Shown one piece after another: positions 1 through 64,000 of a stretch of DNA of 64,000 nucleotides. Source of the stretch: an uncultured Christensenella sp. (GTDB lineage: Bacteria; Bacillota; Clostridia; Christensenellales; UBA3700); contig CASERZ010000004.1 of NCBI GenBank assembly GCA_949290515.1, positions 1 through 64,000 on the forward strand, written 5' to 3'. A program made the translations under genes and the position numbers. Every line of letters starts with the position of its first letter. Positions within the stretch are counted from its first letter, which is position 1. Under the pieces are notes generated by a model. The model was not told where the DNA came from. It made no database searches and saw nothing but the letters and a program-made list of their open reading frames with translations.

Positions 1-128
1 CTTGTCGAATATACACCGTTTCGTTTGGTCGGTATGGAGCGAACCCGACGTTTTGCCTTGCGCTTTCGATACTTCGGAAGCGTGGGTATTTTGTCGAGGT
101 GAGCGAATGCGCCGCTATACGCGGTCGC
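1..128. repeat. dispersed 3'-end repeat, copy D (cut by window edge)
   Basis: Non-coding sequence running up to the stop codon of the glycosylase gene. Its right end (GCGCCGCTATACGCG, then TCGCCTATT) matches the right end of the repeat at 2436-2552 that abuts the rng stop codon. Bases 7-33 are a 27-bp exact match, in opposite orientation, to 22979-23005 in the third repeat region. The left part is outside the window, so its full structure is unknown. Confidence 0.6.
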
Positions 129-959
129 CTATTTTCGTTTGTTAAAGAACAGATACTGCTGCGCATACCCCGACATATCGTCCCCGTATATCTCCAAAAG
201 CTCTTTTCTTATCGTTTTGACGTCTGTACTGACCTTTCCGGTTATGTCGGTATATACTTTGCGTATCCAAGTATCGACGGGAAAAACGTCTTGCTTGTGA
301 TAAGCAAAAAGAAGTATGCAATCCGCGACTTTGCTTCCTACGCCCATAAGGGTACACAGCTTTTTGTTGGCTGTTATGCCATCCATAGCGTCTATGCTTT
401 CTAGGTCAAAGCCGTCTGCTACGCTTTTTGCCGTACTCAAAAGATATTTAGCTCTGTATCCCGCACCCAGTTTGGCATAAAAATCCTCGTCTACGCTTGC
501 CATAGCCTGCGGTGTGGGAAATGCCTTGTAGTCCCCCATATCCCTGCCGAGCGCGTCGCAAAGTCTTCGAATAATACCCTTGATTCGCGGTATGTGATTG
601 TTTGCAGAGATGATAAAGCTTATAAGGGTTTCCCACTTATTCTGATTGAGTATCCTTATTCCGTAGCCGTATTCGACTGCCTCATTAAGCAAGGGTTTGT
701 CCTTGAGACGGTTTTTTATTGCCGAGTAGTCCGTAGCGAGGTCGAAAAAACGGTAAAAATACTCTTTATTCCCCTCGTCAAATGTAATCACGGCTTTATC
801 GTCCGTTTCTTGGACAAAACAACGTTTGTCGTCGGAGTACACCTCGTACCGACCGTCGGGCAAGAGAAAATATCTGAATATCTGCCCGCAGTCGAGTATG
901 TGGCGTATGTTGAAGTCCTTTAAGTCCGTTAATATTATACTATCCGTATTTGATGACAT
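129..959 (-). CDS. ogg: 8-oxoguanine DNA glycosylase (OGG1-type)
   Basis: Bifunctional base-excision-repair glycosylase/AP lyase removing oxidised guanine from DNA. The 276-residue protein has an N-terminal OGG-type domain and a helix-hairpin-helix GPD domain. The hairpin GVGSKVADC carries the catalytic lysine (K210), and FPVDTWIRK about 19 residues later carries the catalytic aspartate (D229). The ATG has an upstream AAGGT and a promoter at 988-1016. The TAG stop lies inside the end of a dispersed repeat, so the extreme C-terminus may have been set by that repeat. It diverges from rplU and looks monocistronic. Family assignment is firm; substrate is inferred from the family. Confidence 0.9.
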   Translation of the reverse strand: MSSNTDSIILTDLKDFNIRHILDCGQIFRYFLLPDGRYEVYSDDKRCFVQETDDKAVITFDEGNKEYFYRFFDLATDYSAIKNRLKDKPLLNEAVEYGYGIRILNQNKWETLISFIISANNHIPRIKGIIRRLCDALGRDMGDYKAFPTPQAMASVDEDFYAKLGAGYRAKYLLSTAKSVADGFDLESIDAMDGITANKKLCTLMGVGSKVADCILLFAYHKQDVFPVDTWIRKVYTDITGKVSTDVKTIRKELLEIYGDDMSGYAQQYLFFNKRK

Positions 960-987
960 TTTCGTACCTTTTAGAGCTTTTTGTCTA

Positions 988-1016
988 ATTTTATCATATC
1001 TTCAGCCTTTTTTCAA
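988..1016 (-). promoter_or_regulatory. promoter of ogg
   Basis: On the minus strand TTGAAA, 17 bp, TAAAAT, about 29 nt before the glycosylase ATG. Confidence 0.75.
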
Positions 1017-1147
1017 ACGTTGAAAGCCAACTGGTCAAATATAGTCATCATAGTACATATTTATGCTGTGTTTTATGTGCGAAAAGCAAGTTTTTAAATA
1101 AAAATACGCTATTTGCGTTTATATTTATATAAAACCGGTATTTTTTG

Positions 1148-1177
1148 TTGACATTTGCTTTATACGTATGGTAATAT
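1148..1177 (+). promoter_or_regulatory. promoter of rplU-prp-rpmA
   Basis: TTGACA, 18 bp, TAATAT. The predicted start near 1184 leaves a leader of roughly 70 nt before the rplU ATG. Confidence 0.8.
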
Positions 1178-1179
1178 TA

Positions 1180-1256
1180 TCAACGAGCCGCGTGAAAAGG
1201 GTATCAAAGAGTCTATGACCACCCCATCAGCGAGACTGGTAAGAGGAGGTATTTCA
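1180..1256 (+). ncRNA. L21 leader RNA (putative)
   Basis: This leader lies between the promoter and rplU and contains CGAGCCGCG, then a small hairpin CCATCAGCGAGACTGG, then the AAGAGGAGGT ribosome binding site. Position and elements resemble the Firmicutes L21 leader, a cis element thought to mediate autoregulation by L21. It was judged by eye; a covariance-model match is not confirmed. Confidence 0.55.
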
Positions 1257-1562
1257 ATGTACGCAATCGTTTTGACAGGTGGCAAGCAATACAAAGTTGC
1301 CGAAGGCGAAACCATCAAGGTTGAAAAGCTCGACGCAGAAGTCGGCGCAAACGTTGATTTGGAAGTAGTTATGGTAAGCAACGACGGTAAGGTTTCTTGC
1401 GGAAAAGACGTGGCTAAGGCAAAGGTAGTTGCTAAGGTCGTTGCTCAGGACAAGGCTAAGAAAATCGTAGTTTTCAAGTATAAGTCCAAGAAGAATGAGC
1501 GCAAGCGTCAGGGTCACAGACAGCCCTTCACTGCTTTGAAGATAGAATCTATTAAGGCATAA
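1257..1562 (+). CDS. rplU: 50S ribosomal protein L21
   Basis: Protein of the large ribosomal subunit that binds 23S rRNA. It starts [14 protein letters not shown] and carries the basic C-terminal segment typical of L21 ([16 protein letters not shown]). The frame is open back to 1155, but the ATG at 1257 is chosen because AAGAGGAGGT lies 6 nt upstream and it gives the usual length of about 101 residues. The stop codon overlaps the prp start, so the two are translationally coupled. The operon is rplU-prp-rpmA under one promoter; obgE, a frequent companion, does not follow. Confidence 0.97.
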
Positions 1563-1891
1563 TGACCAAAGTTATCGTAACAAAACACGGCAATAGCATC
1601 GTAGAGATAGAATGTGACGGACACACGGGTTACGGAGTACACGGCGAAGACGTGGTATGCTCTGCTCTCTCGTCGGTAGTACAGACCGCGGTACTCGGAC
1701 TTTTTCAGGTAGCGGGTGTCAACGTAGACTACAAAGTCAACGACAAAAAAGGATATCTCAAGGCTTCCCTCCCCAGGGATTTGGACGATGCCACAAGGCA
1801 CGACTGTGACGTAATACTCAATACTATGTTGTTGGGAATAACGGATTTACACGAAGGCTTTTCTGATTTTATAGAATTGGAGGTAAAGTAA
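1562..1891 (+). CDS. prp: ribosomal-processing cysteine protease Prp
   Basis: Cysteine protease (formerly YsxB) that removes the N-terminal extension of L27, an essential step in ribosome assembly in Firmicutes. The 109 residues show the catalytic histidine in GHTGYG and the catalytic cysteine in DVVCSALS. It begins within the rplU stop codon, and its substrate rpmA starts immediately after it. The L27 encoded here does carry a matching cleavage site, so the pair is functionally consistent. Confidence 0.95.
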
Positions 1892-1892
1892 T

Positions 1893-2168
1893 ATGTTTAT
1901 TAATATTCAGTTATTTGCTCACAAGAAGGGTGTTGGTAGCTCGAGAAACGGCAGAGACTCCGAATCCAAAAGACTCGGACCCAAGAGAGCTGACGGTCAA
2001 TTCGTATTGGCAGGCAACATTCTCGTAAGACAAAGAGGAACGAAGTTCCACGTTGGCAACAACGTAGGCATCGGCAAGGACGATACCCTCTATGCTCTTA
2101 TCGACGGCGTTGTAAGATTCGAACGCAAGGGCAAGGACAAAAAGCAAGTCAGCGTATACGCAAAGTAA
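1893..2168 (+). CDS. rpmA: 50S ribosomal protein L27 with cleavable N-terminus
   Basis: Large-subunit protein whose N-terminus reaches the peptidyl transferase centre. The 91-residue protein begins [13 protein letters not shown]; the [10 protein letters not shown] junction is the processing site recognised by Prp in Firmicutes and related phyla, exposing the functional AHKKG end. It is the last gene of the operon and is followed by a strong terminator. Confidence 0.97.
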
Positions 2169-2184
2169 TCGCAACCAAAAAATC

Positions 2185-2211
2185 AAAGGGACTCGAAAGA
2201 GTCCCTTTTTT
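2185..2211 (+). terminator. terminator of rplU-prp-rpmA
   Basis: Perfect GGGACTC/GAGTCCC stem with a GAAA loop, then TTTTTT. Confidence 0.9.
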
Positions 2212-2329
2212 ATTATCGTTTTGCATATTTGTGAGAATTATTATTCCGCCATCATAAGAACTGTTTGCGATACTACTACTCTGTACTACTCCCCACTTAA
2301 ATTAGTGCGGATTTTTCTTTTTCAAGACC

Positions 2330-2558
2330 GACTACGAAAGGAGCGTACTAGATGTACGTGATTGAGCGCGAGTGCCGCAGATAAAGGCAAAATATACGCC
2401 ACAATGTTCCCTACTCTGTGCGAGCGCGGAGAGTGGTGTGATTTTGCTAATTCTCGGGGTTGGCACGAATCCTGAGCGTACTTTGCGTACGTGACGGTGA
2501 GTGGCGTTCACGAAATTCGCAAAGGCGCGCCGCTATACGCGCTCGCCTATTAGGTCGC
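2330..2558. repeat. dispersed 3'-end repeat, copies A1 and A2
   Basis: The 390-nt gap between rpmA and the rng stop holds no gene beyond the terminator. It contains two related units: A1 (about 2341-2392) and A2 (about 2436-2552). Both contain GAGCGTAC followed by GTACGTGA, which can form a small hairpin. A1 aligns over about 50 nt with the unit at 23152, including TGAGC, GAG and GCAGATAAAG. A2 ends GCGCCGCTATACGCG plus TCGCCTATT, as at position 128. TCGCCTA is repeated directly at the boundary with rng, which looks like a short target duplication. Confidence 0.65.
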
Positions 2559-4049
2559 CTAATAAAGCATCTTAGCACTATTAGGCAAATCCAACACCGC
2601 CCCGTGCAATACCTTGACTTCAAACTTTTCGATATGCATATGCTTGTCGCTCTTGATGTATATACGACGGTCGCGCCACTCTCCTGCGCATTCTTTCTCG
2701 AGAAGGCGGTAAGCAAAGAGTTTGTGGCTTACGCTGGGAGCAAGCGTGACAAGTACAGCTTTATTGTCCTTGCAGGCAAAAACGTCGTTAAGATAATTCT
2801 TAAGACGTGCCGCCATTACTTCGTCACTCAATACATAGCCGTCACCGTTACAATAAGGGCAAGTCTGAAGCATTACGCTCTCGAGCATACTTCTGGTCTT
2901 TTTGCGGGTCAGCTCGACAAGTCCTAAGGGAGTCATACCTATAAGCGAAGTTTTGGTCCTGTCTTTTGCAAGGTGCTCCTGCAATACGTCAAGCACTTTT
3001 TGAGAATGCTCGGGATTTTCCATATCAATAAAATCTATGATTACGATACCGCCGATATTGCGCACTCTGAGCTGTCTTGCAATTTCCTTTGCGGCAATGC
3101 AATTGGTATCGAATACCGTCTGTTCGAGGTTTTTCTCGCCTACGTATTTACCGGTATTGACGTCTATTACCGTCAAAGCTTCTGTGCGGTCTATTATGAG
3201 ATAGGCACCGTTTTCGAGTACGACTTTTCTCTGCAAAAGCGCAGTAACCTGTTTTGTAATCCCGTACTTTTTCTGCATATTTTCCTTGCCCTCGTAAAGC
3301 ACGAACAAATCGGGCTTTTTCTCGTTGAGCGAGGAAAAGGCAATCTTGAATTCTTCGAGAAGCTTTTTATCGTTGATAATAATATGGTCTACATCGTCTC
3401 TCAACATATCTCTGACCGCTCTTATGGCTACGCCCTCTTCTTTGTACAAAAGCGAGCCTGCGGGCTTTGTATTGTTGAGCTGTTTGATTTTGTTCCACTT
3501 TTCGACAAGGTCGGCAATCTCTTCTTTTATTTCCTCTTTTGTACAATCGACCGACTGAGTACGGAAAATCAGTCCGTACCCCTCGGGCTTAACTTCTGCG
3601 GCAAAATCGAGAAGTTTTTGTTTGACCTTTTCGTCGGTAATTTTACGGCTTACACCTACGTAATCAATTTGGGGCATAAGCACGACACCTCTTCCGGGAA
3701 GGGTGATATTCATAGTAATGCGCGCGCCCTTAGAGCCGAATTGCTCCTTGGTAACCTGACACATTATCGTATCTCCCGCCCTGAGATTGAGTTTTTTATC
3801 TGTTACGTCCTTGAGTATTTCCACATACTCGAGCGTATCGCCCGCGTAAAGAAAAGCGTTTTTCTCCAGTCCTATATTTACGAAAGCCGCCTGCATACCG
3901 TTGAGTACGTTTTGCACTTTGCCCTTGTAGATATTACCTACAAGTCGCGTCATATTTTTTCGCTCTACCCAAAACTCAACCAACTCACCGTCGGCAACTA
4001 TACACACCTGCGTATCGCTGGGATTTACGCTTATAAGTATGTCTTTCAT
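2559..4049 (-). CDS. rng: ribonuclease E/G family endoribonuclease
   Basis: Endonuclease for rRNA maturation and mRNA turnover. The 496 residues carry an N-terminal S1-like RNA-binding region (about 35-110), then the catalytic core with VIDVNTG (D296, N298) and IIDFIDM (D339), the Mg-binding residues known from RNase E, and the zinc-link CPYC at 397-400. There is no long RNase E scaffold tail, so it is RNase G-like. Its start overlaps the DUF2344 stop by 4 nt (ATGA), and it is last in the ROK-rSAM-DUF2344-rng operon. In most Clostridia it lies colinear with rplU; here the two converge. The stop codon sits at a repeat boundary. Confidence 0.93.
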   Translation of the reverse strand: MKDILISVNPSDTQVCIVADGELVEFWVERKNMTRLVGNIYKGKVQNVLNGMQAAFVNIGLEKNAFLYAGDTLEYVEILKDVTDKKLNLRAGDTIMCQVTKEQFGSKGARITMNITLPGRGVVLMPQIDYVGVSRKITDEKVKQKLLDFAAEVKPEGYGLIFRTQSVDCTKEEIKEEIADLVEKWNKIKQLNNTKPAGSLLYKEEGVAIRAVRDMLRDDVDHIIINDKKLLEEFKIAFSSLNEKKPDLFVLYEGKENMQKKYGITKQVTALLQRKVVLENGAYLIIDRTEALTVIDVNTGKYVGEKNLEQTVFDTNCIAAKEIARQLRVRNIGGIVIIDFIDMENPEHSQKVLDVLQEHLAKDRTKTSLIGMTPLGLVELTRKKTRSMLESVMLQTCPYCNGDGYVLSDEVMAARLKNYLNDVFACKDNKAVLVTLAPSVSHKLFAYRLLEKECAGEWRDRRIYIKSDKHMHIEKFEVKVLHGAVLDLPNSAKMLY

Positions 4050-4693
4050 CTGAGCACTTCCTCCACGTCGCGAAAACTTCCCTTATCTCCCACAAGCTGA
4101 GCGGTACGGAAGATATCGTTGATTTTGATATCGCAACCGAATTTACCGTTGATATGTCTTACTACGTCGTCGCATCTTAGGTTGGTATTGCCGGTAGCCA
4201 AACGCATACAGAGCGTATCGTCCTCGACTTTTAAAGCATATACCATAGGTGCGATATCTTTTTTTATAACTTCGCCCTTTTTGTTTACGTCTATAAAATA
4301 GCTTTGACTGTCCGCGATTTTTTCAATCTCCTTGGAAAGAGATTGCGAGCTTTTTACCCTGTAATCGCTTGCCGTAACGATTGCCGCGATATTGGGGTTT
4401 TTATCCTTGTAAAAACTTTCTACGGCACGCATACCCACGGGCATAGAAGCATTGTATCTCTTCAAAAACTCGTCCTTGTCTATTCCGTTGCATTCGACGG
4501 CAAAGTACTCCGCGAGGGATTGCACTCCTAGCGGAACGGGAGTAGAGGTATAAGTGAGCATATGCGGGATAAATCCTTGCGAATACTTCACGTCGATTTT
4601 TGCTCTCTTGAGTCCTCTTTGGAGCACTCTTAGAATATCTTTCTGCGAAACGTAGCTTACGTCGTCGACCTTGTAATGTCTGAGTATAATCAT
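4046..4693 (-). CDS. DUF2344 (TIGR03936-type) protein
   Basis: A 215-residue protein of the family found next to, or fused to, the TIGR03960 radical SAM protein and next to rng. The N-terminus (LRHYKVDDVSYVSQKDILRVLQRGLKRA) is typical, and the following GFIPHMLTYTSTPVPLGVQS segment is the family signature. No enzyme activity is established. Overlapping ATGA junctions on both sides imply tight translational coupling, and context suggests a shared role with the radical SAM enzyme in RNA or ribosome maturation; that is inference. Confidence 0.85.
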   Translation of the reverse strand: MIILRHYKVDDVSYVSQKDILRVLQRGLKRAKIDVKYSQGFIPHMLTYTSTPVPLGVQSLAEYFAVECNGIDKDEFLKRYNASMPVGMRAVESFYKDKNPNIAAIVTASDYRVKSSQSLSKEIEKIADSQSYFIDVNKKGEVIKKDIAPMVYALKVEDDTLCMRLATGNTNLRCDDVVRHINGKFGCDIKINDIFRTAQLVGDKGSFRDVEEVLR

Positions 4694-6435
4694 TTAAAGC
4701 ACCTCGCAAACTTATTCGCACCGCAACCGTTGCACTTGCCTATGCAATTGGGCGTAGTCTTGCCTTCGTAAGCAAGATGACGTTCTTTGAGAAGATAGCT
4801 TTTTTTGACGCCGTTGTCTATTATATCCCACGGCAAGGTTTCGTCTTCTTTAAAGCCGTTGAGGAATTTCTTATAGTCGACATTCGTTTCTTCAAAGGCT
4901 TTTATCCACTTATCGTAGTCGAAATTTTCGCTCCAGCTGTCAAATACGCATCCCAGTTCGTACGCTCTGACGACTGCACGCGCTATCGACTCGTCGCCTC
5001 TTGCGAGTACCGCTTCGATGACGGAAGCTTTCGCGTCGTGCCAACTGTACTTGACGTTTTTAATACGCAGGTTATCCTTGAGAAAATCTTGTTTTCTGTA
5101 CATCTCCTCGATAGGAATCTGCGCTTCCCACTGAAAAGGCGTGAGCGGCTTGGGAATGAATACCGAAGTGGAAACTACGATATTCAAAAGCTTCGATTTG
5201 CCGTATTTGTAGTGCAATTGTTTGACGAGTTTTACTATATCGACTATACCCTGCAAGTCCTCGTCCGTCTCCGTGGGAAGTCCCGTAATAAAATACAGCT
5301 TTACGTTTTTGACGCCGTACTTCAATGCCGCCGTAAGAGAAGTCAATATATCTTCCTCGGATATGTTTTTATTTATTACGTTGCGAAGTCTTTGAGTGCC
5401 CGCCTCGGGCGCAAACGTAAGCGACGCGCCCTGCATATCCTCGTATATCTCCGCTTCGAAACTGTCAAGTCGCAATGACGGCAAAGCAAGTTTTACCTTA
5501 CGCTTGTCCGCCTCCTCTTTTATCCTTGCAACGAGTTCCTTGAGCTGAGAATAGTCCGACGTGCTAAGACTTGACAGACTGAGTTCGTCATAGCCCGTGT
5601 TGTCCATAAGCTCTGTAGCATATCTCACGAGCGTATCGACTTTTCTTTCCCTTATGGGTCTGTAATAAAATCCTGCCTGACAAAATCTGCAGCCGTTGGC
5701 GCAGCCTCTGAAAAGTTCGATAGTCGAACGGTCGTGAACTATCTCGCAGTTGGGAACAAGAATTTTTGTGGGAAAATATGCCTTGTCCAAATCTTCGAGT
5801 ACGGCTCTTTTGACGGGATTATTGAGCGAAGGAACGTATACGCCGTCAAGTTTGGTCGCACGCTCCAAAAACTCTTTTTTGGAAAGCTTCTGACGTTTGC
5901 AGAGCGTATGAAGCTCTACGAGTTCCTTGAGGTTTTTCTCTCCTTCGCCTATCAGCACCGCGTCGAAAAAAGGCGCGAAAGGCATAGGATTGACTACGCA
6001 AGGCCCGCCCGCTACTACGGGAGGATATTCCTCTCCTCTGTCTTTAGCGTAATAAGGTATGCCCATCAAATCGAGCATATAAGCAATATTGGTAAACTGA
6101 AGTTCGAATTGTACGGAAAATCCTATAAGGTCAAAGGTCTTGACGTCTCTTTTCGTTTCGATGGAAAACAAAGGCAGATTGTTGATTTTCAGCTGCTGAG
6201 CCATATCGACGTCGGGAGCGTAACTCCTCTCGCATACTACCCCGTCGGTATCGTTGAGCATATGATACAAAATTCTCGTGCCTATATTGGACATACCCAC
6301 TTCGTATTTGTCGCAAAAACAAAGACATACCCTTTCTTCGCAAGGCTTGTCCATATCGGGCAGATTGTATTCTCCTCCCACGTATCTCGCGGGCTTTTGT
6401 ACTTTCAATAAAATATCTTTGAGTTTATCCTGCAT
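4690..6435 (-). CDS. TIGR03960 family B12-binding/radical SAM protein
   Basis: A 581-residue radical SAM enzyme of unknown substrate. The N-terminal third looks like a B12-binding-type region (VCERSYAPDVD, VVAGGPCVVNP). The 4Fe-4S motif is C245-x3-C249-x2-C252 in RGCANGCRFCQAGF, followed by the SAM-barrel segments LSLSSLSTSDYSQL and TFAPEAGTQRLRNVINK. The C-terminus has a further cysteine cluster (CIGKCNGCGANKFARC) that could bind another metal or cluster. It lies 7 nt after the ROK kinase and overlaps DUF2344 by 4 nt, the standard clostridial arrangement. Confidence 0.92.
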   Translation of the reverse strand: MQDKLKDILLKVQKPARYVGGEYNLPDMDKPCEERVCLCFCDKYEVGMSNIGTRILYHMLNDTDGVVCERSYAPDVDMAQQLKINNLPLFSIETKRDVKTFDLIGFSVQFELQFTNIAYMLDLMGIPYYAKDRGEEYPPVVAGGPCVVNPMPFAPFFDAVLIGEGEKNLKELVELHTLCKRQKLSKKEFLERATKLDGVYVPSLNNPVKRAVLEDLDKAYFPTKILVPNCEIVHDRSTIELFRGCANGCRFCQAGFYYRPIRERKVDTLVRYATELMDNTGYDELSLSSLSTSDYSQLKELVARIKEEADKRKVKLALPSLRLDSFEAEIYEDMQGASLTFAPEAGTQRLRNVINKNISEEDILTSLTAALKYGVKNVKLYFITGLPTETDEDLQGIVDIVKLVKQLHYKYGKSKLLNIVVSTSVFIPKPLTPFQWEAQIPIEEMYRKQDFLKDNLRIKNVKYSWHDAKASVIEAVLARGDESIARAVVRAYELGCVFDSWSENFDYDKWIKAFEETNVDYKKFLNGFKEDETLPWDIIDNGVKKSYLLKERHLAYEGKTTPNCIGKCNGCGANKFARCFK

Positions 6436-6442
6436 AATATAC

Positions 6443-7381
6443 CTACATTACCAAAGCCGCGGCACCCATAAATTCTGCACTCTCGCCCAGTTTCGCGCTG
6501 ACTACGTCGACGTAGGGATAAAAGCCGTTGTTGTCTATATATTCGTTGAGTTTCTTTTTTACGGGAAGAGTGAGAGCCGCGCCTTCGTTGGCAATTCCTC
6601 CGCCTATTATGAAAGCCTGAGGGTGAAGTATGTTGGTAAGACCTATAAGTCCGTAAGTCACGTAATCGATATATCTCTCTATAAGAGAAGCGGCTACCTT
6701 GTCTCCCTTTCGTGCCGCAATGAATGCGGATTTTCCGCTTATTCCCTCTTTGCATACTTCAGCCAGTATGCCGTCGGGATTTTTTCTTACTGCTTCTCTT
6801 GTCTGTCTGACGAATGCCTTTGCCGAAGCAAAAGTCTCCCAGCAGCCTCTGTTTCCGCAGTCACATTTTTCTCCGTCCACGCTGATTCCCATATGTCCGG
6901 CTTCCGCACCCGCGCAACCCAGACCTTCGAACAGCTTTCCGTCAAGAATAATACCCGAGCCTATGCCCGTGCCGAGAGTGATATACACCAGATTCTTATA
7001 GTTGCGACCGCTTCCGAAACGCTGTTCGCCGAGAGCTGCGCAGTTGGCGTCGTTGCATACCTTGCAGGGCTTACCCGTAAGGTTGGTCACGTCTCCCGCA
7101 AGTTCTACCCCTTTCCAGTTGAGCGTAGAACAGGACATTACAAGTCCCGCTCTCGAGTTGCAAATACCCGGCACGCCTATACCTATGCCAGAGATATCGT
7201 CGGTATAAATACCAGCTTGTTCGCAAAGCACTCCTATGTTGCTTATAATCTCCAAAAGCACGGCGTCATAACCACGCTCTTGTTCGGTTTTGTAAGACAT
7301 AGAGGACAGTACGCGACCGAAATCGTCGACAATGCCCATTTTGATATTTTTCCCGCCTATATCAACTCCGACATAATTCAT
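6443..7381 (-). CDS. ROK family glucokinase-type sugar kinase
   Basis: Cytoplasmic ATP-dependent kinase, most likely phosphorylating glucose at C6. The 312 residues include the phosphate loop DIGGKNIKMGIV, the substrate loop ending in EAGHM (catalytic site region TLGTGIGSG) and the ROK zinc site CDCGNRGCWET. A GAGGT ribosome binding site 5 nt before the ATG and a promoter at 7418-7446 show it heads its own operon. Its placement between spoIVFB and the radical SAM gene is not part of the usual cluster. Glucokinase is the best guess; other hexoses or N-acetyl sugars are possible. Confidence 0.88.
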   Translation of the reverse strand: MNYVGVDIGGKNIKMGIVDDFGRVLSSMSYKTEQERGYDAVLLEIISNIGVLCEQAGIYTDDISGIGIGVPGICNSRAGLVMSCSTLNWKGVELAGDVTNLTGKPCKVCNDANCAALGEQRFGSGRNYKNLVYITLGTGIGSGIILDGKLFEGLGCAGAEAGHMGISVDGEKCDCGNRGCWETFASAKAFVRQTREAVRKNPDGILAEVCKEGISGKSAFIAARKGDKVAASLIERYIDYVTYGLIGLTNILHPQAFIIGGGIANEGAALTLPVKKKLNEYIDNNGFYPYVDVVSAKLGESAEFMGAAALVM

Positions 7382-7417
7382 AGTCTACCTCAACTGTCTA
7401 AGAATCAGATATAAAAC

Positions 7418-7446
7418 AGTATATCAAAAATAGCGGATATTTGCAA
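7418..7446 (-). promoter_or_regulatory. promoter of ROK-rSAM-DUF2344-rng
   Basis: Minus strand TTGCAA, 17 bp, TATACT, about 36 nt upstream of the ATG. Confidence 0.7.
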
Positions 7447-7465
7447 GGTATTTATATATAAATAT

Positions 7466-7492
7466 AGCCGACGAGAGGTTAATCGTCGGCTG
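7466..7492 (-). terminator. hairpin at the spoIVFB stop codon
   Basis: AGCCGACGA/TCGTCGGCT stem enclosing the spoIVFB stop codon, followed by a TA-rich rather than pure T tract; probable but weak terminator. Confidence 0.5.
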
Positions 7493-8333
7493 ACTTGTCA
7501 TCGCGCATAGCATTTAGCGCGCGAATAACGGGTGTAGACAGTTCGTTGGCAATACAGAGTTTTCCGAGCGTTTTTTCGCTGATACTGTCTATCTCCTCTC
7601 CCTGCTCGTCGACTATTATGAAAAAACAAGCCGTATCTTTGCCCACATAGGACAGCAACCTTACCAAAGAGGTATTGCCCGACACATAGACGGTTTTTTC
7701 TATCAAGCCGCCCGAATAGTCCTTTACCAAAGGAGTATTTTTGGTGATATGGTAATAGCTCTCTCCCCCTCCTTTGACTACTCCGCCGAACAACAGAAAA
7801 ATACCGAAAACGGGAAGCGTTACGTTGAGAGTAACCACCGCCAAAACAATACCGAGTATTGTCATTGCAGCTCCCGCCGCAATCGTCATTACGCGTATAA
7901 TTTTTACGGCTCTAATTTTGTTTTTGGCAAAACTTACCACAACCCTGCTACCGTCGAGAGGATAAAAAGGCAAAAGGTTTACAAGACCTAACGCAAGAGA
8001 GGCAAGACAAATATCCTGCGTATAGTTGTAGACCTCGGGAATTACCCACCAAGCCGCCACGACGAAAGTGGAAAACGCGATATTGAAAAAAGGAGCAGCC
8101 AGCGCGATAAGAATATTATCGCTGTCGCTGTACTCCTCTTTGCAATCGACTACTCCGCCGTAAGGCATTACGGTAATAACTCCTGCCGCGTAGCCTCTGA
8201 GTTTAGCCATTCTGTTGTGCGCGATTTCGTGCGCGACCACTCCGATGAGATAACCGCACAATAATTCAAATCTGCCGAGCACGACAAAAAATGCCGCCAG
8301 CATAAAAAACAGAGGATGAAATTTGATTTTCAA
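7479..8333 (-). CDS. spoIVFB: SpoIVFB-type M50 site-2 metalloprotease
   Basis: Intramembrane zinc protease; in spore formers SpoIVFB cleaves pro-sigma-K. The 284 residues have several membrane segments, the zinc motif HEIAH (35-39) in the second and the third ligand in LLPFYPLDGSRVV (D127), plus a C-terminal region (about 205-275) like the CBS-type domain of SpoIVFB. It begins with TTG directly after the stop of the small membrane protein, so it is probably translationally coupled. Position (minD-minE-x-spoIVFB) matches the clostridial cluster. Whether this organism sporulates cannot be told here; a vegetative S2P role is possible. Confidence 0.85.
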   Translation of the reverse strand: MKIKFHPLFFMLAAFFVVLGRFELLCGYLIGVVAHEIAHNRMAKLRGYAAGVITVMPYGGVVDCKEEYSDSDNILIALAAPFFNIAFSTFVVAAWWVIPEVYNYTQDICLASLALGLVNLLPFYPLDGSRVVVSFAKNKIRAVKIIRVMTIAAGAAMTILGIVLAVVTLNVTLPVFGIFLLFGGVVKGGGESYYHITKNTPLVKDYSGGLIEKTVYVSGNTSLVRLLSYVGKDTACFFIIVDEQGEEIDSISEKTLGKLCIANELSTPVIRALNAMRDDKSADD

Positions 8334-8516
8334 TTAAAGACCCATCTGAATGATTCTCGATATCATTACGCCGCAGCTTATGCCCACGCATATTATGGCT
8401 TGAACGATGAGAAGGTCCAGAACGCCCGCTTTCTTCTTTTTGCTTGCAGGCTTACGGGTAATGTTTTCGTTGGGAAAAGAAACGCTTTCGGTAATTTTGC
8501 AATCGTCGTATTTCAT
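8334..8516 (-). CDS. 60-residue single-pass membrane protein in the spoIVFA position
   Basis: A short protein with a polar N-terminus, a basic stretch (KPASKKKK) and one C-terminal membrane helix (VLDLLIVQAIICVGISCGVMI), ending in the cytoplasm-to-outside orientation expected from the positive-inside rule. It has a GGAG ribosome binding site 7 nt before the ATG and ends directly against the spoIVFB start. In related genomes spoIVFA, a longer membrane protein with an M23/LytM domain, occupies this slot. This may be a reduced SpoIVFA that keeps only the membrane anchor, or an unrelated regulator. No sequence family recognised. Confidence 0.7.
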   Translation of the reverse strand: MKYDDCKITESVSFPNENITRKPASKKKKAGVLDLLIVQAIICVGISCGVMISRIIQMGL

Positions 8517-8587
8517 TGTTACACTCCTACTTCACAAGATTAGTATATCTTATTAAGTTAAGGCGTGCGATATGACAAAAATATCAA

Positions 8588-8821
8588 TTAAATAACTTGC
8601 GGCGCGCTTATGTTGTTTGCCTTAGCCGATACGTTGACTTGATATTCTCCGCTGTCGAGAATATCTATATTTACGCTGACATCGCCCACGATGTTCATAT
8701 AGTAGCTCAAAAGCGTGCGTAAATCTCCTTCGAGTGCCTTTGAAAGACCTTCGTACGCGTAAATCTTATCCTGAAGCAATACTTTTTTTAATCTCTTTGC
8801 AATCTGTTTGCTCTCGTTCAT
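8588..8821 (-). CDS. minE: cell division topological specificity factor MinE
   Basis: MinD-activating partner that drives Min oscillation or release. The 77 residues contain the N-terminal anti-MinCD helix (SKQIAKRLKKVLLQDK) and a C-terminal dimerisation half (YYMNIVGDVSVNIDI). It lies 9 nt downstream of minD. No minC is present in the window, which is notable because MinE normally displaces MinC from MinD. Confidence 0.9.
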   Translation of the reverse strand: MNESKQIAKRLKKVLLQDKIYAYEGLSKALEGDLRTLLSYYMNIVGDVSVNIDILDSGEYQVNVSAKANNISAPQVI

Positions 8822-8830
8822 ACTTACTCC

Positions 8831-9619
8831 TTACAGTCCCGATACCAATCGTCTGATTCTTCCGAAAAATCCTCTGTATGCCCTTTCGACGTCGTAAATC
8901 CGAAAACTGTTGTTGATGATATTCATAGCAATCATATCTATCGAATCTCTGGACGACGAGCGGTTAAGGCCTATGCGTCCTAGCTGAGAATATACGGTGA
9001 TAGCGTCGTCTTCGGGTACCGCGCCTATTAGCGGAGCGCGCAAAATACGCGCAATTTCGCTCGCGCTCATCATCTTGCCTCTTGCGACAAAATCGCCTCG
9101 TACGCGGTTTATTACGAGATTGATAGAATTGAGTTTGTAGCTTCTGAGCAAAGCGAGTACCTTGTCTGCATCTCTTATTGCCGACACGTGAGGAGTAGTT
9201 ACCACTATAGCTTCGTCGGCACAACTTACCGCCCTGTGAAAACCGGCATCTATGCCCGCGGGACAGTCTATGAGTATGTAATCAAACAGATTTTCCACTC
9301 TGCCCACCATCTCTTTGAAGGCTTGCGCCGTTATCTTCTGATTGTCGTAAGCGTGCGCCGACGGCAAAAGATAAAGACTGCTCGCGTCCTCTTGCAAAAG
9401 GGCTTGATTTATATGGCATTTATTCTCTATTACGTCCGCCATATCGTAGATTACTCTGCTTTCCATTCCCATTACCACGTCGAGGTTGTTGAGTCCTACG
9501 TCCCCGTCAATCATCAGGACGTTTTTGCCTTTGTTGGCAAGACATATTCCCAGACTTGCGAGAATACTCGTTTTCCCCACTCCGCCTTTTCCCGACGTCA
9601 AAACTATTTTCCGTGCCAT
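8831..9619 (-). CDS. minD: septum site-determining ATPase MinD
   Basis: Membrane-binding ParA-type ATPase that positions the division site. The 262 residues contain the deviant Walker A SGKGGVGKT (9-17), Walker B FDYILIDCPAG and the C-terminal amphipathic membrane-targeting sequence YRGFFGRIRRLVSGL. AGGAGA precedes the ATG. It is the first gene after the mreB terminator and forms an operon with minE, the 60-residue protein and spoIVFB. Confidence 0.95.
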   Translation of the reverse strand: MARKIVLTSGKGGVGKTSILASLGICLANKGKNVLMIDGDVGLNNLDVVMGMESRVIYDMADVIENKCHINQALLQEDASSLYLLPSAHAYDNQKITAQAFKEMVGRVENLFDYILIDCPAGIDAGFHRAVSCADEAIVVTTPHVSAIRDADKVLALLRSYKLNSINLVINRVRGDFVARGKMMSASEIARILRAPLIGAVPEDDAITVYSQLGRIGLNRSSSRDSIDMIAMNIINNSFRIYDVERAYRGFFGRIRRLVSGL

Positions 9620-9789
9620 TTATCTCTCCTTAAATCAACCGACAAAAGTATTATAAAACCCGTGCAATCGAATAATATGAATATTTTTGTAGCACGTGTA
9701 CGATAATTGTCAAATATCAATTGAGAATATGCTTTTTCAAGTATGTCGATAATATTTTTATAAAACAGCTTTTTGAATAAAATAAGCAC

Positions 9790-9815
9790 AAAAAAAGTCG
9801 CAAAAGCGACTTTTG
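9790..9815 (-). terminator. terminator of maf-mreB
   Basis: On the minus strand AAGTCGC/GCGACTT stem followed by a run of seven T. Confidence 0.85.
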
Positions 9816-9873
9816 AATGTTATACCGAAAAGCTGTTGACTTTTACGTCAAATGCTGATTGTATTCGATTAGA

Positions 9874-10884
9874 TTATTTATAATTGATTACGTTGAGCAT
9901 TTTTGCAAAGTCGGTACTGTTTTCGAGAAAATACATACCGCCTCTCGAAACGACAGTCTGAGGGTCGTCCACCTTGTAATAACGCATCTGCATAAACTTG
10001 GATATATAGTTGCCCAGTCCCGTGAGATTTGCACCGCCGCCGCAAAGCACTATGCCCTCTTGTAAAATATCTTCTGCCAAAACGTCGGGTATCTGGAAAG
10101 ACATATTGTATATGATATGCAAAAGGTCAATGATATGAGGCTCGATTACGCTTCTGATTTCTCTCGAATGTATTACCTCGCTTTCCGCTCTTTGGCTACC
10201 GACTTTACGCACGTTTACGCGCATTGACATATTGTTGTTGTCATACATACTGCCGAGGTCGCGTTTTATCTTTTCGGCAAGATTGAAAGATATGGTCGAG
10301 CCAAGCTCCGTAACCATATAATCTGCGATAGCTTTCGTGAGTTTATCTCCTCCTATATCTACCGAGCAACCTGCGACTATTCCGTCGCGTCCCACTACGG
10401 CTATCTCCGTCTTAGAACTGCCTATATCGACGATAAAATGTCCTCTTCCGAAACCTAAAGCACCTGCAACCGCAAGAGGAGATTCGATAATGCTGACTTC
10501 GTTGACACCTGCGAGATTGAGGGCTTTTTCTATGTCTTTTTTCTCAGTAAGGCTTATGCCGCAGCCTACACTGACCAAAGCCTTTATTTTGGGTTTTAAC
10601 ACAGCATTACCGGGAAGGCATCTGGAGATATAGTCCTTGAGCATACATACGCACGCTCTTTCGTTGGTGATGACTCCGCCGTCGATGGTGTTGAGTATCT
10701 GACAGCCGGGAACGGGCTGACGCAAATATCTTTCGACGCCCTTGCCGCTCTCCAGCAATGTCATTTTGTTGTTTTTAGTGGCAACGACTACTCTCGACTC
10801 GTCGTTGACGACCAGTCCGCTTCCTATCTTGTGAATGCTTGTTTTGCTGCTGCCCAAATCTATTGACAATTCTATAGCTTTCAT
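9874..10884 (-). CDS. mreB: divergent MreB-family actin homologue
   Basis: Bacterial actin that organises side-wall peptidoglycan synthesis. The 336-residue length and the layout match MreB/Mbl: phosphate-1 DLGSSKTSIHKIG, VSVGCGISLTEKKDIEKAL, the IIESPLAVAGALG segment, phosphate-2 DIGSSKTEIAVVG, and the adenosine motif GIVLCGGGANLTGL. The phosphate loops differ from the common DLGTANT/DIGGGTT forms and VAGDEMD is changed to IGGDKLT, so it is a divergent member. An FtsA or PilM reading is less likely because there is no 1C subdomain. The ATG overlaps the maf stop. No mreC or mreD follows; a terminator does. Confidence 0.85.
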   Translation of the reverse strand: MKAIELSIDLGSSKTSIHKIGSGLVVNDESRVVVATKNNKMTLLESGKGVERYLRQPVPGCQILNTIDGGVITNERACVCMLKDYISRCLPGNAVLKPKIKALVSVGCGISLTEKKDIEKALNLAGVNEVSIIESPLAVAGALGFGRGHFIVDIGSSKTEIAVVGRDGIVAGCSVDIGGDKLTKAIADYMVTELGSTISFNLAEKIKRDLGSMYDNNNMSMRVNVRKVGSQRAESEVIHSREIRSVIEPHIIDLLHIIYNMSFQIPDVLAEDILQEGIVLCGGGANLTGLGNYISKFMQMRYYKVDDPQTVVSRGGMYFLENSTDFAKMLNVINYK

Positions 10885-11444
10885 ATTCTCTCCTGTGCGC
10901 CGAGCAGGCGATTGAGAAGTTTTTTCAGTTTTTCAACGGGAAGTCCGACGATATTAGAATAGCTTCCCTTGTATGAGGCTACCGCCTGCTTGTCCTGTAT
11001 GCCGTACGCGCCCGCTTTGTCCATCGGACTGCCTGTCGCGATATATGCGTCTATTTCGTCATCGCTGAGCGTCTTGAATCTGACCGACGACTTGTCCGCA
11101 AAGGTATAAATCCGACATTTGAAGTAAACCGCCACACCCGTATAAACGTAATGCTTTTTTCCGCTGAGTTCTCTCAGAATACGTCTTGCGTCCTCGTTAT
11201 CGCGCGGTTTACCGTAAAATTTCCCGGCCCTGTATACTAGCGTATCGGCAGATACGGCAAGTGCGTCAGCGTAAAGAGAAGGTAAGCTACCGAGTTTCAA
11301 AAGTGCAAGCTCAACTGCCCTCTTTGCAGGACGTCTTTGCGTGCTGACTTCGTCGACGTTTTGCGCCATTATCTCGAAGTCGCTTATCAGCTCTTTTAAA
11401 AGCTCTCTCCTTCTGGGAGATTGCGATGCCAGTATCACTTTCAT
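10881..11444 (-). CDS. maf: Maf/YhdE-type nucleoside triphosphate pyrophosphatase
   Basis: Housecleaning pyrophosphatase acting on dTTP/UTP or modified nucleotides. Motifs: N-terminal ILASQSPRRREL, SADTLV, YGKPRD, and DKAGAYGIQDK with the following GSYSNIVGLP. The frame is open to 11513, but the ATG at 11444 gives the normal Maf start (MKVILASQSPRR, 187 residues). A promoter (11470-11498) lies just upstream. The stop overlaps the mreB ATG. maf next to mreB/min genes is the typical Firmicutes context. Confidence 0.92.
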   Translation of the reverse strand: MKVILASQSPRRRELLKELISDFEIMAQNVDEVSTQRRPAKRAVELALLKLGSLPSLYADALAVSADTLVYRAGKFYGKPRDNEDARRILRELSGKKHYVYTGVAVYFKCRIYTFADKSSVRFKTLSDDEIDAYIATGSPMDKAGAYGIQDKQAVASYKGSYSNIVGLPVEKLKKLLNRLLGAQERI

Positions 11445-11469
11445 ATCTTTGACGTCTGCCCTCTTAAAT

Positions 11470-11498
11470 ATTCTATCATAAAATGCAAAGCGTTTCAA
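11470..11498 (-). promoter_or_regulatory. promoter of maf-mreB
   Basis: Minus strand TTGAAA, 17 bp, TAGAAT. It lies immediately downstream of the ppx terminator. Confidence 0.75.
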
Positions 11499-11511
11499 CA
11501 CTTTTAACCAC

Positions 11512-11543
11512 AAATAAAACGGGCAGACTTGCGTCCGCCCGCG
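11512..11543 (-). terminator. terminator of the Ppx/GppA gene
   Basis: CGGGCGGAC/GTCTGCCCG stem on the minus strand followed by TTTTATTT. Confidence 0.8.
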
Positions 11544-11567
11544 TTATAATCCTTTATAACTTGTCCT

Positions 11568-13097
11568 TTAGAGTATCTGCAAGTTTTTCTTGTAGGCTCT
11601 TCTGAAGTCTTGTACCGCCGTCATAGCGTCCTTGATTTCCAGCGAGCAATCGTGTCCCTCGCTGTCCGTCTTCATAATTACGCTGTCCCCGAGTACGTCG
11701 CAATCGATATTTTTGATTACGCTGGACATACTTCTGTCAAAGCTCTCGGCAATTCTTACGATTACGCCGAGCTTGAGAATTGCGTCGAAGTCTTCCTCCG
11801 TAAGCATATCCTTGTATCTCATAAACTCAACTGTATTGATATCTCCCTTTCTGTGCATAGACGCAACGAAAGCCGCCATTACGAGGTCCTTGTGAGATAT
11901 TCCGTAAAGGTTGGAGTTGAGAATAACGTAACTCGAATGTTTGTGGTGATCGTAGTACTTTATTCTGTTGCCCGTATCGTGGAGCATTGCAGCCGTACGC
12001 AAAACTTTTACGTAAGCTCTGGGCAGTTTGTGAAGCACCTTGAGCTGTTTGAAAAGCTGTATTGACAAATTGTATACCTGCTCTGCGTGCTGGATATTCT
12101 CGCCGAAGAAGTTGAGCAGAGAGTATATGCTGTGTCCCAATACGTCGGAGATAGGTTTTTCGTTTGTAGAAGGTACGGCATACTTGAACATCGCGCCCTC
12201 TCTCAATCCGCTACCCGATATTACTATTTCCTCTGCGTTGATTGCCTTGATAACTTCGCTTATTGCTGCAAGCGCGGCAGGGAAAATGTCCGCACGTACG
12301 CTCGAAAGACCTTTGATTTTCATCGTCTTGTCAAGCTCTAGTGAGCGGATATTTGTATAGATGCTGTTGAACTCGCTCTTGCCTACAACGTAATTGTGAG
12401 CCATAGAAAGAGGATATTTCTTGAGCATTCTGCTGATTTTGCCTATGTTTCTGAAAGAACCGCCTACACCAATGAGCTTGGTATCGGGCATAATGTCCTT
12501 AAGCCAGTCGAGCTTTTCGAGTTTTTCTCTGACATACTTCTCTATCATCTGAGACTTCTCTTGAGGAGAAAGCCCTTCTTGCTTGACCATATCTGTCAAA
12601 ACTACCGAGCCGAAAGGCAGAGTAACTGTATTGAGAATACTCTTTCTGTTGTAATAGATAAGCTGCGTACTTCCGCCGCCTATATCCATTATGAGACCTC
12701 TGGGGATATCCATCGAATTGATTACACCCTGATATACGAGTTGAGCTTCCTCTTCGTTGGTCAAAACCTTGAGGTCGATACCCGTATATGCGTGAATCTC
12801 GTCGAGAAAACTTCTCTGGTTTTTAGCTTTTCTGACCGCAGCCGTAGCGTAAGCGTAAATATGACTTACGTTGTTGGCGTCGCAAAGACGTCTGAACATA
12901 ATGAGCGTCTTTTTTGTCTGGTCGATTCTTGCAGGCTGAAGACAACGGTCGACTTCCATATCCTGTGCAAGTCTTACCGTCTCTTTTATATCGTCCACAA
13001 CCTGAAAATAACCGCCCTTGAGTATATCGACCAACACGAGACGAGCCGAGTTGCTACCCAAGTCGATTATCGCAATTTTATCCATATCTTTTTCCAT
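11568..13097 (-). CDS. ppx: Ppx/GppA family exopolyphosphatase with HD domain
   Basis: Hydrolase of inorganic polyphosphate and/or pppGpp. The 509 residues show the actin-like phosphatase N-terminus IAIIDLGSNSARLVLVD, the central MDIGGGSTQLIYY and GVGGSFRNI motifs, and a C-terminal HD region (TAAMLHDTGNRIKYYDHHKHS) giving the long GppA/Ppx form. An AAGGA ribosome binding site is 7 nt before the ATG. It is monocistronic, with its own promoter and terminator. The substrate (polyP against pppGpp) cannot be decided from sequence. Confidence 0.9.
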   Translation of the reverse strand: MEKDMDKIAIIDLGSNSARLVLVDILKGGYFQVVDDIKETVRLAQDMEVDRCLQPARIDQTKKTLIMFRRLCDANNVSHIYAYATAAVRKAKNQRSFLDEIHAYTGIDLKVLTNEEEAQLVYQGVINSMDIPRGLIMDIGGGSTQLIYYNRKSILNTVTLPFGSVVLTDMVKQEGLSPQEKSQMIEKYVREKLEKLDWLKDIMPDTKLIGVGGSFRNIGKISRMLKKYPLSMAHNYVVGKSEFNSIYTNIRSLELDKTMKIKGLSSVRADIFPAALAAISEVIKAINAEEIVISGSGLREGAMFKYAVPSTNEKPISDVLGHSIYSLLNFFGENIQHAEQVYNLSIQLFKQLKVLHKLPRAYVKVLRTAAMLHDTGNRIKYYDHHKHSSYVILNSNLYGISHKDLVMAAFVASMHRKGDINTVEFMRYKDMLTEEDFDAILKLGVIVRIAESFDRSMSSVIKNIDCDVLGDSVIMKTDSEGHDCSLEIKDAMTAVQDFRRAYKKNLQIL

Positions 13098-13135
13098 ATT
13101 CGCTTCCTTGTGTCTAAAAATTCTTTACCGCACTC

Positions 13136-13164
13136 ATTATAGCATACAAAAACCGCTTTTACAA
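13136..13164 (-). promoter_or_regulatory. promoter of ppx
   Basis: Minus strand TTGTAA, 17 bp, TATAAT with an extended -10 (TATGC before TATAAT). Confidence 0.75.
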
Positions 13165-13344
13165 TACCCATTTTTTAAAATCTATGCAAAAAAACGGCTT
13201 GAAATTCTGAAGATTTGTAATATATCAATAGGCTTAACAGCTACACGCCTTTTATAAGGAGTGACGATTTACTTATGTTTTATACATATCACTATGCGAC
13301 ATCGGTCGATTTTATTTTCCGCGCCGTTTGCGTAAGTCAGTATT

Positions 13345-13827
13345 TCAGTCCTGAGAAAATTCCGATTTGAGATTTTCGGCGTACTTTTCGAGATAGTCTT
13401 TTATTTCGTCCATAGCTCTGTGATATTCGTCCTGATTTTTGATTAAAACAGGGTCGGGAATCGCCTTGTATTCCCCCGTAGCGAGCGTAGACAAAAGCGC
13501 AAATTTCTTGTGATATTTGAGAGGCAAAAAAACTTTGTTGGAGCGCGTCATTCCTATAATAATATCCGCTTGGTCAAAGTATTTTCTGCCCTGCCCGTAT
13601 TTGAAGAGAGGCACGTGCGCGTCTATCTCTTCCTCGGTAAATCCCTCTCTCAGCAAAGCGGTTTTAGCCTTTGAATTTATGTGAAACGACTTGTTGAATA
13701 CAGCCGCACTTTTAATCCACGTAATATTTTTGCCAAGCACACCGTCATTGTCGACGATACGTCTGAAAACATACTCGCAATAGGGGCTTCTGCATATATT
13801 TGACATACAAACAAACAAAATCTTCAT
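13345..13827 (-). CDS. low-molecular-weight protein tyrosine phosphatase
   Basis: Cytoplasmic phosphatase using a cysteine nucleophile. The P-loop VCMSNICRS gives C7-x5-R13 and the general acid is D125 in AIPDPVL; the 160-residue length is typical. The sequence upstream of the ATG has no ribosome binding site, and a TAGAAT -10 box ends 7 nt before the ATG, so the mRNA is probably leaderless. It is followed on the + side by a condensation-fold gene in the same orientation. Substrate unknown; such enzymes often dephosphorylate capsule or spore-coat tyrosine kinases, none of which is present here. Confidence 0.9.
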   Translation of the reverse strand: MKILFVCMSNICRSPYCEYVFRRIVDNDGVLGKNITWIKSAAVFNKSFHINSKAKTALLREGFTEEEIDAHVPLFKYGQGRKYFDQADIIIGMTRSNKVFLPLKYHKKFALLSTLATGEYKAIPDPVLIKNQDEYHRAMDEIKDYLEKYAENLKSEFSQD

Positions 13828-13834
13828 ACACTAT

Positions 13835-13863
13835 ATTCTAGCATACAAAGATTTTGCTTTCAA
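13835..13863 (-). promoter_or_regulatory. leaderless-type promoter of the tyrosine phosphatase
   Basis: Minus strand TTGAAA, 17 bp, TAGAAT, then 7 nt (ATAGTGT) to the ATG, so transcription should begin at or within a base of the start codon. Confidence 0.75.
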
Positions 13864-13893
13864 TAGAAAATATCACGATTTGCCTTTTATCAC

Positions 13894-15165
13894 TCAATTT
13901 ATATAATCCAGCAACAAAGTCTTTATGTCATTGAGCAACGCTCTTATTCTTCTTTCGTCCTCGTCATTGCACTTTTGTGCTATGCACAAGGTAGGCACGC
14001 CGTCAAAAGTCGTGGACGTAAGCTGTATATAAGGTTTGTATTTTGTTGCGCCCGTCATAAAAGCGTCGGTGCACTTTGCTCCGTTGTACGCAGTCATCTC
14101 CTCTGTAAGTATACCTATGTTTGACATACCTATAAGAGGGTTTTCATAACCTATCCTGATTACAAGCTCGGCTATCGAAAAGGGAAACAGTCTAAACGCC
14201 AACGCCATCAGCGGCAAGCCGTAAAGTCCGCAGAATTTGTCTTCCTTGGCTTTTGACGTAACCTCACAAACAGCTTTCAACACTTCTTCGAAACTTCCGT
14301 CAGCCATTTCAAGCACGCAAGGCATAAATCCGGTGAGATTAGTCAACTCCTCCGAATCGTTGTCAGCCATATGGTATCGGAGATTTTTCATATTCGTTAC
14401 GGCAAGACGCGAATCATATCCGTCTATATACTTGCAGATGCACTTTGCGTATGCCGCAAGAAAAATATCGTTGACGGTTGCGCCGGCAGTCTTTGCCTTC
14501 GCCCTCATATTAGAAAATTCTTCTTTTGTAAACTTAATAAGATTGAATCGCGTGGTACAATCATTTCCGTCAGTGAAAGAAAACTTGTTTTTAATACCCG
14601 TACGCGATACGTTGACATAAAGTTTTTTAGCTTTCTTTCTGTCCTCTTCGCTCATATCTTTATAAAGCTGAGTATAGCTTCTGGTACCGTGTTTAAACTC
14701 AAGTCCGCTCAAATCCTTGCCCGAGCTGAGAAGATTGTATGCCTCGGTGAGCTTGCCTAAAAAATATTTCAAATCTCCGCCGTCAAGGCACATATGGTTG
14801 ACAATTACGGACAAAGCGCATTTGTTGCCTGATATATGGAGAATTATCTCAAACTGTTTTTTTGCTCCTACGGCAATCTCTTTTGCGAGCGCGGCGTGTA
14901 CGCTTTTTTGCAAATCGTCGCAGACTACGTGCCCTACGCATTCGCTTTCGGTCAATTCGTTGACTTTCCAATAAGGTCTTACCGGATTGTTTTTAAATGT
15001 GGATTTAAGCACGGGGTATTCGTCTGCAAGACGGTATACGGATTTTTTGAGATAACCCAAATTGAGAACGCCGTCAAAATAAAGTGCGGCGTGTACCATT
15101 CTGTCATAGTAATTTCTGAAAATATACTGGACCTTATCCCAGATTTCAGCTTTTAATTTTCTCAT
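13894..15165 (-). CDS. stand-alone condensation/acyltransferase-fold protein
   Basis: A 423-residue protein of the CoA-dependent acyltransferase superfamily (NRPS condensation, alcohol acetyltransferase and wax-ester-synthase-like enzymes). The active-site motif appears as NHMCLDGGD (H124, D128, G129), with the first histidine of HHxxxDG replaced by asparagine, which is tolerated in the acetyltransferase branch. GATVNDIFLAAYAKCI and GYENPLIGMSNIGIL resemble the later core motifs. No carrier protein, adenylation domain or CoA-ligase gene is nearby, so acyl donor and acceptor are unknown. GAGGT precedes the ATG. Confidence 0.75.
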   Translation of the reverse strand: MRKLKAEIWDKVQYIFRNYYDRMVHAALYFDGVLNLGYLKKSVYRLADEYPVLKSTFKNNPVRPYWKVNELTESECVGHVVCDDLQKSVHAALAKEIAVGAKKQFEIILHISGNKCALSVIVNHMCLDGGDLKYFLGKLTEAYNLLSSGKDLSGLEFKHGTRSYTQLYKDMSEEDRKKAKKLYVNVSRTGIKNKFSFTDGNDCTTRFNLIKFTKEEFSNMRAKAKTAGATVNDIFLAAYAKCICKYIDGYDSRLAVTNMKNLRYHMADNDSEELTNLTGFMPCVLEMADGSFEEVLKAVCEVTSKAKEDKFCGLYGLPLMALAFRLFPFSIAELVIRIGYENPLIGMSNIGILTEEMTAYNGAKCTDAFMTGATKYKPYIQLTSTTFDGVPTLCIAQKCNDEDERRIRALLNDIKTLLLDYIN

Positions 15166-15385
15166 AACGACCTCTTATAATTTTTTCACTACCTTTCCCT
15201 GATTTGCCGACCTGAAGCCGTAAATCAAATTTAATATATTATAGAGATATTAAAAAAAAGTTAAAAAAATCAAACAAGTTTATAATTTATCCATTTATGT
15301 TTTTCTTTATTTTTTTTACGTTTTCTCTTATTTATATAATTATTAATCAATATAATATGCTTAACACCAAAACTTGAAAACAATA

Positions 15386-15424
15386 AATAAAAGAGAAAAC
15401 TTTTCAGTTTTCTCTTTTATTTTT
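15386..15424 (-). terminator. terminator of the lipid kinase gene
   Basis: AGAGAAAAC/GTTTTCTCT stem with a TTTTCA-type loop and T-rich flank on both strands. The remaining gap (15166-15385) is AT-rich with nothing recognisable. Confidence 0.8.
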
Positions 15425-15437
15425 TCATATTTTTATT

Positions 15438-16358
15438 TTATTCTGCCGCTTCTTCTATGCCTTCGGGTACAAGGAACCTTACTGCTTGCTGTAAAATTTC
15501 CACTTCGAATCTGCTACCCTCTATTATCTCTCCGTCAAGGCTGATAGGAAAATCAGGCTTCTCAGCGATTATCTCGACTTTTTTTGCTTGTCTGTACTTC
15601 AATACGTTCACCAATGAAGCGTCATCGAGATGCAAGCCGTTTTTATAAGTGTTTATAAGTTTTATAAACTTAAAGCGCGATACGGGATTTATACAGCACA
15701 CTTCCATAAGTCCGTCGTTGTTTTTTGAGCGGGGAGCGCATTTATACGAGCCGCCTACGTACTTGCCGTTGGTAACCGTACAGAGCAAAATACATTTCTT
15801 GTTGAGTTCTTCTCCGTCCGCAATAACTCTGCATTTGTTTTTCATAGCAGTCATCAATGCTACGAAAACGCCTGTGTTGTACGCATTCTTTCCGCCGATG
15901 ACTTTTTTGTATTTGACATTTGTCATCGTCTTTGCCACTTTACTGTCAAAACCGAAGTGACACGCATTGACGGCATAGCGGTCTCCTACTTTTATAATGT
16001 CGATTTTATCCTCTTTGCCGTTGAGCATCTTGTCAAAATCGAGGAAATAGCTCTTGTCGCCGTAATACTTTATGTAATCGTTTCCGCTTCCGCAAGGATA
16101 TACGCTGAGTACTGCATTGGGATGCCCTACGCAACCGCTCGCGACTTCGTTAAGCGTACCGTCTCCTCCGCAGGATATAAAGAGTAAATCTTCATTACTC
16201 TCCTCGCAACGCTGGGACACGTACTTAGTAGCGTCTCCTTTGCATTTGGTCACATAAATTTCGTAGTCTTCGATATTTTTTTCTATAAGTTTCTTTTGAA
16301 TATCCTTCTCAGAGTTTCTGGCACCTGCGGAAGGATTGACAATAAATATTTTTTTCAT
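15438..16358 (-). CDS. diacylglycerol/lipid kinase family protein (DgkB/YegS-like)
   Basis: Soluble lipid kinase phosphorylating diacylglycerol or a related lipid with ATP, feeding phospholipid recycling. The 306 residues show IVNPSAGARN at the N-terminus and the nucleotide-binding loop SCGGDGTLNEVASG (GGDGT 64-68). The C-terminal beta domain includes FPISLDGEIIEGSRFEVEI. Monocistronic, with promoter at 16410-16438 and terminator downstream. The AAGGAAG ribosome binding site is unusually close to the ATG. Confidence 0.9.
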   Translation of the reverse strand: MKKIFIVNPSAGARNSEKDIQKKLIEKNIEDYEIYVTKCKGDATKYVSQRCEESNEDLLFISCGGDGTLNEVASGCVGHPNAVLSVYPCGSGNDYIKYYGDKSYFLDFDKMLNGKEDKIDIIKVGDRYAVNACHFGFDSKVAKTMTNVKYKKVIGGKNAYNTGVFVALMTAMKNKCRVIADGEELNKKCILLCTVTNGKYVGGSYKCAPRSKNNDGLMEVCCINPVSRFKFIKLINTYKNGLHLDDASLVNVLKYRQAKKVEIIAEKPDFPISLDGEIIEGSRFEVEILQQAVRFLVPEGIEEAAE

Positions 16359-16409
16359 CTTCCTTACTATCTACTTTTTTTGCACGCAAAAAAGCTATGC
16401 AATGTATAT

Positions 16410-16438
16410 ATTTTATACTATTGCGTAACGCGTGTCAA
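16410..16438 (-). promoter_or_regulatory. promoter of the lipid kinase
   Basis: Minus strand TTGACA, 17 bp, TAAAAT; leader of about 45 nt. Confidence 0.8.
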
Positions 16439-16458
16439 CTGATTTTTTTGATGCCCGT

Positions 16459-16926
16459 TTACTGGTTGGCTTTCTCCATATCTATTGCGATAGCGAGAAG
16501 CATTACGTCGAGAGCGTGCTCGGGGTTGGAAATATTGAGCGTGTAAACGTCGAAAAGATTGATTACGTGTTTGCTGAGAGAAGCGATTATGTTATTATTC
16601 TGGTCAACTACGGTATAATTCCAGCCGAAGAAATCGCCGTCGACTTTCCAGTTGTTGAAGTCAATCTTAAACTTATCTCCGAATATCTTAATACCTTTCT
16701 TGATACGTCCTACTTCTTTTCCGCCCTTGAAAATTCTGAAAGTAGGGAAAATGTCTATCATTTTTCCTTTGACCGCGCCCAACTCGTTGCCGGCAGCGTC
16801 GTAAACCACAAACTTTTTAGGTATTGTGAATTTTCCCTGGACGTCATACACTTCGTTGTTGTCCTGGTCATACACTTTGTACCTTCCCAAAAGAGTAAGC
16901 GCCTTTTGTTTGAATGTCAAAATCAT
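16459..16926 (-). CDS. LURP-one-related (YxjI-like) protein
   Basis: A 155-residue beta-rich protein of the tubby/LURP-one/phospholipid-scramblase-like fold. Typical features are the repeated strands RYKVYDQDNNEVYDVQGKF, VVYDAAGNELGAVKGK and FKIDFNNWKVDGDFFGWNY ending in a hydrophobic C-terminal helix (HALDVMLLAIAIDM). No enzymatic role is known for bacterial members; membrane or lipid association is suggested by the fold. AGGAGG precedes the ATG, and an inverted repeat TTTAAAGC/GCTTTAAA (about 16945-16967) separates it from the PHP gene upstream. Confidence 0.8.
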   Translation of the reverse strand: MILTFKQKALTLLGRYKVYDQDNNEVYDVQGKFTIPKKFVVYDAAGNELGAVKGKMIDIFPTFRIFKGGKEVGRIKKGIKIFGDKFKIDFNNWKVDGDFFGWNYTVVDQNNNIIASLSKHVINLFDVYTLNISNPEHALDVMLLAIAIDMEKANQ

Positions 16927-16991
16927 AATTTTCCTCCTGTCAATTTAAAGCGTAGCGTGCTTTAAACTCTCTTTAATATATTTTCTATTCC

Positions 16992-17891
16992 TCAGAAACG
17001 TCTTGTATGCTCCCGAGAAAAACTTTTTTTCTTGCGTAATTTCTCTGCCGTCTCGTTAGCGTCATTCTGAGAGGCATACCCCTTGAGATTTAATTTTTTC
17101 ATAGTAAATCCTTCAAGTTTTACGTCGACGCTGCCTAATTCAACGTTACGGTTTGCTCCGTGATAGTCCGTACCTCCCGTCGCTATAAGCCCGTATCTTT
17201 TTGCAAGGTCTTTGAGCGCAGCGCACGTGGAAGCGTCGTGCACAGGATAGTATACTTCGATGCCCTCTAATCCGAAAGGTTTGAGCCCTTCGATGAGAGG
17301 TTTTATCTTACCCTGTTGCAAAAACCTGAGAGGATGAGCGATTACAGGCAATCCCTTTGCTTGTTTTATAAGTTCAACGCCCTGCATAGGGGTAATTCTC
17401 TTTGACGGATAATATGCCTTGCCGTTGGCTCCGAGATACCTGTCGAATGCCTCGGGTATGCTTGCGGAAAAGCCCTGCGCTACCATAAGTTTTGCGATAT
17501 GCAATCTGCCCACGCTCGCACTGTCCGAAGGCAAACAATCCCTGTCGAGTTTTATTCCCAGCTGATACAGTCTGTCAAGTATAAGCCCGGCTCTCTCCTT
17601 GCGTTTTTTCTCAAAATAGTCGAGTTTCTCGAGAAGCTGAGCGTTCTCAGGGTCGAAGCAGTATCCCAAAACGTGTATTTCGCAAGAGGCAAAAGTCGAT
17701 AGCTCTACGCCGTTGATATACGTTATCCCGCATTTTTCCGCATAGTCGCCCACGTCCTTTATCGCCCCTATACAGTCGTGGTCGGTAATGGACATTATTC
17801 CGATACCGAGTTGCTTTGCCTTATCGACAATCTCCCTCGGCGAATCGGTGCCGTCGCTCAATACGCTGTGTATGTGTAAATCCGTCTTCAA
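16992..17891 (-). CDS. PHP-domain phosphoesterase
   Basis: Metal-dependent phosphoesterase of the PHP family, like nucleoside 3',5'-bisphosphate phosphatase/YciV. The 299 residues contain DLHIHSVLSDGTD, SITDHDC, YINGVELS, VIAHPLR and GGTDYHG, the standard set of His/Asp metal ligands. The start overlaps the rmuC stop by 4 nt, making it the last gene of tilS-hpt-cca-rmuC-PHP. A role in clearing pAp or RNA-end products is plausible but inferred. Confidence 0.88.
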   Translation of the reverse strand: MKTDLHIHSVLSDGTDSPREIVDKAKQLGIGIMSITDHDCIGAIKDVGDYAEKCGITYINGVELSTFASCEIHVLGYCFDPENAQLLEKLDYFEKKRKERAGLILDRLYQLGIKLDRDCLPSDSASVGRLHIAKLMVAQGFSASIPEAFDRYLGANGKAYYPSKRITPMQGVELIKQAKGLPVIAHPLRFLQQGKIKPLIEGLKPFGLEGIEVYYPVHDASTCAALKDLAKRYGLIATGGTDYHGANRNVELGSVDVKLEGFTMKKLNLKGYASQNDANETAEKLRKKKSFSREHTRRF

Positions 17892-19291
17892 ATTTCCTCC
17901 TCCGACGCTACCTGTTCGATAAGATTGTCTTCCTGTACGGGAGCGGGCAACTCGTCGCCCACTTTTCTTAGTCTGCCTATGATTTTTTCGTTACGCTTTT
18001 CCACGTCCTCGACGGTATCGACTACGAGTTTGGCATTGCGTTTGATTTTGGTAATAAGGTCGGTATACCTTTCAAAATCTTTTCTGAACCTCTGAAGTTC
18101 CTTGACGATTTCTCCGCTCTTTTTCTGTATCTTGAGGGTAGTAAAGCCCGTCTGCAAGCTGTTGAGAAGCGCGGTTATCGTAGTAGGTCCGCATACGGTT
18201 ACCTTGCAATCGTTTTGCAAGCTTGCCGTAAACGCGCTGTCTTTGACTATCTCGGCATACAATCCCTCGGTAGGCAAATACATAATAGCAAAATTCGTCG
18301 TTACGGGCGGCTTGACATACTTTGAAGATATGCTTTTGGCTTGTTTTTTGACTTCGTCAAACAATGCCTTTCTCGCTTTTTCCGTACTCTCAGCATTGCC
18401 TTCCTCGCTAATCTCGACAAGCTGCGTATATCTGTCGAGAGGGAACTTTGAGTCGATAGGCAAATATACCTGCTCTTCACCGCTGTTTCCGGGCATTACT
18501 ATTACGAAGTCAACTGCCTCCTGAGAAGTACGGCTGAGCTGTACCTGTTTGCGGTATTGCTCGGGAGAAAGTATCTGGTCAAGCAAACTCTCGAGAGCGA
18601 CTTCTCCCCAGCCGCCTCTCGTCTTGACGTTGGAAAAGACTTTGTTAAGGTTGGTTACTTTTGTGGACAAGTCCTTCATTTCGCCAAATCCCTGTTGTAC
18701 TTTATCCAGTCTGTCATTGACTATCTCGAAAGCGTTTTTGATACGCGTATCGAGGGTTGATGTGAGTTTTTCGTCTACGGTGTTACGCATCAGCTCAAGC
18801 TGCTTATCGTTGTTTTCCCTTACGTTAGTCAGCTGTTTTTCGTTGTCGGCACGCATATCTTTGAGCGACTTGTCGATTTCCTCTTTCATACTCCTCAAAG
18901 ACTTGTCCGTATCCTCTCTCATCATACCCGTTGCGTACTTCATCTCGCCACGGATTGCCTCGAGCTGTTCTTTGGTAGTCCTCAGATTGTCGTCAAGCGT
19001 GGACTTGAACTGCTTCATATAGCTCTCGAGCATAGGTATAAACGTACTGTTTGACGCATTGAAAGCCGACGTAAACGACGCTACTATATTGGCTCCCTCT
19101 CTCGAGGTATGCTCGTTGACGAGGTTCTTGACCTCGTTGAGATTGTTGTTGAGATTGTCTATCTCTTCGAGTAATTCTCCTCTTTCCGTGCCCTTGTCCT
19201 TTCGGACTATTTTAGCAAGCACTACCGCGCCGATAATTACGGACACAAGTCCGCATACGCACGCGATAATAGCAATAATCAATTCAATCAT
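17888..19291 (-). CDS. rmuC: RmuC-family DNA recombination protein
   Basis: Putative nuclease-fold protein limiting inverted-repeat recombination. The 467 residues have an N-terminal membrane helix (about 5-28), a coiled-coil of some 150 residues with repeated DKSLRSMKEEIDKSLKDMR-like heptads, and the conserved RmuC core (TRGGWGEVALESLLDQIL, LPIDSKFPLDRYTQLVE, FAIMYLPTEGLYAEI). Overlaps the cca gene by 8 nt and the PHP gene by 4 nt. Biochemical activity is unproven in the family. Confidence 0.92.
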   Translation of the reverse strand: MIELIIAIIACVCGLVSVIIGAVVLAKIVRKDKGTERGELLEEIDNLNNNLNEVKNLVNEHTSREGANIVASFTSAFNASNSTFIPMLESYMKQFKSTLDDNLRTTKEQLEAIRGEMKYATGMMREDTDKSLRSMKEEIDKSLKDMRADNEKQLTNVRENNDKQLELMRNTVDEKLTSTLDTRIKNAFEIVNDRLDKVQQGFGEMKDLSTKVTNLNKVFSNVKTRGGWGEVALESLLDQILSPEQYRKQVQLSRTSQEAVDFVIVMPGNSGEEQVYLPIDSKFPLDRYTQLVEISEEGNAESTEKARKALFDEVKKQAKSISSKYVKPPVTTNFAIMYLPTEGLYAEIVKDSAFTASLQNDCKVTVCGPTTITALLNSLQTGFTTLKIQKKSGEIVKELQRFRKDFERYTDLITKIKRNAKLVVDTVEDVEKRNEKIIGRLRKVGDELPAPVQEDNLIEQVASEEEI

Positions 19292-20639
19292 TCTTCTTTT
19301 CCTTCTCCAGTTTAAGGCGTTGTTTCTTCGCCTCTTTCAACATACTCCTTCTTTCGTTTGCAATAAGTCCGTCGACAGACAACTTCACCAGCCTGTCAAG
19401 TTCCTCTCCTATCTCTCGACCACCGTATCCGAGCGTTTGCAAATCCCTGCCGTTGACGGATAACATCGAAACGTTAAATGCCGTATTCTGCGCTTGCATA
19501 TTCTTGTATATACCGCGCATCTTCTCAGCCGTACGCGAATATTCGTAATATCCCGTACCTATGCTGTCCGCGTCGAACAAAGCAATCATATCGTCGATTA
19601 TATCGTAATATTTTGCTATAAACCGTCTGTATTTGACGTCGCGTGCGTTTCCGTTGACGTCAAACATATGCCCGCCTACAAGCCTTGATATCCTGTCTAT
19701 CTCTTTGAGCGGATATTTGTATCTGGTCATAATTGCGCGCGTCATTGCTTCGCCTACCGAAGCGTGCATATAAGTATTGCCGTCCTTGCGCTTGCACTTA
19801 GCTTTAGCAATATCGTGGAAGAGGCCTGCCAGCCTTATACCGACGGGACAGTTTTCGACAACCTTGAATATGTGTTCGAGTACGTCGTATTTGTGAAACT
19901 CGCTCTTTTGCGGTTCCTTATCGTTGTCGGCAAGTTCGGGCAATATAATTTTCAATACCCCCGCTTCGTTCATAAGCTTTAACGCATTGTAACAATATGC
20001 GCCCGCAAGAAGCTTATCCAACTCGTCCCTGATACGCTCTACGGATATATCTGTCAGATTGTTTTTTAGTCTTTTCGCGCTCTCGTAGGTATTCTCCTCT
20101 ATACCGTATCCCAGCACCGAGGCAAACCTGAATAAGCGCATTATTCTCAAACCGTCCTCGGACAGCACTTTTTCCGAAGCTACCGTAGTAGAAAGCACTT
20201 TGTTTTCCACGTCTTTCCGACCGTTCAAAGGGTCGACAAGCTTACCTTTAATAATATCAAAGTACATTGCGTTGCACTTGAAGTCGCGTCGGCAAGCGTC
20301 GGTATAAATGTCATTCGTAAACTCAACTTTCAAAGGCGTATGCTCTCCGCTTCCTTTGGGATAGTTGTCCGTCCTGAAAGTAGTGTATTCGTAATGTCTG
20401 CCGTCGCCTTTTACTATTACGGTGCCCAGTCTCGGGGAAGCCGAATGTACGCAAAAGCCGCTGCCGTCCAGAATTTCGGCAAGCTCGTCGGGAAGCACTG
20501 TGCCCGCTAAGTCTATATCGTAAAACTCCGCACCTCTGATGCTGTCTCTTACGCAACCGCCTACTGCGTAAAGAGGTTTGTCAGAGGGAAAAAGCTTTGC
20601 CAGTTTTGTAAGCTCTTCGCTTTGCAATCGTGAAAACAA
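19284..20639 (-). CDS. cca: CCA tRNA nucleotidyltransferase (class II) with HD domain
   Basis: Adds or repairs the 3'-CCA of tRNA. The 451 residues carry YAVGGCVRDSIRG (GG-x-RD motif, 27-32), the catalytic YDIDLAG (D41, D43), an RRDFKCNAM motif and a C-terminal HD domain (LAGLFHDIAKAKCK, then HASVGEAM). It sits in an operon with tilS (tRNA-Ile lysidine synthetase), so tRNA maturation is the shared theme; the nearby tRNA-Ser already encodes CCA, which points to a repair role or to processing of other tRNAs. Confidence 0.92.
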   Translation of the reverse strand: MFSRLQSEELTKLAKLFPSDKPLYAVGGCVRDSIRGAEFYDIDLAGTVLPDELAEILDGSGFCVHSASPRLGTVIVKGDGRHYEYTTFRTDNYPKGSGEHTPLKVEFTNDIYTDACRRDFKCNAMYFDIIKGKLVDPLNGRKDVENKVLSTTVASEKVLSEDGLRIMRLFRFASVLGYGIEENTYESAKRLKNNLTDISVERIRDELDKLLAGAYCYNALKLMNEAGVLKIILPELADNDKEPQKSEFHKYDVLEHIFKVVENCPVGIRLAGLFHDIAKAKCKRKDGNTYMHASVGEAMTRAIMTRYKYPLKEIDRISRLVGGHMFDVNGNARDVKYRRFIAKYYDIIDDMIALFDADSIGTGYYEYSRTAEKMRGIYKNMQAQNTAFNVSMLSVNGRDLQTLGYGGREIGEELDRLVKLSVDGLIANERRSMLKEAKKQRLKLEKEKKND

Positions 20640-20649
20640 CCGCCACCTC

Positions 20650-21174
20650 TCAGCTCAATTCGAGTACGCCGATATACGGCAAGTTACGGTACTTCTCATC
20701 ATAGTCGAGACCGTATCCCACAACGAATTCGTCGGGTATGGAATAACCTATATAGTCGGCTTCGAAATCCGTTTGCCTTCTTGAAGGCTTGTCCAGAAAT
20801 GCGCATACTTTTATGCTCTTCGCTCCTCTGTGCTCCAAAAGCGCGGTAAGCGACTTCATAGTATTTCCGCTGTCGATAATATCCTCTATTATAAGCACGT
20901 CTTTGCCGCATATATCGTGCGACATATCCTTTTTGATTTTTACGTTTCCGCTCGAACTCGTGCCCGACCCGTAACTCGACACCGCCATAGTATCGAATCG
21001 CATAGGAAGTTTGATTTTTCTCACCAAATCTCCGTAAAAGATTATCGAGCCTTTGAGTATAGCCACCACGATAGGCTCCTTGCCCTCGTAATCTTTTTCT
21101 ATCTGCGCGCCCAATTCGGCTACGCGCTTTGCTATCTTTTCTTCGTCTATAAGTACTTTAGTTATCCTTTCCAT
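20650..21174 (-). CDS. hpt: hypoxanthine phosphoribosyltransferase
   Basis: Purine-salvage enzyme converting hypoxanthine or guanine plus PRPP to IMP or GMP. The 174-residue protein has the PRPP loop VLIIEDIIDSGNTM, the flexible-loop SSYGSGTSSSG region and the purine-binding DEFVVGYGLDYDEKYRNLP. It starts 1 nt after the tilS stop, the classic Firmicutes tilS-hpt pair; ftsH, which usually follows, is replaced by cca and rmuC. Confidence 0.95.
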   Translation of the reverse strand: MERITKVLIDEEKIAKRVAELGAQIEKDYEGKEPIVVAILKGSIIFYGDLVRKIKLPMRFDTMAVSSYGSGTSSSGNVKIKKDMSHDICGKDVLIIEDIIDSGNTMKSLTALLEHRGAKSIKVCAFLDKPSRRQTDFEADYIGYSIPDEFVVGYGLDYDEKYRNLPYIGVLELS

Positions 21175-21175
21175 A

Positions 21176-22474
21176 TCATTCCTCTAAGAGCGTTTTTCTT
21201 ACCGTAATATATGCGATACGCACAGTATTGTCGTCAATCTTTACAGCGTCCGCTATCTCGTATTCGGGCAAGAGCAAAACCTCTTTGTCTTTTGCTATGA
21301 CAATCGCATTGTCCCTGAGCCTGCGGGCAAGCTTAATATCCGTAAAATAATCTCCCAGACTCTTTTTTGCGCCTTTGTATCTTCTGAAAGAATCGCCCTC
21401 TTTTCTGTTGCGTATATCCGCGCCTATCAGTTTGTCAAGGTCGCATCTCAGCGCGCCTGAGATTTCGTCGGGCGATACTACAAGCGTCCTGCCGTCCAAA
21501 CCGTAATCTCCGTAACCCGTTATGCTTCCGCAGTAGTTTGTTTTTTCGTCGAGGGCGAGCGTAATACCGTCAGTCTCTTTGTATGCCGTAAGAGAGAAAG
21601 GAAGATTTACGCTCGTTCCGCTCTGTCTACCCGCTAGCGCAATAACGCTGTCTATATGCTTTGCCGTCAAATCCACTCTGGTGGTTATCTTGTCGACAGC
21701 ATTGATAACCGTCTGCGAAGCTATGACTTTGTCGCGTTTGAATACTCTGTCGGGAATAAAAACAGCTCGGTTTTTCACTTCGAAATCATTGCTTTGCGAA
21801 TCTATATACCCGAATATCTCCCTGGCTCTCTCCCCCAGTCTTAAAATATTGTTTTCAAAATTGGGATAGGCTTGGGATATCAGAGGTATTATCTCGTGCC
21901 TTATTTTATTGCGGGTATAGTCAACGCAAAAATTAGTGCTGTCTTCCACGTAAGGTATTTCGTTTTGCTTTACGTATCTGTCGATATCTTTTCTTGTTAC
22001 GTGCAGATAAGGTCTTAACAGAACGCCATCGTCAAAATCCATACCGCGCAATCCTCTAATGCCGCTTCCTCTGAACACGTGCATCAAAATGCTTTCCGTC
22101 TGGTCGTCGCAATGGTGCGCCGTAACAACTCTCTGCGCCGCTCCCGAAGCAACTATGTCTTGGAAAATCTGTCTGCGACGTATGCGCGCGCCTTGCTCTA
22201 CCGTATAGCCGTTGGCTGTACAAAATGCGGGAATGTCTTCTTCGTACACCTTGCACTCGACGTCGTGCTTTTTGCAAAAATCCGACACGAAATCTCTGTC
22301 CCTTTCGCCCTCTTTTCCTCTTAAGTTGTGATGCACGGTAATGACAAAAAAAGTCCCTTTAGCGAAATTATTCAAATAATAATGCAACAGAGACATAGAA
22401 TCCTTGCCTCCGCTGACCGCCAAAGCAACTCTGTCGAATTGTCTCAATCCGTCTTTTTCAATACCGTCCAGCAT
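21176..22474 (-). CDS. tilS: tRNA(Ile)-lysidine synthase
   Basis: Converts C34 of the CAU anticodon of minor tRNA-Ile to lysidine; normally essential. The PP-loop is VALAVSGGKDSMSLLHYY, followed by HHNLRG and a C-terminal TilS domain (GDSFRRYKGAKKSLGDYF). The frame is open to 22501, but I choose the ATG at 22474 (MLDGIEKDGL): a TATAAT box ends exactly 6 nt before it and no ribosome binding site exists, so the mRNA is predicted leaderless. First gene of a five-gene operon. Confidence 0.93.
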   Translation of the reverse strand: MLDGIEKDGLRQFDRVALAVSGGKDSMSLLHYYLNNFAKGTFFVITVHHNLRGKEGERDRDFVSDFCKKHDVECKVYEEDIPAFCTANGYTVEQGARIRRRQIFQDIVASGAAQRVVTAHHCDDQTESILMHVFRGSGIRGLRGMDFDDGVLLRPYLHVTRKDIDRYVKQNEIPYVEDSTNFCVDYTRNKIRHEIIPLISQAYPNFENNILRLGERAREIFGYIDSQSNDFEVKNRAVFIPDRVFKRDKVIASQTVINAVDKITTRVDLTAKHIDSVIALAGRQSGTSVNLPFSLTAYKETDGITLALDEKTNYCGSITGYGDYGLDGRTLVVSPDEISGALRCDLDKLIGADIRNRKEGDSFRRYKGAKKSLGDYFTDIKLARRLRDNAIVIAKDKEVLLLPEYEIADAVKIDDNTVRIAYITVRKTLLEE

Positions 22475-22480
22475 ATTTGT

Positions 22481-22509
22481 ATTATAATATAAACTATACA
22501 ATAAATCAA
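22481..22509 (-). promoter_or_regulatory. leaderless-type promoter of tilS-hpt-cca-rmuC-PHP
   Basis: Minus strand TTGATT, 17 bp, TATAAT, then ACAAAT and the ATG. Confidence 0.75.
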
Positions 22510-22628
22510 TATCTTTGCAAAATTAGACTGCTAAAAATAATTGCCAAGGTACTCTTTGTGACGAAAAATACAAAAAACTGTCCGAATCTTAACAAAAATA
22601 AAATCTTGAATAAATTGCAATATATTAT

Positions 22629-22657
22629 TTGAAAAAATAAAAGTAATGTGTTATACT
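22629..22657 (+). promoter_or_regulatory. promoter of tRNA-Ser
   Basis: TTGAAA, 17 bp, TATACT; predicted start near 22664, some 32 nt before the mature tRNA. Confidence 0.8.
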
Positions 22658-22695
22658 CATTAATGTTGACACAAAAAACCAGTCAAATACAATAC

Positions 22696-22786
22696 GGAGA
22701 CGTATCGAAGTGGTCGTAACGGGACTGACTCGAAATCAGTTGTACCGTTTTCGGTACCGTGGGTTCGAATCCCACCGTCTCCGCCA
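22696..22786 (+). tRNA. tRNA-Ser (anticodon CGA)
   Basis: A 91-nt class II tRNA. The acceptor stem GGAGACG pairs with CGTCTCC, the discriminator is G, and the 3' CCA is encoded. The anticodon stem ACTGA/TCAGT encloses CTCGAAA with anticodon CGA (22731-22733), reading UCG. The long variable arm GTACCG/CGGTAC is diagnostic for serine, and the T arm is GTGGG-TTCGAAT-CCCAC. Confidence 0.97.
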
Positions 22787-22787
22787 G

Positions 22788-22822
22788 ACTCGCTACCCGA
22801 CAAAGGTAGCGAGTATTTTTTT
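22788..22822 (+). terminator. terminator of tRNA-Ser
   Basis: Perfect 10-bp stem ACTCGCTACC/GGTAGCGAGT followed by A and TTTTTTT, starting one base after the CCA end. Confidence 0.92.
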
Positions 22823-22978
22823 ACTCAAATACTCGGCTTTATATTGTCGGTACTCTCTTATATCGACAAGAATTCTATATAAGAAGAAGAAAGCAAATCT
22901 CTCGCCTTTTTGTTTTACTTCTTGGCAACTGCCTTGACAGCTTCACGGCTAGACAGTCCAAAATAGTGACGCTCGTCT

Positions 22979-23258
22979 ACCGACCAAACGAAACGGTGTA
23001 TATTCACTATGCGAATAAAACCGTTTGTCGGTACTTTTTAAATTAATAGGATACACTCTTCCCCACAAGGGGAGCGAGTCTTTTTATGCCGTATAAAAAC
23101 AGCCTTTGAAGAGTGCTGTGATTTTTGCCTTTTCAAACCCGAGTGCGCGACGAGCGTACTTTTGTACGTGACTGAGCAGGAGCGGTGCAGATAAAGACGA
23201 AAGGCGCTGCGCTATATAATGACGGCACGTGACGCTTTGCTTGCTCGCTATGCCGTCA
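22979..23258. repeat. dispersed 3'-end repeat, copy B
   Basis: The 470-nt gap between tRNA-Ser and the LRR gene holds no intact gene. Bases 22979-23005 match bases 7-33 of the window exactly in inverse orientation, and ACCGACCAAACG can pair with CGTTTGTCGGT (23022-23032). Further right, TGTGATTTTTGC, GAGCGTAC (23152), GTACGTGACTGAGC and GCAGATAAAG align with the units at 2341 and 2436. The end GGCGCTGCGCTATA leads into a TGACGGCA/TGCCGTCA inverted repeat (23219-23258) whose last TCA is the LRR stop codon. Confidence 0.65.
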
Positions 23259-25616
23259 CCACAGCATAGGCATACCGTTTTGGTCATAGTACCATCCGTC
23301 GCCGATTTCGGGCTTTTCGTCATAGTAATAGTATCGGGTGGCTTGGGTTAGCAAATCGTTTCCCGTAGCGCTTATATTTAATTTTTTCCAGTCTTCATAT
23401 ACTCCCTCGAAATAAACCTTTTCGAGCATGCCGCAAAATTGAAAAGCATTGTCTCCGATAGTCGTCAGTTTTGCAGGGATATTGATTTGCGTCAAAGCAT
23501 CACACCTGTTAAAGGCATATTTCTCAATGACTTGCAGTTGAGAATTCTGAGCAATCGTAACTATATCGAGACTTCGGCAGTTGTTGAAAGCGTCTTCAGA
23601 GATAACTTCCACCGCGGAAGGAATAAAAATCGACGTAAGACCCGAATTGGAAAAAGCGCTCTCTTTTATCGTAGTTACGGTATTCGGGATTGCTATCGAA
23701 TGAAGAGCGTAACAATATCCGAACGTACAAACGCCTATTTCTTTCAATCTTATGTTGCTGCCAAACGTCACTGTAATTAAGTTATCGCATTTGCTAAAAG
23801 CATAATCGCCTATTGACATTACGCTGTCGGGAATAAAAATGTTTTGCAAAGCGGAATCGGCAAATGCATAATCCCCTATCGTATTTATAGCGTCAGGTAG
23901 CGCAATCTCCGACAAAGACGTACACCCTTCGAAAGCGCCGTCGTGAATCACGGATATACTTTCAGGCAGATTTATCTCCGACAAAGACGAACATCCGTTG
24001 AAGGTATTGCCGTAGATGACTGTAAGTCCGTCGGGCAAAACCAGTCTCGCAATGCTTGTACAATTCTTGAAAGCATTATCGCCTATCGACTTCACTTTTG
24101 CAGGAATTTCCACATTGACGAGGCTCGAACAGTTTTCAAACATTCCGGCGGGGACTATGTCGACGGTTTCGGACATAGTGACGTTTCGCAAAGCGCCGCA
24201 ACCTCTGAAGGCATAGATGCCGACAACAGACAGCGTATCGGGAAGCGCTATCTCCGTCAGATTGATACAATTTTCAAAAGCGTTATCCATTATTATCGAC
24301 AAATTACCGCTTTCCGACAACGCAACTTCCGCCAGTGCGCTGCAACCGTAAAAAGCGTTGCTGTCGATTTTGGTCACACTGTCGGGTACCGAGATATTCG
24401 TCAGACTCGTGCAGCCGCTGAAAGCGCTTTTGCCTATGCGATCAAGCACGCCGTTTGCAGCAAAGACTACGCCCAAGAGTCTGTCGCAACCTGAAAACGA
24501 ACTGTCTCCCAAATCGTCGACGCCGACGGATATCGTCACCGACTCTACGTCGGTATCGCTAAATGCAAACTGATTGACGGAATACGGCGAACCGTTTATA
24601 TCATCGGGCAACGTCAAATCGGTACTGTCGCCATCGTATTCAATCAAATAATACTTATCGCCAAAACGGTAAAATACATAGCCGTCATGAAGTATAAAGT
24701 TGTCTTGGACGGCATCGGACAGGACTTGTTTTGCATAGTATGCGATGTTGCCGTAATCGGTATTGCCGGGATACAAGGCGAGCGATGACAGATTTACTAC
24801 TTCCACCAACTTCAAACAGCCCAGAAACGCATTTTCTCCTATCTCCGAAACCTTGCTCGAAACAGTGACCGAATAGAGACTCTTACACCCCCTGAACGCT
24901 CCCGTACCGATAAGCGTTGCGTTGTCGGGAATAACCGCCCTCCTCAGTCCCGTACAATTCTGAAAAGCGTAATTGCCTATACTTTCTACACTGTCGGGGA
25001 GTGCGACATCCGATATTCCGCTGCATCCGTAAAAAGCGTATTCGCCTATCGTTTTTACTCCGCCCTGAACAGCCACGTACGACAAGGAGCGGCTGTTGTA
25101 AAACGCAAAATCGCTTATTGCTACGACGGGTTTGCCTTGATAGGACGAGGCGATGTATACTTGGGTTTCGTCGCCCGAATAGCCCTTGACCGTATATCCG
25201 CTTTTGTCAGCCGTCAATTCGTATATCACGCCTGATGTCTGTCTTTCCCACTTTGCAGTCAGCGTTGTATCGCTCTGAATAGTCCACGTACCGTAGTTGT
25301 CCACTTTGGTTTCGCCGTTGTACCAACCTAAAAAACCGTATCCTCCTCTTACTGGCGTAGGCAAACTGTAATTCTTTCCGATAACGACCGAAATTTCTTC
25401 CAACGTCTGCTCCGTACCCGTAACAAAAGACACGGAATACTCCTCGACTTTTTCTTCGGGTATATTGTCGTCGATGTTGCCGCCGTTTTGAAAATCGTCG
25501 GTACTGTCGTCTGCCGGAGGATTTTTACTGCTCAAAAAATCGCATGCCGCAACCGTCAAAGAAAGTGCGGCAATCAGTGTTATAACTAAAATTAATACCG
25601 ATATTTTCTTTTTCAT
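23256..25616 (-). CDS. BspA-type leucine-rich-repeat surface lipoprotein
   Basis: A probable cell-surface lipoprotein of about 786 residues. The ATG at 25616 (MKKKISVLILV) is chosen because AGGAAGG precedes it; the signal peptide ends in a lipobox SLTVAAC. After an Asp-rich linker comes one InlB B-repeat-like module (FVTGTEQTLEEISVVIGKNY... GGYGFLGWYNG ... TLTAKWER), then about twenty LRR_5 units of the form IGDYAFxxCxxLxxVxIPDSV. The C-terminus ends DGWYYDQNGMPMLW. Such proteins bind host or microbial surfaces, but the ligand is unknown. It is monocistronic; its stop codon lies in a repeat arm. Confidence 0.88.
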   Translation of the reverse strand: MKKKISVLILVITLIAALSLTVAACDFLSSKNPPADDSTDDFQNGGNIDDNIPEEKVEEYSVSFVTGTEQTLEEISVVIGKNYSLPTPVRGGYGFLGWYNGETKVDNYGTWTIQSDTTLTAKWERQTSGVIYELTADKSGYTVKGYSGDETQVYIASSYQGKPVVAISDFAFYNSRSLSYVAVQGGVKTIGEYAFYGCSGISDVALPDSVESIGNYAFQNCTGLRRAVIPDNATLIGTGAFRGCKSLYSVTVSSKVSEIGENAFLGCLKLVEVVNLSSLALYPGNTDYGNIAYYAKQVLSDAVQDNFILHDGYVFYRFGDKYYLIEYDGDSTDLTLPDDINGSPYSVNQFAFSDTDVESVTISVGVDDLGDSSFSGCDRLLGVVFAANGVLDRIGKSAFSGCTSLTNISVPDSVTKIDSNAFYGCSALAEVALSESGNLSIIMDNAFENCINLTEIALPDTLSVVGIYAFRGCGALRNVTMSETVDIVPAGMFENCSSLVNVEIPAKVKSIGDNAFKNCTSIARLVLPDGLTVIYGNTFNGCSSLSEINLPESISVIHDGAFEGCTSLSEIALPDAINTIGDYAFADSALQNIFIPDSVMSIGDYAFSKCDNLITVTFGSNIRLKEIGVCTFGYCYALHSIAIPNTVTTIKESAFSNSGLTSIFIPSAVEVISEDAFNNCRSLDIVTIAQNSQLQVIEKYAFNRCDALTQINIPAKLTTIGDNAFQFCGMLEKVYFEGVYEDWKKLNISATGNDLLTQATRYYYYDEKPEIGDGWYYDQNGMPMLW

Positions 25617-25647
25617 AACGCCATCCTTCCTCATTTTTTGTACTTTA

Positions 25648-25676
25648 ATTATACCAAAATTCACCTATTCTGTCAA
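25648..25676 (-). promoter_or_regulatory. promoter of the LRR lipoprotein
   Basis: Perfect consensus on the minus strand: TTGACA, 17 bp, TATAAT. Confidence 0.88.
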
Positions 25677-25850
25677 TTCGCACTATCTCAACCTAAATGT
25701 GTCTCACCCAGCAAAAAGTACGCTCAATCACAAATGCCGTGTGTATACTTGTATTTATCACATTATATATACGCAATCCGCAATCATGAGACCTAAAACC
25801 GAATAAACTTTCTTAAAAAATTCCTTATAACCTGCCAAACGGTTGACTTA

Positions 25851-25979
25851 AATGACAAGTTTTCATCACTTGCTAATAAAGTCGTTTTCGACGGGCTGAA
25901 AAAAGAGGACATGGATATTGCGTGCAACGTATTGAAAAAGGTATACGAAAATTTACAAAAGGCAGAAGACATAGAATGA
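25851..25979 (+). pseudogene. MarR-family regulator C-terminal remnant
   Basis: An open frame without a start encodes about 42 residues ending FDGLKKEDMDIACNVLKKVY and a few more. This matches the C-terminal dimerisation helix of MarR regulators (V-F-x-G-L-x-x-E-D-x-x-x-x-x-x-V-L). Upstream, the frame continues only some 20 residues with no helix-turn-helix before a stop at 25794. The DNA-binding domain has been lost, so it is a fragment. The rest of the 25677-25850 gap holds a GTACGCTCAATCAC stretch resembling part of the dispersed repeat in inverse orientation. Confidence 0.55.
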
Positions 25980-26062
25980 ACGAAGAAGAACTGACAGATG
26001 AATTTACGAAAATTTTAACAAATTTGCATGCTAAAACGCAATACATAACGTGTTTAATATGA
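25976..26062 (+). CDS. 28-codon reading frame overlapping the marR remnant
   Basis: ATG overlaps the stop of the marR fragment (ATGA) and the frame ends after 28 codons (starts MNEEELTDEFTKIL). The coupling looks like a former operon partner of marR cut short rather than a functional gene. No ribosome binding site other than the marR coding end. Probably decaying. Confidence 0.25.
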   Translation: MNEEELTDEFTKILTNLHAKTQYITCLI

Positions 26063-26105
26063 TAAAATAATCGTATAATAATAAAAAACTCTTTCGGAAA
26101 CCGCT

Positions 26106-27146
26106 ATGCCCTCTTCAAAAAAAGCAAAATTGAATTTCAAATGGTACAATTTTATCTTTCTCACTCTTGCCGGAATAATCAACGCTTTCGGCGTTGTACT
26201 CTTTCTCGCTCCTTGCGGATTGTATGACGGCGGTTTTTCCGGTACGTCCATACTTCTTTCGCAGGTAACGCCGCTGCATATGAGCGTATTCCTTGTAATA
26301 CTCAATTTTCCTTTCTTCTTGTTGGGATTTAAGAAGCTCGGCGGAACTTTTATAATATATTCGTTGTTTACCGTAACAGTTTATTCGCTGTTCTCGTTTT
26401 TGTTTCAGTCAATAATTCCTTTCGACTTCACCGACGGCTCGCCGATTGCAGGCTCGGATATGTTGCTCTGCTCTATTTTCGGCGGTATCATTTCGGGTAT
26501 AGGAAGCGGCCTTACGATACGTTTCGGAGGAGCGATAGACGGTGTTGAGGTACTTGCAGTTATGTTTGCGAAAAAACTGGGAGTGACGGTAGGTACTTTC
26601 GTAATGATTTTCAACGTAGTGCTTTACACGATAGCCGGACTTGTTACAAAGAGTTTTCACTCCCCGCTTTATTCGGTACTCGCTTATGCCGTAGGCCTTA
26701 AAGCCGTTGACTTTATGATAGAAGGTTTCGACAAGGCAAAATCGGCTTATATCATCACCGAACACGACGAAGAAGTAGCTCAACAGCTGTCGAACGTTTT
26801 CGGAAGAGGTCTTACATTGTTCAACGCAAGAGGATATTATTCGGACAGCGAAAAAACCGTCCTTTATTGCGTAGTAAACAGATTTGAGATAAATCAGCTT
26901 AAAAGCATAGTATCGTCTATTGACGGGAATGCCTTTATCGTAGTCAATGACGTAACGGACACTTTGGGAAGCGCGCTAAAATACGAACGCGTACTGAAGA
27001 GAAGGTTCAATTCGAGGAAAAACCGTACAGAACTCGGCAACGTAATACCTCCCGAACTGCTTAAAGCCGCCGAAAGTCAAAACAATAAAGCGGATGACGG
27101 CGCAGATACTGTCCCCTCCAACGATAAACCCGACAAATCGGAATAA
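26106..27146 (+). CDS. YitT family membrane protein (DUF161/DUF2179)
   Basis: A 346-residue membrane protein. About five to six membrane segments span residues 15-215, with GLYDGGFSGTSILLSQV and GAIDGVEVLAVMFAKK as the duplicated DUF161 signatures. They are followed by a cytoplasmic DUF2179 domain (about 225-310: GRGLTLFNARGYYSDSEK, LYCVVNRFEI, DPxAFxV-like IDGNAFIVVND). A charged tail follows. Function is unknown. A TATAAT lies at 26074-26079, and the ribosome binding site is weak. Confidence 0.9.
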   Translation: MPSSKKAKLNFKWYNFIFLTLAGIINAFGVVLFLAPCGLYDGGFSGTSILLSQVTPLHMSVFLVILNFPFFLLGFKKLGGTFIIYSLFTVTVYSLFSFLFQSIIPFDFTDGSPIAGSDMLLCSIFGGIISGIGSGLTIRFGGAIDGVEVLAVMFAKKLGVTVGTFVMIFNVVLYTIAGLVTKSFHSPLYSVLAYAVGLKAVDFMIEGFDKAKSAYIITEHDEEVAQQLSNVFGRGLTLFNARGYYSDSEKTVLYCVVNRFEINQLKSIVSSIDGNAFIVVNDVTDTLGSALKYERVLKRRFNSRKNRTELGNVIPPELLKAAESQNNKADDGADTVPSNDKPDKSE

Positions 27147-27170
27147 AAAATTTGACCTTTGCATAAGCAA

Positions 27171-27197
27171 AAAGCGCGACTTGTATCGCGCTTTTTT
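27171..27197. terminator. bidirectional terminator between yitT-like gene and metallophosphoesterase
   Basis: AAAGCGCGA/TCGCGCTTT stem with A-rich left flank and T-rich right flank, serving both converging genes. Confidence 0.9.
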
Positions 27198-27212
27198 ATG
27201 TTTGTTGATTTA

Positions 27213-28475
27213 TCAATAACATATATCCGGAGCGAGCTTTCTCTTGTATACGTCCTTACGGCATACCTCTACGTCTTCTATCTGAGTAAAGCTTTTGCTC
27301 TTATTGTTTTGAGAATCAAGAGCGTAAACTTTTATATCGTAAGTTCCCCTCTTTTTGCCGTAAAGCCTGAGCGAAACTTTTCTATCCCCGTATCTCGGTA
27401 AAAACTCTTCTCCCTTGTAAAAATCGCTGAAGTATGTTTGAATAGTGCCGTCGCTGAATTCCAGAAGATAGGAATGCACGAAATCTTCGTCCGCACCCTC
27501 GGTAAACTCGATATAAGTCGCATTGTCCTCTCTGTACCAGCTTCCGTACTCTTCGGGCATAACAGGCTCGCAAGGAAAATCGGGATTGTATATATAGTTT
27601 TTCGTTTTGTCTTTGCCCAGGTCGCAAGGAATGCTTATGCGCATATCGGCTTTTTGCTCTTTGCCGTCAAGCAGATTGATTCTCAATACGTCAATATTAT
27701 CCTCTCCGAAATCGAGTATCAGTCCCATTGGCGCGACGTGCGCCAAAGGAGGCACGCTGCCGTTGATTTTACCTCTCTCCAGTTCGATATACGAAACGGA
27801 CTGCGTATTGAAAACTCTGTACGCTCCGTTATAATAACTTCTCTCGTCCATAAGCGAATAGTGGGAGTGTCCCGCAAAGTCGACGACGTTTTTATACTTT
27901 GAAAATACAGCTCCCAGCGTTTCGTCACCCCAGTCGTCGCTGCCGTATACGGTGTCTTTTGGCGGATGGTGAGTAATTACGAATACGGGTTTTTCGGGTG
28001 CGTCTGCGACCGCTTCGGCCAGTTCTTTATCCAACCGGTCAGTAACCTTGGAATAAGCCCTGTAAAGACTGCAACAGTCGGGAGATACTCCTATAAAATG
28101 AAAACCGTTTATAACGTAATGAGTATACGGCTTTTGCCCCAGCTCTTTTTCAAAGAGCTTTCTGGCGGAAAATGCCCCGTAATAATCGTGATTGCCCATT
28201 ACGCTTATCACCAACGGCATATCCTCCCCGAACACCAATCGGAAAGCGTCTTTGTATCTTCTGTAAGCGTATTTACTTGCAACGTTGCAGATATCGCCCG
28301 CAAACATAATAAGATTGCATTGCAGCTTTTTCAGAGTTTTAAGCGACTGTATGAGATTACGCTGATAAGTATTTACTTTGCCGTTGGCAAAAGGAGACAG
28401 CTGCGAATCGGATATTACTCCCGCCCTGAGTTTGCCCTCGATGCTAAACTCTTTTTTCTGCACTTCGACTTGCAT
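27213..28475 (-). CDS. calcineurin-like metallophosphoesterase
   Basis: A 420-residue enzyme cleaving phosphoester bonds with a dinuclear metal site. Motifs: ISDSQLSP (the first metal motif, D-x-Q instead of D-x-H), AGDICN, MGNHDYYG, ITHHPP and AGHSHYS. A C-terminal region of about 150 residues looks like a beta-rich domain (ATYIEFTEGADEDFVHSYLLEFSDG). No signal peptide. It starts 1 nt after the GPH transporter stop, so the two are one operon. Substrate unknown; the Pho-box promoter upstream suggests phosphorus scavenging. Confidence 0.88.
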   Translation of the reverse strand: MQVEVQKKEFSIEGKLRAGVISDSQLSPFANGKVNTYQRNLIQSLKTLKKLQCNLIMFAGDICNVASKYAYRRYKDAFRLVFGEDMPLVISVMGNHDYYGAFSARKLFEKELGQKPYTHYVINGFHFIGVSPDCCSLYRAYSKVTDRLDKELAEAVADAPEKPVFVITHHPPKDTVYGSDDWGDETLGAVFSKYKNVVDFAGHSHYSLMDERSYYNGAYRVFNTQSVSYIELERGKINGSVPPLAHVAPMGLILDFGEDNIDVLRINLLDGKEQKADMRISIPCDLGKDKTKNYIYNPDFPCEPVMPEEYGSWYREDNATYIEFTEGADEDFVHSYLLEFSDGTIQTYFSDFYKGEEFLPRYGDRKVSLRLYGKKRGTYDIKVYALDSQNNKSKSFTQIEDVEVCRKDVYKRKLAPDICY

Positions 28476-28476
28476 A

Positions 28477-29865
28477 TTACACCTCCGCCGTTACCGTCTC
28501 GCGGGATACGGTATTGCGTCTGCAATCCAAATCGCAAAGTATTCTCTTTTTCTTCTCGCCCGTATAATCGTACAATGCCATAGGTATGAGCGAAAGCGCA
28601 AAGCCTATCGCGGGTACGAGAGTTGCCATGGCAAACATACCCGTGGTCGTAAACTCCGACTGCGCTTCTATCGCGCCCGACTCGCTGGGCTGAACGAATT
28701 TGACGAGAATAAGTCCGAGCATTACTCCGAAAGCTCCAACCGCGTTGTTGAACTTAGTAACGAACGAGTTGAGCGAAAAACATATACCTTCCATTCTCTC
28801 GCCCGTCTTCCACTCGAGGTAGTCAAGGCTGTCGCCTACCATAGGGTAAGGCAAAGTATTGTATGCCCCCAGTCCCAGTCCGCCTATAGCCATAAACGGG
28901 AGAGCAAGATAGATATTGACCATTCCGACCAAAAAGCTCGCGCCCAAAGCCAGCGCGCCTATCGCGCCGAAAATAAGACTTGTCTTTTTGTAACCTATAC
29001 GTTTGTAACTTACAGGCGTAAGCAGTATACCTCCGAACATTCCCGCACCTACTACGGCGTAAAGAATGAGCAAGACAGTACCCGATGAAAGCCCGGGGAT
29101 ATGTACTACGTAGGTCGCGATATAAATAGCTATTACCATTATCATATATCTTGTCGAAGCCAACATCGAAGTCAGCAATGTAAGCGTCATCGGCTTGTTT
29201 TTTGCGACTACTTTGAACATCTCGCTGATTTTTATTTTTTCCGTCTTTGTCGAAAATCTCTCCTTACTGTGTCTGTAAAGATAGGTGTATGCTATAAAGG
29301 TCAGTACACCGACTATCGCAGATATGGCAAAGTATACCCACTTTTCGGGGATAAACATCTGCAACACAAACAGCATTGCCGCAGGCAGTAATCCGCCTAT
29401 CGAACCTACAGCCACATAGAAAGACGAAAGCGACGCTCTCTCGTCCTTGTCGGGCGTAGCTACGCTGAGCATACCCATAGCAGGCACGTCAACAAACGTA
29501 TATGCCAGACCGAAACCGACATACATAACTACGGCAAAAATACTTCTCCATACCAGCGAACCGCCTACGGGATAAAACATAAATACCGTAATTATTCCAA
29601 TAAAAAATGCGCCGATCTGAACATAGGGACGCATCTTACCTTTTTTTGTGTTTGTCTTGTCAACGATAATACCCATCATAGGGTCGGTACACATATCTAG
29701 CACTCTGCCCATAATCATAAGTACCAGAATAAATACGGGCGTAACCATAATAATATTCGTAAGATAATAATTGACGTAGGACGAAACTATATTTGCTACC
29801 ATATAACTTCCCACGCCTGCAAACCCGTATGCAAACTTTTCTTTTCCCTTTACGTATGCGGACAT
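28477..29865 (-). CDS. GPH-family (MelB-like) cation symporter
   Basis: A 462-residue, 12-helix transporter of the glycoside-pentoside-hexuronide family in the MFS superfamily. Signature: VLDMCTDPMMGIIVDKTNTKKGKMRPY after the second helix, and GLGLGAYNTLPYPMVGDSLDYLEWKTGER in the second half. It is first in an operon with the metallophosphoesterase and is expressed from 29896-29924 behind three TTACA repeats. A sugar or sugar-phosphate ester is the likely cargo; the phosphoester link is inferred from context. Confidence 0.9.
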   Translation of the reverse strand: MSAYVKGKEKFAYGFAGVGSYMVANIVSSYVNYYLTNIIMVTPVFILVLMIMGRVLDMCTDPMMGIIVDKTNTKKGKMRPYVQIGAFFIGIITVFMFYPVGGSLVWRSIFAVVMYVGFGLAYTFVDVPAMGMLSVATPDKDERASLSSFYVAVGSIGGLLPAAMLFVLQMFIPEKWVYFAISAIVGVLTFIAYTYLYRHSKERFSTKTEKIKISEMFKVVAKNKPMTLTLLTSMLASTRYMIMVIAIYIATYVVHIPGLSSGTVLLILYAVVGAGMFGGILLTPVSYKRIGYKKTSLIFGAIGALALGASFLVGMVNIYLALPFMAIGGLGLGAYNTLPYPMVGDSLDYLEWKTGERMEGICFSLNSFVTKFNNAVGAFGVMLGLILVKFVQPSESGAIEAQSEFTTTGMFAMATLVPAIGFALSLIPMALYDYTGEKKKRILCDLDCRRNTVSRETVTAEV

Positions 29866-29895
29866 ATATTTCTCCTTTTCTTTTGATTCACCTCA

Positions 29896-29924
29896 ATTAT
29901 AGGCTGTGACATTTTTACGTACAA
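29896..29924 (-). promoter_or_regulatory. promoter of the GPH transporter-metallophosphoesterase operon
   Basis: Minus strand TTGTAC, 17 bp, TATAAT, followed by AAGGAG and the transporter ATG. Confidence 0.8.
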
Positions 29925-29932
29925 GCGGTAGT

Positions 29933-29961
29933 TTGTAAGCGAATTGTAAAAAAACTGTAAG
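29933..29961 (-). promoter_or_regulatory. PHO-box-like operator: three 11-bp-phased repeats
   Basis: Minus strand reads CTTACAG, TTTACAA and CTTACAA, each TTACA starting exactly 11 bp after the last (plus-strand TGTAA at 29934, 29945 and 29956). The array begins about 9 bp upstream of the -35 of the transporter operon. Spacing and sequence match PhoP (OmpR-class) boxes of Firmicutes, TT(A/T/C)ACA with about 11-bp period. The phoPR-like pair is encoded divergently on the other side. Confidence 0.7.
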
Positions 29962-30113
29962 CGTAGAAATGCGATTTTACTCATAGAGTAATATATATTG
30001 ATATTATAAAAATATTGAATAATATATTTAATCTTTTATCATATTCATACGTTTGTACGATTGAAAAATTTATAGTACAATAAAACTGTAAATACTCTCT
30101 TTGCGAGGTAGTT

Positions 30114-30776
30114 ATGAACGAATTACTTTATATCATCGAAGACGACGAAGGCGTACAGGAAGTGTACGAAAGCGCGTTTGAAGATTTTTACAATCTCAAA
30201 ATTTTCTCCAACGGCAAGGACTTCTTCGAAGCCTTTAATCTTGAAAAGCCCGATTTGATTATTGTCGACATTATGCTTCCCGATATGGACGGATACAAGA
30301 TAATTTCGGATATCCGTCAGCGCGACGAACGCATTCCTATCATCGTGGTATCCGCTAAGACTGACGAGCTGAGTTTCGTCAAAGGTCTCAACAAGGGCGC
30401 GGACGACTATATGGCAAAACCTTTTTCCGTAATGGAATTGCTTGCGCGCGTAAAGGCAGGTCTTAGAAGAAGCAAGCTTTTAGTAAAACATCAGGGAGAT
30501 TTCGTCATCGACAAAAACAATTTCAGAATACTCTATAAAGATAAAAACCTTCAGCTTACTCCCAAGGAATACAAACTGTTTTCTTATATGCTTTCCTGCA
30601 ACGGCAGAACGATTACCCGCGAAGAGTTGTTCAAGGAAGTATGGGGTGACGAATTCATAGGCGAAACGCGTACGATAGATATGCATATCGCCGAATTGAG
30701 AATCAAGCTTTCCGACGCAGGCGCGGACAACGTAATACAGACTGTACGCGGCATAGGATACAAAGTAGAATCGTGA
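30114..30776 (+). CDS. phoP: OmpR/PhoP-type response regulator
   Basis: A 220-residue two-component regulator: receiver domain 1-118 (acidic pocket EDDEG, phospho-acceptor D52 in LIIVDIMLPD, K in YMAKPFS) and a winged-helix DNA-binding domain 125-220 (LTPKEYKLFSYML, GNG-type wing VIQTVRGIGYKVE). Winged-helix proteins of this class bind 11-bp-phased direct repeats, as found at 29933. GAGGT precedes the ATG, and its stop overlaps the kinase start. PhoP is inferred from kinase type and the nearby box; it is not proven. Confidence 0.88.
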   Translation: MNELLYIIEDDEGVQEVYESAFEDFYNLKIFSNGKDFFEAFNLEKPDLIIVDIMLPDMDGYKIISDIRQRDERIPIIVVSAKTDELSFVKGLNKGADDYMAKPFSVMELLARVKAGLRRSKLLVKHQGDFVIDKNNFRILYKDKNLQLTPKEYKLFSYMLSCNGRTITREELFKEVWGDEFIGETRTIDMHIAELRIKLSDAGADNVIQTVRGIGYKVES

Positions 30777-32482
30777 AAAAGCGACTTGTAATTCAAAGTT
30801 TTATTATTACGCTTATTGTGCTGATTGCGGTGTTTATCGCGTCGGTATGTACTTTTTATTATATTCAGCAACAAAAACTCAAAGAAACGCTCGTCAATCA
30901 GACTCAGCTTATAAAAACGCTTTACGAGGAAAATCCTCAAGCTCTTTTTTCTCTCTCCCTTCCCGATACGAGAATCACTGTAATTTCGCTAGAAGGAGAC
31001 GTACTCTTTGACAGCTCTAAGGAAAATACCGAGGACTTCGACAACCACATATCAAGAGAAGAGATTATCGCCGTTCTCAACGGCTCACCCGAAGTCGTGA
31101 AAAGATATTCCGACACTCTCAAGCGAAATATGTTCTATTATGCCCTGACCGCCCAAAGCGCAGACTCCGAGCAAGTGCTGCTCCGCGTAGCGCAACCCGA
31201 AAGCAACGTGTGGTCGTACACGGGTACGGGAATTATCTATATCTGCATAGGCATAATTTTTGCCGTGGTCGTTTCATATCTTCTAGCCCAAAGACTGTCT
31301 GACAAAGTCAATTCTCAACTTAAGTATTTGCAAGACAACCTCAGAAGCATCAACAGCGGTGATTACACCGCCATTACCCCTCCCGACAAGGACACACTCA
31401 ATCTGTCAATATTGAGCGATATGAACGAGATTGTCAAAAACCTGCAAAAAAGTTATGACGGAATGCAGAACGAAAAAACCAAGCTTTACAATATAATAGA
31501 CAATATGACTCAAGGCGTAATCGTAACTAACGCCGAAGAAAAAGTTACTCTCATCAACAACGTCGCATCTTCCCTCTTCGGTGCGAAAGAAAATTTGACT
31601 GCGCTCGAAGAAGTGTTTGACGACGAAAATCTTTTCAATGCCGTTTCGCTGGCATTAACTGAAAAGACCTCTTCCCCTATAGAATACGTATACAACGACA
31701 AAGACCTCGTAATCAACGCTTTCTCCATTGCCCTAAGCGGTACGGAGGATAAGCAAAACGTAATACTCATAAGCGACGTCAGCAAGGAAAAAGAACTTTC
31801 AAGGCAAAAGAGCGTATTCTTTGCCAACGCTTCGCACGAATTGAAGACTCCTTTGACTTCCGTACAAGGACTCAGCGAAAGTCTTCTTGCGCGTATGGAC
31901 GAAAATTCTCCCTCTTTCAAATATCTCAAAAGGATTTATACGGAAAGCGTGCGTCTTCACAACATAGTTATGGATATGCTGTACATAAGCAAACTCGAAG
32001 CCAAAAACATTGACAGAAGCCACGAAGCCGTCAGTCTCAAAAAAGTCGTCGAAGACTCGCTTTTGAGTTATGCCACCGAAGCCGAAGAAAAATCCCTTAA
32101 GATAATTTCCGAGGGTGAAGCCGTAGTATCGGGAGACTATCACAACCTGTACGAACTGATAAACAATCTCATAGGCAATGCCGTACACTATAACAAACAA
32201 GGCGGCTGCATCGAGATATCTCTCGGTCAAACACAAAACGAATGCACTATCCGCATAAGCGATACGGGCATAGGCATTGCCCCCGAACACATACCTCATA
32301 TCTGCGAAAGATTTTACCGCGTAGACAAAAGCCGCTCTAAGAGTACGGGAGGCACGGGACTGGGACTTGCTATCGTCAAACATATTGTAATGCTCTACAA
32401 CGGAAAGCTGGATATCGAAAGCACTTTGGGAAAAGGCACCGTCGTATCGGTCGTTTTGCCTTGCGATGTAAACAACGTATAA
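30773..32482 (+). CDS. phoR: PhoR-like sensor histidine kinase
   Basis: A 569-residue membrane kinase starting at a GTG that overlaps the regulator stop (GTGA). It has a first membrane helix (about 8-28), an extracytoplasmic domain of about 115 residues, a second helix (about 150-170), a HAMP linker, a PAS domain (about 240-340), HisKA with H355 in NASHELKTPL, and an ATPase domain with DTGIGIAPEHI and GGTGLGLAIVKHIV. The extracytoplasmic plus PAS layout is that of Firmicutes PhoR/WalK-like kinases. The plus-strand promoter (TTGTAC-17-TACAAT at 30053-30081) precedes the pair. Confidence 0.87.
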   Translation: MKKRLVIQSFIITLIVLIAVFIASVCTFYYIQQQKLKETLVNQTQLIKTLYEENPQALFSLSLPDTRITVISLEGDVLFDSSKENTEDFDNHISREEIIAVLNGSPEVVKRYSDTLKRNMFYYALTAQSADSEQVLLRVAQPESNVWSYTGTGIIYICIGIIFAVVVSYLLAQRLSDKVNSQLKYLQDNLRSINSGDYTAITPPDKDTLNLSILSDMNEIVKNLQKSYDGMQNEKTKLYNIIDNMTQGVIVTNAEEKVTLINNVASSLFGAKENLTALEEVFDDENLFNAVSLALTEKTSSPIEYVYNDKDLVINAFSIALSGTEDKQNVILISDVSKEKELSRQKSVFFANASHELKTPLTSVQGLSESLLARMDENSPSFKYLKRIYTESVRLHNIVMDMLYISKLEAKNIDRSHEAVSLKKVVEDSLLSYATEAEEKSLKIISEGEAVVSGDYHNLYELINNLIGNAVHYNKQGGCIEISLGQTQNECTIRISDTGIGIAPEHIPHICERFYRVDKSRSKSTGGTGLGLAIVKHIVMLYNGKLDIESTLGKGTVVSVVLPCDVNNV

Positions 32483-32612
32483 GATGTAATCCTAAAATTC
32501 AATAATTAAATCTTCTCGATATTTATCAATAATTAATTCCCTGATAATTAAACTCCCCTGTCAAACGGGTGGATTTACGGTTTAAACGGGCGGTTTAACA
32601 ATTTAATTGTGA

Positions 32613-32655
32613 TAAAATAAAAACGGCAGAGATAACTCTCCGCCGTATTTTATTT
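32613..32655. terminator. bidirectional terminator between phoR-like and luxS genes
   Basis: ACGGCAGAG/CTCTCCGCCGT hairpin flanked by A-rich and T-rich sequence. The preceding 130 nt are AT-rich without a gene. Confidence 0.8.
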
Positions 32656-32669
32656 TGATTGTATTTTAT

Positions 32670-33098
32670 TTATTTGCTCAGCAAAACGTCGAGGTATGCC
32701 TTTATCTCTTTTTTAGCTCCCTCCAAATCGTGTTCCCTGTAATTGCCGCACTCGATAGGCTTAGTACCCGGCACATAATCGAGCTCAAGACATTTTTTCA
32801 AACACTCGATTGTTATTTCTCGCGCTTCTTGTTCCTTAGTTTTATATAAGAGAAGATAGCAACCCGTCCTGCAGCCCATAGGTCCGAAGTACACTACTTT
32901 GTCCTTTATCTCGCTGTTACGGATTACCACGGCGAAAAGATGCTCTATCGAATGAAGCGCGGCGTAAGAGATATAATCTCCCTTGTTGGGATACTTAAAA
33001 CGCATATCGTAAGTATATACCCCGTTTGCCTCGCCAAGACAGTAAAATCCGGGAGTCATAGTGTTGTGGTCGAGTTCGAAAGATTTTATATTATCCAT
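32670..33098 (-). CDS. luxS: S-ribosylhomocysteine lyase
   Basis: Splits S-ribosylhomocysteine into homocysteine and DPD, the precursor of autoinducer-2, in the activated methyl cycle. The 142 residues carry the metal ligands H49 and H53 (HSIEH) and C117 (IECGNYREHDL) and the catalytic C76 in GPMGCRTG. It starts 17 nt after cysK, so the two are cotranscribed: cysteine synthesis and homocysteine recovery are linked. No mtnN/pfs gene is in the window. Confidence 0.95.
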   Translation of the reverse strand: MDNIKSFELDHNTMTPGFYCLGEANGVYTYDMRFKYPNKGDYISYAALHSIEHLFAVVIRNSEIKDKVVYFGPMGCRTGCYLLLYKTKEQEAREITIECLKKCLELDYVPGTKPIECGNYREHDLEGAKKEIKAYLDVLLSK

Positions 33099-33115
33099 AA
33101 TATACCGTGTTTTCC

Positions 33116-34036
33116 TTATGCTTTATAGAGTTCCGTCGAAAGGTATCTGCTTCCGCTGTCGGGAAGTACCGTAACGATGTTTTTGCCTTCAGTCTCTTTT
33201 GCTATTCTTATAGCCGCGTCAAGATTTGCTCCCGCGGATATGCCCGCCAAAAGTCCCTCCGTCATAGCCAGCTCTCGCGCCATCTCGTAAGCCGCCTCGT
33301 TGTCAACCGTCATAAATTCGTCGATTACGCTCTTATCCAAAAGCGCGGGGACAAAGTTTGCGCCTATGCCCTGTATGGCGTGAGGTCCAGCGTGTCCCTG
33401 TGTGACCAACGGAGATGCCGAAGGCTCTACCGCAACAACTTTGATATTCTTGTTTTTACCCTTTAAGAATTTGCCCGTACCGCTAACCGTACCGCCTGTG
33501 CCGAAAGATGCAACGAATACGTCGATTTTGCCCTCGAGGTCCTTCCATATCTCCTCGCCCGTAGTCTTTACGTGCGCCAAAGAATTTGCGGGATTGTCGA
33601 ATTGAGAAGCGATTATGGAATTGGGAATTTCTCTGTTGAGCTCCTCGGCTTTTGATATCGTGCCTGCCATTCCGAGTTGACCTTTCGTCAATACTACCTG
33701 AGCACCGTACGCGCTTATGAGTTTTCTTCTCTCGACGCTCATCGTCTCGGGCATTACGACTATCATTTTGAATCCCTTGACGGCACACAGCATAGCAAGT
33801 CCTATGCCCGTGTTGCCCGACGTAGGCTCGATTACCGTACCGCCCTCTTTAAGTCTGCCCGACGCTATCGCGTCTTCCAGCATAAACAAAGAAGCTCTGT
33901 CCTTTACCGACCCCGAAGGATTGAGAAATTCTGCCTTTGCGTATATATCGCTTTTGAGATTGTATTTTTTCTTTATGCCGTCCAGTTTCATAAGCGGCGT
34001 ACCGCCTACGAGCTGAGCTACGCTGTCGTATATCAT
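33116..34036 (-). CDS. cysK: cysteine synthase A (O-acetylserine sulfhydrylase)
   Basis: PLP enzyme making cysteine from O-acetylserine and sulfide. The PLP lysine is K45 in NPSGSVKDRAS, the substrate loop is EPTSGNTGIGLA and the phosphate loop is FGTGGTVSGTG. A GTG at 34048 is possible, but the ATG at 34036 has GAGG 6 nt upstream and gives the usual start (MIYDSVAQLVGGTPL, 306 residues). First gene of cysK-luxS. The promoter diverges from that of the GPH transporter. Confidence 0.95.
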   Translation of the reverse strand: MIYDSVAQLVGGTPLMKLDGIKKKYNLKSDIYAKAEFLNPSGSVKDRASLFMLEDAIASGRLKEGGTVIEPTSGNTGIGLAMLCAVKGFKMIVVMPETMSVERRKLISAYGAQVVLTKGQLGMAGTISKAEELNREIPNSIIASQFDNPANSLAHVKTTGEEIWKDLEGKIDVFVASFGTGGTVSGTGKFLKGKNKNIKVVAVEPSASPLVTQGHAGPHAIQGIGANFVPALLDKSVIDEFMTVDNEAAYEMARELAMTEGLLAGISAGANLDAAIRIAKETEGKNIVTVLPDSGSRYLSTELYKA

Positions 34037-34067
34037 ACTCTGCCTCACGGATTGTTTTTATACGCTT

Positions 34068-34096
34068 ATTTTACTACACATATAAGCCCTTGTCAA
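34068..34096 (-). promoter_or_regulatory. promoter of cysK-luxS
   Basis: Minus strand TTGACA, 17 bp, TAAAAT. Confidence 0.82.
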
Positions 34097-34170
34097 TTAT
34101 GATGATTTTGACTTTTCAGGAAAATATTGTAACCCCACGTCTCAATCTTTTGTTGCGCGTCGGTATATGC

Positions 34171-34204
34171 GTAACACATTACTTATTTTTGCGTAATACG
34201 TTAC
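34171..34204. promoter_or_regulatory. tandem dyad operators between cysK and the GPH transporter
   Basis: GTAACACATTAC (34171-34182) and GTAATACGTTAC (34193-34204) share the dyad GTAA-N4-TTAC and lie 22 bp apart, two helical turns, embedded in a roughly 20-bp direct repeat. They are about 52 bp upstream of the transporter -35 and 75 bp upstream of the cysK -35. They probably bind a dimeric regulator; I cannot name it. Confidence 0.6.
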
Positions 34205-34255
34205 TTAATTTATGTGCTGCAAAAGGGTTATATTCGTCAAAAGGCGTGAGTTAGG

Positions 34256-34284
34256 TTGACACGCCCTATGCGATTTTATATAAT
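34256..34284 (+). promoter_or_regulatory. promoter of the GPH transporter-phosphoesterase operon
   Basis: Perfect consensus TTGACA, 17 bp, TATAAT; the ATG follows AAAGGGG. Confidence 0.9.
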
Positions 34285-34314
34285 GAATTTGAACAACATA
34301 ACAAAGGGGTAATT

Positions 34315-35949
34315 ATGGAAGACAATCAAAACGTTACCGCTACTCCCGCGGACGAGCAAACCTTGCCTAATACAGGCGACAAATCCAAAATGTCCAAATG
34401 GGAGATTATCGCTTACAGCGGCGGTGAAATTTACGGCGGCGGTTATGCCGCTTTGCTGGGCGTTGTGCTCACTTTCTTTTTGACCAATCTCATTCTCGTC
34501 GAAATCAAAAACGCCGAACTCTACGCGGCAATCATTATCGTCGTATCCAAAGTATGGGACGCTATCTCCGACCCTCTTATGGGCGTTATATCCGACAATA
34601 CCCGCTCGCGCCTCGGCAGACGCAGACCCTGGATTATCATAGGCGGCGCGCTCGTGCCGGTTGCGTTTGCGATAATGTTTCTGCCTTGGGCAAAAGGTAT
34701 AGAAAATCAAGGACTGAGAATAGCTTACGCTTGCTTTGCATATTTCCTTCTCTGCACGGTCAATACTATATCGCAAGTGCCTTTTATGTCCCTGAGCGCA
34801 GAGATTTCCACCGACTACAAAGAACGTAACAAAGCCAACTCCGTAAAACTTGTTTTCTCGATTCTCGCTTCGGGTCTTTTCTACCTCATACCCGCCGCGG
34901 CTACGGAAGCTTACTCTGCATACATTTCTCACGAAGAATCTATGTTCGGCAAAATCAACGAAACGGGATTTTTCCTCATCGTAGCAGTGCTTTGCGGAGT
35001 GATTTTCGGCGTGGCTACCTGCCTTACGGGTATCTTCACAAAAGAACGCACCCCTTACGACAAAAATGTCAAGAGCACTTTCTCTTTCAAGAGTTATGCG
35101 GTACCCCTTAAAAATAAGTCATACAGATATCACCTTCTGATGTATCTTATGGCTTTCGGCTGCTACGATTTCATATCCGCACTCGTACTCTACTACGTTA
35201 CGGCGGTAGTACCTCAAATCACTATTTTCGGTATGACTATGAGTTCGCTGTTTATCGTCGCGCCTATGATGGTTATGGCTGCCGTAACATACCCTATCAA
35301 TATGAAACTCAAATCGACTAAAGGCAAACAGTTCGCTTACCGCTGGGGACTTCCCTTCTATATCCTCGGCGCGATAGGTCTTGCCGTATTCCCCAATACT
35401 ACCAATACCAACATAAGCTGGCTGCTTTTGATTTGCTCGTGCATTATGGGTATCGGTTTCGGCGGCGCGCAGATGATGCCCTGGATGATTTTCCCCGACA
35501 CGCAGGACGTAGCCGAACTTAAGACGGGCGTAAAAGATACGGGCTGTTACAGCGGACTTATGACTTTCACAAGAAAAATAGGCACCGCGCTCGCTCAGAG
35601 CCTCGTGCTCGTAGTACTCGCCTGCGTAGGCTACAGCGCGTACAATGCCGAGATAATCAACAACAAGGCGCTCATCGCCGAAGCCGCCGAAAAAGGCGAA
35701 GAAATCGACACTTCCGGTATGCTTCTCGCTTTCCCCGCAAAAGTAACGGTAGCAATCAGAATTATGTTTGCCGTTGCCGTACTCGTAATGATAAGCATAG
35801 GAATATGGGCTTCCGTAAAATACAAAGTTACGGATAAAAAACTCGCTCGTATCAAATACTTCCTCGAAAAACAGCGTGCAGGTGAAAACGATACCCTGAC
35901 CGAAGAGGAAAAAGCCGAAAAACAAGCACTTCTGGAGGAACTTGGCTGA
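34315..35949 (+). CDS. GPH-family transporter (second)
   Basis: A 544-residue, 12-helix transporter of the glycoside-pentoside-hexuronide family. The signature is VSKVWDAISDPLMGVISDNTRSRLGRRRPW, with hydrophilic N- and C-terminal extensions (about 25 and 45 residues). The second half contains GIGFGGAQMMPWMIFPDTQDVAELKTG. Its stop overlaps the start of the phosphoesterase (TGATG), so translation is coupled. It is clearly longer than, and distinct from, the transporter at 28477. Cargo unknown; a phosphorylated glycoside is an inference from the partner gene. Confidence 0.9.
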   Translation: MEDNQNVTATPADEQTLPNTGDKSKMSKWEIIAYSGGEIYGGGYAALLGVVLTFFLTNLILVEIKNAELYAAIIIVVSKVWDAISDPLMGVISDNTRSRLGRRRPWIIIGGALVPVAFAIMFLPWAKGIENQGLRIAYACFAYFLLCTVNTISQVPFMSLSAEISTDYKERNKANSVKLVFSILASGLFYLIPAAATEAYSAYISHEESMFGKINETGFFLIVAVLCGVIFGVATCLTGIFTKERTPYDKNVKSTFSFKSYAVPLKNKSYRYHLLMYLMAFGCYDFISALVLYYVTAVVPQITIFGMTMSSLFIVAPMMVMAAVTYPINMKLKSTKGKQFAYRWGLPFYILGAIGLAVFPNTTNTNISWLLLICSCIMGIGFGGAQMMPWMIFPDTQDVAELKTGVKDTGCYSGLMTFTRKIGTALAQSLVLVVLACVGYSAYNAEIINNKALIAEAAEKGEEIDTSGMLLAFPAKVTVAIRIMFAVAVLVMISIGIWASVKYKVTDKKLARIKYFLEKQRAGENDTLTEEEKAEKQALLEELG

Positions 35950-36788
35950 TGAAAAAGCAATATACCGCACAAGACTTTCATACTCTGCCCCTTACGGGTC
36001 TTACTGGCGCGCTGTGCAAAATTATGAACATACCCGCCCCTGAGCAAAGTCAAGGCGTACTCGAAGAGCTTTGCTCTTTTGTGGACAGTAAGACAAACGG
36101 AAAAGGCGTGGACAGAATACTTATGTTCAACCCCGACGCAATAGGCACTTATACCTACCGCACGTATTCTGCCAAATTCGACGCGGTAAAACAATACGCG
36201 CCTTTCGAGCTGAATATGCTTACCGTATTTCCGCCCAAAACTCCCGTTTGTTTCGGAAGTATGTATACGGGCGCATCTCCCCAAGTACACGGAATACAGC
36301 ACTACGAAAAACCCGTAATAAAAATAGACACGATATTCGACGCAATGATACGCGCCGGCAAAAAGCCCTGTATAGTCGCAGTAAAAAATTCGAGTATGGC
36401 AAAAATTTTTCTTGAGAGAAATATGGACTACTATATCGAAGACTACGACAACGAAGCCGTTACCCGCGCTCTATCGCTCATAAAAGAAGACAAGTACGAT
36501 TTGATATGCGTGTACAATCAGGAATTCGACGACGTTATGCACCGCTCTCACCCCGACTCTATGCGCTCGCAAAAAGCTATCGACCACTACTCTCTTTCTA
36601 TGTCGCTTTTGGGTGAAGCAGTAAAGACTTATTGGCAAAATCACAATACGCTGATAGGTTACGCTCCCGACCACGGCACACACAGAGAATGGTATCTGTT
36701 GGGACAGCACGGAAAGAATATCCCTAAAGATATGAATATCACTCATTTTTACGGCGTAATTACCAAAACGCAAAACAGCAAAAACTGA
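35949..36788 (+). CDS. alkaline-phosphatase-superfamily phosphoesterase
   Basis: A 279-residue cytoplasmic protein of the nucleotide pyrophosphatase/phosphodiesterase branch of the alkaline phosphatase superfamily. Recognisable are a first metal-site region (MFNPDAIGTYTYR), the nucleophile region (CFGSMYTGASPQVHGIQHY), the EFDDVMHRSHPDS metal ligands and the late APDHGTH motif. Short for the family. No signal peptide, so it acts on imported or internal substrate, consistent with its overlap with the transporter. A mutase or sulfatase role is less likely. Confidence 0.75.
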   Translation: MKKQYTAQDFHTLPLTGLTGALCKIMNIPAPEQSQGVLEELCSFVDSKTNGKGVDRILMFNPDAIGTYTYRTYSAKFDAVKQYAPFELNMLTVFPPKTPVCFGSMYTGASPQVHGIQHYEKPVIKIDTIFDAMIRAGKKPCIVAVKNSSMAKIFLERNMDYYIEDYDNEAVTRALSLIKEDKYDLICVYNQEFDDVMHRSHPDSMRSQKAIDHYSLSMSLLGEAVKTYWQNHNTLIGYAPDHGTHREWYLLGQHGKNIPKDMNITHFYGVITKTQNSKN

Positions 36789-36824
36789 TATCAAACAGTT
36801 TTTGGGTTTGAAAACTCCGAATTT

Positions 36825-36854
36825 AAAGTCCGCTTACAATGCGGACTTTTTTTA
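36825..36854 (+). terminator. terminator of the GPH transporter-phosphoesterase operon
   Basis: GTCCGC/GCGGAC stem followed by TTTTTTT. Confidence 0.9.
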
Positions 36855-37032
36855 TTGAGATAGCGTTATGTTTTGATTTTCATAGCGCAAGCAAAGACGT
36901 ATTTTTACGGCTCAAACAAATATCTATCAGTCAATTGTTATTTCCATAACAAGTCATTTTACTTTATATACCGATTTTATAGCCTTATAAAGCACTAAAA
37001 CACGTCAAAATATTAAAAAAAACACTTTGGTA

Positions 37033-37061
37033 TTGACAAAGTTTTTGTCTTAATGTTTAAT
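37033..37061 (+). promoter_or_regulatory. leaderless-type promoter of the YhhN gene
   Basis: TTGACA, 17 bp, TTTAAT, then AGAATT and the ATG at 37068. This placement makes the earlier ATG at 37053 part of the promoter. Confidence 0.7.
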
Positions 37062-37067
37062 AGAATT

Positions 37068-37769
37068 ATGGAAGTATTGTTAGGTGTTTTGATGGCGGTT
37101 TGCCTTGTAATGGGCGTTCTTAAAAGCTACTGTCGCAACAAAGAATATCTCGAATACGAACTGCTGTTCAAAACTTGCGGTTCGTTGAGTTTCGTTTGTC
37201 TGGGCATTCTGGCTTTTTATATCTCGGGTACGGACAATATGCAATATGCGCTGGCTGTAATAATCGCGCTCGTACTCGGACTTTTGGGCGATATCTTCTT
37301 ATGCCTTCACGATATACTCGTAATACCCAAACGCAAAGACTTCGTGCAGTATGTCGGCGTAACATTCTTTTTCCTCGGACATATATGCTATATGTTCAAT
37401 TTCCTCTCGCTCGCACCGCTCAAACTCTATCTTATTCCTTTCGTAGTAATAATGCCCGTAATTTATCTCGTACTCGCTCTTACAAAAAAGGTAAAGACAA
37501 ATACTCTTCAAAACGTATTTCTTACTATTTATTTTCTTGCGCTGAATCTGATACTGCTCTCTTCCATAAACTTGATAATCGTAAGAGAAGATAATGTATT
37601 CCCTATTCTGGTACTCATTGCAAGCACGCTGTTTATATCGTCGGATATAGTACTCGGACTTTCGTGGTTTGCTCCCTCGGCAAAACTGCATAAAAACTAC
37701 GACTTCTATATCATACTCAGCTACTTTGCGGCACAATGCATATATGCTATATCAATATACTTTGTATGA
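37068..37769 (+). CDS. YhhN/TMEM86-family membrane protein
   Basis: An integral membrane protein with about eight helices. The family's acidic motif is seen in LVLGLLGDIFLCL and the C-terminal FISSDIVLGLS; mammalian relatives are lysoplasmalogenases, so a lysolipid hydrolase role is possible but unproven in bacteria. The ATG at 37053 would lie upstream of the predicted transcription start; the ATG at 37068 is 6 nt after the -10 and gives a complete first helix. A third ATG (37092) has AGGTG upstream but would cut that helix. Confidence 0.8.
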   Translation: MEVLLGVLMAVCLVMGVLKSYCRNKEYLEYELLFKTCGSLSFVCLGILAFYISGTDNMQYALAVIIALVLGLLGDIFLCLHDILVIPKRKDFVQYVGVTFFFLGHICYMFNFLSLAPLKLYLIPFVVIMPVIYLVLALTKKVKTNTLQNVFLTIYFLALNLILLSSINLIIVREDNVFPILVLIASTLFISSDIVLGLSWFAPSAKLHKNYDFYIILSYFAAQCIYAISIYFV

Positions 37770-37794
37770 GTATGATTGCTCCCCGACATAACGA

Positions 37795-37820
37795 AAAGAC
37801 GCCTCAAGGGCGTCTTTTTT
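37795..37820 (+). terminator. terminator of the YhhN gene
   Basis: GACGCC/GGGCGTC stem, TCAA loop, TTTTTT. Confidence 0.9.
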
Positions 37821-37886
37821 ACACCAAATTATAAGCTGCTTATTATATATGCAGTCAATCTCGACAGGATAACTAACCGAAAATCA

Positions 37887-38016
37887 GTACCGCTCGAAGG
37901 GGTGCGACTAGGCGCTGTAAGCTGTGAATTTTGCGTTTTGTATTTAAGTAAAGTAATAACAAAACCCGTACCGCCGAGAAGGTGTGCGAGCTAGGCTGTA
38001 AGCCGTGGATTTTGCG
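37887..38016 (+). repeat. two 49-nt direct repeats (R1, R2)
   Basis: R1 (37887-37935) and R2 (37968-38016) both begin GTACCGC, continue GAAGG and TGTAAGC and end ATTTTGCG; about four fifths of positions agree. They lie in a 540-nt gap without a gene. R2 leads into TTTTCCGCG (38021), which pairs with CGCGGAAAA (38080-38088) around a TAATAC/GTATTA hairpin. Confidence 0.7.
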
Positions 38017-38116
38017 ATGCTTTTCCGCGAGAAGGAAGAAGTAATACTTGCCGTATTACGATGACGCCGAACTGAAAAGCGCGGAAAAAATTAAGCTAAT
38101 TTATAATATTAACTCT

Positions 38117-38305
38117 GTACCGCCGAGAAGGGGGAAGCACTTGCCTTTGCATTGCAAAGGTGCTGCGCAATTCAAAATGCATAGATTGCGGAAGTTACAA
38201 GGCAAAGCGCGCAGACAATACTGGAGGTATTATCAAGCGATTTAACGAAGTAAATGCCGTGACATATGCATTTTGAATCTTGTGCTTTCCCCTTCGAGGC
38301 GGTAC
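38117..38305. repeat. 189-bp palindromic MITE-like element
   Basis: Terminal inverted repeats GTACCGCCGAGAAGGGGGAA/complement (38117-38140 and 38282-38305, a few mismatches) and a perfect subterminal inverted repeat ATTCAAAATGCATA/TATGCATTTTGAAT (38170-38183, 38265-38278). The centre holds AATAC-TGGAG-GTATT. No transposase is encoded. The right end stops 3 bp before the stop codon of the zinc-ribbon gene. Terminal bases are shared with R1 and R2, so all three belong to one family. Confidence 0.75.
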
Positions 38306-38308
38306 CCA

Positions 38309-38629
38309 TCACATATACGCCACGCCCATTGAGAACAACGCCAGATAGCATATCAGCACAAGCAATATAACCATTAACCAGATTATAAATCCGTAAATAG
38401 CGTTTCTTGCAAGAACTTTTGAAAAGACCGGATAAGTCTTTCTGAAACAAAAACTGACTATAAGCCCCACAAAAGGCAACAATATCGCGGTCAACACGAG
38501 ATACCTTGCCAAGTGAATATTGACAAGTTCTCTCGACTTTGTGTTGGGATTGTAGAGTTGCTCGCCGCAGAAAGGACAAACCACCATATCTTTATCAACT
38601 TCTCTGCCGCATTTGGGACACTGATTCAT
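38309..38629 (-). CDS. zinc-ribbon membrane protein
   Basis: A 106-residue protein: an N-terminal zinc ribbon (CPKCGREV, then CPFCGEQL; four cysteines) and two membrane helices (about 42-62 and 78-102). Similar small proteins are common and of unknown function. The promoter places the -10 (TAAAAT) 6 nt before the ATG with no ribosome binding site, so it is a leaderless candidate. The 3' end abuts the palindromic repeat. Confidence 0.8.
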   Translation of the reverse strand: MNQCPKCGREVDKDMVVCPFCGEQLYNPNTKSRELVNIHLARYLVLTAILLPFVGLIVSFCFRKTYPVFSKVLARNAIYGFIIWLMVILLVLICYLALFSMGVAYM

Positions 38630-38635
38630 AGCTTT

Positions 38636-38664
38636 ATTTTATCACTCTTTCTTTGCCTAGTCAA
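38636..38664 (-). promoter_or_regulatory. leaderless-type promoter of the zinc-ribbon gene
   Basis: Minus strand TTGACT, 17 bp, TAAAAT, then AAAGCT and the ATG. It lies directly downstream of the proS terminator. Confidence 0.75.
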
Positions 38665-38668
38665 TACA

Positions 38669-38697
38669 AAAGCCCCCTCGGCAAAGGGAGCTTTACG
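38669..38697 (-). terminator. terminator of proS
   Basis: Minus strand AGCTCCC/GGGGGCT stem followed by TTTTG. Confidence 0.75.
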
Positions 38698-38714
38698 TGT
38701 ATTTTTCTTTTGAT

Positions 38715-40442
38715 TTATTTGCAGGAATTGAGCGCGTCAAGTTCGGTCTTTATTATCTCACCGACTACATCGACAGCATTGTCGAAAGCGTACTTCTTGC
38801 TTTCCTTTGTCTTGCGGATTGTGATTTCCACCTCGTCGGTAGCAAGGCTCTTGGGAGATACTACTATACGTATAGGCATACCCATCAAATCTGCGTCGTT
38901 GAATTTGATTCCCGCTGCTACGTCTCTGTCGTCGAAAAGTACGTCGACGCCTGCCCTCTTGAGTTTGTCATACAAATCGTATGCCTTCTTTGCCACGGTT
39001 TCGTCGTCGATTCTCAAAGGACACAAGTGTACCTGCCAAGGCGCAACCGTCATAGGAAGCACAAGTCCTTTATCGTCTCCCGACTCCTGCGCTATCGAAG
39101 CTATCGCTCTGCCTACGCCTATTCCGTAGCAACCCATAATAGGATTGAAAAGCGAACCGTCCTGAGCCGCAACCGTCATACCCATAGATTTGGTATATTT
39201 TACTCCGAGCTGGAAGATATTGCCGATTTCGATACCGTTTTCTATCCTGAGTTTTCCTCCGCAAACGGGGCATCTGTCCCCCTCTCTTACTTTGGAGATA
39301 TCGTAAAACTCAGCGTCAGGCATATCCCTTTTGAAGTTGAAGCCCGTATAGTGATATTCGGGTTTGTTGGCACCTATAACGAGCGCGTTGACGTCGGCAA
39401 GCGACTTGTCGTAAACGGTAATGATACTCTTGTCGAGATTATAGGGACCTATATTTCCGCAAGCAATTACCTCGCTTACTCCGCCGTCATAAGGCACGAT
39501 ATCCTTTTTGAGGACTTTTTTGAGTTTTGCTTCGTTGACTTCGAGGTCTCCTCTGGTGAAAGCTATAACTACTTCTTCGCTGTTGCCCTTGACCGCAAAT
39601 ACTACGGCTTTGCAAGAAAACTCCGCTTTCTTGTTGAGACGTCTGCATACCTCTTCGATAGTCTTGTCCTCTCCCGTAAATACCTCTTGCAAAGGCTCAA
39701 TCTCGCACTCTGCGGGATTGATTTTGCCTTCGGCAACTTCCATATTCGCTCTGTAATCGCAATCGTTGCAAAGTACTATGCTGTCCTCGCCTACTTCGGT
39801 CAGAAGCATAAACTCGTGCGCTATGCTGCCGCCCATCATACCGCTGTCGGATTTGATATCTATAAAGTTTTTAAGACCTATTCTCTTGAAAATTCTTACG
39901 TATGCGTCGAAAACCTTGTAGTAGTAATTCTCGAGGTCCTCTTTGGTGGCGTGAAAAGAATATGCGTCCTTCATAGTAAACTCTCTTACTCTTATAAGTC
40001 CGCCTCTTGCTCTCGCTTCGTCTCTGAATTTGGTCTGTATCTGATAAATCATCATAGGAAGCTGCGTATAGCTGCTTACGATATGATTAGCAAGGTGTAC
40101 TGCCGCCTCTTCGTGCGTCATACCGAGGAGCATATCTCTGTTGCTTCTGTCCTTGAATCTTACCATTTCGCTGCCGATAGTGTTGTATCTGTCGGAAAGC
40201 TCCCACAATTCTTTTGGCATTACGACAGGGAAAAGCACTTCCTGTCCGTCAAGCGCGTCCATCTCTTCGCGAATAATATTCTGAATCTTCCGGCTCATCT
40301 TCTGACAAGGCATCGTCATAGTGTAGATACCTCCCGCAATCTGCTTTATATAGCCGGCTCTGGAGAGAAGAATATGGCTCTTTATTTTTGCGTCCTGAGG
40401 AGCGTCTTTAGTACGTTCGCAGACCAACTTGCTGAGTAACAT
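38715..40442 (-). CDS. proS: prolyl-tRNA synthetase (bacterial type)
   Basis: Charges tRNA-Pro with proline. The 575 residues form a class II synthetase: motif 2 region FRDEARARGGLIRVREFTMKD, an inserted editing domain of roughly 170 residues (about 220-390), motif 3 GCYGIGVGR, and a C-terminal anticodon-binding domain with VLFDDRDVAAGIKFNDADLMG. GAGGT precedes the ATG. Monocistronic, with promoter at 40481-40509. No T-box is seen in the short leader. Confidence 0.96.
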   Translation of the reverse strand: MLLSKLVCERTKDAPQDAKIKSHILLSRAGYIKQIAGGIYTMTMPCQKMSRKIQNIIREEMDALDGQEVLFPVVMPKELWELSDRYNTIGSEMVRFKDRSNRDMLLGMTHEEAAVHLANHIVSSYTQLPMMIYQIQTKFRDEARARGGLIRVREFTMKDAYSFHATKEDLENYYYKVFDAYVRIFKRIGLKNFIDIKSDSGMMGGSIAHEFMLLTEVGEDSIVLCNDCDYRANMEVAEGKINPAECEIEPLQEVFTGEDKTIEEVCRRLNKKAEFSCKAVVFAVKGNSEEVVIAFTRGDLEVNEAKLKKVLKKDIVPYDGGVSEVIACGNIGPYNLDKSIITVYDKSLADVNALVIGANKPEYHYTGFNFKRDMPDAEFYDISKVREGDRCPVCGGKLRIENGIEIGNIFQLGVKYTKSMGMTVAAQDGSLFNPIMGCYGIGVGRAIASIAQESGDDKGLVLPMTVAPWQVHLCPLRIDDETVAKKAYDLYDKLKRAGVDVLFDDRDVAAGIKFNDADLMGMPIRIVVSPKSLATDEVEITIRKTKESKKYAFDNAVDVVGEIIKTELDALNSCK

Positions 40443-40480
40443 TTTTATACCTCGCGTGTAAAATTCTTTAATTCTTTGTT

Positions 40481-40509
40481 ATTTTAGCATATACGCCCGA
40501 CAAAAGCAA
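40481..40509 (-). promoter_or_regulatory. promoter of proS
   Basis: Minus strand TTGCTT, 17 bp, TAAAAT with an extended TATGC before the -10. Confidence 0.7.
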
Positions 40510-40627
40510 GTATAAACGCATAAAGGATAAAAAAAGCGTTTTGCCTCTTTTAAAGCGGTTTACGATACGACATCTATTGTACATATGCACATATTCGCAT
40601 ATGCCGATATCACCATAACGGTATATG

Positions 40628-40672
40628 AAAAAATGCGCATATCTTTGTATCTGCAAAGGAAAGTATGCGCAT
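40628..40672 (-). terminator. terminator of the ferritin-like gene
   Basis: Minus strand ATGCGCATA/TATGCGCAT stem with an inner CTTTG/CAAAG hairpin, then TTTTTTC. Adjacent bases (40570-40620) hold further CATATG-type palindromes of unknown meaning. Confidence 0.7.
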
Positions 40673-40697
40673 CGGTACATATTAATCTTTTTGCTTG

Positions 40698-41939
40698 TCA
40701 GGACAAGAATTCAGAGGTGTTGTCCTTGTGTCTGTCCTGCAAAGCTACTACGGGGTGCTCTGCAATCTGATAGCGGTAATCAATACCCTTCTTGGCTATA
40801 TAGTCTTCGATTACCCTATGGGACGGCGTAAGCTTTTTGGAGTGATTGACGATATCCTGATAGGCAAAATATTCCGCGTCTGAGGGCAAGTCCTCGACTT
40901 TTGCATACCCTTCCCTGTCCGCAGTCATATCCACTGTGTTGCTCAGTATGTTTCTGATATAGTCCTTATGAGGACAAAACTCTATAAGAGAAGGAAACTC
41001 ACCGTCGGGAATAACTTCTCCCGCACTGATTTTTCCGTACTTTTCCAAAAGCGATTTTGCTATATTCAAATGGCACAACTCCTCTTCGAAAAACTCCTCC
41101 CACAGAAGCTTGAGCCTGTTGTCCTTTTCGCCGTTGTAACACGAATAATACAGATACGCTTCGCAGTATTCGTGCATAAGCAGATTTTCGAGAAAAGAAG
41201 GCTTGGTATCGAGAAGCGACCCGTAATGCGTGACGTGCTGTTCTTCAATCATAGCTATCTCGTTGTAAAGCTCGCGTCCCAAAGACGAACCCTCGTAAAA
41301 CGCTCCTGCGTTCATATAGTAATTCATCGTCTGCTGTTCGGCGGCGGTAATGGTCATAATATGAAGCACAGTAGAGAGTTTTTCCTGCTTGTTGTCGATA
41401 TGTTTCTTTATGCTGTCATAGGGATGACGGTGTTCGGCTATGGTAGGACGTCCCGGCATTATCTCAGCATATTCTCCAACAAGTCTTTGCGCCTTTACGC
41501 CTTGCTCCATTTCAAGCAAATCCGCATAGCGGTAAAGATGGTCAAAGTCTTCGAGCAGCGCAAAGTCGAGTGCTTGTTTTACATAAGGATTGCTTTCCTT
41601 GAGCGCAAGTTCCGCCGTCAAATCGACCGCAAGATGCTCGTAGCCTATAGTATGCTCGAGAATATTCTCGTTTTGCGGTTTGAGCGAAGATATACGCTTT
41701 TGCTGTTGCGCTTCGCCGCGTCTTATTGCCGCCAAAGCTCGACGTATATCGTTGTTGTCGCAAGTTCTGGAAAACCTGTGCGAAAAGTTGATTGCCTCAA
41801 ATTCCGTACCGTTCATAAGAATTATTCTCAGTTTGGAATAGGGGTCTGCCGTCTCTTTGTCGTATGCTTTAGAAGTAAGCTTGGGCATAGATACGTAATA
41901 ATCGTCGATAGACTTGCTCTTTATGTCGAAAGGATTCAT
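40698..41939 (-). CDS. ferritin-like diiron protein of unknown function
   Basis: A 413-residue, all-helical protein. Residues 195-295 show a four-helix diiron pattern: E201 (AAEQQTMNYY), E232-x2-H235 (IEEQHVTHY), E257/E260 (HEYCEAYLYY) and E287-x2-H290 (EEELCHLNIA). A weaker earlier half has E95/E101 (LEHTIGYEHL) and D131-x2-H134. There is no rubredoxin domain, so it is not rubrerythrin. Iron or oxygen/peroxide handling is likely; substrate unknown. AAGGAG precedes the ATG. Monocistronic. Confidence 0.7.
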   Translation of the reverse strand: MNPFDIKSKSIDDYYVSMPKLTSKAYDKETADPYSKLRIILMNGTEFEAINFSHRFSRTCDNNDIRRALAAIRRGEAQQQKRISSLKPQNENILEHTIGYEHLAVDLTAELALKESNPYVKQALDFALLEDFDHLYRYADLLEMEQGVKAQRLVGEYAEIMPGRPTIAEHRHPYDSIKKHIDNKQEKLSTVLHIMTITAAEQQTMNYYMNAGAFYEGSSLGRELYNEIAMIEEQHVTHYGSLLDTKPSFLENLLMHEYCEAYLYYSCYNGEKDNRLKLLWEEFFEEELCHLNIAKSLLEKYGKISAGEVIPDGEFPSLIEFCPHKDYIRNILSNTVDMTADREGYAKVEDLPSDAEYFAYQDIVNHSKKLTPSHRVIEDYIAKKGIDYRYQIAEHPVVALQDRHKDNTSEFLS

Positions 41940-42200
41940 TTTTCTCTCCTTGTAATGGTATTTTTATTGCAAGTATTGACGCATTTGAGCATTTTAAACG
42001 TGATTTTGTGAAGTTTTTAACCTACTTTTCTAAAAAATACCGCCTATGAGCCGATAAGTCCGTCAACATTAAAAATATTGTCGTTAAAATAAAATTTATT
42101 TTACGTTTTGGCAAAATTTATGTCGAAAACACTTTTTATTTAATTTATTTAGTGATAGAATAAGAATGCCGTAAAGGTTAGTATTTTTCAAGGAGTAAGT

Positions 42201-43025
42201 ATGAACAGCGAAAAGTTGCAAAGTCTTCAGTCCAAAGCTCTCGATATCCGCAAGTTGACAGTTGAGATGATTGGCCGTCTCGGCGTAGGTCATATCGGCG
42301 GTGCTCTCAGTATAGTGGACTTGCTGACCGTACTCTATTACGATATAGCAAACGTAGACCCTTCAAATCCCAAAAATCCCGACAGAGACAGAATCGTCCT
42401 TTCCAAAGGACACGCAGGTCCCGCGCTTTACAGCGTGCTTGCAGACAAGGGATACTTCCCTCTCGAGGAAATCAAAACTCTCAATCAGCCCGGTACGAAT
42501 CTTCCCTCGCACTGCGATATGAACAAGACCGTGGGTATAGATATGACCGCAGGTTCGTTGGGACAAGGTCTTAGCTGCGCGATAGGTATGGCTCTTGCTG
42601 CTAAAATCGACAAAAAGGACTACAAGGTATTCTGCATTATGGGCGACGGAGAATCTCAGGAAGGACAAGTCTGGGAAGCTCTTATGTACGCAGGCAATAT
42701 GGGACTTGACAACCTCGTTATTTTTATAGACAACAACGGTATGCAAATCGACGGTATGACAAAAGATATCAACTCTATCGAACCTCTTACCGAAAAAGGC
42801 AACGCCTTCAATCTGCATACCCAGAGAATAAACGGACACGACTTCGACGCTCTCGAGAATGCGATTAATACCGCGCTCGATACCAAAGGCAAATGTTCGC
42901 TTATCATTATGGATACCGTCAAGGGTTACGGCGTAGAGTGGGTATCCAGCAAAGGCTACGGCTGCCACTCGATGTCCATCACGGAAGAACAATGGCGTAA
43001 CTTCTGCCAAAAGGAGAGAGACTGA
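42201..43025 (+). CDS. transketolase, N-terminal (TPP-binding) subunit
   Basis: Half of a two-gene transketolase for the non-oxidative pentose phosphate pathway. The 274 residues bind the TPP diphosphate: GHIGGALSIVDLLTVLYY, SKGHAGPALY, and the GDG...N motif (MGDGESQEGQVWEALMYAG...IDNNGMQIDG). AAGGAG lies 6 nt before the ATG. The stop overlaps the start of the C-terminal half (TGATG). The substrate could be another ketose (DXP-like or ketoacid-like) but transketolase is the usual role. Confidence 0.92.
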   Translation: MNSEKLQSLQSKALDIRKLTVEMIGRLGVGHIGGALSIVDLLTVLYYDIANVDPSNPKNPDRDRIVLSKGHAGPALYSVLADKGYFPLEEIKTLNQPGTNLPSHCDMNKTVGIDMTAGSLGQGLSCAIGMALAAKIDKKDYKVFCIMGDGESQEGQVWEALMYAGNMGLDNLVIFIDNNGMQIDGMTKDINSIEPLTEKGNAFNLHTQRINGHDFDALENAINTALDTKGKCSLIIMDTVKGYGVEWVSSKGYGCHSMSITEEQWRNFCQKERD

Positions 43026-43963
43026 TGCAAGATACTTTTGAGATGAGAGAGATATACTGCCAATCTCTTATAGAAGAAGCTAAGACCAACAAGGATATCG
43101 TGGTCGTAGAGGCAGACCTTATGAACTGCATAAAGACGGGTCCTTTCAAAAAGGAATATCCCGACAGATTTTTCAACGTAGGCATTGCAGAGGCAAATAT
43201 GGTAGGCGTTTCGGCAGGACTTGCTACCTGCGGAAAAATCCCCTTCTGCTCCTCTTTCGGTACTTTTGCTACCAGAAGATGCTTTGACCAGGTTTTCATA
43301 AGCGTAGCTTACAGCAAGCAGAACGTAAAAATCGTAGGTACCGACCCCGGTATTTGCGCGGAAATCAACGGCGGTACTCATATGCCCCTCGAGGATATGG
43401 GTATTATGAGAGGTATTCCCGATATGCTTTGCGTAGAACCTACCGACAGCACTATGCTCAAAGCTCTTATGCCTCAGATTATTGCTTACAAGGGCGCAAC
43501 TTACATAAGACTTCAGAGAAAGAAAGCCGAGACTGTATATCAGGAAGGCGAAAAGTTTGACCTCTTCAAGGCAAAGAAAATCGCTTCGGGAAAAGACGCG
43601 ACGATTATTGCTTCGGGCATTATGGTAAGCAAGGCTCTCCAAGCGAGAGAAGAACTCAAAAAACAAGGCCTTGACGTAGGCGTACTCAACGTGTTTACGT
43701 GGAAGCCTATCGACAAAGAAGCTATTATCGAATGCGCTAAAGAAAGCGGTGCCATAGTAGTAGCAGAAAATCACAACGTACACAACGGACTCTACTCTGC
43801 CGTATCCGAAGTGATAGTTGCCAACAAGCCCGTTCCTATGGAAAGCGTAGCTGTAATGGACGAATTCGGAGAAGTAGGAAAAATGCCTTATCTGGCAAAG
43901 AAATTCCATATTACCGAAGAGGATATTGTAGAAAAAACCCTCAGAGTAATCGGCAGAAAATAA
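43025..43963 (+). CDS. transketolase, C-terminal (pyrimidine-binding) subunit
   Basis: Second half of the split enzyme, 312 residues. It carries the catalytic glutamate region FFNVGIAEANMVGVSAGLA that contacts the TPP aminopyrimidine, PFCSSFGTFATRRCFDQV, and a C-terminal transketolase domain (ASGIMVSKALQAREELKKQG, VAENHNVHNGLYSAVSE). It must form a hetero-oligomer with the upstream subunit. Confidence 0.92.
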   Translation: MQDTFEMREIYCQSLIEEAKTNKDIVVVEADLMNCIKTGPFKKEYPDRFFNVGIAEANMVGVSAGLATCGKIPFCSSFGTFATRRCFDQVFISVAYSKQNVKIVGTDPGICAEINGGTHMPLEDMGIMRGIPDMLCVEPTDSTMLKALMPQIIAYKGATYIRLQRKKAETVYQEGEKFDLFKAKKIASGKDATIIASGIMVSKALQAREELKKQGLDVGVLNVFTWKPIDKEAIIECAKESGAIVVAENHNVHNGLYSAVSEVIVANKPVPMESVAVMDEFGEVGKMPYLAKKFHITEEDIVEKTLRVIGRK

Positions 43964-43982
43964 TTAAGGTAATATAAAATAC

Positions 43983-44014
43983 AAAAAGCGTTTCCTGACA
44001 GGAGACGCTTTTTT
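43983..44014. terminator. terminator after the transketolase genes
   Basis: AAAGCGTTTCC/GGAGACGCTTT stem with A-run and TTTTTT flanks, usable in both directions. Confidence 0.88.
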
Positions 44015-44206
44015 GATGATAATCATAGTTTTATCGTTTTATGCTCACAGGTTTTTTCTTTGTGGGAATATATTTGACGTGCTTTCTAAAGTGCTTTTGC
44101 AATACCCTTATATCCGTCAGCCATAAAAGACCTCGTATTACTTTAAAAAAACATATCCGACTTAGCCGTATTCAACAATCAAATACCGCCTGTCAATACC
44201 GTTATC

Positions 44207-45382
44207 TCACTTGTTCGCGCTCTTGTAGACTTCGTAAAGAGCTTTTTCGTCGAGCTGGCTGAATTCTCCTACCACTCTCGAACGGTTGCGCGAACATTTA
44301 TACGCAAGAGTTTTAAGAGTTTCGTCACTCTGCACCCCTACGAGTTCTTTAAGTCCTACGGGCATATCGAGACTTGAAAAATACCTTTCCGTAGCCTCTA
44401 TTCCTTTAAGTGCGGCTTGACGTCCCTCGCCCGTGACGTGCCATACGTTTTTTGCATATCGTTCAAAGCGCGCTACGTCTTTGTCAAGCACGTACCTTGC
44501 CCAGCTTCCCCACACAGCCGAAAGACTTGCGCCGTGCGCTACGTCAAACATCGCGCTCAGCTCGTGTCCCAACTGATGCACTGCAAATTCTCTTCCGCCG
44601 CCCAGTCCCGTAAGATTGTTGTGCGACAGACTGCCCGCCCACATAAGCTCGCTCATACTCTCGTAATCGCATTTTCCGTATGCGCGTTTGCCGTACTCGA
44701 TAACGGTACGCAACAAACTTTCGCTTATGCCGTCAGTCATAGCGTTGGATTGCAAACAAGGCTGATAAAAATATCTGTCCAGCGTATGCATCATAATATC
44801 GACTACCCCGCAAGCTATCTGATATTTGGGAAGAGTGAGCGTAAATTCGGGATTCATTATTGCAAACGAGCATATAAATTTATCGCTCGAATGTCCGCGT
44901 TTGTCTGATAGCAAATCGTTGGTAAGCACCGCACTGTCGCTAGTTTCGCTTCCCGCCGCAGGTATGGTGAGAATACACCCTACTTTGAGTGCGCGTGTTT
45001 CTTTTATCTTGTAACACCATATATCCCACAAATCGCCCTCGTTGACCGCGCCTATGGCTATCGCCTTGGCGGTATCTATCACGCTTCCTCCGCCTATTGC
45101 CAAAAGACAGTCGGGCTTGTACTCCCTTGCGGTTTTTACGCCCTCTAGCGCGTGGGTATATCTGGGATTTGCCTGTGCTCCGCCGAAAAGAATATATTCT
45201 TTTTTGCTCTTTTCAAGCAATTCTTCTACTCTTGTAAGAAGTCCGCTTTTGCGTATTCTGTCGGAGCCGTAACATATCATAATTTTTCTTGCGCCTATTT
45301 TATCCAGTTCGGCGGGCAAAGCGTCAAGCGCGCTTTTGCCGAAATTTATCGAAGTAGGAATTGAAAATCTGAAATCTCTCAT
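44207..45382 (-). CDS. iron-containing (butanol-type) alcohol dehydrogenase
   Basis: NAD(P)H-dependent reductase of aldehydes such as butanal or acetaldehyde in fermentation. The 391 residues have GGGSVIDTAKAIA for dinucleotide binding and metal ligands in GVVDIMMHTLDRYF (D, H) and VHQLGHELSAMFDVAHGASLS (H, H). AAGGAG precedes the ATG, which overlaps the HAD gene stop by 4 nt. The 190 nt between its stop and the terminator at 43983 hold no convincing gene. Confidence 0.9.
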   Translation of the reverse strand: MRDFRFSIPTSINFGKSALDALPAELDKIGARKIMICYGSDRIRKSGLLTRVEELLEKSKKEYILFGGAQANPRYTHALEGVKTAREYKPDCLLAIGGGSVIDTAKAIAIGAVNEGDLWDIWCYKIKETRALKVGCILTIPAAGSETSDSAVLTNDLLSDKRGHSSDKFICSFAIMNPEFTLTLPKYQIACGVVDIMMHTLDRYFYQPCLQSNAMTDGISESLLRTVIEYGKRAYGKCDYESMSELMWAGSLSHNNLTGLGGGREFAVHQLGHELSAMFDVAHGASLSAVWGSWARYVLDKDVARFERYAKNVWHVTGEGRQAALKGIEATERYFSSLDMPVGLKELVGVQSDETLKTLAYKCSRNRSRVVGEFSQLDEKALYEVYKSANK

Positions 45383-46089
45383 ACTCTCTCCTTTTCTGCA
45401 AGTTTATCTATAAGCCTCGTCAGCTCGCGGTAATTCTTTACTTGATAATCGGGTACTATGTCCTTGACAAGCTTGCGCTCTCTGTTGAAAAGCACGGTTT
45501 TTATTCCCGCGTTTATACCGCCCTGAATATCCGAGCTCAAGGAATCGCCGATGATATAAACATCTTCTTTTTGCGTTATGCCTATGTCTTTGAGCACATA
45601 ATCGAAAAAGTCCTTGTTTGGTTTTTGCAGTCCTATCTCCTGCGATATGTATATCTTTTTGAAAAACTTATCGAGCCTTGTGTTTTTAAACCTCATTTTC
45701 TGAGTGCGCGTAACGCCGTTTGTTACGCAGTAGAGGTCGTGCTCACAAGACGTCCTCGCGAGAAAGGCTCTCGCTCCGCGTATCACGCAAGTACTCTCGG
45801 CTACGTTTTCCCTATAAGCGTCACCCACTTGGGTTACGTCTTTTTCCTTTATGCCGAATTTGTCGAAAAGCTCGTAAAAACGCGTATAAAAAATCTCCTC
45901 GCGCGTTATCTCTCCTCTTTCGAACATATCCCACATACGCCTGTTGATTCGCTTGAATTCCTGTGCGATTGCGTCACCGTCTCCCAAGGAATAATCTTCA
46001 GCAAGTTTTACTACCGCTTGGTATTCGCTTGCGTTGAAGTCGAGTACGGTATCGTCCGCGTCTATCAATAATGTCAGTCTCTTTGCCAT
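45379..46089 (-). CDS. HAD-superfamily hydrolase (YjjG-like nucleotidase)
   Basis: A 236-residue phosphatase. Motifs: nucleophile LLIDADDTVLDF (DxD), motif II CVTNGVTRTQ, lysine in QEIGLQKPNKDFF and the acidic IIGDSLSSDIQGG. YjjG relatives dephosphorylate pyrimidine nucleotides. The ATG at 46089 (MAKRLTLLID) is chosen; the open frame extends to 46167 through a terminator-like hairpin. A TATTAT box ends 6 nt before this ATG, so the mRNA is predicted leaderless. Operon with the alcohol dehydrogenase. Confidence 0.88.
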   Translation of the reverse strand: MAKRLTLLIDADDTVLDFNASEYQAVVKLAEDYSLGDGDAIAQEFKRINRRMWDMFERGEITREEIFYTRFYELFDKFGIKEKDVTQVGDAYRENVAESTCVIRGARAFLARTSCEHDLYCVTNGVTRTQKMRFKNTRLDKFFKKIYISQEIGLQKPNKDFFDYVLKDIGITQKEDVYIIGDSLSSDIQGGINAGIKTVLFNRERKLVKDIVPDYQVKNYRELTRLIDKLAEKERV

Positions 46090-46095
46090 AGATAA

Positions 46096-46124
46096 ATAAT
46101 ACCACGTATCCTGTCTTTTTTCAA
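46096..46124 (-). promoter_or_regulatory. leaderless-type promoter of the HAD gene
   Basis: Minus strand TTGAAA, 17 bp, TATTAT, then TTATCT and the ATG. Confidence 0.75.
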
Positions 46125-46135
46125 CCTCACAGATA

Positions 46136-46162
46136 AAATTGTCGCGTGCAAAACACGCGACA
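46136..46162 (-). terminator. hairpin after the ABC transporter operon
   Basis: ATTGTCGCGTG/CACGCGACAAT stem, followed on the minus strand by TTTATC; strong stem, weak T tract. Confidence 0.65.
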
Positions 46163-46202
46163 ATCAATAAACCGTATATTCAGTATTTTAATCTGTACCC
46201 GC

Positions 46203-48521
46203 TTATACGTCGTATTTGGAAAGTATCTCTACCGGAGTCTTTCTCGTAAACGACAATATCGGCAACAGCGATACTATCATCATACAGCCCGCAATACCCG
46301 CTATCGCCGTGAAAAACAGCCACAGAGGGAAATACAAAAGCGTGCCGTCGGAGAATATGAGTACCGGCAGCCCTATCACAACGAATACCGACACTACGCA
46401 TATCAGAATAAGCGCGAGAGATTCGACGAAAAATTTGTATACGATATTCTTTGTCGATACGCCTATCGCTCTGTAAAGTCCTATCTCCTTGGCTTTGCCG
46501 GACAATGCCGAATAAAACATCAGTGCCGCCGACACAAGCATAATCGCTATGAGTATAGCAACGACTATAGCGAATTTTAAGATTTCTTCCTTTACTTCGT
46601 TCATAGCCTGCATATACATTATATTTTTTGTCTTTATGCTCGAAAACAAGCCTGTCTCAATCAAATCGTCTGCAAGTTTGTCTACGTCAGGCGTAAGTAT
46701 GCTATATTCTCTGTATTTATCGAATCTGTCTTTAAGCGCGCGCATTTCGGTTTCGTTGATTACCCAACCGCTTACATTCTGCGAATTTCTGACAACGAAT
46801 TTTTTTCCGAATATATCGACTACTCTTCCGTCTTCGTAATTCCATCCCGGTGATAAAAGCAGCTCGCCGTCTTTAGCTTCTTCCCCGAAGTAGCTGTCGG
46901 GGGAATATCCGAAAATTACGTCAATCCAGAGTAAATCCTCCATATATGCGTACGATTCGTCTTCGTCCACGACGCCGACTATCTTGACGGTCTTTGTTCT
47001 GTCCATCTTTACGGTCGCGTTGTAAAGTATCTCATATCCTACGCCGTTTACTTTTGCCTCGTGTATCCAGCTGGAGAGAATATCGTCGGCAAGTCCCTTG
47101 CTTATGACAATCCTGTCGTAAGCCGTCAAATCGTCGGGAGTGCCGTATAGCCATTTCATATTTTTTACCTTGTCGATATCGTTGAAAGTGTAATCCAAAA
47201 ATGACCAGTATATGGTCTCGAGCGTCTCGAATCCCGCAATGCCTACCTCCATTCGCGATGAAAAGTTACTGACGTATGCGTACTCCACGTCATAGCCTTT
47301 TTCGGCGATTATTTTATCGACTGCCTCTTTATCGCTTGCTCCGTACACGTCTACTCTAAGCAAATCTTCATTAAAATCGCTGCCGATATTATCGTATTTG
47401 AAAATTTTCGAGCCGAGTACTCCCACGAAAATAACGATTGCTATCATAAACACAAAGACAGATAGCGTAAAAAGAGTAAACCTTTTCTTTTTGTTGAATA
47501 TCGACTTCACGCCTGACACAAACGCGCTTTTGAAGGAAAATACCTTACCCGTCTTGCCCGTCTGCACATTGCTGAGAAAATTCATCGCGCCGTGCGCCTT
47601 GACGCGTTGTTCTTCCAAAAACTCCTTTTCAGTCTTGTCTTCGAATTTTATCTCTGATTTTTCGTCGATTAGCCTTACGTTTTCGTCAGTAGTCTTGAGA
47701 TAAATCTTTCCGCCTTCGTTGACAAGAACGATATTTACGGGAAGAGCTTCGCCGTAATAGTCTATGTTTACGTTGTCGACAGTAAGTCTGTTTTTCTTTT
47801 TGTCTCCGAGAAAAACTCTGGTTTTGTCGGACGCGCCGTGAGAGATTTTTCCTCCCTCGCTGAGATTTTCTATCCTTCCGTCCTTTATCTCTATTACGCT
47901 GTCCGCATACTTCTCTATCAAATCCCCTTCGTGCGTTACCACTATCACAAGACAGTTGGTGCTCAACGCCTTCAACAGCTCCATTACCGTTCGCGTATTC
48001 AGCTCGTCCAGATTGCCCGTCGGCTCGTCCGCCAGTATTATCCTGGCTCCCTTGACCATCGCTCGCGCTATCGCTACTCTCTGCTGCTGTCCTCCCGACA
48101 GCGTTGTCACGTTACGCTTGTAATAATCCCTCATTCCTACATTGTCCAATGCAGTCATTACCCTGTCGAATATCACTTCTTCGTCCTTTACTCCGACAGT
48201 TCTCAGTCCCTGCGCTACGTTTTGGTATACGTCCAGTCTTTCGTCCAGAAGATAGTTCTGGAATATATACCCTATATTCTCTATCCTGTACTTATCGTCT
48301 ACGCTGCTCTTGTAGACGTTGCCGTTCATTATTATCTCTCCGCCGTCGAATTTGTCCAATCCGCCCAGCGCGTTCATAAACGTAGTCTTTCCCGAACCGC
48401 TCGCACCGTATATGGCTACAAGTCCTTTCTCGGGAAACTCCACGCTCACGTCGTTGACGGCGCGTACTTCGTTTGACTTGTTCTTATTGAAAATCTTGAG
48501 AAGATTGTTTACCTTTATCAT
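46203..48521 (-). CDS. ABC ATPase-FtsX permease fusion (second of pair)
   Basis: A 772-residue half-transporter of the MacB/LolD-FtsX type. The N-terminal ATPase (1-225) has YGASGSGKTTF, LSGGQQQRVAIARAM and LADEPTGNLDELN. A linker of about 110 residues with its own beta-rich stretch follows, then membrane helix 1 (about 348-370), an external domain of about 230 residues, and three C-terminal helices forming the FtsX permease. It overlaps the upstream fusion by 4 nt. The two probably heterodimerise. No two-component system or substrate gene is adjacent, so cargo (peptide, lipid or lipoprotein) is unknown. Confidence 0.88.
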   Translation of the reverse strand: MIKVNNLLKIFNKNKSNEVRAVNDVSVEFPEKGLVAIYGASGSGKTTFMNALGGLDKFDGGEIIMNGNVYKSSVDDKYRIENIGYIFQNYLLDERLDVYQNVAQGLRTVGVKDEEVIFDRVMTALDNVGMRDYYKRNVTTLSGGQQQRVAIARAMVKGARIILADEPTGNLDELNTRTVMELLKALSTNCLVIVVTHEGDLIEKYADSVIEIKDGRIENLSEGGKISHGASDKTRVFLGDKKKNRLTVDNVNIDYYGEALPVNIVLVNEGGKIYLKTTDENVRLIDEKSEIKFEDKTEKEFLEEQRVKAHGAMNFLSNVQTGKTGKVFSFKSAFVSGVKSIFNKKKRFTLFTLSVFVFMIAIVIFVGVLGSKIFKYDNIGSDFNEDLLRVDVYGASDKEAVDKIIAEKGYDVEYAYVSNFSSRMEVGIAGFETLETIYWSFLDYTFNDIDKVKNMKWLYGTPDDLTAYDRIVISKGLADDILSSWIHEAKVNGVGYEILYNATVKMDRTKTVKIVGVVDEDESYAYMEDLLWIDVIFGYSPDSYFGEEAKDGELLLSPGWNYEDGRVVDIFGKKFVVRNSQNVSGWVINETEMRALKDRFDKYREYSILTPDVDKLADDLIETGLFSSIKTKNIMYMQAMNEVKEEILKFAIVVAILIAIMLVSAALMFYSALSGKAKEIGLYRAIGVSTKNIVYKFFVESLALILICVVSVFVVIGLPVLIFSDGTLLYFPLWLFFTAIAGIAGCMMIVSLLPILSFTRKTPVEILSKYDV

Positions 48522-50788
48522 TTATTTGCCCTCCTCAATCCTTTTCTTATCTTTTGCCTGTATATAAGCTTGTTGTACGAGCCTGCCAGAATCAGCAGTA
48601 TTATCGTCATTCCCAGTACTATCATAAATACCGCTTCCCAGCCCATATATTGAAGTACCGCACCTATAGGAGCAAAGTACATTATCAATACCAAAATCAC
48701 ACACAAAATCAGTGCAGGTACGAGTGCTAAAAACAGCTGTACGAAAGTCGACGCTTTGACCGTCGAATCGGCAATACCCATAGTCCTGAATACCGATACG
48801 TCTTTCCTGCCGAGCGACATAAGTTTTATGAGCGTGACTACTACGACAAGAGATACAGCCACCGAGAAGGCAAGACTTATGAGCGTGGTGGAAAAGAAGT
48901 TGATTAATTTTTCGATAAACGAAAGACTTGACATAATATTGATATCTCTGGCACGTATGGAACTGTAGCCGTCCCGCGTCATCTTTTCGACTGCCTCGCC
49001 CGCTTTTTTGTTGTTTTCAAAGATAAGCGATATCTGTTTGCTCTCTTCAGTAAAATAATCTTTGAATACCTCGGGACTTACGCTGAAAACTATGCAGGAC
49101 GAATCGTAGAGCGAAGAAACAAAGGGGGTTAAATCCTTATTGTATTTTACGTCCGTAAAAAGCAATGCCGCAGAGACCGCTTTTCGTATATAAAGTCCCT
49201 CGTTGTTATCCATCAAAGCATTGCTCTCCACAACCTTGCCTTGCAAATCGAAGTCAATCTGAAATACTGCGTCTCTCAAATTACGGTTGTCTAAGTAATT
49301 GCCTTCTTCGTCTTCGATTACGGGGAAACCTTCTGCGTCAACCTCGACTATCGCTCCGCTCAAAGGAGGTACATTCAACCTTTGAAACTGAGCGTAATAT
49401 TCGTATCCTTCTTTTGTAAAACACGCGCTTATCGGCTCTCTGTTGTCCACATAGTAGTCAATACCCGATATGACGTATACCATACCCTGATTGTTTGTCC
49501 CGTCCACTCTGGATTGGTAATTTACGTTGAACATCTCGAGCTTCTGCCCTACGCTGTAATCGTTGGCGTAATTATAAGGAATGCGAAGCAATATCTCGTC
49601 GGCTCTTTGGGGCAGTCTTCCCTTATCTGCTTTTTTACCGTCCAACATATCCAAGCGGAAATATCGGGAGTTTTTGATGCTATCTCCTTCCATTACAACG
49701 AGTGCGGATGCGTCGAGATAGATATCGTGCATAATAAAGGACGATGCTCCGTATTTATCCGCAAGCTCTTGCGCGCTTTGCTCGGTGTAATAATCGTCGC
49801 GGGTTGCGACCAGCACTCTGCCCTCTATATCGTTGACTTCGAAAAATACCGGATAATATCCCAGGTTGCTCACCAAGGATATGGAAAGAATAATACCGCT
49901 TAACGCGATAAACAAAACAACAGATATCAGAATATTCTGTTTAGGACGGGTGCAAAACCTCTTCCAGCCCAGTATGAATTTATCTCTCGCGTCCGCAAGC
50001 CTGTCTTCTTTTGAACGCTTACTTTTCTTGCGACGCGTTTTGAAAACGTACTGTCTCTCTTTTTCGTAAAGGCCTTCTTTCTCCTCTGCATCTTCGGAGC
50101 TTTTAACTCTCTCGAAAATCTCGTCGCTTTCGACTCCTCCGTCATATATGCGAATATGCCTGGTAGCGTATTCTTTCACGTCCTCGTAATTGTGCGTTAC
50201 CACTATAACGAGTTTTTCTTCGGATACCTCTTTCAACAACGCCAGTATACTCTTTGCGTTGACGCTGTCAAGATTGCCCGTAGGCTCGTCTGCCAGTATG
50301 ACGGGGCTGTCTTTGGCTATCGCCCTCGCGATGACCGTTCGCTGTTTCTCTCCGCCCGACAGCTTTACTCCTTTAGTGTTGAGCCTGTCTTTGAGTCCTA
50401 CTCTTTCGGCTATCTCCAGCGCGCGGCGCTTTCTCTCTTTGAGGTCCTTGACTGACGTCAATGCAAATTCTATATTCTCGAATACCGTAAAGCTTTCGAG
50501 TATGTTGTAGTCCTGAAAAATAAAGGATACGTACTTCGCTACGTATTCGTCCCAGTCGGACTTTATGTAATGGGAAGTGGGCTTGCCCTCTATATACATC
50601 TCCCCTTCTTCGTAACTGTCAAGTCCGCCAATCACGTTGAGAAGCGTGGTTTTACCGCTTCCCGATTTGCCCGTGACTGCGACGAATTCTCCTTTGTCAA
50701 AAGACAAATTTACCTTGCGAATACCGACTGCGACGTTGTTTTCGCTAGAGTAAATCTTGCCTATGTCGCACAGTTTCAAAAATGCCAT
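48518..50788 (-). CDS. ABC ATPase-FtsX permease fusion (first of pair)
   Basis: A 756-residue MacB-like half-transporter. The ATPase (1-220) has TGKSGSGKTTL, LSGGEKQRTVIARA and LADEPTGNLDSVN. After a highly charged linker (EKERQYVFKTRRKKSKRSKE) come membrane helix 1 (about 288-312), an external domain of about 310 residues and three FtsX helices. GGAGGG precedes the ATG. Parallel to, but clearly different from, its partner; together they make a complete transporter with mechanotransmission-type architecture. Confidence 0.88.
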   Translation of the reverse strand: MAFLKLCDIGKIYSSENNVAVGIRKVNLSFDKGEFVAVTGKSGSGKTTLLNVIGGLDSYEEGEMYIEGKPTSHYIKSDWDEYVAKYVSFIFQDYNILESFTVFENIEFALTSVKDLKERKRRALEIAERVGLKDRLNTKGVKLSGGEKQRTVIARAIAKDSPVILADEPTGNLDSVNAKSILALLKEVSEEKLVIVVTHNYEDVKEYATRHIRIYDGGVESDEIFERVKSSEDAEEKEGLYEKERQYVFKTRRKKSKRSKEDRLADARDKFILGWKRFCTRPKQNILISVVLFIALSGIILSISLVSNLGYYPVFFEVNDIEGRVLVATRDDYYTEQSAQELADKYGASSFIMHDIYLDASALVVMEGDSIKNSRYFRLDMLDGKKADKGRLPQRADEILLRIPYNYANDYSVGQKLEMFNVNYQSRVDGTNNQGMVYVISGIDYYVDNREPISACFTKEGYEYYAQFQRLNVPPLSGAIVEVDAEGFPVIEDEEGNYLDNRNLRDAVFQIDFDLQGKVVESNALMDNNEGLYIRKAVSAALLFTDVKYNKDLTPFVSSLYDSSCIVFSVSPEVFKDYFTEESKQISLIFENNKKAGEAVEKMTRDGYSSIRARDINIMSSLSFIEKLINFFSTTLISLAFSVAVSLVVVVTLIKLMSLGRKDVSVFRTMGIADSTVKASTFVQLFLALVPALILCVILVLIMYFAPIGAVLQYMGWEAVFMIVLGMTIILLILAGSYNKLIYRQKIRKGLRRANK

Positions 50789-50806
50789 AAATTTCCCTCC
50801 GATTAT

Positions 50807-50835
50807 ATTATAGCAAATATATTTCTCTTTTGCAA
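50807..50835 (-). promoter_or_regulatory. promoter of the ABC fusion pair
   Basis: Minus strand TTGCAA, 17 bp, TATAAT. Confidence 0.75.
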
Positions 50836-50901
50836 TACTAAAATATGAGCGCGTGAATATGCTTATACTACACCGCTATATCGCGCTTTGTATCGCATAA
50901 A

Positions 50902-50932
50902 ATAAAAAGAGGACCTTTTGAGTCCTCTTCTA
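50902..50932 (-). terminator. terminator of the NSS transporter
   Basis: Minus strand AGAGGACTC/GGTCCTCT stem followed by TTTTATTTT. Confidence 0.85.
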
Positions 50933-50959
50933 TCTTTGCGTTTGAATTGTTTGTTCGAA

Positions 50960-52702
50960 TTATTTATCGGTTTTTTCAGAAACTGCCTTTTTCGTGTTTC
51001 TCGTCTTAGGCTTGACGACTTCTTGCTCTGTTACGGCGTCCTGCATAACTGCCGTATCTGCCAAAACTGAATCAGCTTTAACGCTTCCTTCAACGATTTC
51101 GACGGGCATATCCGCGTCCTGCTCTTTTGCCTTAGCTTCCTCTTCGTCAAGCTGTTCCCACGTCTTGAAGTTCTGTTCGGCGTGCCAAGCGAGAGCTCTC
51201 AGGCGGGGATTGAACTTCGTGATGAGTTTTATGATAAATCCCGACATAAATGCAAGGAAAGTTATTATCCAGCCGGCTATATTCGCGTAGAGAGGATAGC
51301 CTCCGTACAAACCGTCGTTTTTATCGATAAGAATATAAATATTCCATATTGTAAGTCCCAGCAAAGCAAGAGGTGCGATTACCATTACGGCAGCGTAAAA
51401 CCAGAATGCGGGCATCTTGAGTTTGTTGGTGTTTTTGTTGATTTCCTTGAGCACCTTTTTGGGCTTGAAAAACCAACCTACGAGTACGCACTCGAGTACG
51501 CCGACTATAAGCAGATTGTATTGATTTGTCCAGTTGTCGACTATATCCAACCACGCCACGCCCGAACCGGTCACGTATATGAGCGATATCACAGCCGCAA
51601 CGAGTATTATGCCTATCGTGGTCTTTTTCTTGCTTATGCCGTACTTGTCAGAGATACTTGCCGATATACCCTCTACTATGGAGAATGCCGAGTCTATGGT
51701 AAGCGTAATAAGCATCAAGTAGAATATAAATCCGAAGACTGCGTTTATCCAGCCCACGTTTGTCAGCTGTACTATAGCCATAGGATAGATGAGGAATGCC
51801 GTAGAGATACCCGAAGCGGACATATCGTCTACCGTCATACCGCAGCCGTACATCGTAGTGAACAAAACTATACCCGAAAGTACGCTGGTCAAAAAATCGC
51901 TTACAGCTATTATCATAACATCTTCTACGATATTTGACTTGTCGTCAAGGAAGGAGCCGTAGGCAATCATTATAGCCATCATAATCGACAGACTGTAGAA
52001 TGCTTGTCCGATTGCGTCTACCCAAATAGTAGGCTCTTTGAACGCCTCGAATTTAGGAACGAACAGCGCCTTCATTGCCGCGCCCGTGTTGCCCATAGTA
52101 AAGCCTCTTACCGCAAGAATTACAAGCAGGATAACGGGAATAAAGACCGTATATTTTACTACTTTAGAAACCGAGCTTGCGCCGTCTTTGATACAGTAGT
52201 ATATAGCAAACCAAGCAATGGCAAGGCTTATGAGCAAAATCAAAGGAATCTGACTTCCCTGTCCGAAAAGCGAAGTGCCCCACGTGGTATTGATGGAATT
52301 TGCCCACAGATTTTCAGCCTCTTCGATACCCGTAGCAGTACCCGTCATCGAGGCAAACTTAAAGCTCAGAAGCGCCATAAGTATTACCCACGCAAAAACA
52401 GCGGCATAATACGTAACTATTACGAATGCGTTTGCCGTAGATGCCCAGCCTATATATTCGCCGCCCTTTCTGAGACCTTTGAGCGCGACGGGAGAGCCCG
52501 CTTTCATCTTTCTACCTATAGAAAGCTCCATCATAAGCAAAGGCATACCTATGACGACCATTGCTATGATATATGCAAACAAAAATGCGCCGCCGCCGTG
52601 CTTTGCTGCAAGACCGGGAAAACGCCACGCGTTTCCGAGTCCTACTGCCGAACCGATTGACGCAAGAATAAACGTAAACCTCGAGGGCCACTTGTCTCTC
52701 AT
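50960..52702 (-). CDS. NSS-family sodium-dependent amino acid transporter
   Basis: LeuT-fold sodium symporter, probably for an amino acid. The ATG at 52702 (MRDKWPSRFTFILASIGSA) is chosen because AGAGGAG lies 8 nt upstream; the open frame runs to 52744. The 580 residues hold about twelve helices. The first has the sodium/substrate motif ASIGSAVGLGNAWRFP with an unwound GLGN, and helix 6 has GQAFYSLSIMMAIMIAYGS. A hydrophilic Glu/Lys-rich C-terminal tail of about 80 residues is longer than in LeuT. Monocistronic. Confidence 0.9.
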   Translation of the reverse strand: MRDKWPSRFTFILASIGSAVGLGNAWRFPGLAAKHGGGAFLFAYIIAMVVIGMPLLMMELSIGRKMKAGSPVALKGLRKGGEYIGWASTANAFVIVTYYAAVFAWVILMALLSFKFASMTGTATGIEEAENLWANSINTTWGTSLFGQGSQIPLILLISLAIAWFAIYYCIKDGASSVSKVVKYTVFIPVILLVILAVRGFTMGNTGAAMKALFVPKFEAFKEPTIWVDAIGQAFYSLSIMMAIMIAYGSFLDDKSNIVEDVMIIAVSDFLTSVLSGIVLFTTMYGCGMTVDDMSASGISTAFLIYPMAIVQLTNVGWINAVFGFIFYLMLITLTIDSAFSIVEGISASISDKYGISKKKTTIGIILVAAVISLIYVTGSGVAWLDIVDNWTNQYNLLIVGVLECVLVGWFFKPKKVLKEINKNTNKLKMPAFWFYAAVMVIAPLALLGLTIWNIYILIDKNDGLYGGYPLYANIAGWIITFLAFMSGFIIKLITKFNPRLRALAWHAEQNFKTWEQLDEEEAKAKEQDADMPVEIVEGSVKADSVLADTAVMQDAVTEQEVVKPKTRNTKKAVSEKTDK

Positions 52703-52948
52703 TTTTCTAACTCCTCTTTCTGTTATTCCGTTAATCTGGCACATATTTTTACGCGCCGTGATAATACTTTTTAATTTTATAATATTTTTACATTATTTAC
52801 AAGCATTTTATACAATTAAACGGATAATGCACGATTTTTGCAGAATAATTATGATTTATTTTATTTTTTTCGGGATAAGTCAAAACAAAATCTGATGGTC
52901 GTCTGCTTTTTGATTTTATTCTGACGCCTTATCAGTAATTTTTTACAT

Positions 52949-52978
52949 AAAAAAAGACGCCGACGGCGTCTTTTTTTT
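52949..52978. terminator. terminator of the rubredoxin gene
   Basis: GACGCC/GGCGTC stem between A and T runs; bidirectional in form. Confidence 0.88.
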
Positions 52979-52997
52979 AATATCCTATTGGTTTGTG

Positions 52998-53153
52998 TTA
53001 TTCGGCAGAAAAATCGTCCTTGCCTACACCGCACAAAGGGCATACGAAATCGTCAGCCACGTCTTCCCACTTGGTGCCGGCGGGGATATCGCACTCGGCG
53101 CAGCCTACTTCTTCGTCGTATTCCCAACCGCAAACGTTGCATACGTACTTCAT
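52998..53153 (-). CDS. rubredoxin
   Basis: A 51-residue one-iron electron carrier. The two ligand pairs are CNVCGWEYD and CPLCGVGKDDF. The spacing and length are those of classic rubredoxin, although the central loop has two extra cysteines (GCAECD). The ATG at 53153 is chosen because AGGAGG lies 7 nt before it. It probably feeds peroxide or oxygen reductases in an anaerobe. It has its own promoter (TTTACT-17-TATAAT at 53184-53212), divergent from the methyltransferase. Confidence 0.9.
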   Translation of the reverse strand: MKYVCNVCGWEYDEEVGCAECDIPAGTKWEDVADDFVCPLCGVGKDDFSAE

Positions 53154-53183
53154 AACAATACCTCCTTTGAATTTTCTTCTTAC

Positions 53184-53212
53184 ATTATAGACCATAGAGC
53201 GAAAAAAGTAAA
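53184..53212 (-). promoter_or_regulatory. promoter of the rubredoxin gene
   Basis: Minus strand TTTACT, 17 bp, TATAAT. Confidence 0.75.
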
Positions 53213-53230
53213 CAGCGATTGCTCAAATTT

Positions 53231-53259
53231 TTGACTAATCGGATAAATTATAGTATTAT
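53231..53259 (+). promoter_or_regulatory. leaderless-type promoter of the methyltransferase gene
   Basis: TTGACT, 17 bp, TATTAT, then TGAGTT and the ATG at 53266; no ribosome binding site. Confidence 0.75.
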
Positions 53260-53265
53260 TGAGTT

Positions 53266-53994
53266 ATGCAGGATATTTTTCGCACAGACGATTTGGAGTG
53301 CAACGGCTTGAAAATAAAACAATACAAAGAGGGATACCGCTTCTCTTCGGACGCGGTATTGCTTGCAAATACCGTACGTTGCAAACGCGGGGACACGATT
53401 GTGGACTTCGGCTGCGGCAACGGAGTTATTTCTATTTTGCTTACGGCAAAAACTCCCTGTAAAAAAGTCATCGGCATAGAAGTACAGAAAGACGTGGCAG
53501 AATTGGCAAAGCAAAACGTCGAACTCAACAATCTGAGCGAGAGGGTGCAAGTGCTTTGTTTGGACATACTTGACGCGCCCGCCGTCCTTGGCAAAGAGAG
53601 TGTAGAAACCGTAGTATGCAATCCGCCTTTTTTTACGCCCTCGTCGGGAGATAAACGCGAAAATCCTCAAGTCGCGCTCTCACGTCACGAGTCCACCTGC
53701 GATTTAAAAAACCTTATGCGCTGTGCGGGCGAGATACTCAAATTCGGCGGAGAGTTGTACATAATTCACAAAACTCAGCGTATGGCGGAAGCCGTTTTGC
53801 ACGCTTACGAGGCAAAACTCACGCCTAAAGTGCTGACGCTCGTCTACCCTAAACTTTCAAAACCTGCCGATACGTTTATTCTCAAATGCAAAAAATGCTC
53901 TCCCGACGGACTTACGGTAGACCGAATAGTCGTTTATGACGAAAACGGTGAGATGACCGAGCAAGCCAAATCGCTGTACAACAAAACTCTGTGA
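53266..53994 (+). CDS. tRNA1(Val) adenine-N6 methyltransferase-like (TrmN6/YfiC)
   Basis: A 242-residue class I SAM methyltransferase. Motif I is VDFGCGNGVISILL, the acidic IGIEVQKDVAELA binds the ribose, and the catalytic motif NPPFF is that of adenine-N6 methylases. The N-terminal YKEGYRFSSDAVLLAN is a hallmark of the TrmN6 family, which modifies A37 of tRNA-Val in enterobacteria. Leaderless candidate. A frequent clostridial partner, rsmI, does not follow. Confidence 0.85.
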   Translation: MQDIFRTDDLECNGLKIKQYKEGYRFSSDAVLLANTVRCKRGDTIVDFGCGNGVISILLTAKTPCKKVIGIEVQKDVAELAKQNVELNNLSERVQVLCLDILDAPAVLGKESVETVVCNPPFFTPSSGDKRENPQVALSRHESTCDLKNLMRCAGEILKFGGELYIIHKTQRMAEAVLHAYEAKLTPKVLTLVYPKLSKPADTFILKCKKCSPDGLTVDRIVVYDENGEMTEQAKSLYNKTL

Positions 53995-54085
53995 GATTTT
54001 TATTTTATCGACTGTCTTAAACAAAACAGTAAAAATATCAAATTTAAGCTCTCAATCCTAACTCAAAAATTTCAAATTGATAAAT

Positions 54086-54112
54086 AAAAAAGAGGGATAT
54101 ACCCTCTTTTTT
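54086..54112. terminator. bidirectional terminator between methyltransferase and XRE genes
   Basis: AAAGAGGG/CCCTCTTT stem with A and T runs on either side. Confidence 0.88.
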
Positions 54113-54141
54113 AACATTGTTTTCTAAAATACGGCGACAGA

Positions 54142-54348
54142 TTACTCGTTGTCTTTGAGACCAAGCATATAATCAGTCGATTTTCCGAACAAATTGCTGA
54201 GGTCGATGAGTGCCTGATAACTAGGCTCCTTTACACCTCTTTCCCAGTTGCTGATACTAACCTGAGATACCTGCATATACTTTGCGAGATACTCCTGATT
54301 ATATCCGTTACGCAACCTTTGTTCCTTCAATCTTTCTGCAAACTTCAT
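54142..54348 (-). CDS. small XRE-family transcription regulator
   Basis: A 68-residue protein consisting of little more than a Cro/C1-type helix-turn-helix (LKEQRLRNGYNQEYLAKYMQ, VSQVSISNWERG, PSYQALIDLSNLF). AGGAGG precedes the ATG. It lacks a sensing domain. It lies 42 nt downstream of the kinase-fold gene in the same direction; no phage or toxin gene is adjacent, so the target is unknown. Confidence 0.88.
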   Translation of the reverse strand: MKFAERLKEQRLRNGYNQEYLAKYMQVSQVSISNWERGVKEPSYQALIDLSNLFGKSTDYMLGLKDNE

Positions 54349-54390
54349 TTTACAATACCTCCTATATTGTATTTTATAAAATTTATAAAA

Positions 54391-55062
54391 CTAGATTAGC
54401 TTGTGCCAATCTACACCGTTTTCCTGAAACTGTGTGAGAGTATCGAGCATCATCTCTACGTCCTTGCCGTCACGCGATTTTTCTTTCCGTTTTTTGAGCG
54501 ATGCGCTTATCTCGTTGATTATGTCAATAAGCTTGAGTCTAGAACACTCGAGAAGCTTGTCTATAAAAGGATAGCTGTCGTAATACTCTCCTACACTGTT
54601 GACGAGTGCGTAAGATATCGCACTGGCTACGTCCTCGTAAGGCATACCGTTGTCTACGCTGGAAAAGTCTACGCCGATTATTCTGCCGTCTTTGATTACG
54701 TAATTTTTGAAATCTATCTCCTTCATCACGCAATCGGTAAACGAATATATTATCTGTAAAAATATCGCTAGTCTCGTGGCAAGCAATTGCATTGTCTGCT
54801 TATCGTCGAGCATCGTCGCGTTTCTGAATGCATCGTGGAGATTCTCTCCCTCGATATACTCGTATACGGCCTTGTTTCCTTCGTGTTCTATCACCTGAGG
54901 CGCGTATCCCGTCAACGCTATTTTGCCCACCGCAAGCACTTCTTTTGTCTTTGCCGTCTCGTCGGGATATTCCTTGAGTACGTAAAATACGCCTTCCGAC
55001 TCTACTTTGAATACCTTTTTATCCTTTGATGACAGCTCGCTTACGACTTTGTAATCTCTCAT
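54391..55062 (-). CDS. APH/choline-kinase-fold protein
   Basis: A 223-residue protein of the protein-kinase-like fold. Visible are a lysine strand (FYVLKEYP), a hinge (VYEYIEGENL), the catalytic loop EIDFKNYV (D117, N120; the usual preceding H is E) and the DFG-like GVDFSS (D132). Small for an aminoglycoside kinase; it may phosphorylate a sugar, choline or a lipid head group. Promoter TTGACT-18-TATAAT (55077-55106) gives a leader of only about 8 nt. Confidence 0.72.
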   Translation of the reverse strand: MRDYKVVSELSSKDKKVFKVESEGVFYVLKEYPDETAKTKEVLAVGKIALTGYAPQVIEHEGNKAVYEYIEGENLHDAFRNATMLDDKQTMQLLATRLAIFLQIIYSFTDCVMKEIDFKNYVIKDGRIIGVDFSSVDNGMPYEDVASAISYALVNSVGEYYDSYPFIDKLLECSRLKLIDIINEISASLKKRKEKSRDGKDVEMMLDTLTQFQENGVDWHKLI

Positions 55063-55076
55063 ATTTTACCTATAGT

Positions 55077-55106
55077 ATTATACCTTGCCAGCAAAATAAT
55101 AGTCAA
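55077..55106 (-). promoter_or_regulatory. promoter of the kinase-fold gene
   Basis: Minus strand TTGACT, 18 bp, TATAAT, 14 nt before the ATG. Confidence 0.7.
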
Positions 55107-55283
55107 CATATATCGTAAAAATTTTAGCAAAAATTTACCGTGCTCCTTAAAATATCGCTAAAATACCGACGATTTTTTAACTTTTATTTATATTAAGACT
55201 GCCATTGTCTATTTTATAACCGTTTTGTTTCATATGTCAAATGATTTTTTTGTCCGATTTTTGACAATATTTGCGATTATTAT

Positions 55284-55318
55284 AAAAGACGTCATAATGA
55301 TTTTTTATGACGCCTTTA
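55284..55318 (-). terminator. terminator of the metal P-type ATPase
   Basis: Minus strand GGCGTCATAA/TTATGACGTC stem followed by TTTTATAAT. Confidence 0.75.
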
Positions 55319-55353
55319 TATTAGTTATTTATATTGTTATCAATTATTATACG

Positions 55354-57534
55354 TCAGACTTTTGCCTTTTCTCTGCGTTTGTCTCCTTTTATTCTGAGAG
55401 TGCGCATACTGTTGAATATAGCCAAAAGACATACGCCTACGTCCGCGACTACAGCCAGCCACATCAAAGGCGATACAAACAGACAGATTATCATTATCGC
55501 AAACTTCAATCCCAAAGCCATTGCTATGTTTTGTATGATGATTTTCTTTGTCTTTTTTGCTACCTTGAATGCGTCGTCAAGCTGAGTCAGTTTTCCGCCG
55601 ACAAGCACTACGTCGCTTGCCTCCACGCTTGCATCGTTGCCCATACCTCCTATGCATACTCCTATGGTCGCGCTTTTGATTGCGGGGGCGTCATTAAGTC
55701 CGTCTCCCACAAACATAACCTTTTTGCCTTCTTCCACGCAAGCCTTCACGTAATCGCATTTATCCTGAGGCAAGAGACCTGCTTTGTATTCGTCTATTCC
55801 CACCTTAGACGCGACTTTATTCGCTACAGTCTCGTTGTCGCCCGTAAGCATTACGGTGCGTATGCCTCTTTGCTTAAGTCCCTCAATCGTTTCGCTTACG
55901 CCCTCTCTTACGCTGTCCTCGAGCGTAATGTCACCTAAATAACTGCCGTCATACGCTACGTATACTCTCGTCAAGCCATCCTGCTTTTCGACAACCTCTA
56001 TACCGTAATCGCGCATAAGTTTTATATTTCCGAGCAATGCGACTTTGCCTTTGTATTCGCATACTAATCCTTTGCCCGCTATTTCTTTTCCCGAATCCGC
56101 CCTGTCCTTTACCGCGCAATATTCGCTTATGCAATCGGCAATAGGATGATTGGACAGCTTCTCGCACGCGCCCGCTACTTGGATAATTTTTTGTCTGTCC
56201 TCAGCCTCGATAGACGCTACTTTGAGTTTTCCTTCGGTAATAGTACCCGTCTTGTCAAAACATATTTCGTCAATATTGTTGAGAATTTCCAGATAATTTC
56301 CGCCCTTGACCAGTATACCTCTTCTGGACGCGCTGCCTATTCCGCCGAAGTAAGTGAGAGGCGTAGATATGACAAGCGCACAAGGACAGGATATTACCAA
56401 AAATACCAAACCTTTGGTAATCGACTCCGTATATGTCATATCGAATGCCTTTATCATAGGCGCGAAGACAGCAATGATAAGCGCAACCGCAAACACCGCA
56501 GGAGTATAAATCCTTGCAAACTTCCTGACGAATTTTTCGGCTGACGGCTTATTCTGCTGTGCTTCTTCGACAAGCCGCAGAATTTTCGATACAGTACTGT
56601 CGTTATACCCTTTGCTCACCTCTATGATTACGCTGCTCTCGAGATTGAGAGTTCCTGCAAGTATCTCTTCTCCCGTTTTCAGTTCTACGGGTATGCTTTC
56701 GCCTGTAAGTTTGGAATAATCGAAAGAAGACTGTCCTTGGACTATTTTACCGTCTACGGGAACTTTTTCGCCCACGTTTACAATTACTCTGTCGCCTACT
56801 GCAAGGACAGCGGTATCGACAAGCTTCTCGCTTCCGTCGCTCTCAATTCGTAAAGATTTGTCTACTCTTATATCGAGAAGCTGACCTATACTTTTCTTGG
56901 ACTTTCTGACTGATATACCCTGTATAATCTCTCCTATCGTATACAATAGCATTACCGCTACGCCTTCCTCGAATTCTCCGATACAAAAAGCACCAATCGA
57001 CGCAACGTTCATAAGTGTGTTTTCATTGAAAAAGTCCTTTTCTTTCAGCCCTCTGAATCCCTCGGCAAAACTCTCTATTGCTACGAGAAGATATGCAACT
57101 ATATATACGGGAAGATAACCCCAAAAGAGTTTTTCCCCTCCGAAATGTTCCATACAAAAAGCCGCAACCAAAAGCACTGCCGACATTATGACAAGCACAA
57201 GCTGTTTTTTGTCGACCTGCCATACTTTCTGGTCCTTGTCTATCTTCACGGGAGTATCGTCGCAGCAAGCGCAACCGTGTCCGTGCTCTCCGTGTCCGTG
57301 ATGATGACCGCAAGCACACTCCCCGGTATGAGAATGACTGTGTCCGCAACATTCGTCTTCGCGTGAGTGACTATGTGAGTGATTATGACAATCGTGTTCT
57401 TCCTCTTCGTGATTATGCGCGCACTCTTCTTTGTGACAGTGTACGTCGCACTCTCGGCTATGCTCTTGTCTTAAATTCAAGTCTTCACAAACCTCCGAAT
57501 TTAAGTCTACGTTTTTTATCTTTTTTTCTTTCAT
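55354..57534 (-). CDS. P1B-type heavy-metal ATPase with His/Cys-rich N-terminus
   Basis: A 726-residue metal efflux pump, probably for Zn/Cd/Pb or Co. The N-terminal 100 residues lack an HMA domain; they carry many HxH, CC and Cys-His clusters (HDCHNHSHSHS, ECACGHHHGHGEHGHGCACC). Core: TGES, metal-site helix SCPCALVIST, DKTGT phosphorylation motif, the HP motif (SNHPIADC) and GDGLNDAPAIK. It starts about 12 nt after the CsoR-type regulator, so expression is metal-controlled. Confidence 0.93.
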   Translation of the reverse strand: MKEKKIKNVDLNSEVCEDLNLRQEHSRECDVHCHKEECAHNHEEEEHDCHNHSHSHSREDECCGHSHSHTGECACGHHHGHGEHGHGCACCDDTPVKIDKDQKVWQVDKKQLVLVIMSAVLLVAAFCMEHFGGEKLFWGYLPVYIVAYLLVAIESFAEGFRGLKEKDFFNENTLMNVASIGAFCIGEFEEGVAVMLLYTIGEIIQGISVRKSKKSIGQLLDIRVDKSLRIESDGSEKLVDTAVLAVGDRVIVNVGEKVPVDGKIVQGQSSFDYSKLTGESIPVELKTGEEILAGTLNLESSVIIEVSKGYNDSTVSKILRLVEEAQQNKPSAEKFVRKFARIYTPAVFAVALIIAVFAPMIKAFDMTYTESITKGLVFLVISCPCALVISTPLTYFGGIGSASRRGILVKGGNYLEILNNIDEICFDKTGTITEGKLKVASIEAEDRQKIIQVAGACEKLSNHPIADCISEYCAVKDRADSGKEIAGKGLVCEYKGKVALLGNIKLMRDYGIEVVEKQDGLTRVYVAYDGSYLGDITLEDSVREGVSETIEGLKQRGIRTVMLTGDNETVANKVASKVGIDEYKAGLLPQDKCDYVKACVEEGKKVMFVGDGLNDAPAIKSATIGVCIGGMGNDASVEASDVVLVGGKLTQLDDAFKVAKKTKKIIIQNIAMALGLKFAIMIICLFVSPLMWLAVVADVGVCLLAIFNSMRTLRIKGDKRREKAKV

Positions 57535-57546
57535 ACAACAGACCTC

Positions 57547-57828
57547 CTAAATTTTCGAATAGTATTCAACAGCTGTGGTCAACTTGGAAAGTATCTCTTT
57601 ATCTCCTTTTTCCATACCGTCTGCCACACAGTGATTTATATGGTGATAAAGCACGTCGCGCGCTACGCTTTCGACCGCCTTTGTAACAGCGGCAAGTTGT
57701 ACGAGCACGTCCTCGCACGTTCTGTCTTCCTGCACCATTTTGCTTATGCCTCTTACCTGTCCTTCTATTCTGCTGAGTTTGTCGGTAAGCTTTTTAGTCA
57801 AGTCGCAACCTTCGTGTCTGCAATCCAT
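57547..57828 (-). CDS. CsoR/RcnR-family metal-sensing repressor
   Basis: A 93-residue DUF156 repressor. The ligand set is C38 (RTCEDVL), H63 and C67 (YHHINHC), the Cys-His-Cys pattern of CsoR (copper) and related sensors; the N-terminal MDCRHEGCD adds further possible ligands. The ATG at 57828 (MDCRHEGC) is chosen because AAGGAG lies 8 nt upstream; the earlier ATG at 57873 lies close to the predicted transcription start and its first codons read through the operator. It controls the downstream ATPase. Confidence 0.88.
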   Translation of the reverse strand: MDCRHEGCDLTKKLTDKLSRIEGQVRGISKMVQEDRTCEDVLVQLAAVTKAVESVARDVLYHHINHCVADGMEKGDKEILSKLTTAVEYYSKI

Positions 57829-57846
57829 TTTCATTACTCCTTTCAT

Positions 57847-57863
57847 ATACCCCCTAGGGGTAT
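57847..57863. promoter_or_regulatory. CsoR-type operator
   Basis: ATACCCCCTAGGGGTAT, a near-perfect G-tract palindrome of the type bound by CsoR-family repressors, centred about 15 nt downstream of the predicted start of transcription, where binding would block the polymerase. Confidence 0.85.
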
Positions 57864-57877
57864 CTGTTTTCATCTAT

Positions 57878-57906
57878 ATTATATGCCCTACATTAACGTT
57901 TGTCAA
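57878..57906 (-). promoter_or_regulatory. promoter of the csoR-ATPase operon
   Basis: Perfect minus-strand consensus TTGACA, 17 bp, TATAAT. Confidence 0.9.
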
Positions 57907-58078
57907 CAGTTTTTTCAGAACTTTATTAAAAATTCACTCTCCGTCCGTATTAAAGTTTTTCGTTTTGTTTTTATTATTTTGTTTTAATTATTTCTTACTT
58001 TGATACTTATAAACGCAAAAAAATATACGGCTGAAAACAGCCGTACATCTAAATGTATATAATTTACATTTTATTGAA

Positions 58079-59446
58079 TTACTCTACCTTAGGAAGCGAA
58101 TTGAAACCTTTTTGCAAATCCTCGTCGGTGGGAATATAGTCGGTCATTCTGCCCGCAAGGAAGTCTCCGTAAGCGGTCATATCGAAGTAACCGGTACCTG
58201 TAAGTCCGAAGAGAATTGTCTTGCTTTCGCCCGATTCTTTGCACTTGAGAGCTTCGTCTATTGCGCCCTTGATAGCGTGCGCGGATTCGGGAGCAGGCAA
58301 TATCGTCTCGCATTTAGCAAACTTGACTGCCGCCTCGAATACCTTGGTCTGCTCGTAAGATACCGCCTCCATATATCCGTCGTGATAGAGTTTGGAAAGT
58401 ATAGGAGACATACCGTGATATCTCAATCCTCCCGCGTGATTTGCCGAAGGGATAAATCCGCTGCCGAGCGTATACATCTTGGCAAGAGGAGTAATCTTAC
58501 CCGTATCGCAATAATCGTATGCGTACATACCTCTTGTAAGCGAAGGACAAGAAGCAGGCTCTACTGCAACGAATCTCGTCTTTGTCTTACCTTCGAGTCT
58601 GTCTTTCATAAACGCTCCGATAAGTCCGCCGAGGTTGGAACCGCCGCCCGCACAACCTACGACTACGTCGGGATATTCGTCGAGCATCTCCATTGCTTTT
58701 TTACTCTCAAGACCTATTACAGACTGGTGCAAAAGTACTTGATTTAGCACGCTGCCGAGTACGTATCTGCAGTTGGGAGTAGTCATTGCCTTTTCGATAG
58801 CTTCGGATATAGCGCAGCCGAGCGAACCCGTTGTGTTGGGTTTGTCCTGCAAAATCTTTCTGCCTACGTCGGTAGTGTTGGAAGGGCTGGGGATTACGTT
58901 GCCGTCGAAAACCTGCATAACAGCCTTTCTGAAAGGTTTTTGCTGATACGAGCCTTTTACCATAAATATGTCGAGTCCGAGTCCGAAGTACGAACAAGCC
59001 TCAGACAAAGCCGTGCCCCATTGTCCTGCACCCGTTTCGGTAGTTACCGAAGTCAAGCCTTGCGCCTTTGCATAATAAGCCTGCGCAAGCGCGGAGTTGA
59101 GTTTGTGACTTCCCGAAGTGTTATTACCCTCGAATTTATAATAAATTTTAGCGGGAGTGCCCAACGCTTTTTCCAGGTTGTATGCTCTGCAAAGCGGAGA
59201 GGGTCTGTAAAGTTTGTACATCTCCATTATAGGCTCGGGAATATCTATATATCTGGTCGTTGCGTCCATCTCCTGATGCGCCAGCTCTTTGCAGAAAATA
59301 GGATACAAATCCTCTTCCTTTATGGGCTGCAACGTAACGGGATTGAGAAGTGCATCGGGTTGAGATTTCATATCTGCGCGGAGGTTGTACCATTGTTTGG
59401 GCAGTTGCTCCTCGGTCAAATAAAATCTGTAAGGTACTTTTGTCAT
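58079..59446 (-). CDS. trpB2: TrpB2-type tryptophan synthase beta chain
   Basis: PLP enzyme condensing indole and serine to tryptophan; the TrpB2 class usually works without TrpA. The 455 residues include the PLP lysine region NNTSGSHKLNSALAQ, TTETGAGQWGTALS and the phosphate loop GCAGGGSNLGG. The ATG at 59446 (MTKVPYRFYL) is chosen because AGGAGG lies 8 nt upstream; the frame is open back through the T-box. No other trp gene is present, so it may salvage indole. Control by tRNA-Trp is shown by the leader. Confidence 0.93.
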   Translation of the reverse strand: MTKVPYRFYLTEEQLPKQWYNLRADMKSQPDALLNPVTLQPIKEEDLYPIFCKELAHQEMDATTRYIDIPEPIMEMYKLYRPSPLCRAYNLEKALGTPAKIYYKFEGNNTSGSHKLNSALAQAYYAKAQGLTSVTTETGAGQWGTALSEACSYFGLGLDIFMVKGSYQQKPFRKAVMQVFDGNVIPSPSNTTDVGRKILQDKPNTTGSLGCAISEAIEKAMTTPNCRYVLGSVLNQVLLHQSVIGLESKKAMEMLDEYPDVVVGCAGGGSNLGGLIGAFMKDRLEGKTKTRFVAVEPASCPSLTRGMYAYDYCDTGKITPLAKMYTLGSGFIPSANHAGGLRYHGMSPILSKLYHDGYMEAVSYEQTKVFEAAVKFAKCETILPAPESAHAIKGAIDEALKCKESGESKTILFGLTGTGYFDMTAYGDFLAGRMTDYIPTDEDLQKGFNSLPKVE

Positions 59447-59489
59447 TTTTCCATCCTCCTGTTGTTTTTTTTGTATTGTATTATTTATT

Positions 59490-59727
59490 TTATAAAAAAA
59501 ATCTTGTCCCCTTAAAAGGGACAAGACATTGTTATCTTGCTTGTAAGCCACCCTACGTGCCATCACACGTTTTCCCACTCACGAGGGGATTCCGTCAGAC
59601 ATTACTCTGCCCTCAAAAGCCCATTCACTATAACACTGCTCGCTGCCTCTCACCTACTGCAACTCTCTGTAAAGCCGCTACATATAGCTACTCTTCTTTA
59701 TCAACGGTTTGCTATTCAATTGTATGA
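59490..59727 (-). ncRNA. T-box riboswitch, tRNA-Trp specific
   Basis: The leader shows the T-box elements in order: AGAGAG and GTGAGAG of the Stem I kink-turn, a specifier loop GAA-TGG-GC with Trp codon TGG (59621-59623), the T-box AGGGTGGC (59547-59554) whose C matches discriminator G of tRNA-Trp, and a terminator CTTGTCCC/GGGACAAG plus eight T (59494-59526). The antiterminator pairs AGGG with CCCT and ACAAG with CTTGT. Unusually, the bulge continues TTA where ACC is normal. Uncharged tRNA-Trp should switch trpB2 on. Confidence 0.92.
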
Positions 59728-59731
59728 TATT

Positions 59732-59760
59732 ATATTACATTACAACCAAATTTTTGTCAA
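59732..59760 (-). promoter_or_regulatory. promoter of the T-box leader and trpB2
   Basis: Minus strand TTGACA, 17 bp, TAATAT; the transcript starts near 59725. Confidence 0.82.
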
Positions 59761-59809
59761 CGGTTTTTAAAAAATTTCGGAAAATTTATCTTCATTCCGA
59801 CGTATTCGG

Positions 59810-60850
59810 TCAGGACAAAGGAATTCTCACTACAAAAGTAGTACCTTTGCCCTCCTCGCTTTCAACCTCAATCGTACAGTGCGAGATATCGAGTATTTTC
59901 TTGACAAGCGCAAGTCCCAGACCGCTTCCCTCTTTTGCGCGGGAAGTATCCCCCTGATAGAATTTGTCGAAAATTCTTTCCTGCACTTCCTTGGACATTC
60001 CTATGCCCTCGTCCTTTATTGTCAATACCGCATCCTGTCCGTACTGTTTGAGTATAATATTTATATCCCCGCCGTCATTGCTGAATTTGATTGCATTGGA
60101 GATAAGATTGAGCCATACCTGCAAAAACAACGCTTCGTCACTGAATATCGTGATTTCGTCGAGGTCGAGATTTAAATTGATATTTTTTTCTTCCCACTTA
60201 TTTTCAAGCAGTATGATTGCTTGTCTTATCTGCTCGTCAGCCCTGAATTCGCTTGCTTCGAGTATGACGTGATTTTCGAGTTTACTCAATCTCAGAATGT
60301 TGGAAGTAAGATTCGAAAGGTTGTCTGCCGCCTCTATTATATTGTCGCAATACTCCTTTATCTCCTTGGGGTCTTTGCACTTCTTGATAATCTCCGCGTG
60401 TCCTTTGATGTTTGCCAAAGGCGTCTTGAATTCGTGCGATACGTTTGTCACGAAATCGCTCTTCAAAATCTTGTTTTTGTCAAGCTCGTGCACCATTACG
60501 TTGAAGTTGTGCGTAAGCACGGACATTTCGTCTTTTTTGAGCTCGCCGTTTTTCTTGCTATGCTCTTTGAGTTGGACGGAAAAATCCCCTTCCGCTACGC
60601 GTTTGGTAACGTCAACCAATTCATTGATAGGATTAAGAAAAACTATATTCATTATTGTAGAAAGAGTGATGCCTATAATAATACTCGATATGGTTGCTAT
60701 TATTACCGTCCACCACAAATCCTCTATCTCTACTTCGAGCGATAACAAAATCGAATACAGCCCCGAAAAAATCGCCGACGCCGCTATTATCGTAACAAAG
60801 CTGGCTATACTTAATTTGAGCAAAAGCTCCTTTTTGGGTTTTTGTTTCAT
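59810..60850 (-). CDS. sensor histidine kinase
   Basis: A 346-residue kinase with two membrane helices (about 13-35 and 46-72) separated by only about ten residues, so little or no extracytoplasmic sensor; a HAMP domain (73-125), HisKA with H139 (VSHEFKTPLANIKGH) and an ATPase domain (KDEGIGMSKEVQ, GSGLGLALVKKIL). Such intramembrane-sensing kinases often answer envelope stress or antimicrobial peptides. AGGAG precedes the ATG; 44 nt downstream of its regulator. Confidence 0.9.
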   Translation of the reverse strand: MKQKPKKELLLKLSIASFVTIIAASAIFSGLYSILLSLEVEIEDLWWTVIIATISSIIIGITLSTIMNIVFLNPINELVDVTKRVAEGDFSVQLKEHSKKNGELKKDEMSVLTHNFNVMVHELDKNKILKSDFVTNVSHEFKTPLANIKGHAEIIKKCKDPKEIKEYCDNIIEAADNLSNLTSNILRLSKLENHVILEASEFRADEQIRQAIILLENKWEEKNINLNLDLDEITIFSDEALFLQVWLNLISNAIKFSNDGGDINIILKQYGQDAVLTIKDEGIGMSKEVQERIFDKFYQGDTSRAKEGSGLGLALVKKILDISHCTIEVESEEGKGTTFVVRIPLS

Positions 60851-60894
60851 ATTTGCTCCTGTGTCTGCGAATATTACGCACTTATATTTAGTGA

Positions 60895-61572
60895 TTATTT
60901 TTGCTTTTTGACCGCCTTGTATCCCAGCCCTCTTATCGTAACGATTTCAAAATCTTCGTTATTCTTAAACTTGTCTCTTATACGGGTGATATGCACGTCT
61001 ACCGTACGCTCTGCCGAGTCGCTGTCCGCGCCCCAAAATTCCTCCATAAGCTGACTTCTGGTGAAGATTTTTCCGGGATATGAAAGCAGTTTGTACAAAA
61101 TATAAAACTCCTTTTGAGGAAGTTCTATTTCTCCTTCAGGCGTGGTAGCCGTCAAAGAATCGTATGCCAGTACAGTATTGCCTACCACGAGTTTTCTCTC
61201 GCTTACTATCTGACTGCGGCGCAACAACGCCCCTACGCGCAAAAGAAGTTCTTGAGTATCGATAGGTTTGACCATATAATCGTCAATACCCAGTTCATAC
61301 CCTCTTTTCTTCGCCTCGAAGTCATCCATTGCCGTCATAAAAAGTATCGGCACGCTTGAATTGAATTCTCTCACCTCTTCGGCAAGCGCAAATCCGTCTT
61401 TGACAGGCATCATTATGTCGGATATTATCAAATCGTAATGGTCCTCTTTGAACATCTGAAGCGCGCTGTCGGCATTGAGTGCCATATAAGCGTCATACCC
61501 CTCTTCTTCGAGAGCTTTCCTGACAAGCTTATTGAGTTTGATATCGTCTTCTACTACAAGAATCTTTATCAT
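60895..61572 (-). CDS. OmpR-family response regulator
   Basis: A 225-residue regulator: receiver domain (EDD pocket, D52 in LIISDIMMPV, YMVKPID) and winged-helix DNA-binding domain (LPQKEFYILYKLLSYPG, DVHITRIRDKF, VTIRGLGYKAVK). It heads the two-gene operon with the kinase. No transporter target is adjacent, so the regulon cannot be inferred. Confidence 0.92.
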   Translation of the reverse strand: MIKILVVEDDIKLNKLVRKALEEEGYDAYMALNADSALQMFKEDHYDLIISDIMMPVKDGFALAEEVREFNSSVPILFMTAMDDFEAKKRGYELGIDDYMVKPIDTQELLLRVGALLRRSQIVSERKLVVGNTVLAYDSLTATTPEGEIELPQKEFYILYKLLSYPGKIFTRSQLMEEFWGADSDSAERTVDVHITRIRDKFKNNEDFEIVTIRGLGYKAVKKQK

Positions 61573-61602
61573 AATTTCCTCTTTTAGATTTTATCGTAAT
61601 AT

Positions 61603-61631
61603 ATTATACCACTTTTATCAAACGTTGTAAA
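61603..61631 (-). promoter_or_regulatory. promoter of the OmpR-HK pair
   Basis: Minus strand TTTACA, 17 bp, TATAAT; GAGGA precedes the regulator ATG. Confidence 0.78.
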
Positions 61632-61664
61632 CATATGATTTGTCTTGTCGATTCGTTTGGCAGC

Positions 61665-61700
61665 AAAAGACGGAAGCGCATTTTAGCCGCTTCCGTCTTG
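61665..61700 (-). terminator. terminator of the nucleoside/sugar ABC operon
   Basis: GACGGAAGCG/CGCTTCCGTC stem, 9-nt loop, then TTTTGC on the minus strand. Confidence 0.82.
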
Positions 61701-61745
61701 ACTTTTACATTTGCATATTCATATAAATTTTGATATACGCTAAAA

Positions 61746-62666
61746 CTACCTGTCCTCTCTGTAATAGTTCAAACCTATCGCAGTAGGCTCGTCGGGCACT
61801 TTTTTCTTTCTTACCGACGATATGATAAGTACGAGTGCCGTGATGATAAAAGGCAACGCCTTGTAAAACTCTATCGGTATCTTGCTGAGCCAGCCGAGCG
61901 CATTGGGGAATTCCGTGGCGAATCTCGAACTGTATACCTGCAAACTGTTGAAAAATCCGAATACAAACGTACCGCCGATTGCAATAAGAGGATTCCATTT
62001 AGCGAATATTACGAGTGCAATCGCTATCCAGCCGTAACCGTTTATCCAGCAGTTGCTACCCTCAAAAGCTCCGTTCATTTTGAGTCCCATACACAATCCG
62101 CCGAGTCCCATTATTCCCGCGCCTATTATAATATTGACATATTTGTATGCGTTTACGTTAATGCCCGCCGCGTCTGCAGCCGCAGGATTTTCACCGATTG
62201 CTCTCGTCTTAAGACCTGCTTTAGTCTTAAACAGATATATAAACGCAAGCACGGCTATAACAACGCCCAGATATACGAAAATACTTGCCGAATACTGCTC
62301 TTTGAGATTACCTCCGAGTAACGGCCAATTGTTACCCACGGCTTTGCCTATGAAGAAGTAAAAGCCCAGACCGAAAGTCGTTATGGTAAGACCCGTTACG
62401 TTTTGGTTTGCTTTGAGCGTAACCGTAAGGAAAGCAAACAGCAGTCCCAGCATAGCCGCCGACAAGAATGCAAACAGCATCGCAACAAACAGACTGTCTG
62501 CTTTACTGCCTATATAATATCCTATAATCGCGCCGACAGCCATTATTCCCTCTACGCCGAGGTTAAGACTGCCCGACTTTTCCGTAATTATTTCACCGAC
62601 CGTAGCATAAAGAAGAGGTATACCGTATACTATTACGTTTATGATAAACAAAGAAAAAGTTTCCAT
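61746..62666 (-). CDS. ABC importer permease (YufQ-like)
   Basis: A 306-residue permease of the BmpA/RbsC-type importer family, which in Gram-positives takes up purine nucleosides. About eight helices; typical segments are YGIPLLYATVGEIITEKSGSLNLGVEG and GLKTRAIGENPAAADAAGINV, the latter being the ATPase-coupling loop. Starts at the last base of the upstream permease stop. Forms the membrane pore with that permease. Nucleoside specificity is inferred from the family pair. Confidence 0.9.
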   Translation of the reverse strand: METFSLFIINVIVYGIPLLYATVGEIITEKSGSLNLGVEGIMAVGAIIGYYIGSKADSLFVAMLFAFLSAAMLGLLFAFLTVTLKANQNVTGLTITTFGLGFYFFIGKAVGNNWPLLGGNLKEQYSASIFVYLGVVIAVLAFIYLFKTKAGLKTRAIGENPAAADAAGINVNAYKYVNIIIGAGIMGLGGLCMGLKMNGAFEGSNCWINGYGWIAIALVIFAKWNPLIAIGGTFVFGFFNSLQVYSSRFATEFPNALGWLSKIPIEFYKALPFIITALVLIISSVRKKKVPDEPTAIGLNYYREDR

Positions 62667-63994
62667 TATTCTTTACCTCCTTCGCTTGCGGCAGTCACCG
62701 CTTTGCCCGACTCTGTTTCAGACGCGCCGTCGCTGACTTTTTCCTTATCTGCCGTCACGTTGTCTTTTGTATCGAAAGTCGCCGTATTTCTCGAAAGCGT
62801 CAAATCTATAATCTCAAATCCCTGCGCTTTGAGCTCAGCCGTTTTCTTGGCTTTGAGTTTGTCTTTGTTGACTACCACTCTGTAATTGATAAGGAAGTGT
62901 ACCGCAAGTACCACAAACAGTATTATGCCTTGCAACAAATCCGCAAAATTCGCGTCGAGGTTGGTATGCGACGCCGAAGCGGAAGCAATACCGAATTGCA
63001 GTACCGACAGCAAAAACGCTACAAGCAGTATGCCGAAAGGACTGAGTTGGGCAAGCCAAGCGACGACTATACCCGTCCAGCCTACGTCATCAGTAATCGC
63101 TTCGGAAAGACTGAACGAAGACGAAGTGATTTTAAACGCGCCTGCAAGACCTACAATGAAAGCCGATAAAAATACGGTGCGCAAAATTATTCTCGATACG
63201 TTCATTCCCGCGTATTTTGCAGTATTATGGCTGTCGCCTACTACGCTTATTTCATAGCCTTGTTTTGTGTACTTATAATAGAGGAACAAAAGCACTACAA
63301 TAATGATGCCTATTATCAAAGTCGTGTTGATTGTAAGTCCGCCGAGATTCATCGACCACATTCTCGCACTTTCGGGTATCTGGTCAAACTTGGGTCTGTC
63401 GGAATTGGGGTCGAGGAGAATGTTCCAGCCCAACTTGTTTTGAGCGAAAAACGTCAGAAGATACAGTGCGATATAGTTAAACATCAGCGTCAAAAGCGTT
63501 TCGCTCGTGCCGAACTTGACTTTGAATACCGCTGTTATAAGTCCGAATATACCCGCGCTTACGCCTCCCATAAGACACATAAGCATTACGAGGAAAAATC
63601 CGTTGAGTTTATCTCCTAGTCCTATACCTATGCTGGTAGCTACGAGCGCGCCTACTATAAATTGTCCTTCTCCGCCTATGTTCCAGAACTTCATCTTGAA
63701 AGCAAGCGAAAGTCCCAAAGAAGTAATGAGAAGCGGTACGAACGAATTGATAAAGTTGCTGATTATTTTGAGAGGAATTGCGTTTCCGACAAGACCTATC
63801 GTAAATACGTCAAAATAAAATTCGAAAGGATTTACTTTGAGAAACGCGAGCAATATCGCACCGAATATGAGTGCTACCAAAACCGCGCCCACGTACAGAA
63901 GCGCGATTTTCCACTTTTCCATACGGTCACGCTTGGTAACTCTGAAAAGAGGCTCGCTTCTGTGCTTAAGAGAATAATCTACCTGCTTAGTCAT
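62666..63994 (-). CDS. ABC importer permease (YufP-like) with C-terminal tail
   Basis: A 442-residue permease partner. After a basic N-terminus (about 28 residues) come about eight to ten helices, with LSLAFKMKFWNIGGEGQFIVGALVATS and the coupling loop YEISVVGDSHNTAKYAGMNV. The final 70 residues are hydrophilic and Lys/Glu/Thr-rich, longer than usual. The start (CTGACAATGAC) overlaps a possible upstream stop; the ATP-binding gene and BmpA-type lipoprotein would lie beyond the window end. Confidence 0.9.
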   Translation of the reverse strand: MTKQVDYSLKHRSEPLFRVTKRDRMEKWKIALLYVGAVLVALIFGAILLAFLKVNPFEFYFDVFTIGLVGNAIPLKIISNFINSFVPLLITSLGLSLAFKMKFWNIGGEGQFIVGALVATSIGIGLGDKLNGFFLVMLMCLMGGVSAGIFGLITAVFKVKFGTSETLLTLMFNYIALYLLTFFAQNKLGWNILLDPNSDRPKFDQIPESARMWSMNLGGLTINTTLIIGIIIVVLLFLYYKYTKQGYEISVVGDSHNTAKYAGMNVSRIILRTVFLSAFIVGLAGAFKITSSSFSLSEAITDDVGWTGIVVAWLAQLSPFGILLVAFLLSVLQFGIASASASHTNLDANFADLLQGIILFVVLAVHFLINYRVVVNKDKLKAKKTAELKAQGFEIIDLTLSRNTATFDTKDNVTADKEKVSDGASETESGKAVTAASEGGKE

Positions 63995-64000
63995 TGTCAG

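Follow-up and report, generated by a model that had tools for sequence, protein, structure and literature searches.

The window, that is, the whole stretch of 64,000 nucleotides under analysis, contains at 37887-38305 a three-unit array in + orientation, in which two truncated units are followed by a complete long hairpin. The left arm and the core are repeated across the units, and the right arm is single and borne by the last unit alone. Immediately upstream, a left-end motif (37830-37886, +), consisting of a short hairpin and then GACAGGATAACTAACC, is conserved in the orthologue of the close species G008; by eye, a motif of this type precedes many other left arms, not every one. A promoter within this motif (TTGYCT-N17-YAGAAT) was considered and rejected, being visible by eye in some spacers but not before every unit, and a scan of 37700-38420 gave one promoter-like site versus 1.4 expected, with no terminator. 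In unit 1 (37887-37967, +), the left arm GTACCGCTCGAAGGGG...ATTTTGCG is accompanied by a short filler, and both the right arm and the tip core are lacking. Unit 2 (37968-38088, +) contains the left arm and an A-type core with the tip hairpin GTAATAC-TTGCC-GTATTAC (38041-38059, +), the right arm again being missing. This unit matches the R1 core model, a covariance model of the unit core with 93 positions and 27 sequences, at 38007-38099 with 99.4 bits, and the R2 tip model of 57 positions at 38021-38077. An AT-rich spacer (38089-38116, +), of which a near-identical version precedes a unit in locus L245, leads to unit 3 (38117-38305, +), the complete long hairpin, which possesses a left arm, a B-type core with the tip AATAC-TGGAG-GTATT (38217-38231, +), and the right arm of the array. 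The right end is fixed, lies three bases from a zinc-ribbon gene's stop codon (38309-38311), and is identical in position in G008.

The original prediction had described this region as a 189-bp MITE-like palindrome accompanied by two partial copies. The length of the element at 38117-38305 is borne out, as are the central AATAC/GTATT hairpin, the perfect 14-bp subterminal repeats (38170-38183 and 38265-38278), and the termination of the element three bases before the zinc-ribbon stop codon. The 24-bp terminal inverted repeats (38117-38140 and 38282-38305, both +) are present but imperfect, with 21 of 24 positions complementary, and two of the three mismatches constitute a tandem GA/GA step. 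The repeats R1 (37887-37935) and R2 (37968-38016) indeed have the GTACCGC start and the ATTTTGCG tail in common, and the R2 flank runs on, as described, into TTTTCCGCG, the TAATAC hairpin at 38041-38059, and then CGCGGAAAA. The division into one element and two partial copies is replaced by an array in which the left arm and core recur and the right arm occurs once. Furthermore, GTACCGCCGAGAAGG with up to three mismatches occurs six times in the window versus 0.85 expected. Long hairpins had been anticipated for the whole region; the complete element folds accordingly, at -90.7 kcal/mol versus a shuffle mean of -52.2 (z -9.2, 0 of 200 shuffles as good), but the left half (37880-38100) has no folding excess (z 0.20, 105 of 200 shuffles at least as good), because R1 and R2 repeat there without a right arm. 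Elsewhere in the window, a 28-bp perfect inverted repeat (GAATATACACCGTTTCGTTTGGTCGGTA) is found at 7-34 and 22978-23005, separated by 22.9 kb.

In the window's own genome, G000, a DNA self-search returned 88 matches at E up to 10, and those at E 1e-8 or better occupy 20 places, including the window. The R1 core model has 32 matches in G000, all confined to 18 stretches, 36 matches in G008, and 15 in G015. Two further G000 stretches, L257 and L258, contain no match to this model; 63 bases of the B-type core are matched at 87% in L258. Weak matches to the model in another four of the genus's 17 genomes correspond to long hairpins whose arms and tip are different, for example GTTCGGCGAGAA...TTCTCGCCGAAC. 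The same search also retrieved hairpins with other tips (G001, G280, G037, and G072), and across the order matches exist in 14 of 297 genomes. Since the repeat is multicopy and present in relatives, neither single-copy status nor absence from relatives, against which the original prediction had been set, is found here.

The repeats of the window type, hereafter the home family, occupy the same places in two species with different contents. Twenty G000 stretches and twenty G008 stretches around the repeats were compared. For 17 of the 20 from G000, the flanks can be aligned with an array stretch of G008 at 78-98% identity, mostly 91-98%, a single flank being compared for L247 and L250, where the array lies at a contig end. 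At the site orthologous to L241, G008 carries a truncated array, and a G008 array is present at the orthologous site of all 18 stretches holding the 32 R1 matches. The orthologous arrays differ in unit number and in their cores, with one right end each. At the zinc-ribbon site, the array ends in a hairpin whose core is of the B type in G000 but of the A type in G008, and the preceding units differ in number and kind. Neither this site nor that of L241 carries an array in the congeners G006 and G015, and the left junction at these array-free sites is too diverged for the home-family ends to be read. Among 15 congeners with an identified typA gene, three (G000, G008, and G015) have an array there, G003 being judged on 110 bp upstream. 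A different repeat, of the GTCATTTCGAGCGTAGTCGAGAAATC type, is located upstream of typA in other congeners (L307, L309, L311, and L314), where the home group has arrays. The insertions of the home lineage are probably old and now mostly static, and would have been reshaped by recombination.

Signs of transposition are observed in a related family bounded by GGCA...TGCC. Scattered similar copies of approximately 170 bp with the ends GGCAATACCGCAC or GGCAGCACCGCAC exist in G634, G453, and G062, the last containing 14 copies with 87-100% identity. Both ends were searched for in 48 loci and were placed 37 times. The flanking 4-mers are identical at 20 of these 37 places, in a set retaining some uncertain end placements (e.g., L141 and one of two L153 rows), whereas re-pairing averages 6.8 and never exceeds 17 (5000 trials, none reaching 20). 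Eight of the 20 identical flanks are not the palindrome TTAA (TTAG twice, CTTG, CTAA, ATAA, TTTA twice, and TTAC). These flanks therefore indicate MITE-type insertions. Core-less miniatures with both ends of this family also occur in G453 (L371, L369, and L370, 31-59 bp) and in G062 (L333), as though the palindrome had lost its centre. A transposase with matching ends, for which the original prediction had proposed a check, was sought and not found. No gene-carrying element with GGCA-family ends was detected; in G453, the one genome searched, with one end, the 18 exact GGCAATACCGCAC sites belong to short elements, to miniatures lacking the core, or to unpaired chance occurrences. Similarly, ORF clusters in 80 loci, viewed by eye at the start of each sequence, revealed no transposase as a recurrent neighbour.

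Hairpins with the same tip extend far beyond the genus. The R2 tip model finds matches in 61 of 391 genomes of the class, in 39 of 223 genera, among families with different ends. Across the phylum, it matches 8 of 398 genomes drawn, the window's own genome included, and five of these are single matches outside the class; a few single matches may be chance, because the E-values are rough. A scan of species genomes with the tip pattern returned at least 106 stretches, and the 80 matches listed are mostly from Clostridia; the list further contains MAGs under the names delta proteobacterium (Kiruna3_bin-1548) and Bacteroides sp. (NALB_7961_8), which may be mislabelled. The tip pattern has no match in viral_contigs, and the window array has none among phages. 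For the Ruminococcus element L159, no plasmid match was found at E 1e-5, and phages give short pieces only, at E up to 10. Weak plasmid matches (E up to 10) include records of Subdoligranulum variabile, and the four examined carry elements of this kind. Two such plasmid records (L372 and L374; OY725877 and OY725837) have GGCA ends and a shortened core, with the flanks CTAA/CTAA and ATAA/ATAA, respectively. Many R2 matches are situated at contig ends (e.g., G655, G573, and G628), and the repeats therefore probably break assemblies too. The R1 and R2 models serve to detect such elements where a plain sequence search sees nothing, as in G024, G062, and others.

Read outward, the tip in the aligned sequences follows the pattern GA[CA]G[CA]AG-N-AATAC-N5-GTATT-[TA]C[AG]A[GT]GA, with two sequences more divergent. 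This sameness is partly by construction, because most sequences were retrieved with that very pattern, and the relatives in general were found via tip patterns or tip-containing models. The stem beside the tip, in which pairing is not by construction, varies freely and stays paired, with a covariation score of 0.437 versus 0.131 for shuffled alignments (0 of 500) and 0.113 for the best slid one. A pair inside the loop, between columns 17 and 42, also covaries (CG in 20, AU in 4, and GC in 2 of 27 sequences). In the home family, the core gives 0.255 versus 0.117 shuffled and at most 0.100 slid; the shuffle controls are not to be taken as probabilities where sequences are related. RNAalifold recovers these single pairs in the home family as well, spaced by three columns and separated by G.A steps. 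CGTC or GACG lies near the stem but does not abut it.

Mismatches along the arms are distributed unequally between the strands. With the strand defined by the tip, and with the tip and 14 bases beyond it left out, 58 distinct hairpins contain 335 G.A versus 47 T.C mismatches, 98 A.A versus 34 T.T, and 242 G.T versus 105 A.C. A first count in 31 hairpins, which included tip positions fixed by the search pattern, gave 287 G.A and 28 T.C. The G.A polarity exists in all five groups and is weak in the single G015 hairpin (7 versus 1, p 0.07). The polarity of G.T versus A.C is strong in the two non-home groups (83 versus 21 and 125 versus 45); the home family does not show it (20 versus 22 in G000 and 12 versus 16 in G008). 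The G.A excess may derive in part from a plain purine richness of the strand. One strand seems to be kept foldable, as RNA or as single-stranded DNA.

Regarding the genomic surroundings, the flanking genes are ordinary and varied, and many arrays, as judged by eye, have a right end directly next to a stop codon, a terminator T-run, or a gene start. Five loci (L172, L178, L183, L187, and L201) have an element near V-ATPase genes, maybe through coincidence and shared descent; in L178, the tip is located between the genes of subunits A and F. These properties bear on whether the hairpin is a structured RNA with a role for the host, such as an mRNA stabiliser, an attenuator, or another cis-regulator at gene ends, needed by the neighbouring transcripts. 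Array positions kept between species, covariation with G.A steps, strand polarity, the right ends at gene boundaries, and the V-ATPase placement (between A and F in L178, proximity in the four other loci) are all consistent with such a role. However, the upstream gene is co-directional for 7 of 17 arrays in G000, 10 of 14 in G008, and 14 of 36 others, in counts that rest on imperfect longest-ORF gene calls and in which the last group leaves out 17 home-genus loci. The gene-end location that had been predicted is thus typical of the arrays, but their orientation to genes is not fixed. Because elements stand in either orientation to the flanking genes, the folded strand does not simply belong to host mRNAs, and a role in 3' UTRs was rejected for want of an orientation bias. 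The ordinary and varied neighbours also speak against a host role, as do the copy bursts with target duplications in relatives. In addition, no Rfam family matches at the gathering score at the array, the sole match in the window being a tRNA elsewhere, or in 12 related loci. A host regulatory RNA is accordingly judged unlikely.

The strand polarity would also suit repeats of the REP/REPIN type that a Y1 tyrosine transposase (RAYT) mobilises as single-stranded DNA, and in G000 the element is on the C-rich replication strand at 12 of 15 loci (p 0.035). The element is on the G-rich strand in 3 of 15 loci in G000 and 3 of 12 in G008, two counts that are not mutually independent, but the remaining species show no bias, with 21 of 49. 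The corresponding domain, PF01797, matches in 11 of 26 genomes and does not track the repeats. In G000 a partial match lies at the end of contig C18; in the array-rich G008 and G015 the domain is absent and below the cut-off, respectively, though contig ends could hide a gene, and it is present in genomes devoid of R1 core model matches, such as G007. Moreover, the related GGCA family is flanked by 4-bp duplications, which are not generally expected from Y1 transposition. A Y1 transposase was consequently rejected as the mobiliser on this distribution, and movement of the RAYT type appears very improbable. A further reading takes the AATAC-N5-GTATT palindrome as a site for a protein on duplex DNA, either an operator or a nucleoid-protein site, with the hairpin being incidental. 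The palindrome GTAATAC-N5-GTATTAC is near-invariant in the home family, and the sites are stable, as such a reading would have it; but a duplex site does not need covarying arms, nor does it need the same mismatch polarity along the whole arms of families with different ends. We give this reading scarcely any credence.

Taken together, the region is probably a mosaic array, old and vertically inherited, of a palindromic, non-autonomous element of the MITE type, kin to the long-hairpin elements spread through Clostridia. The MITE-like kind named in the original prediction is upheld by the multiple copies, the presence in relatives, and a related family of more recent spread with 4-bp target duplications. 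Membership of the home family itself is not fully proven, because its target duplication is unreadable and a transposase was not found; it works like a MITE. The relatives would have spread through a transposase acting in trans and making the 4-bp duplications, and the insertions would then have become static in the lineage of the window. Slippage in replication or unequal exchange between the left-arm direct repeats could subsequently add, remove, or swap units, leaving the right end in place. The core and the strand polarity may be kept since the element would act at some step as a folded single strand, either its own RNA or single-stranded DNA, and not within host gene transcripts. More tentatively, the tip, in which tandem G.A steps and a small asymmetric loop rich in G.A surround AATAC-N5-GTATT, could be a putative recognition module for a protein that binds the folded single strand, RNA or single-stranded DNA. 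Palindromes whose ends are unrelated could carry it, both throughout Clostridia and in MAGs assigned to other phyla, because their copying, or their survival as long palindromes, would depend on it. If the tip is a real module, it offers a testable handle on the spread and persistence of palindromic repeats lacking a known mobiliser, and the question of which protein reads it, as RNA or as single-stranded DNA, becomes addressable.

In the searches made of open PMC papers, we found no published description of these repeats, the papers listed for the tip sequences as text being unrelated by title, nor one of a single hairpin tip that keeps a fixed strand polarity and is combined with several different terminal repeats. 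Several known systems are nevertheless comparable. The BOX elements of Streptococcus pneumoniae and S. suis are dispersed intergenic modular repeats with a variable number of inner modules, strong hairpins, slow current insertion, and clustering with other repeats (PMC3049150). The window arrays resemble BOX in their modular build, with repeated inner modules between single ends and a number that varies among relatives, and also in being dispersed and intergenic, in their strong hairpins, slow current insertion, and clustering with other repeats, a likeness by description and not by sequence comparison (PMC3049150). BOX differs in its A, B, and C modules, with few contacts of boxB to the rest, whereas the repeated unit here is the left arm plus the core (PMC3049150). 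ERIC/IRU and other bacterial MITEs are likewise non-coding palindromes of 100-200 bp with inverted-repeat ends and a mostly intergenic location, and several of them lack a known transposase (PMC10969869). Unlike these MITEs, the present elements form unit arrays and have a hairpin core with repeated G.A steps behind different terminal repeats.

The CGTC- and GTAG-tagged REPs are, like the present elements, multicopy palindromes at gene ends with CGTC or GACG beside the stem (PMC3733652). In that report, some REPs sit inside longer palindromes, CGTC REPs also occur without a known transposase, and the main text makes no mention of Firmicutes or Clostridi (PMC3733652). These REPs differ in that they are 20-40 bp long and their tag abuts the stem, whereas here at least three bases (three in the A type) separate the two, and the arms are far longer (PMC3733652).
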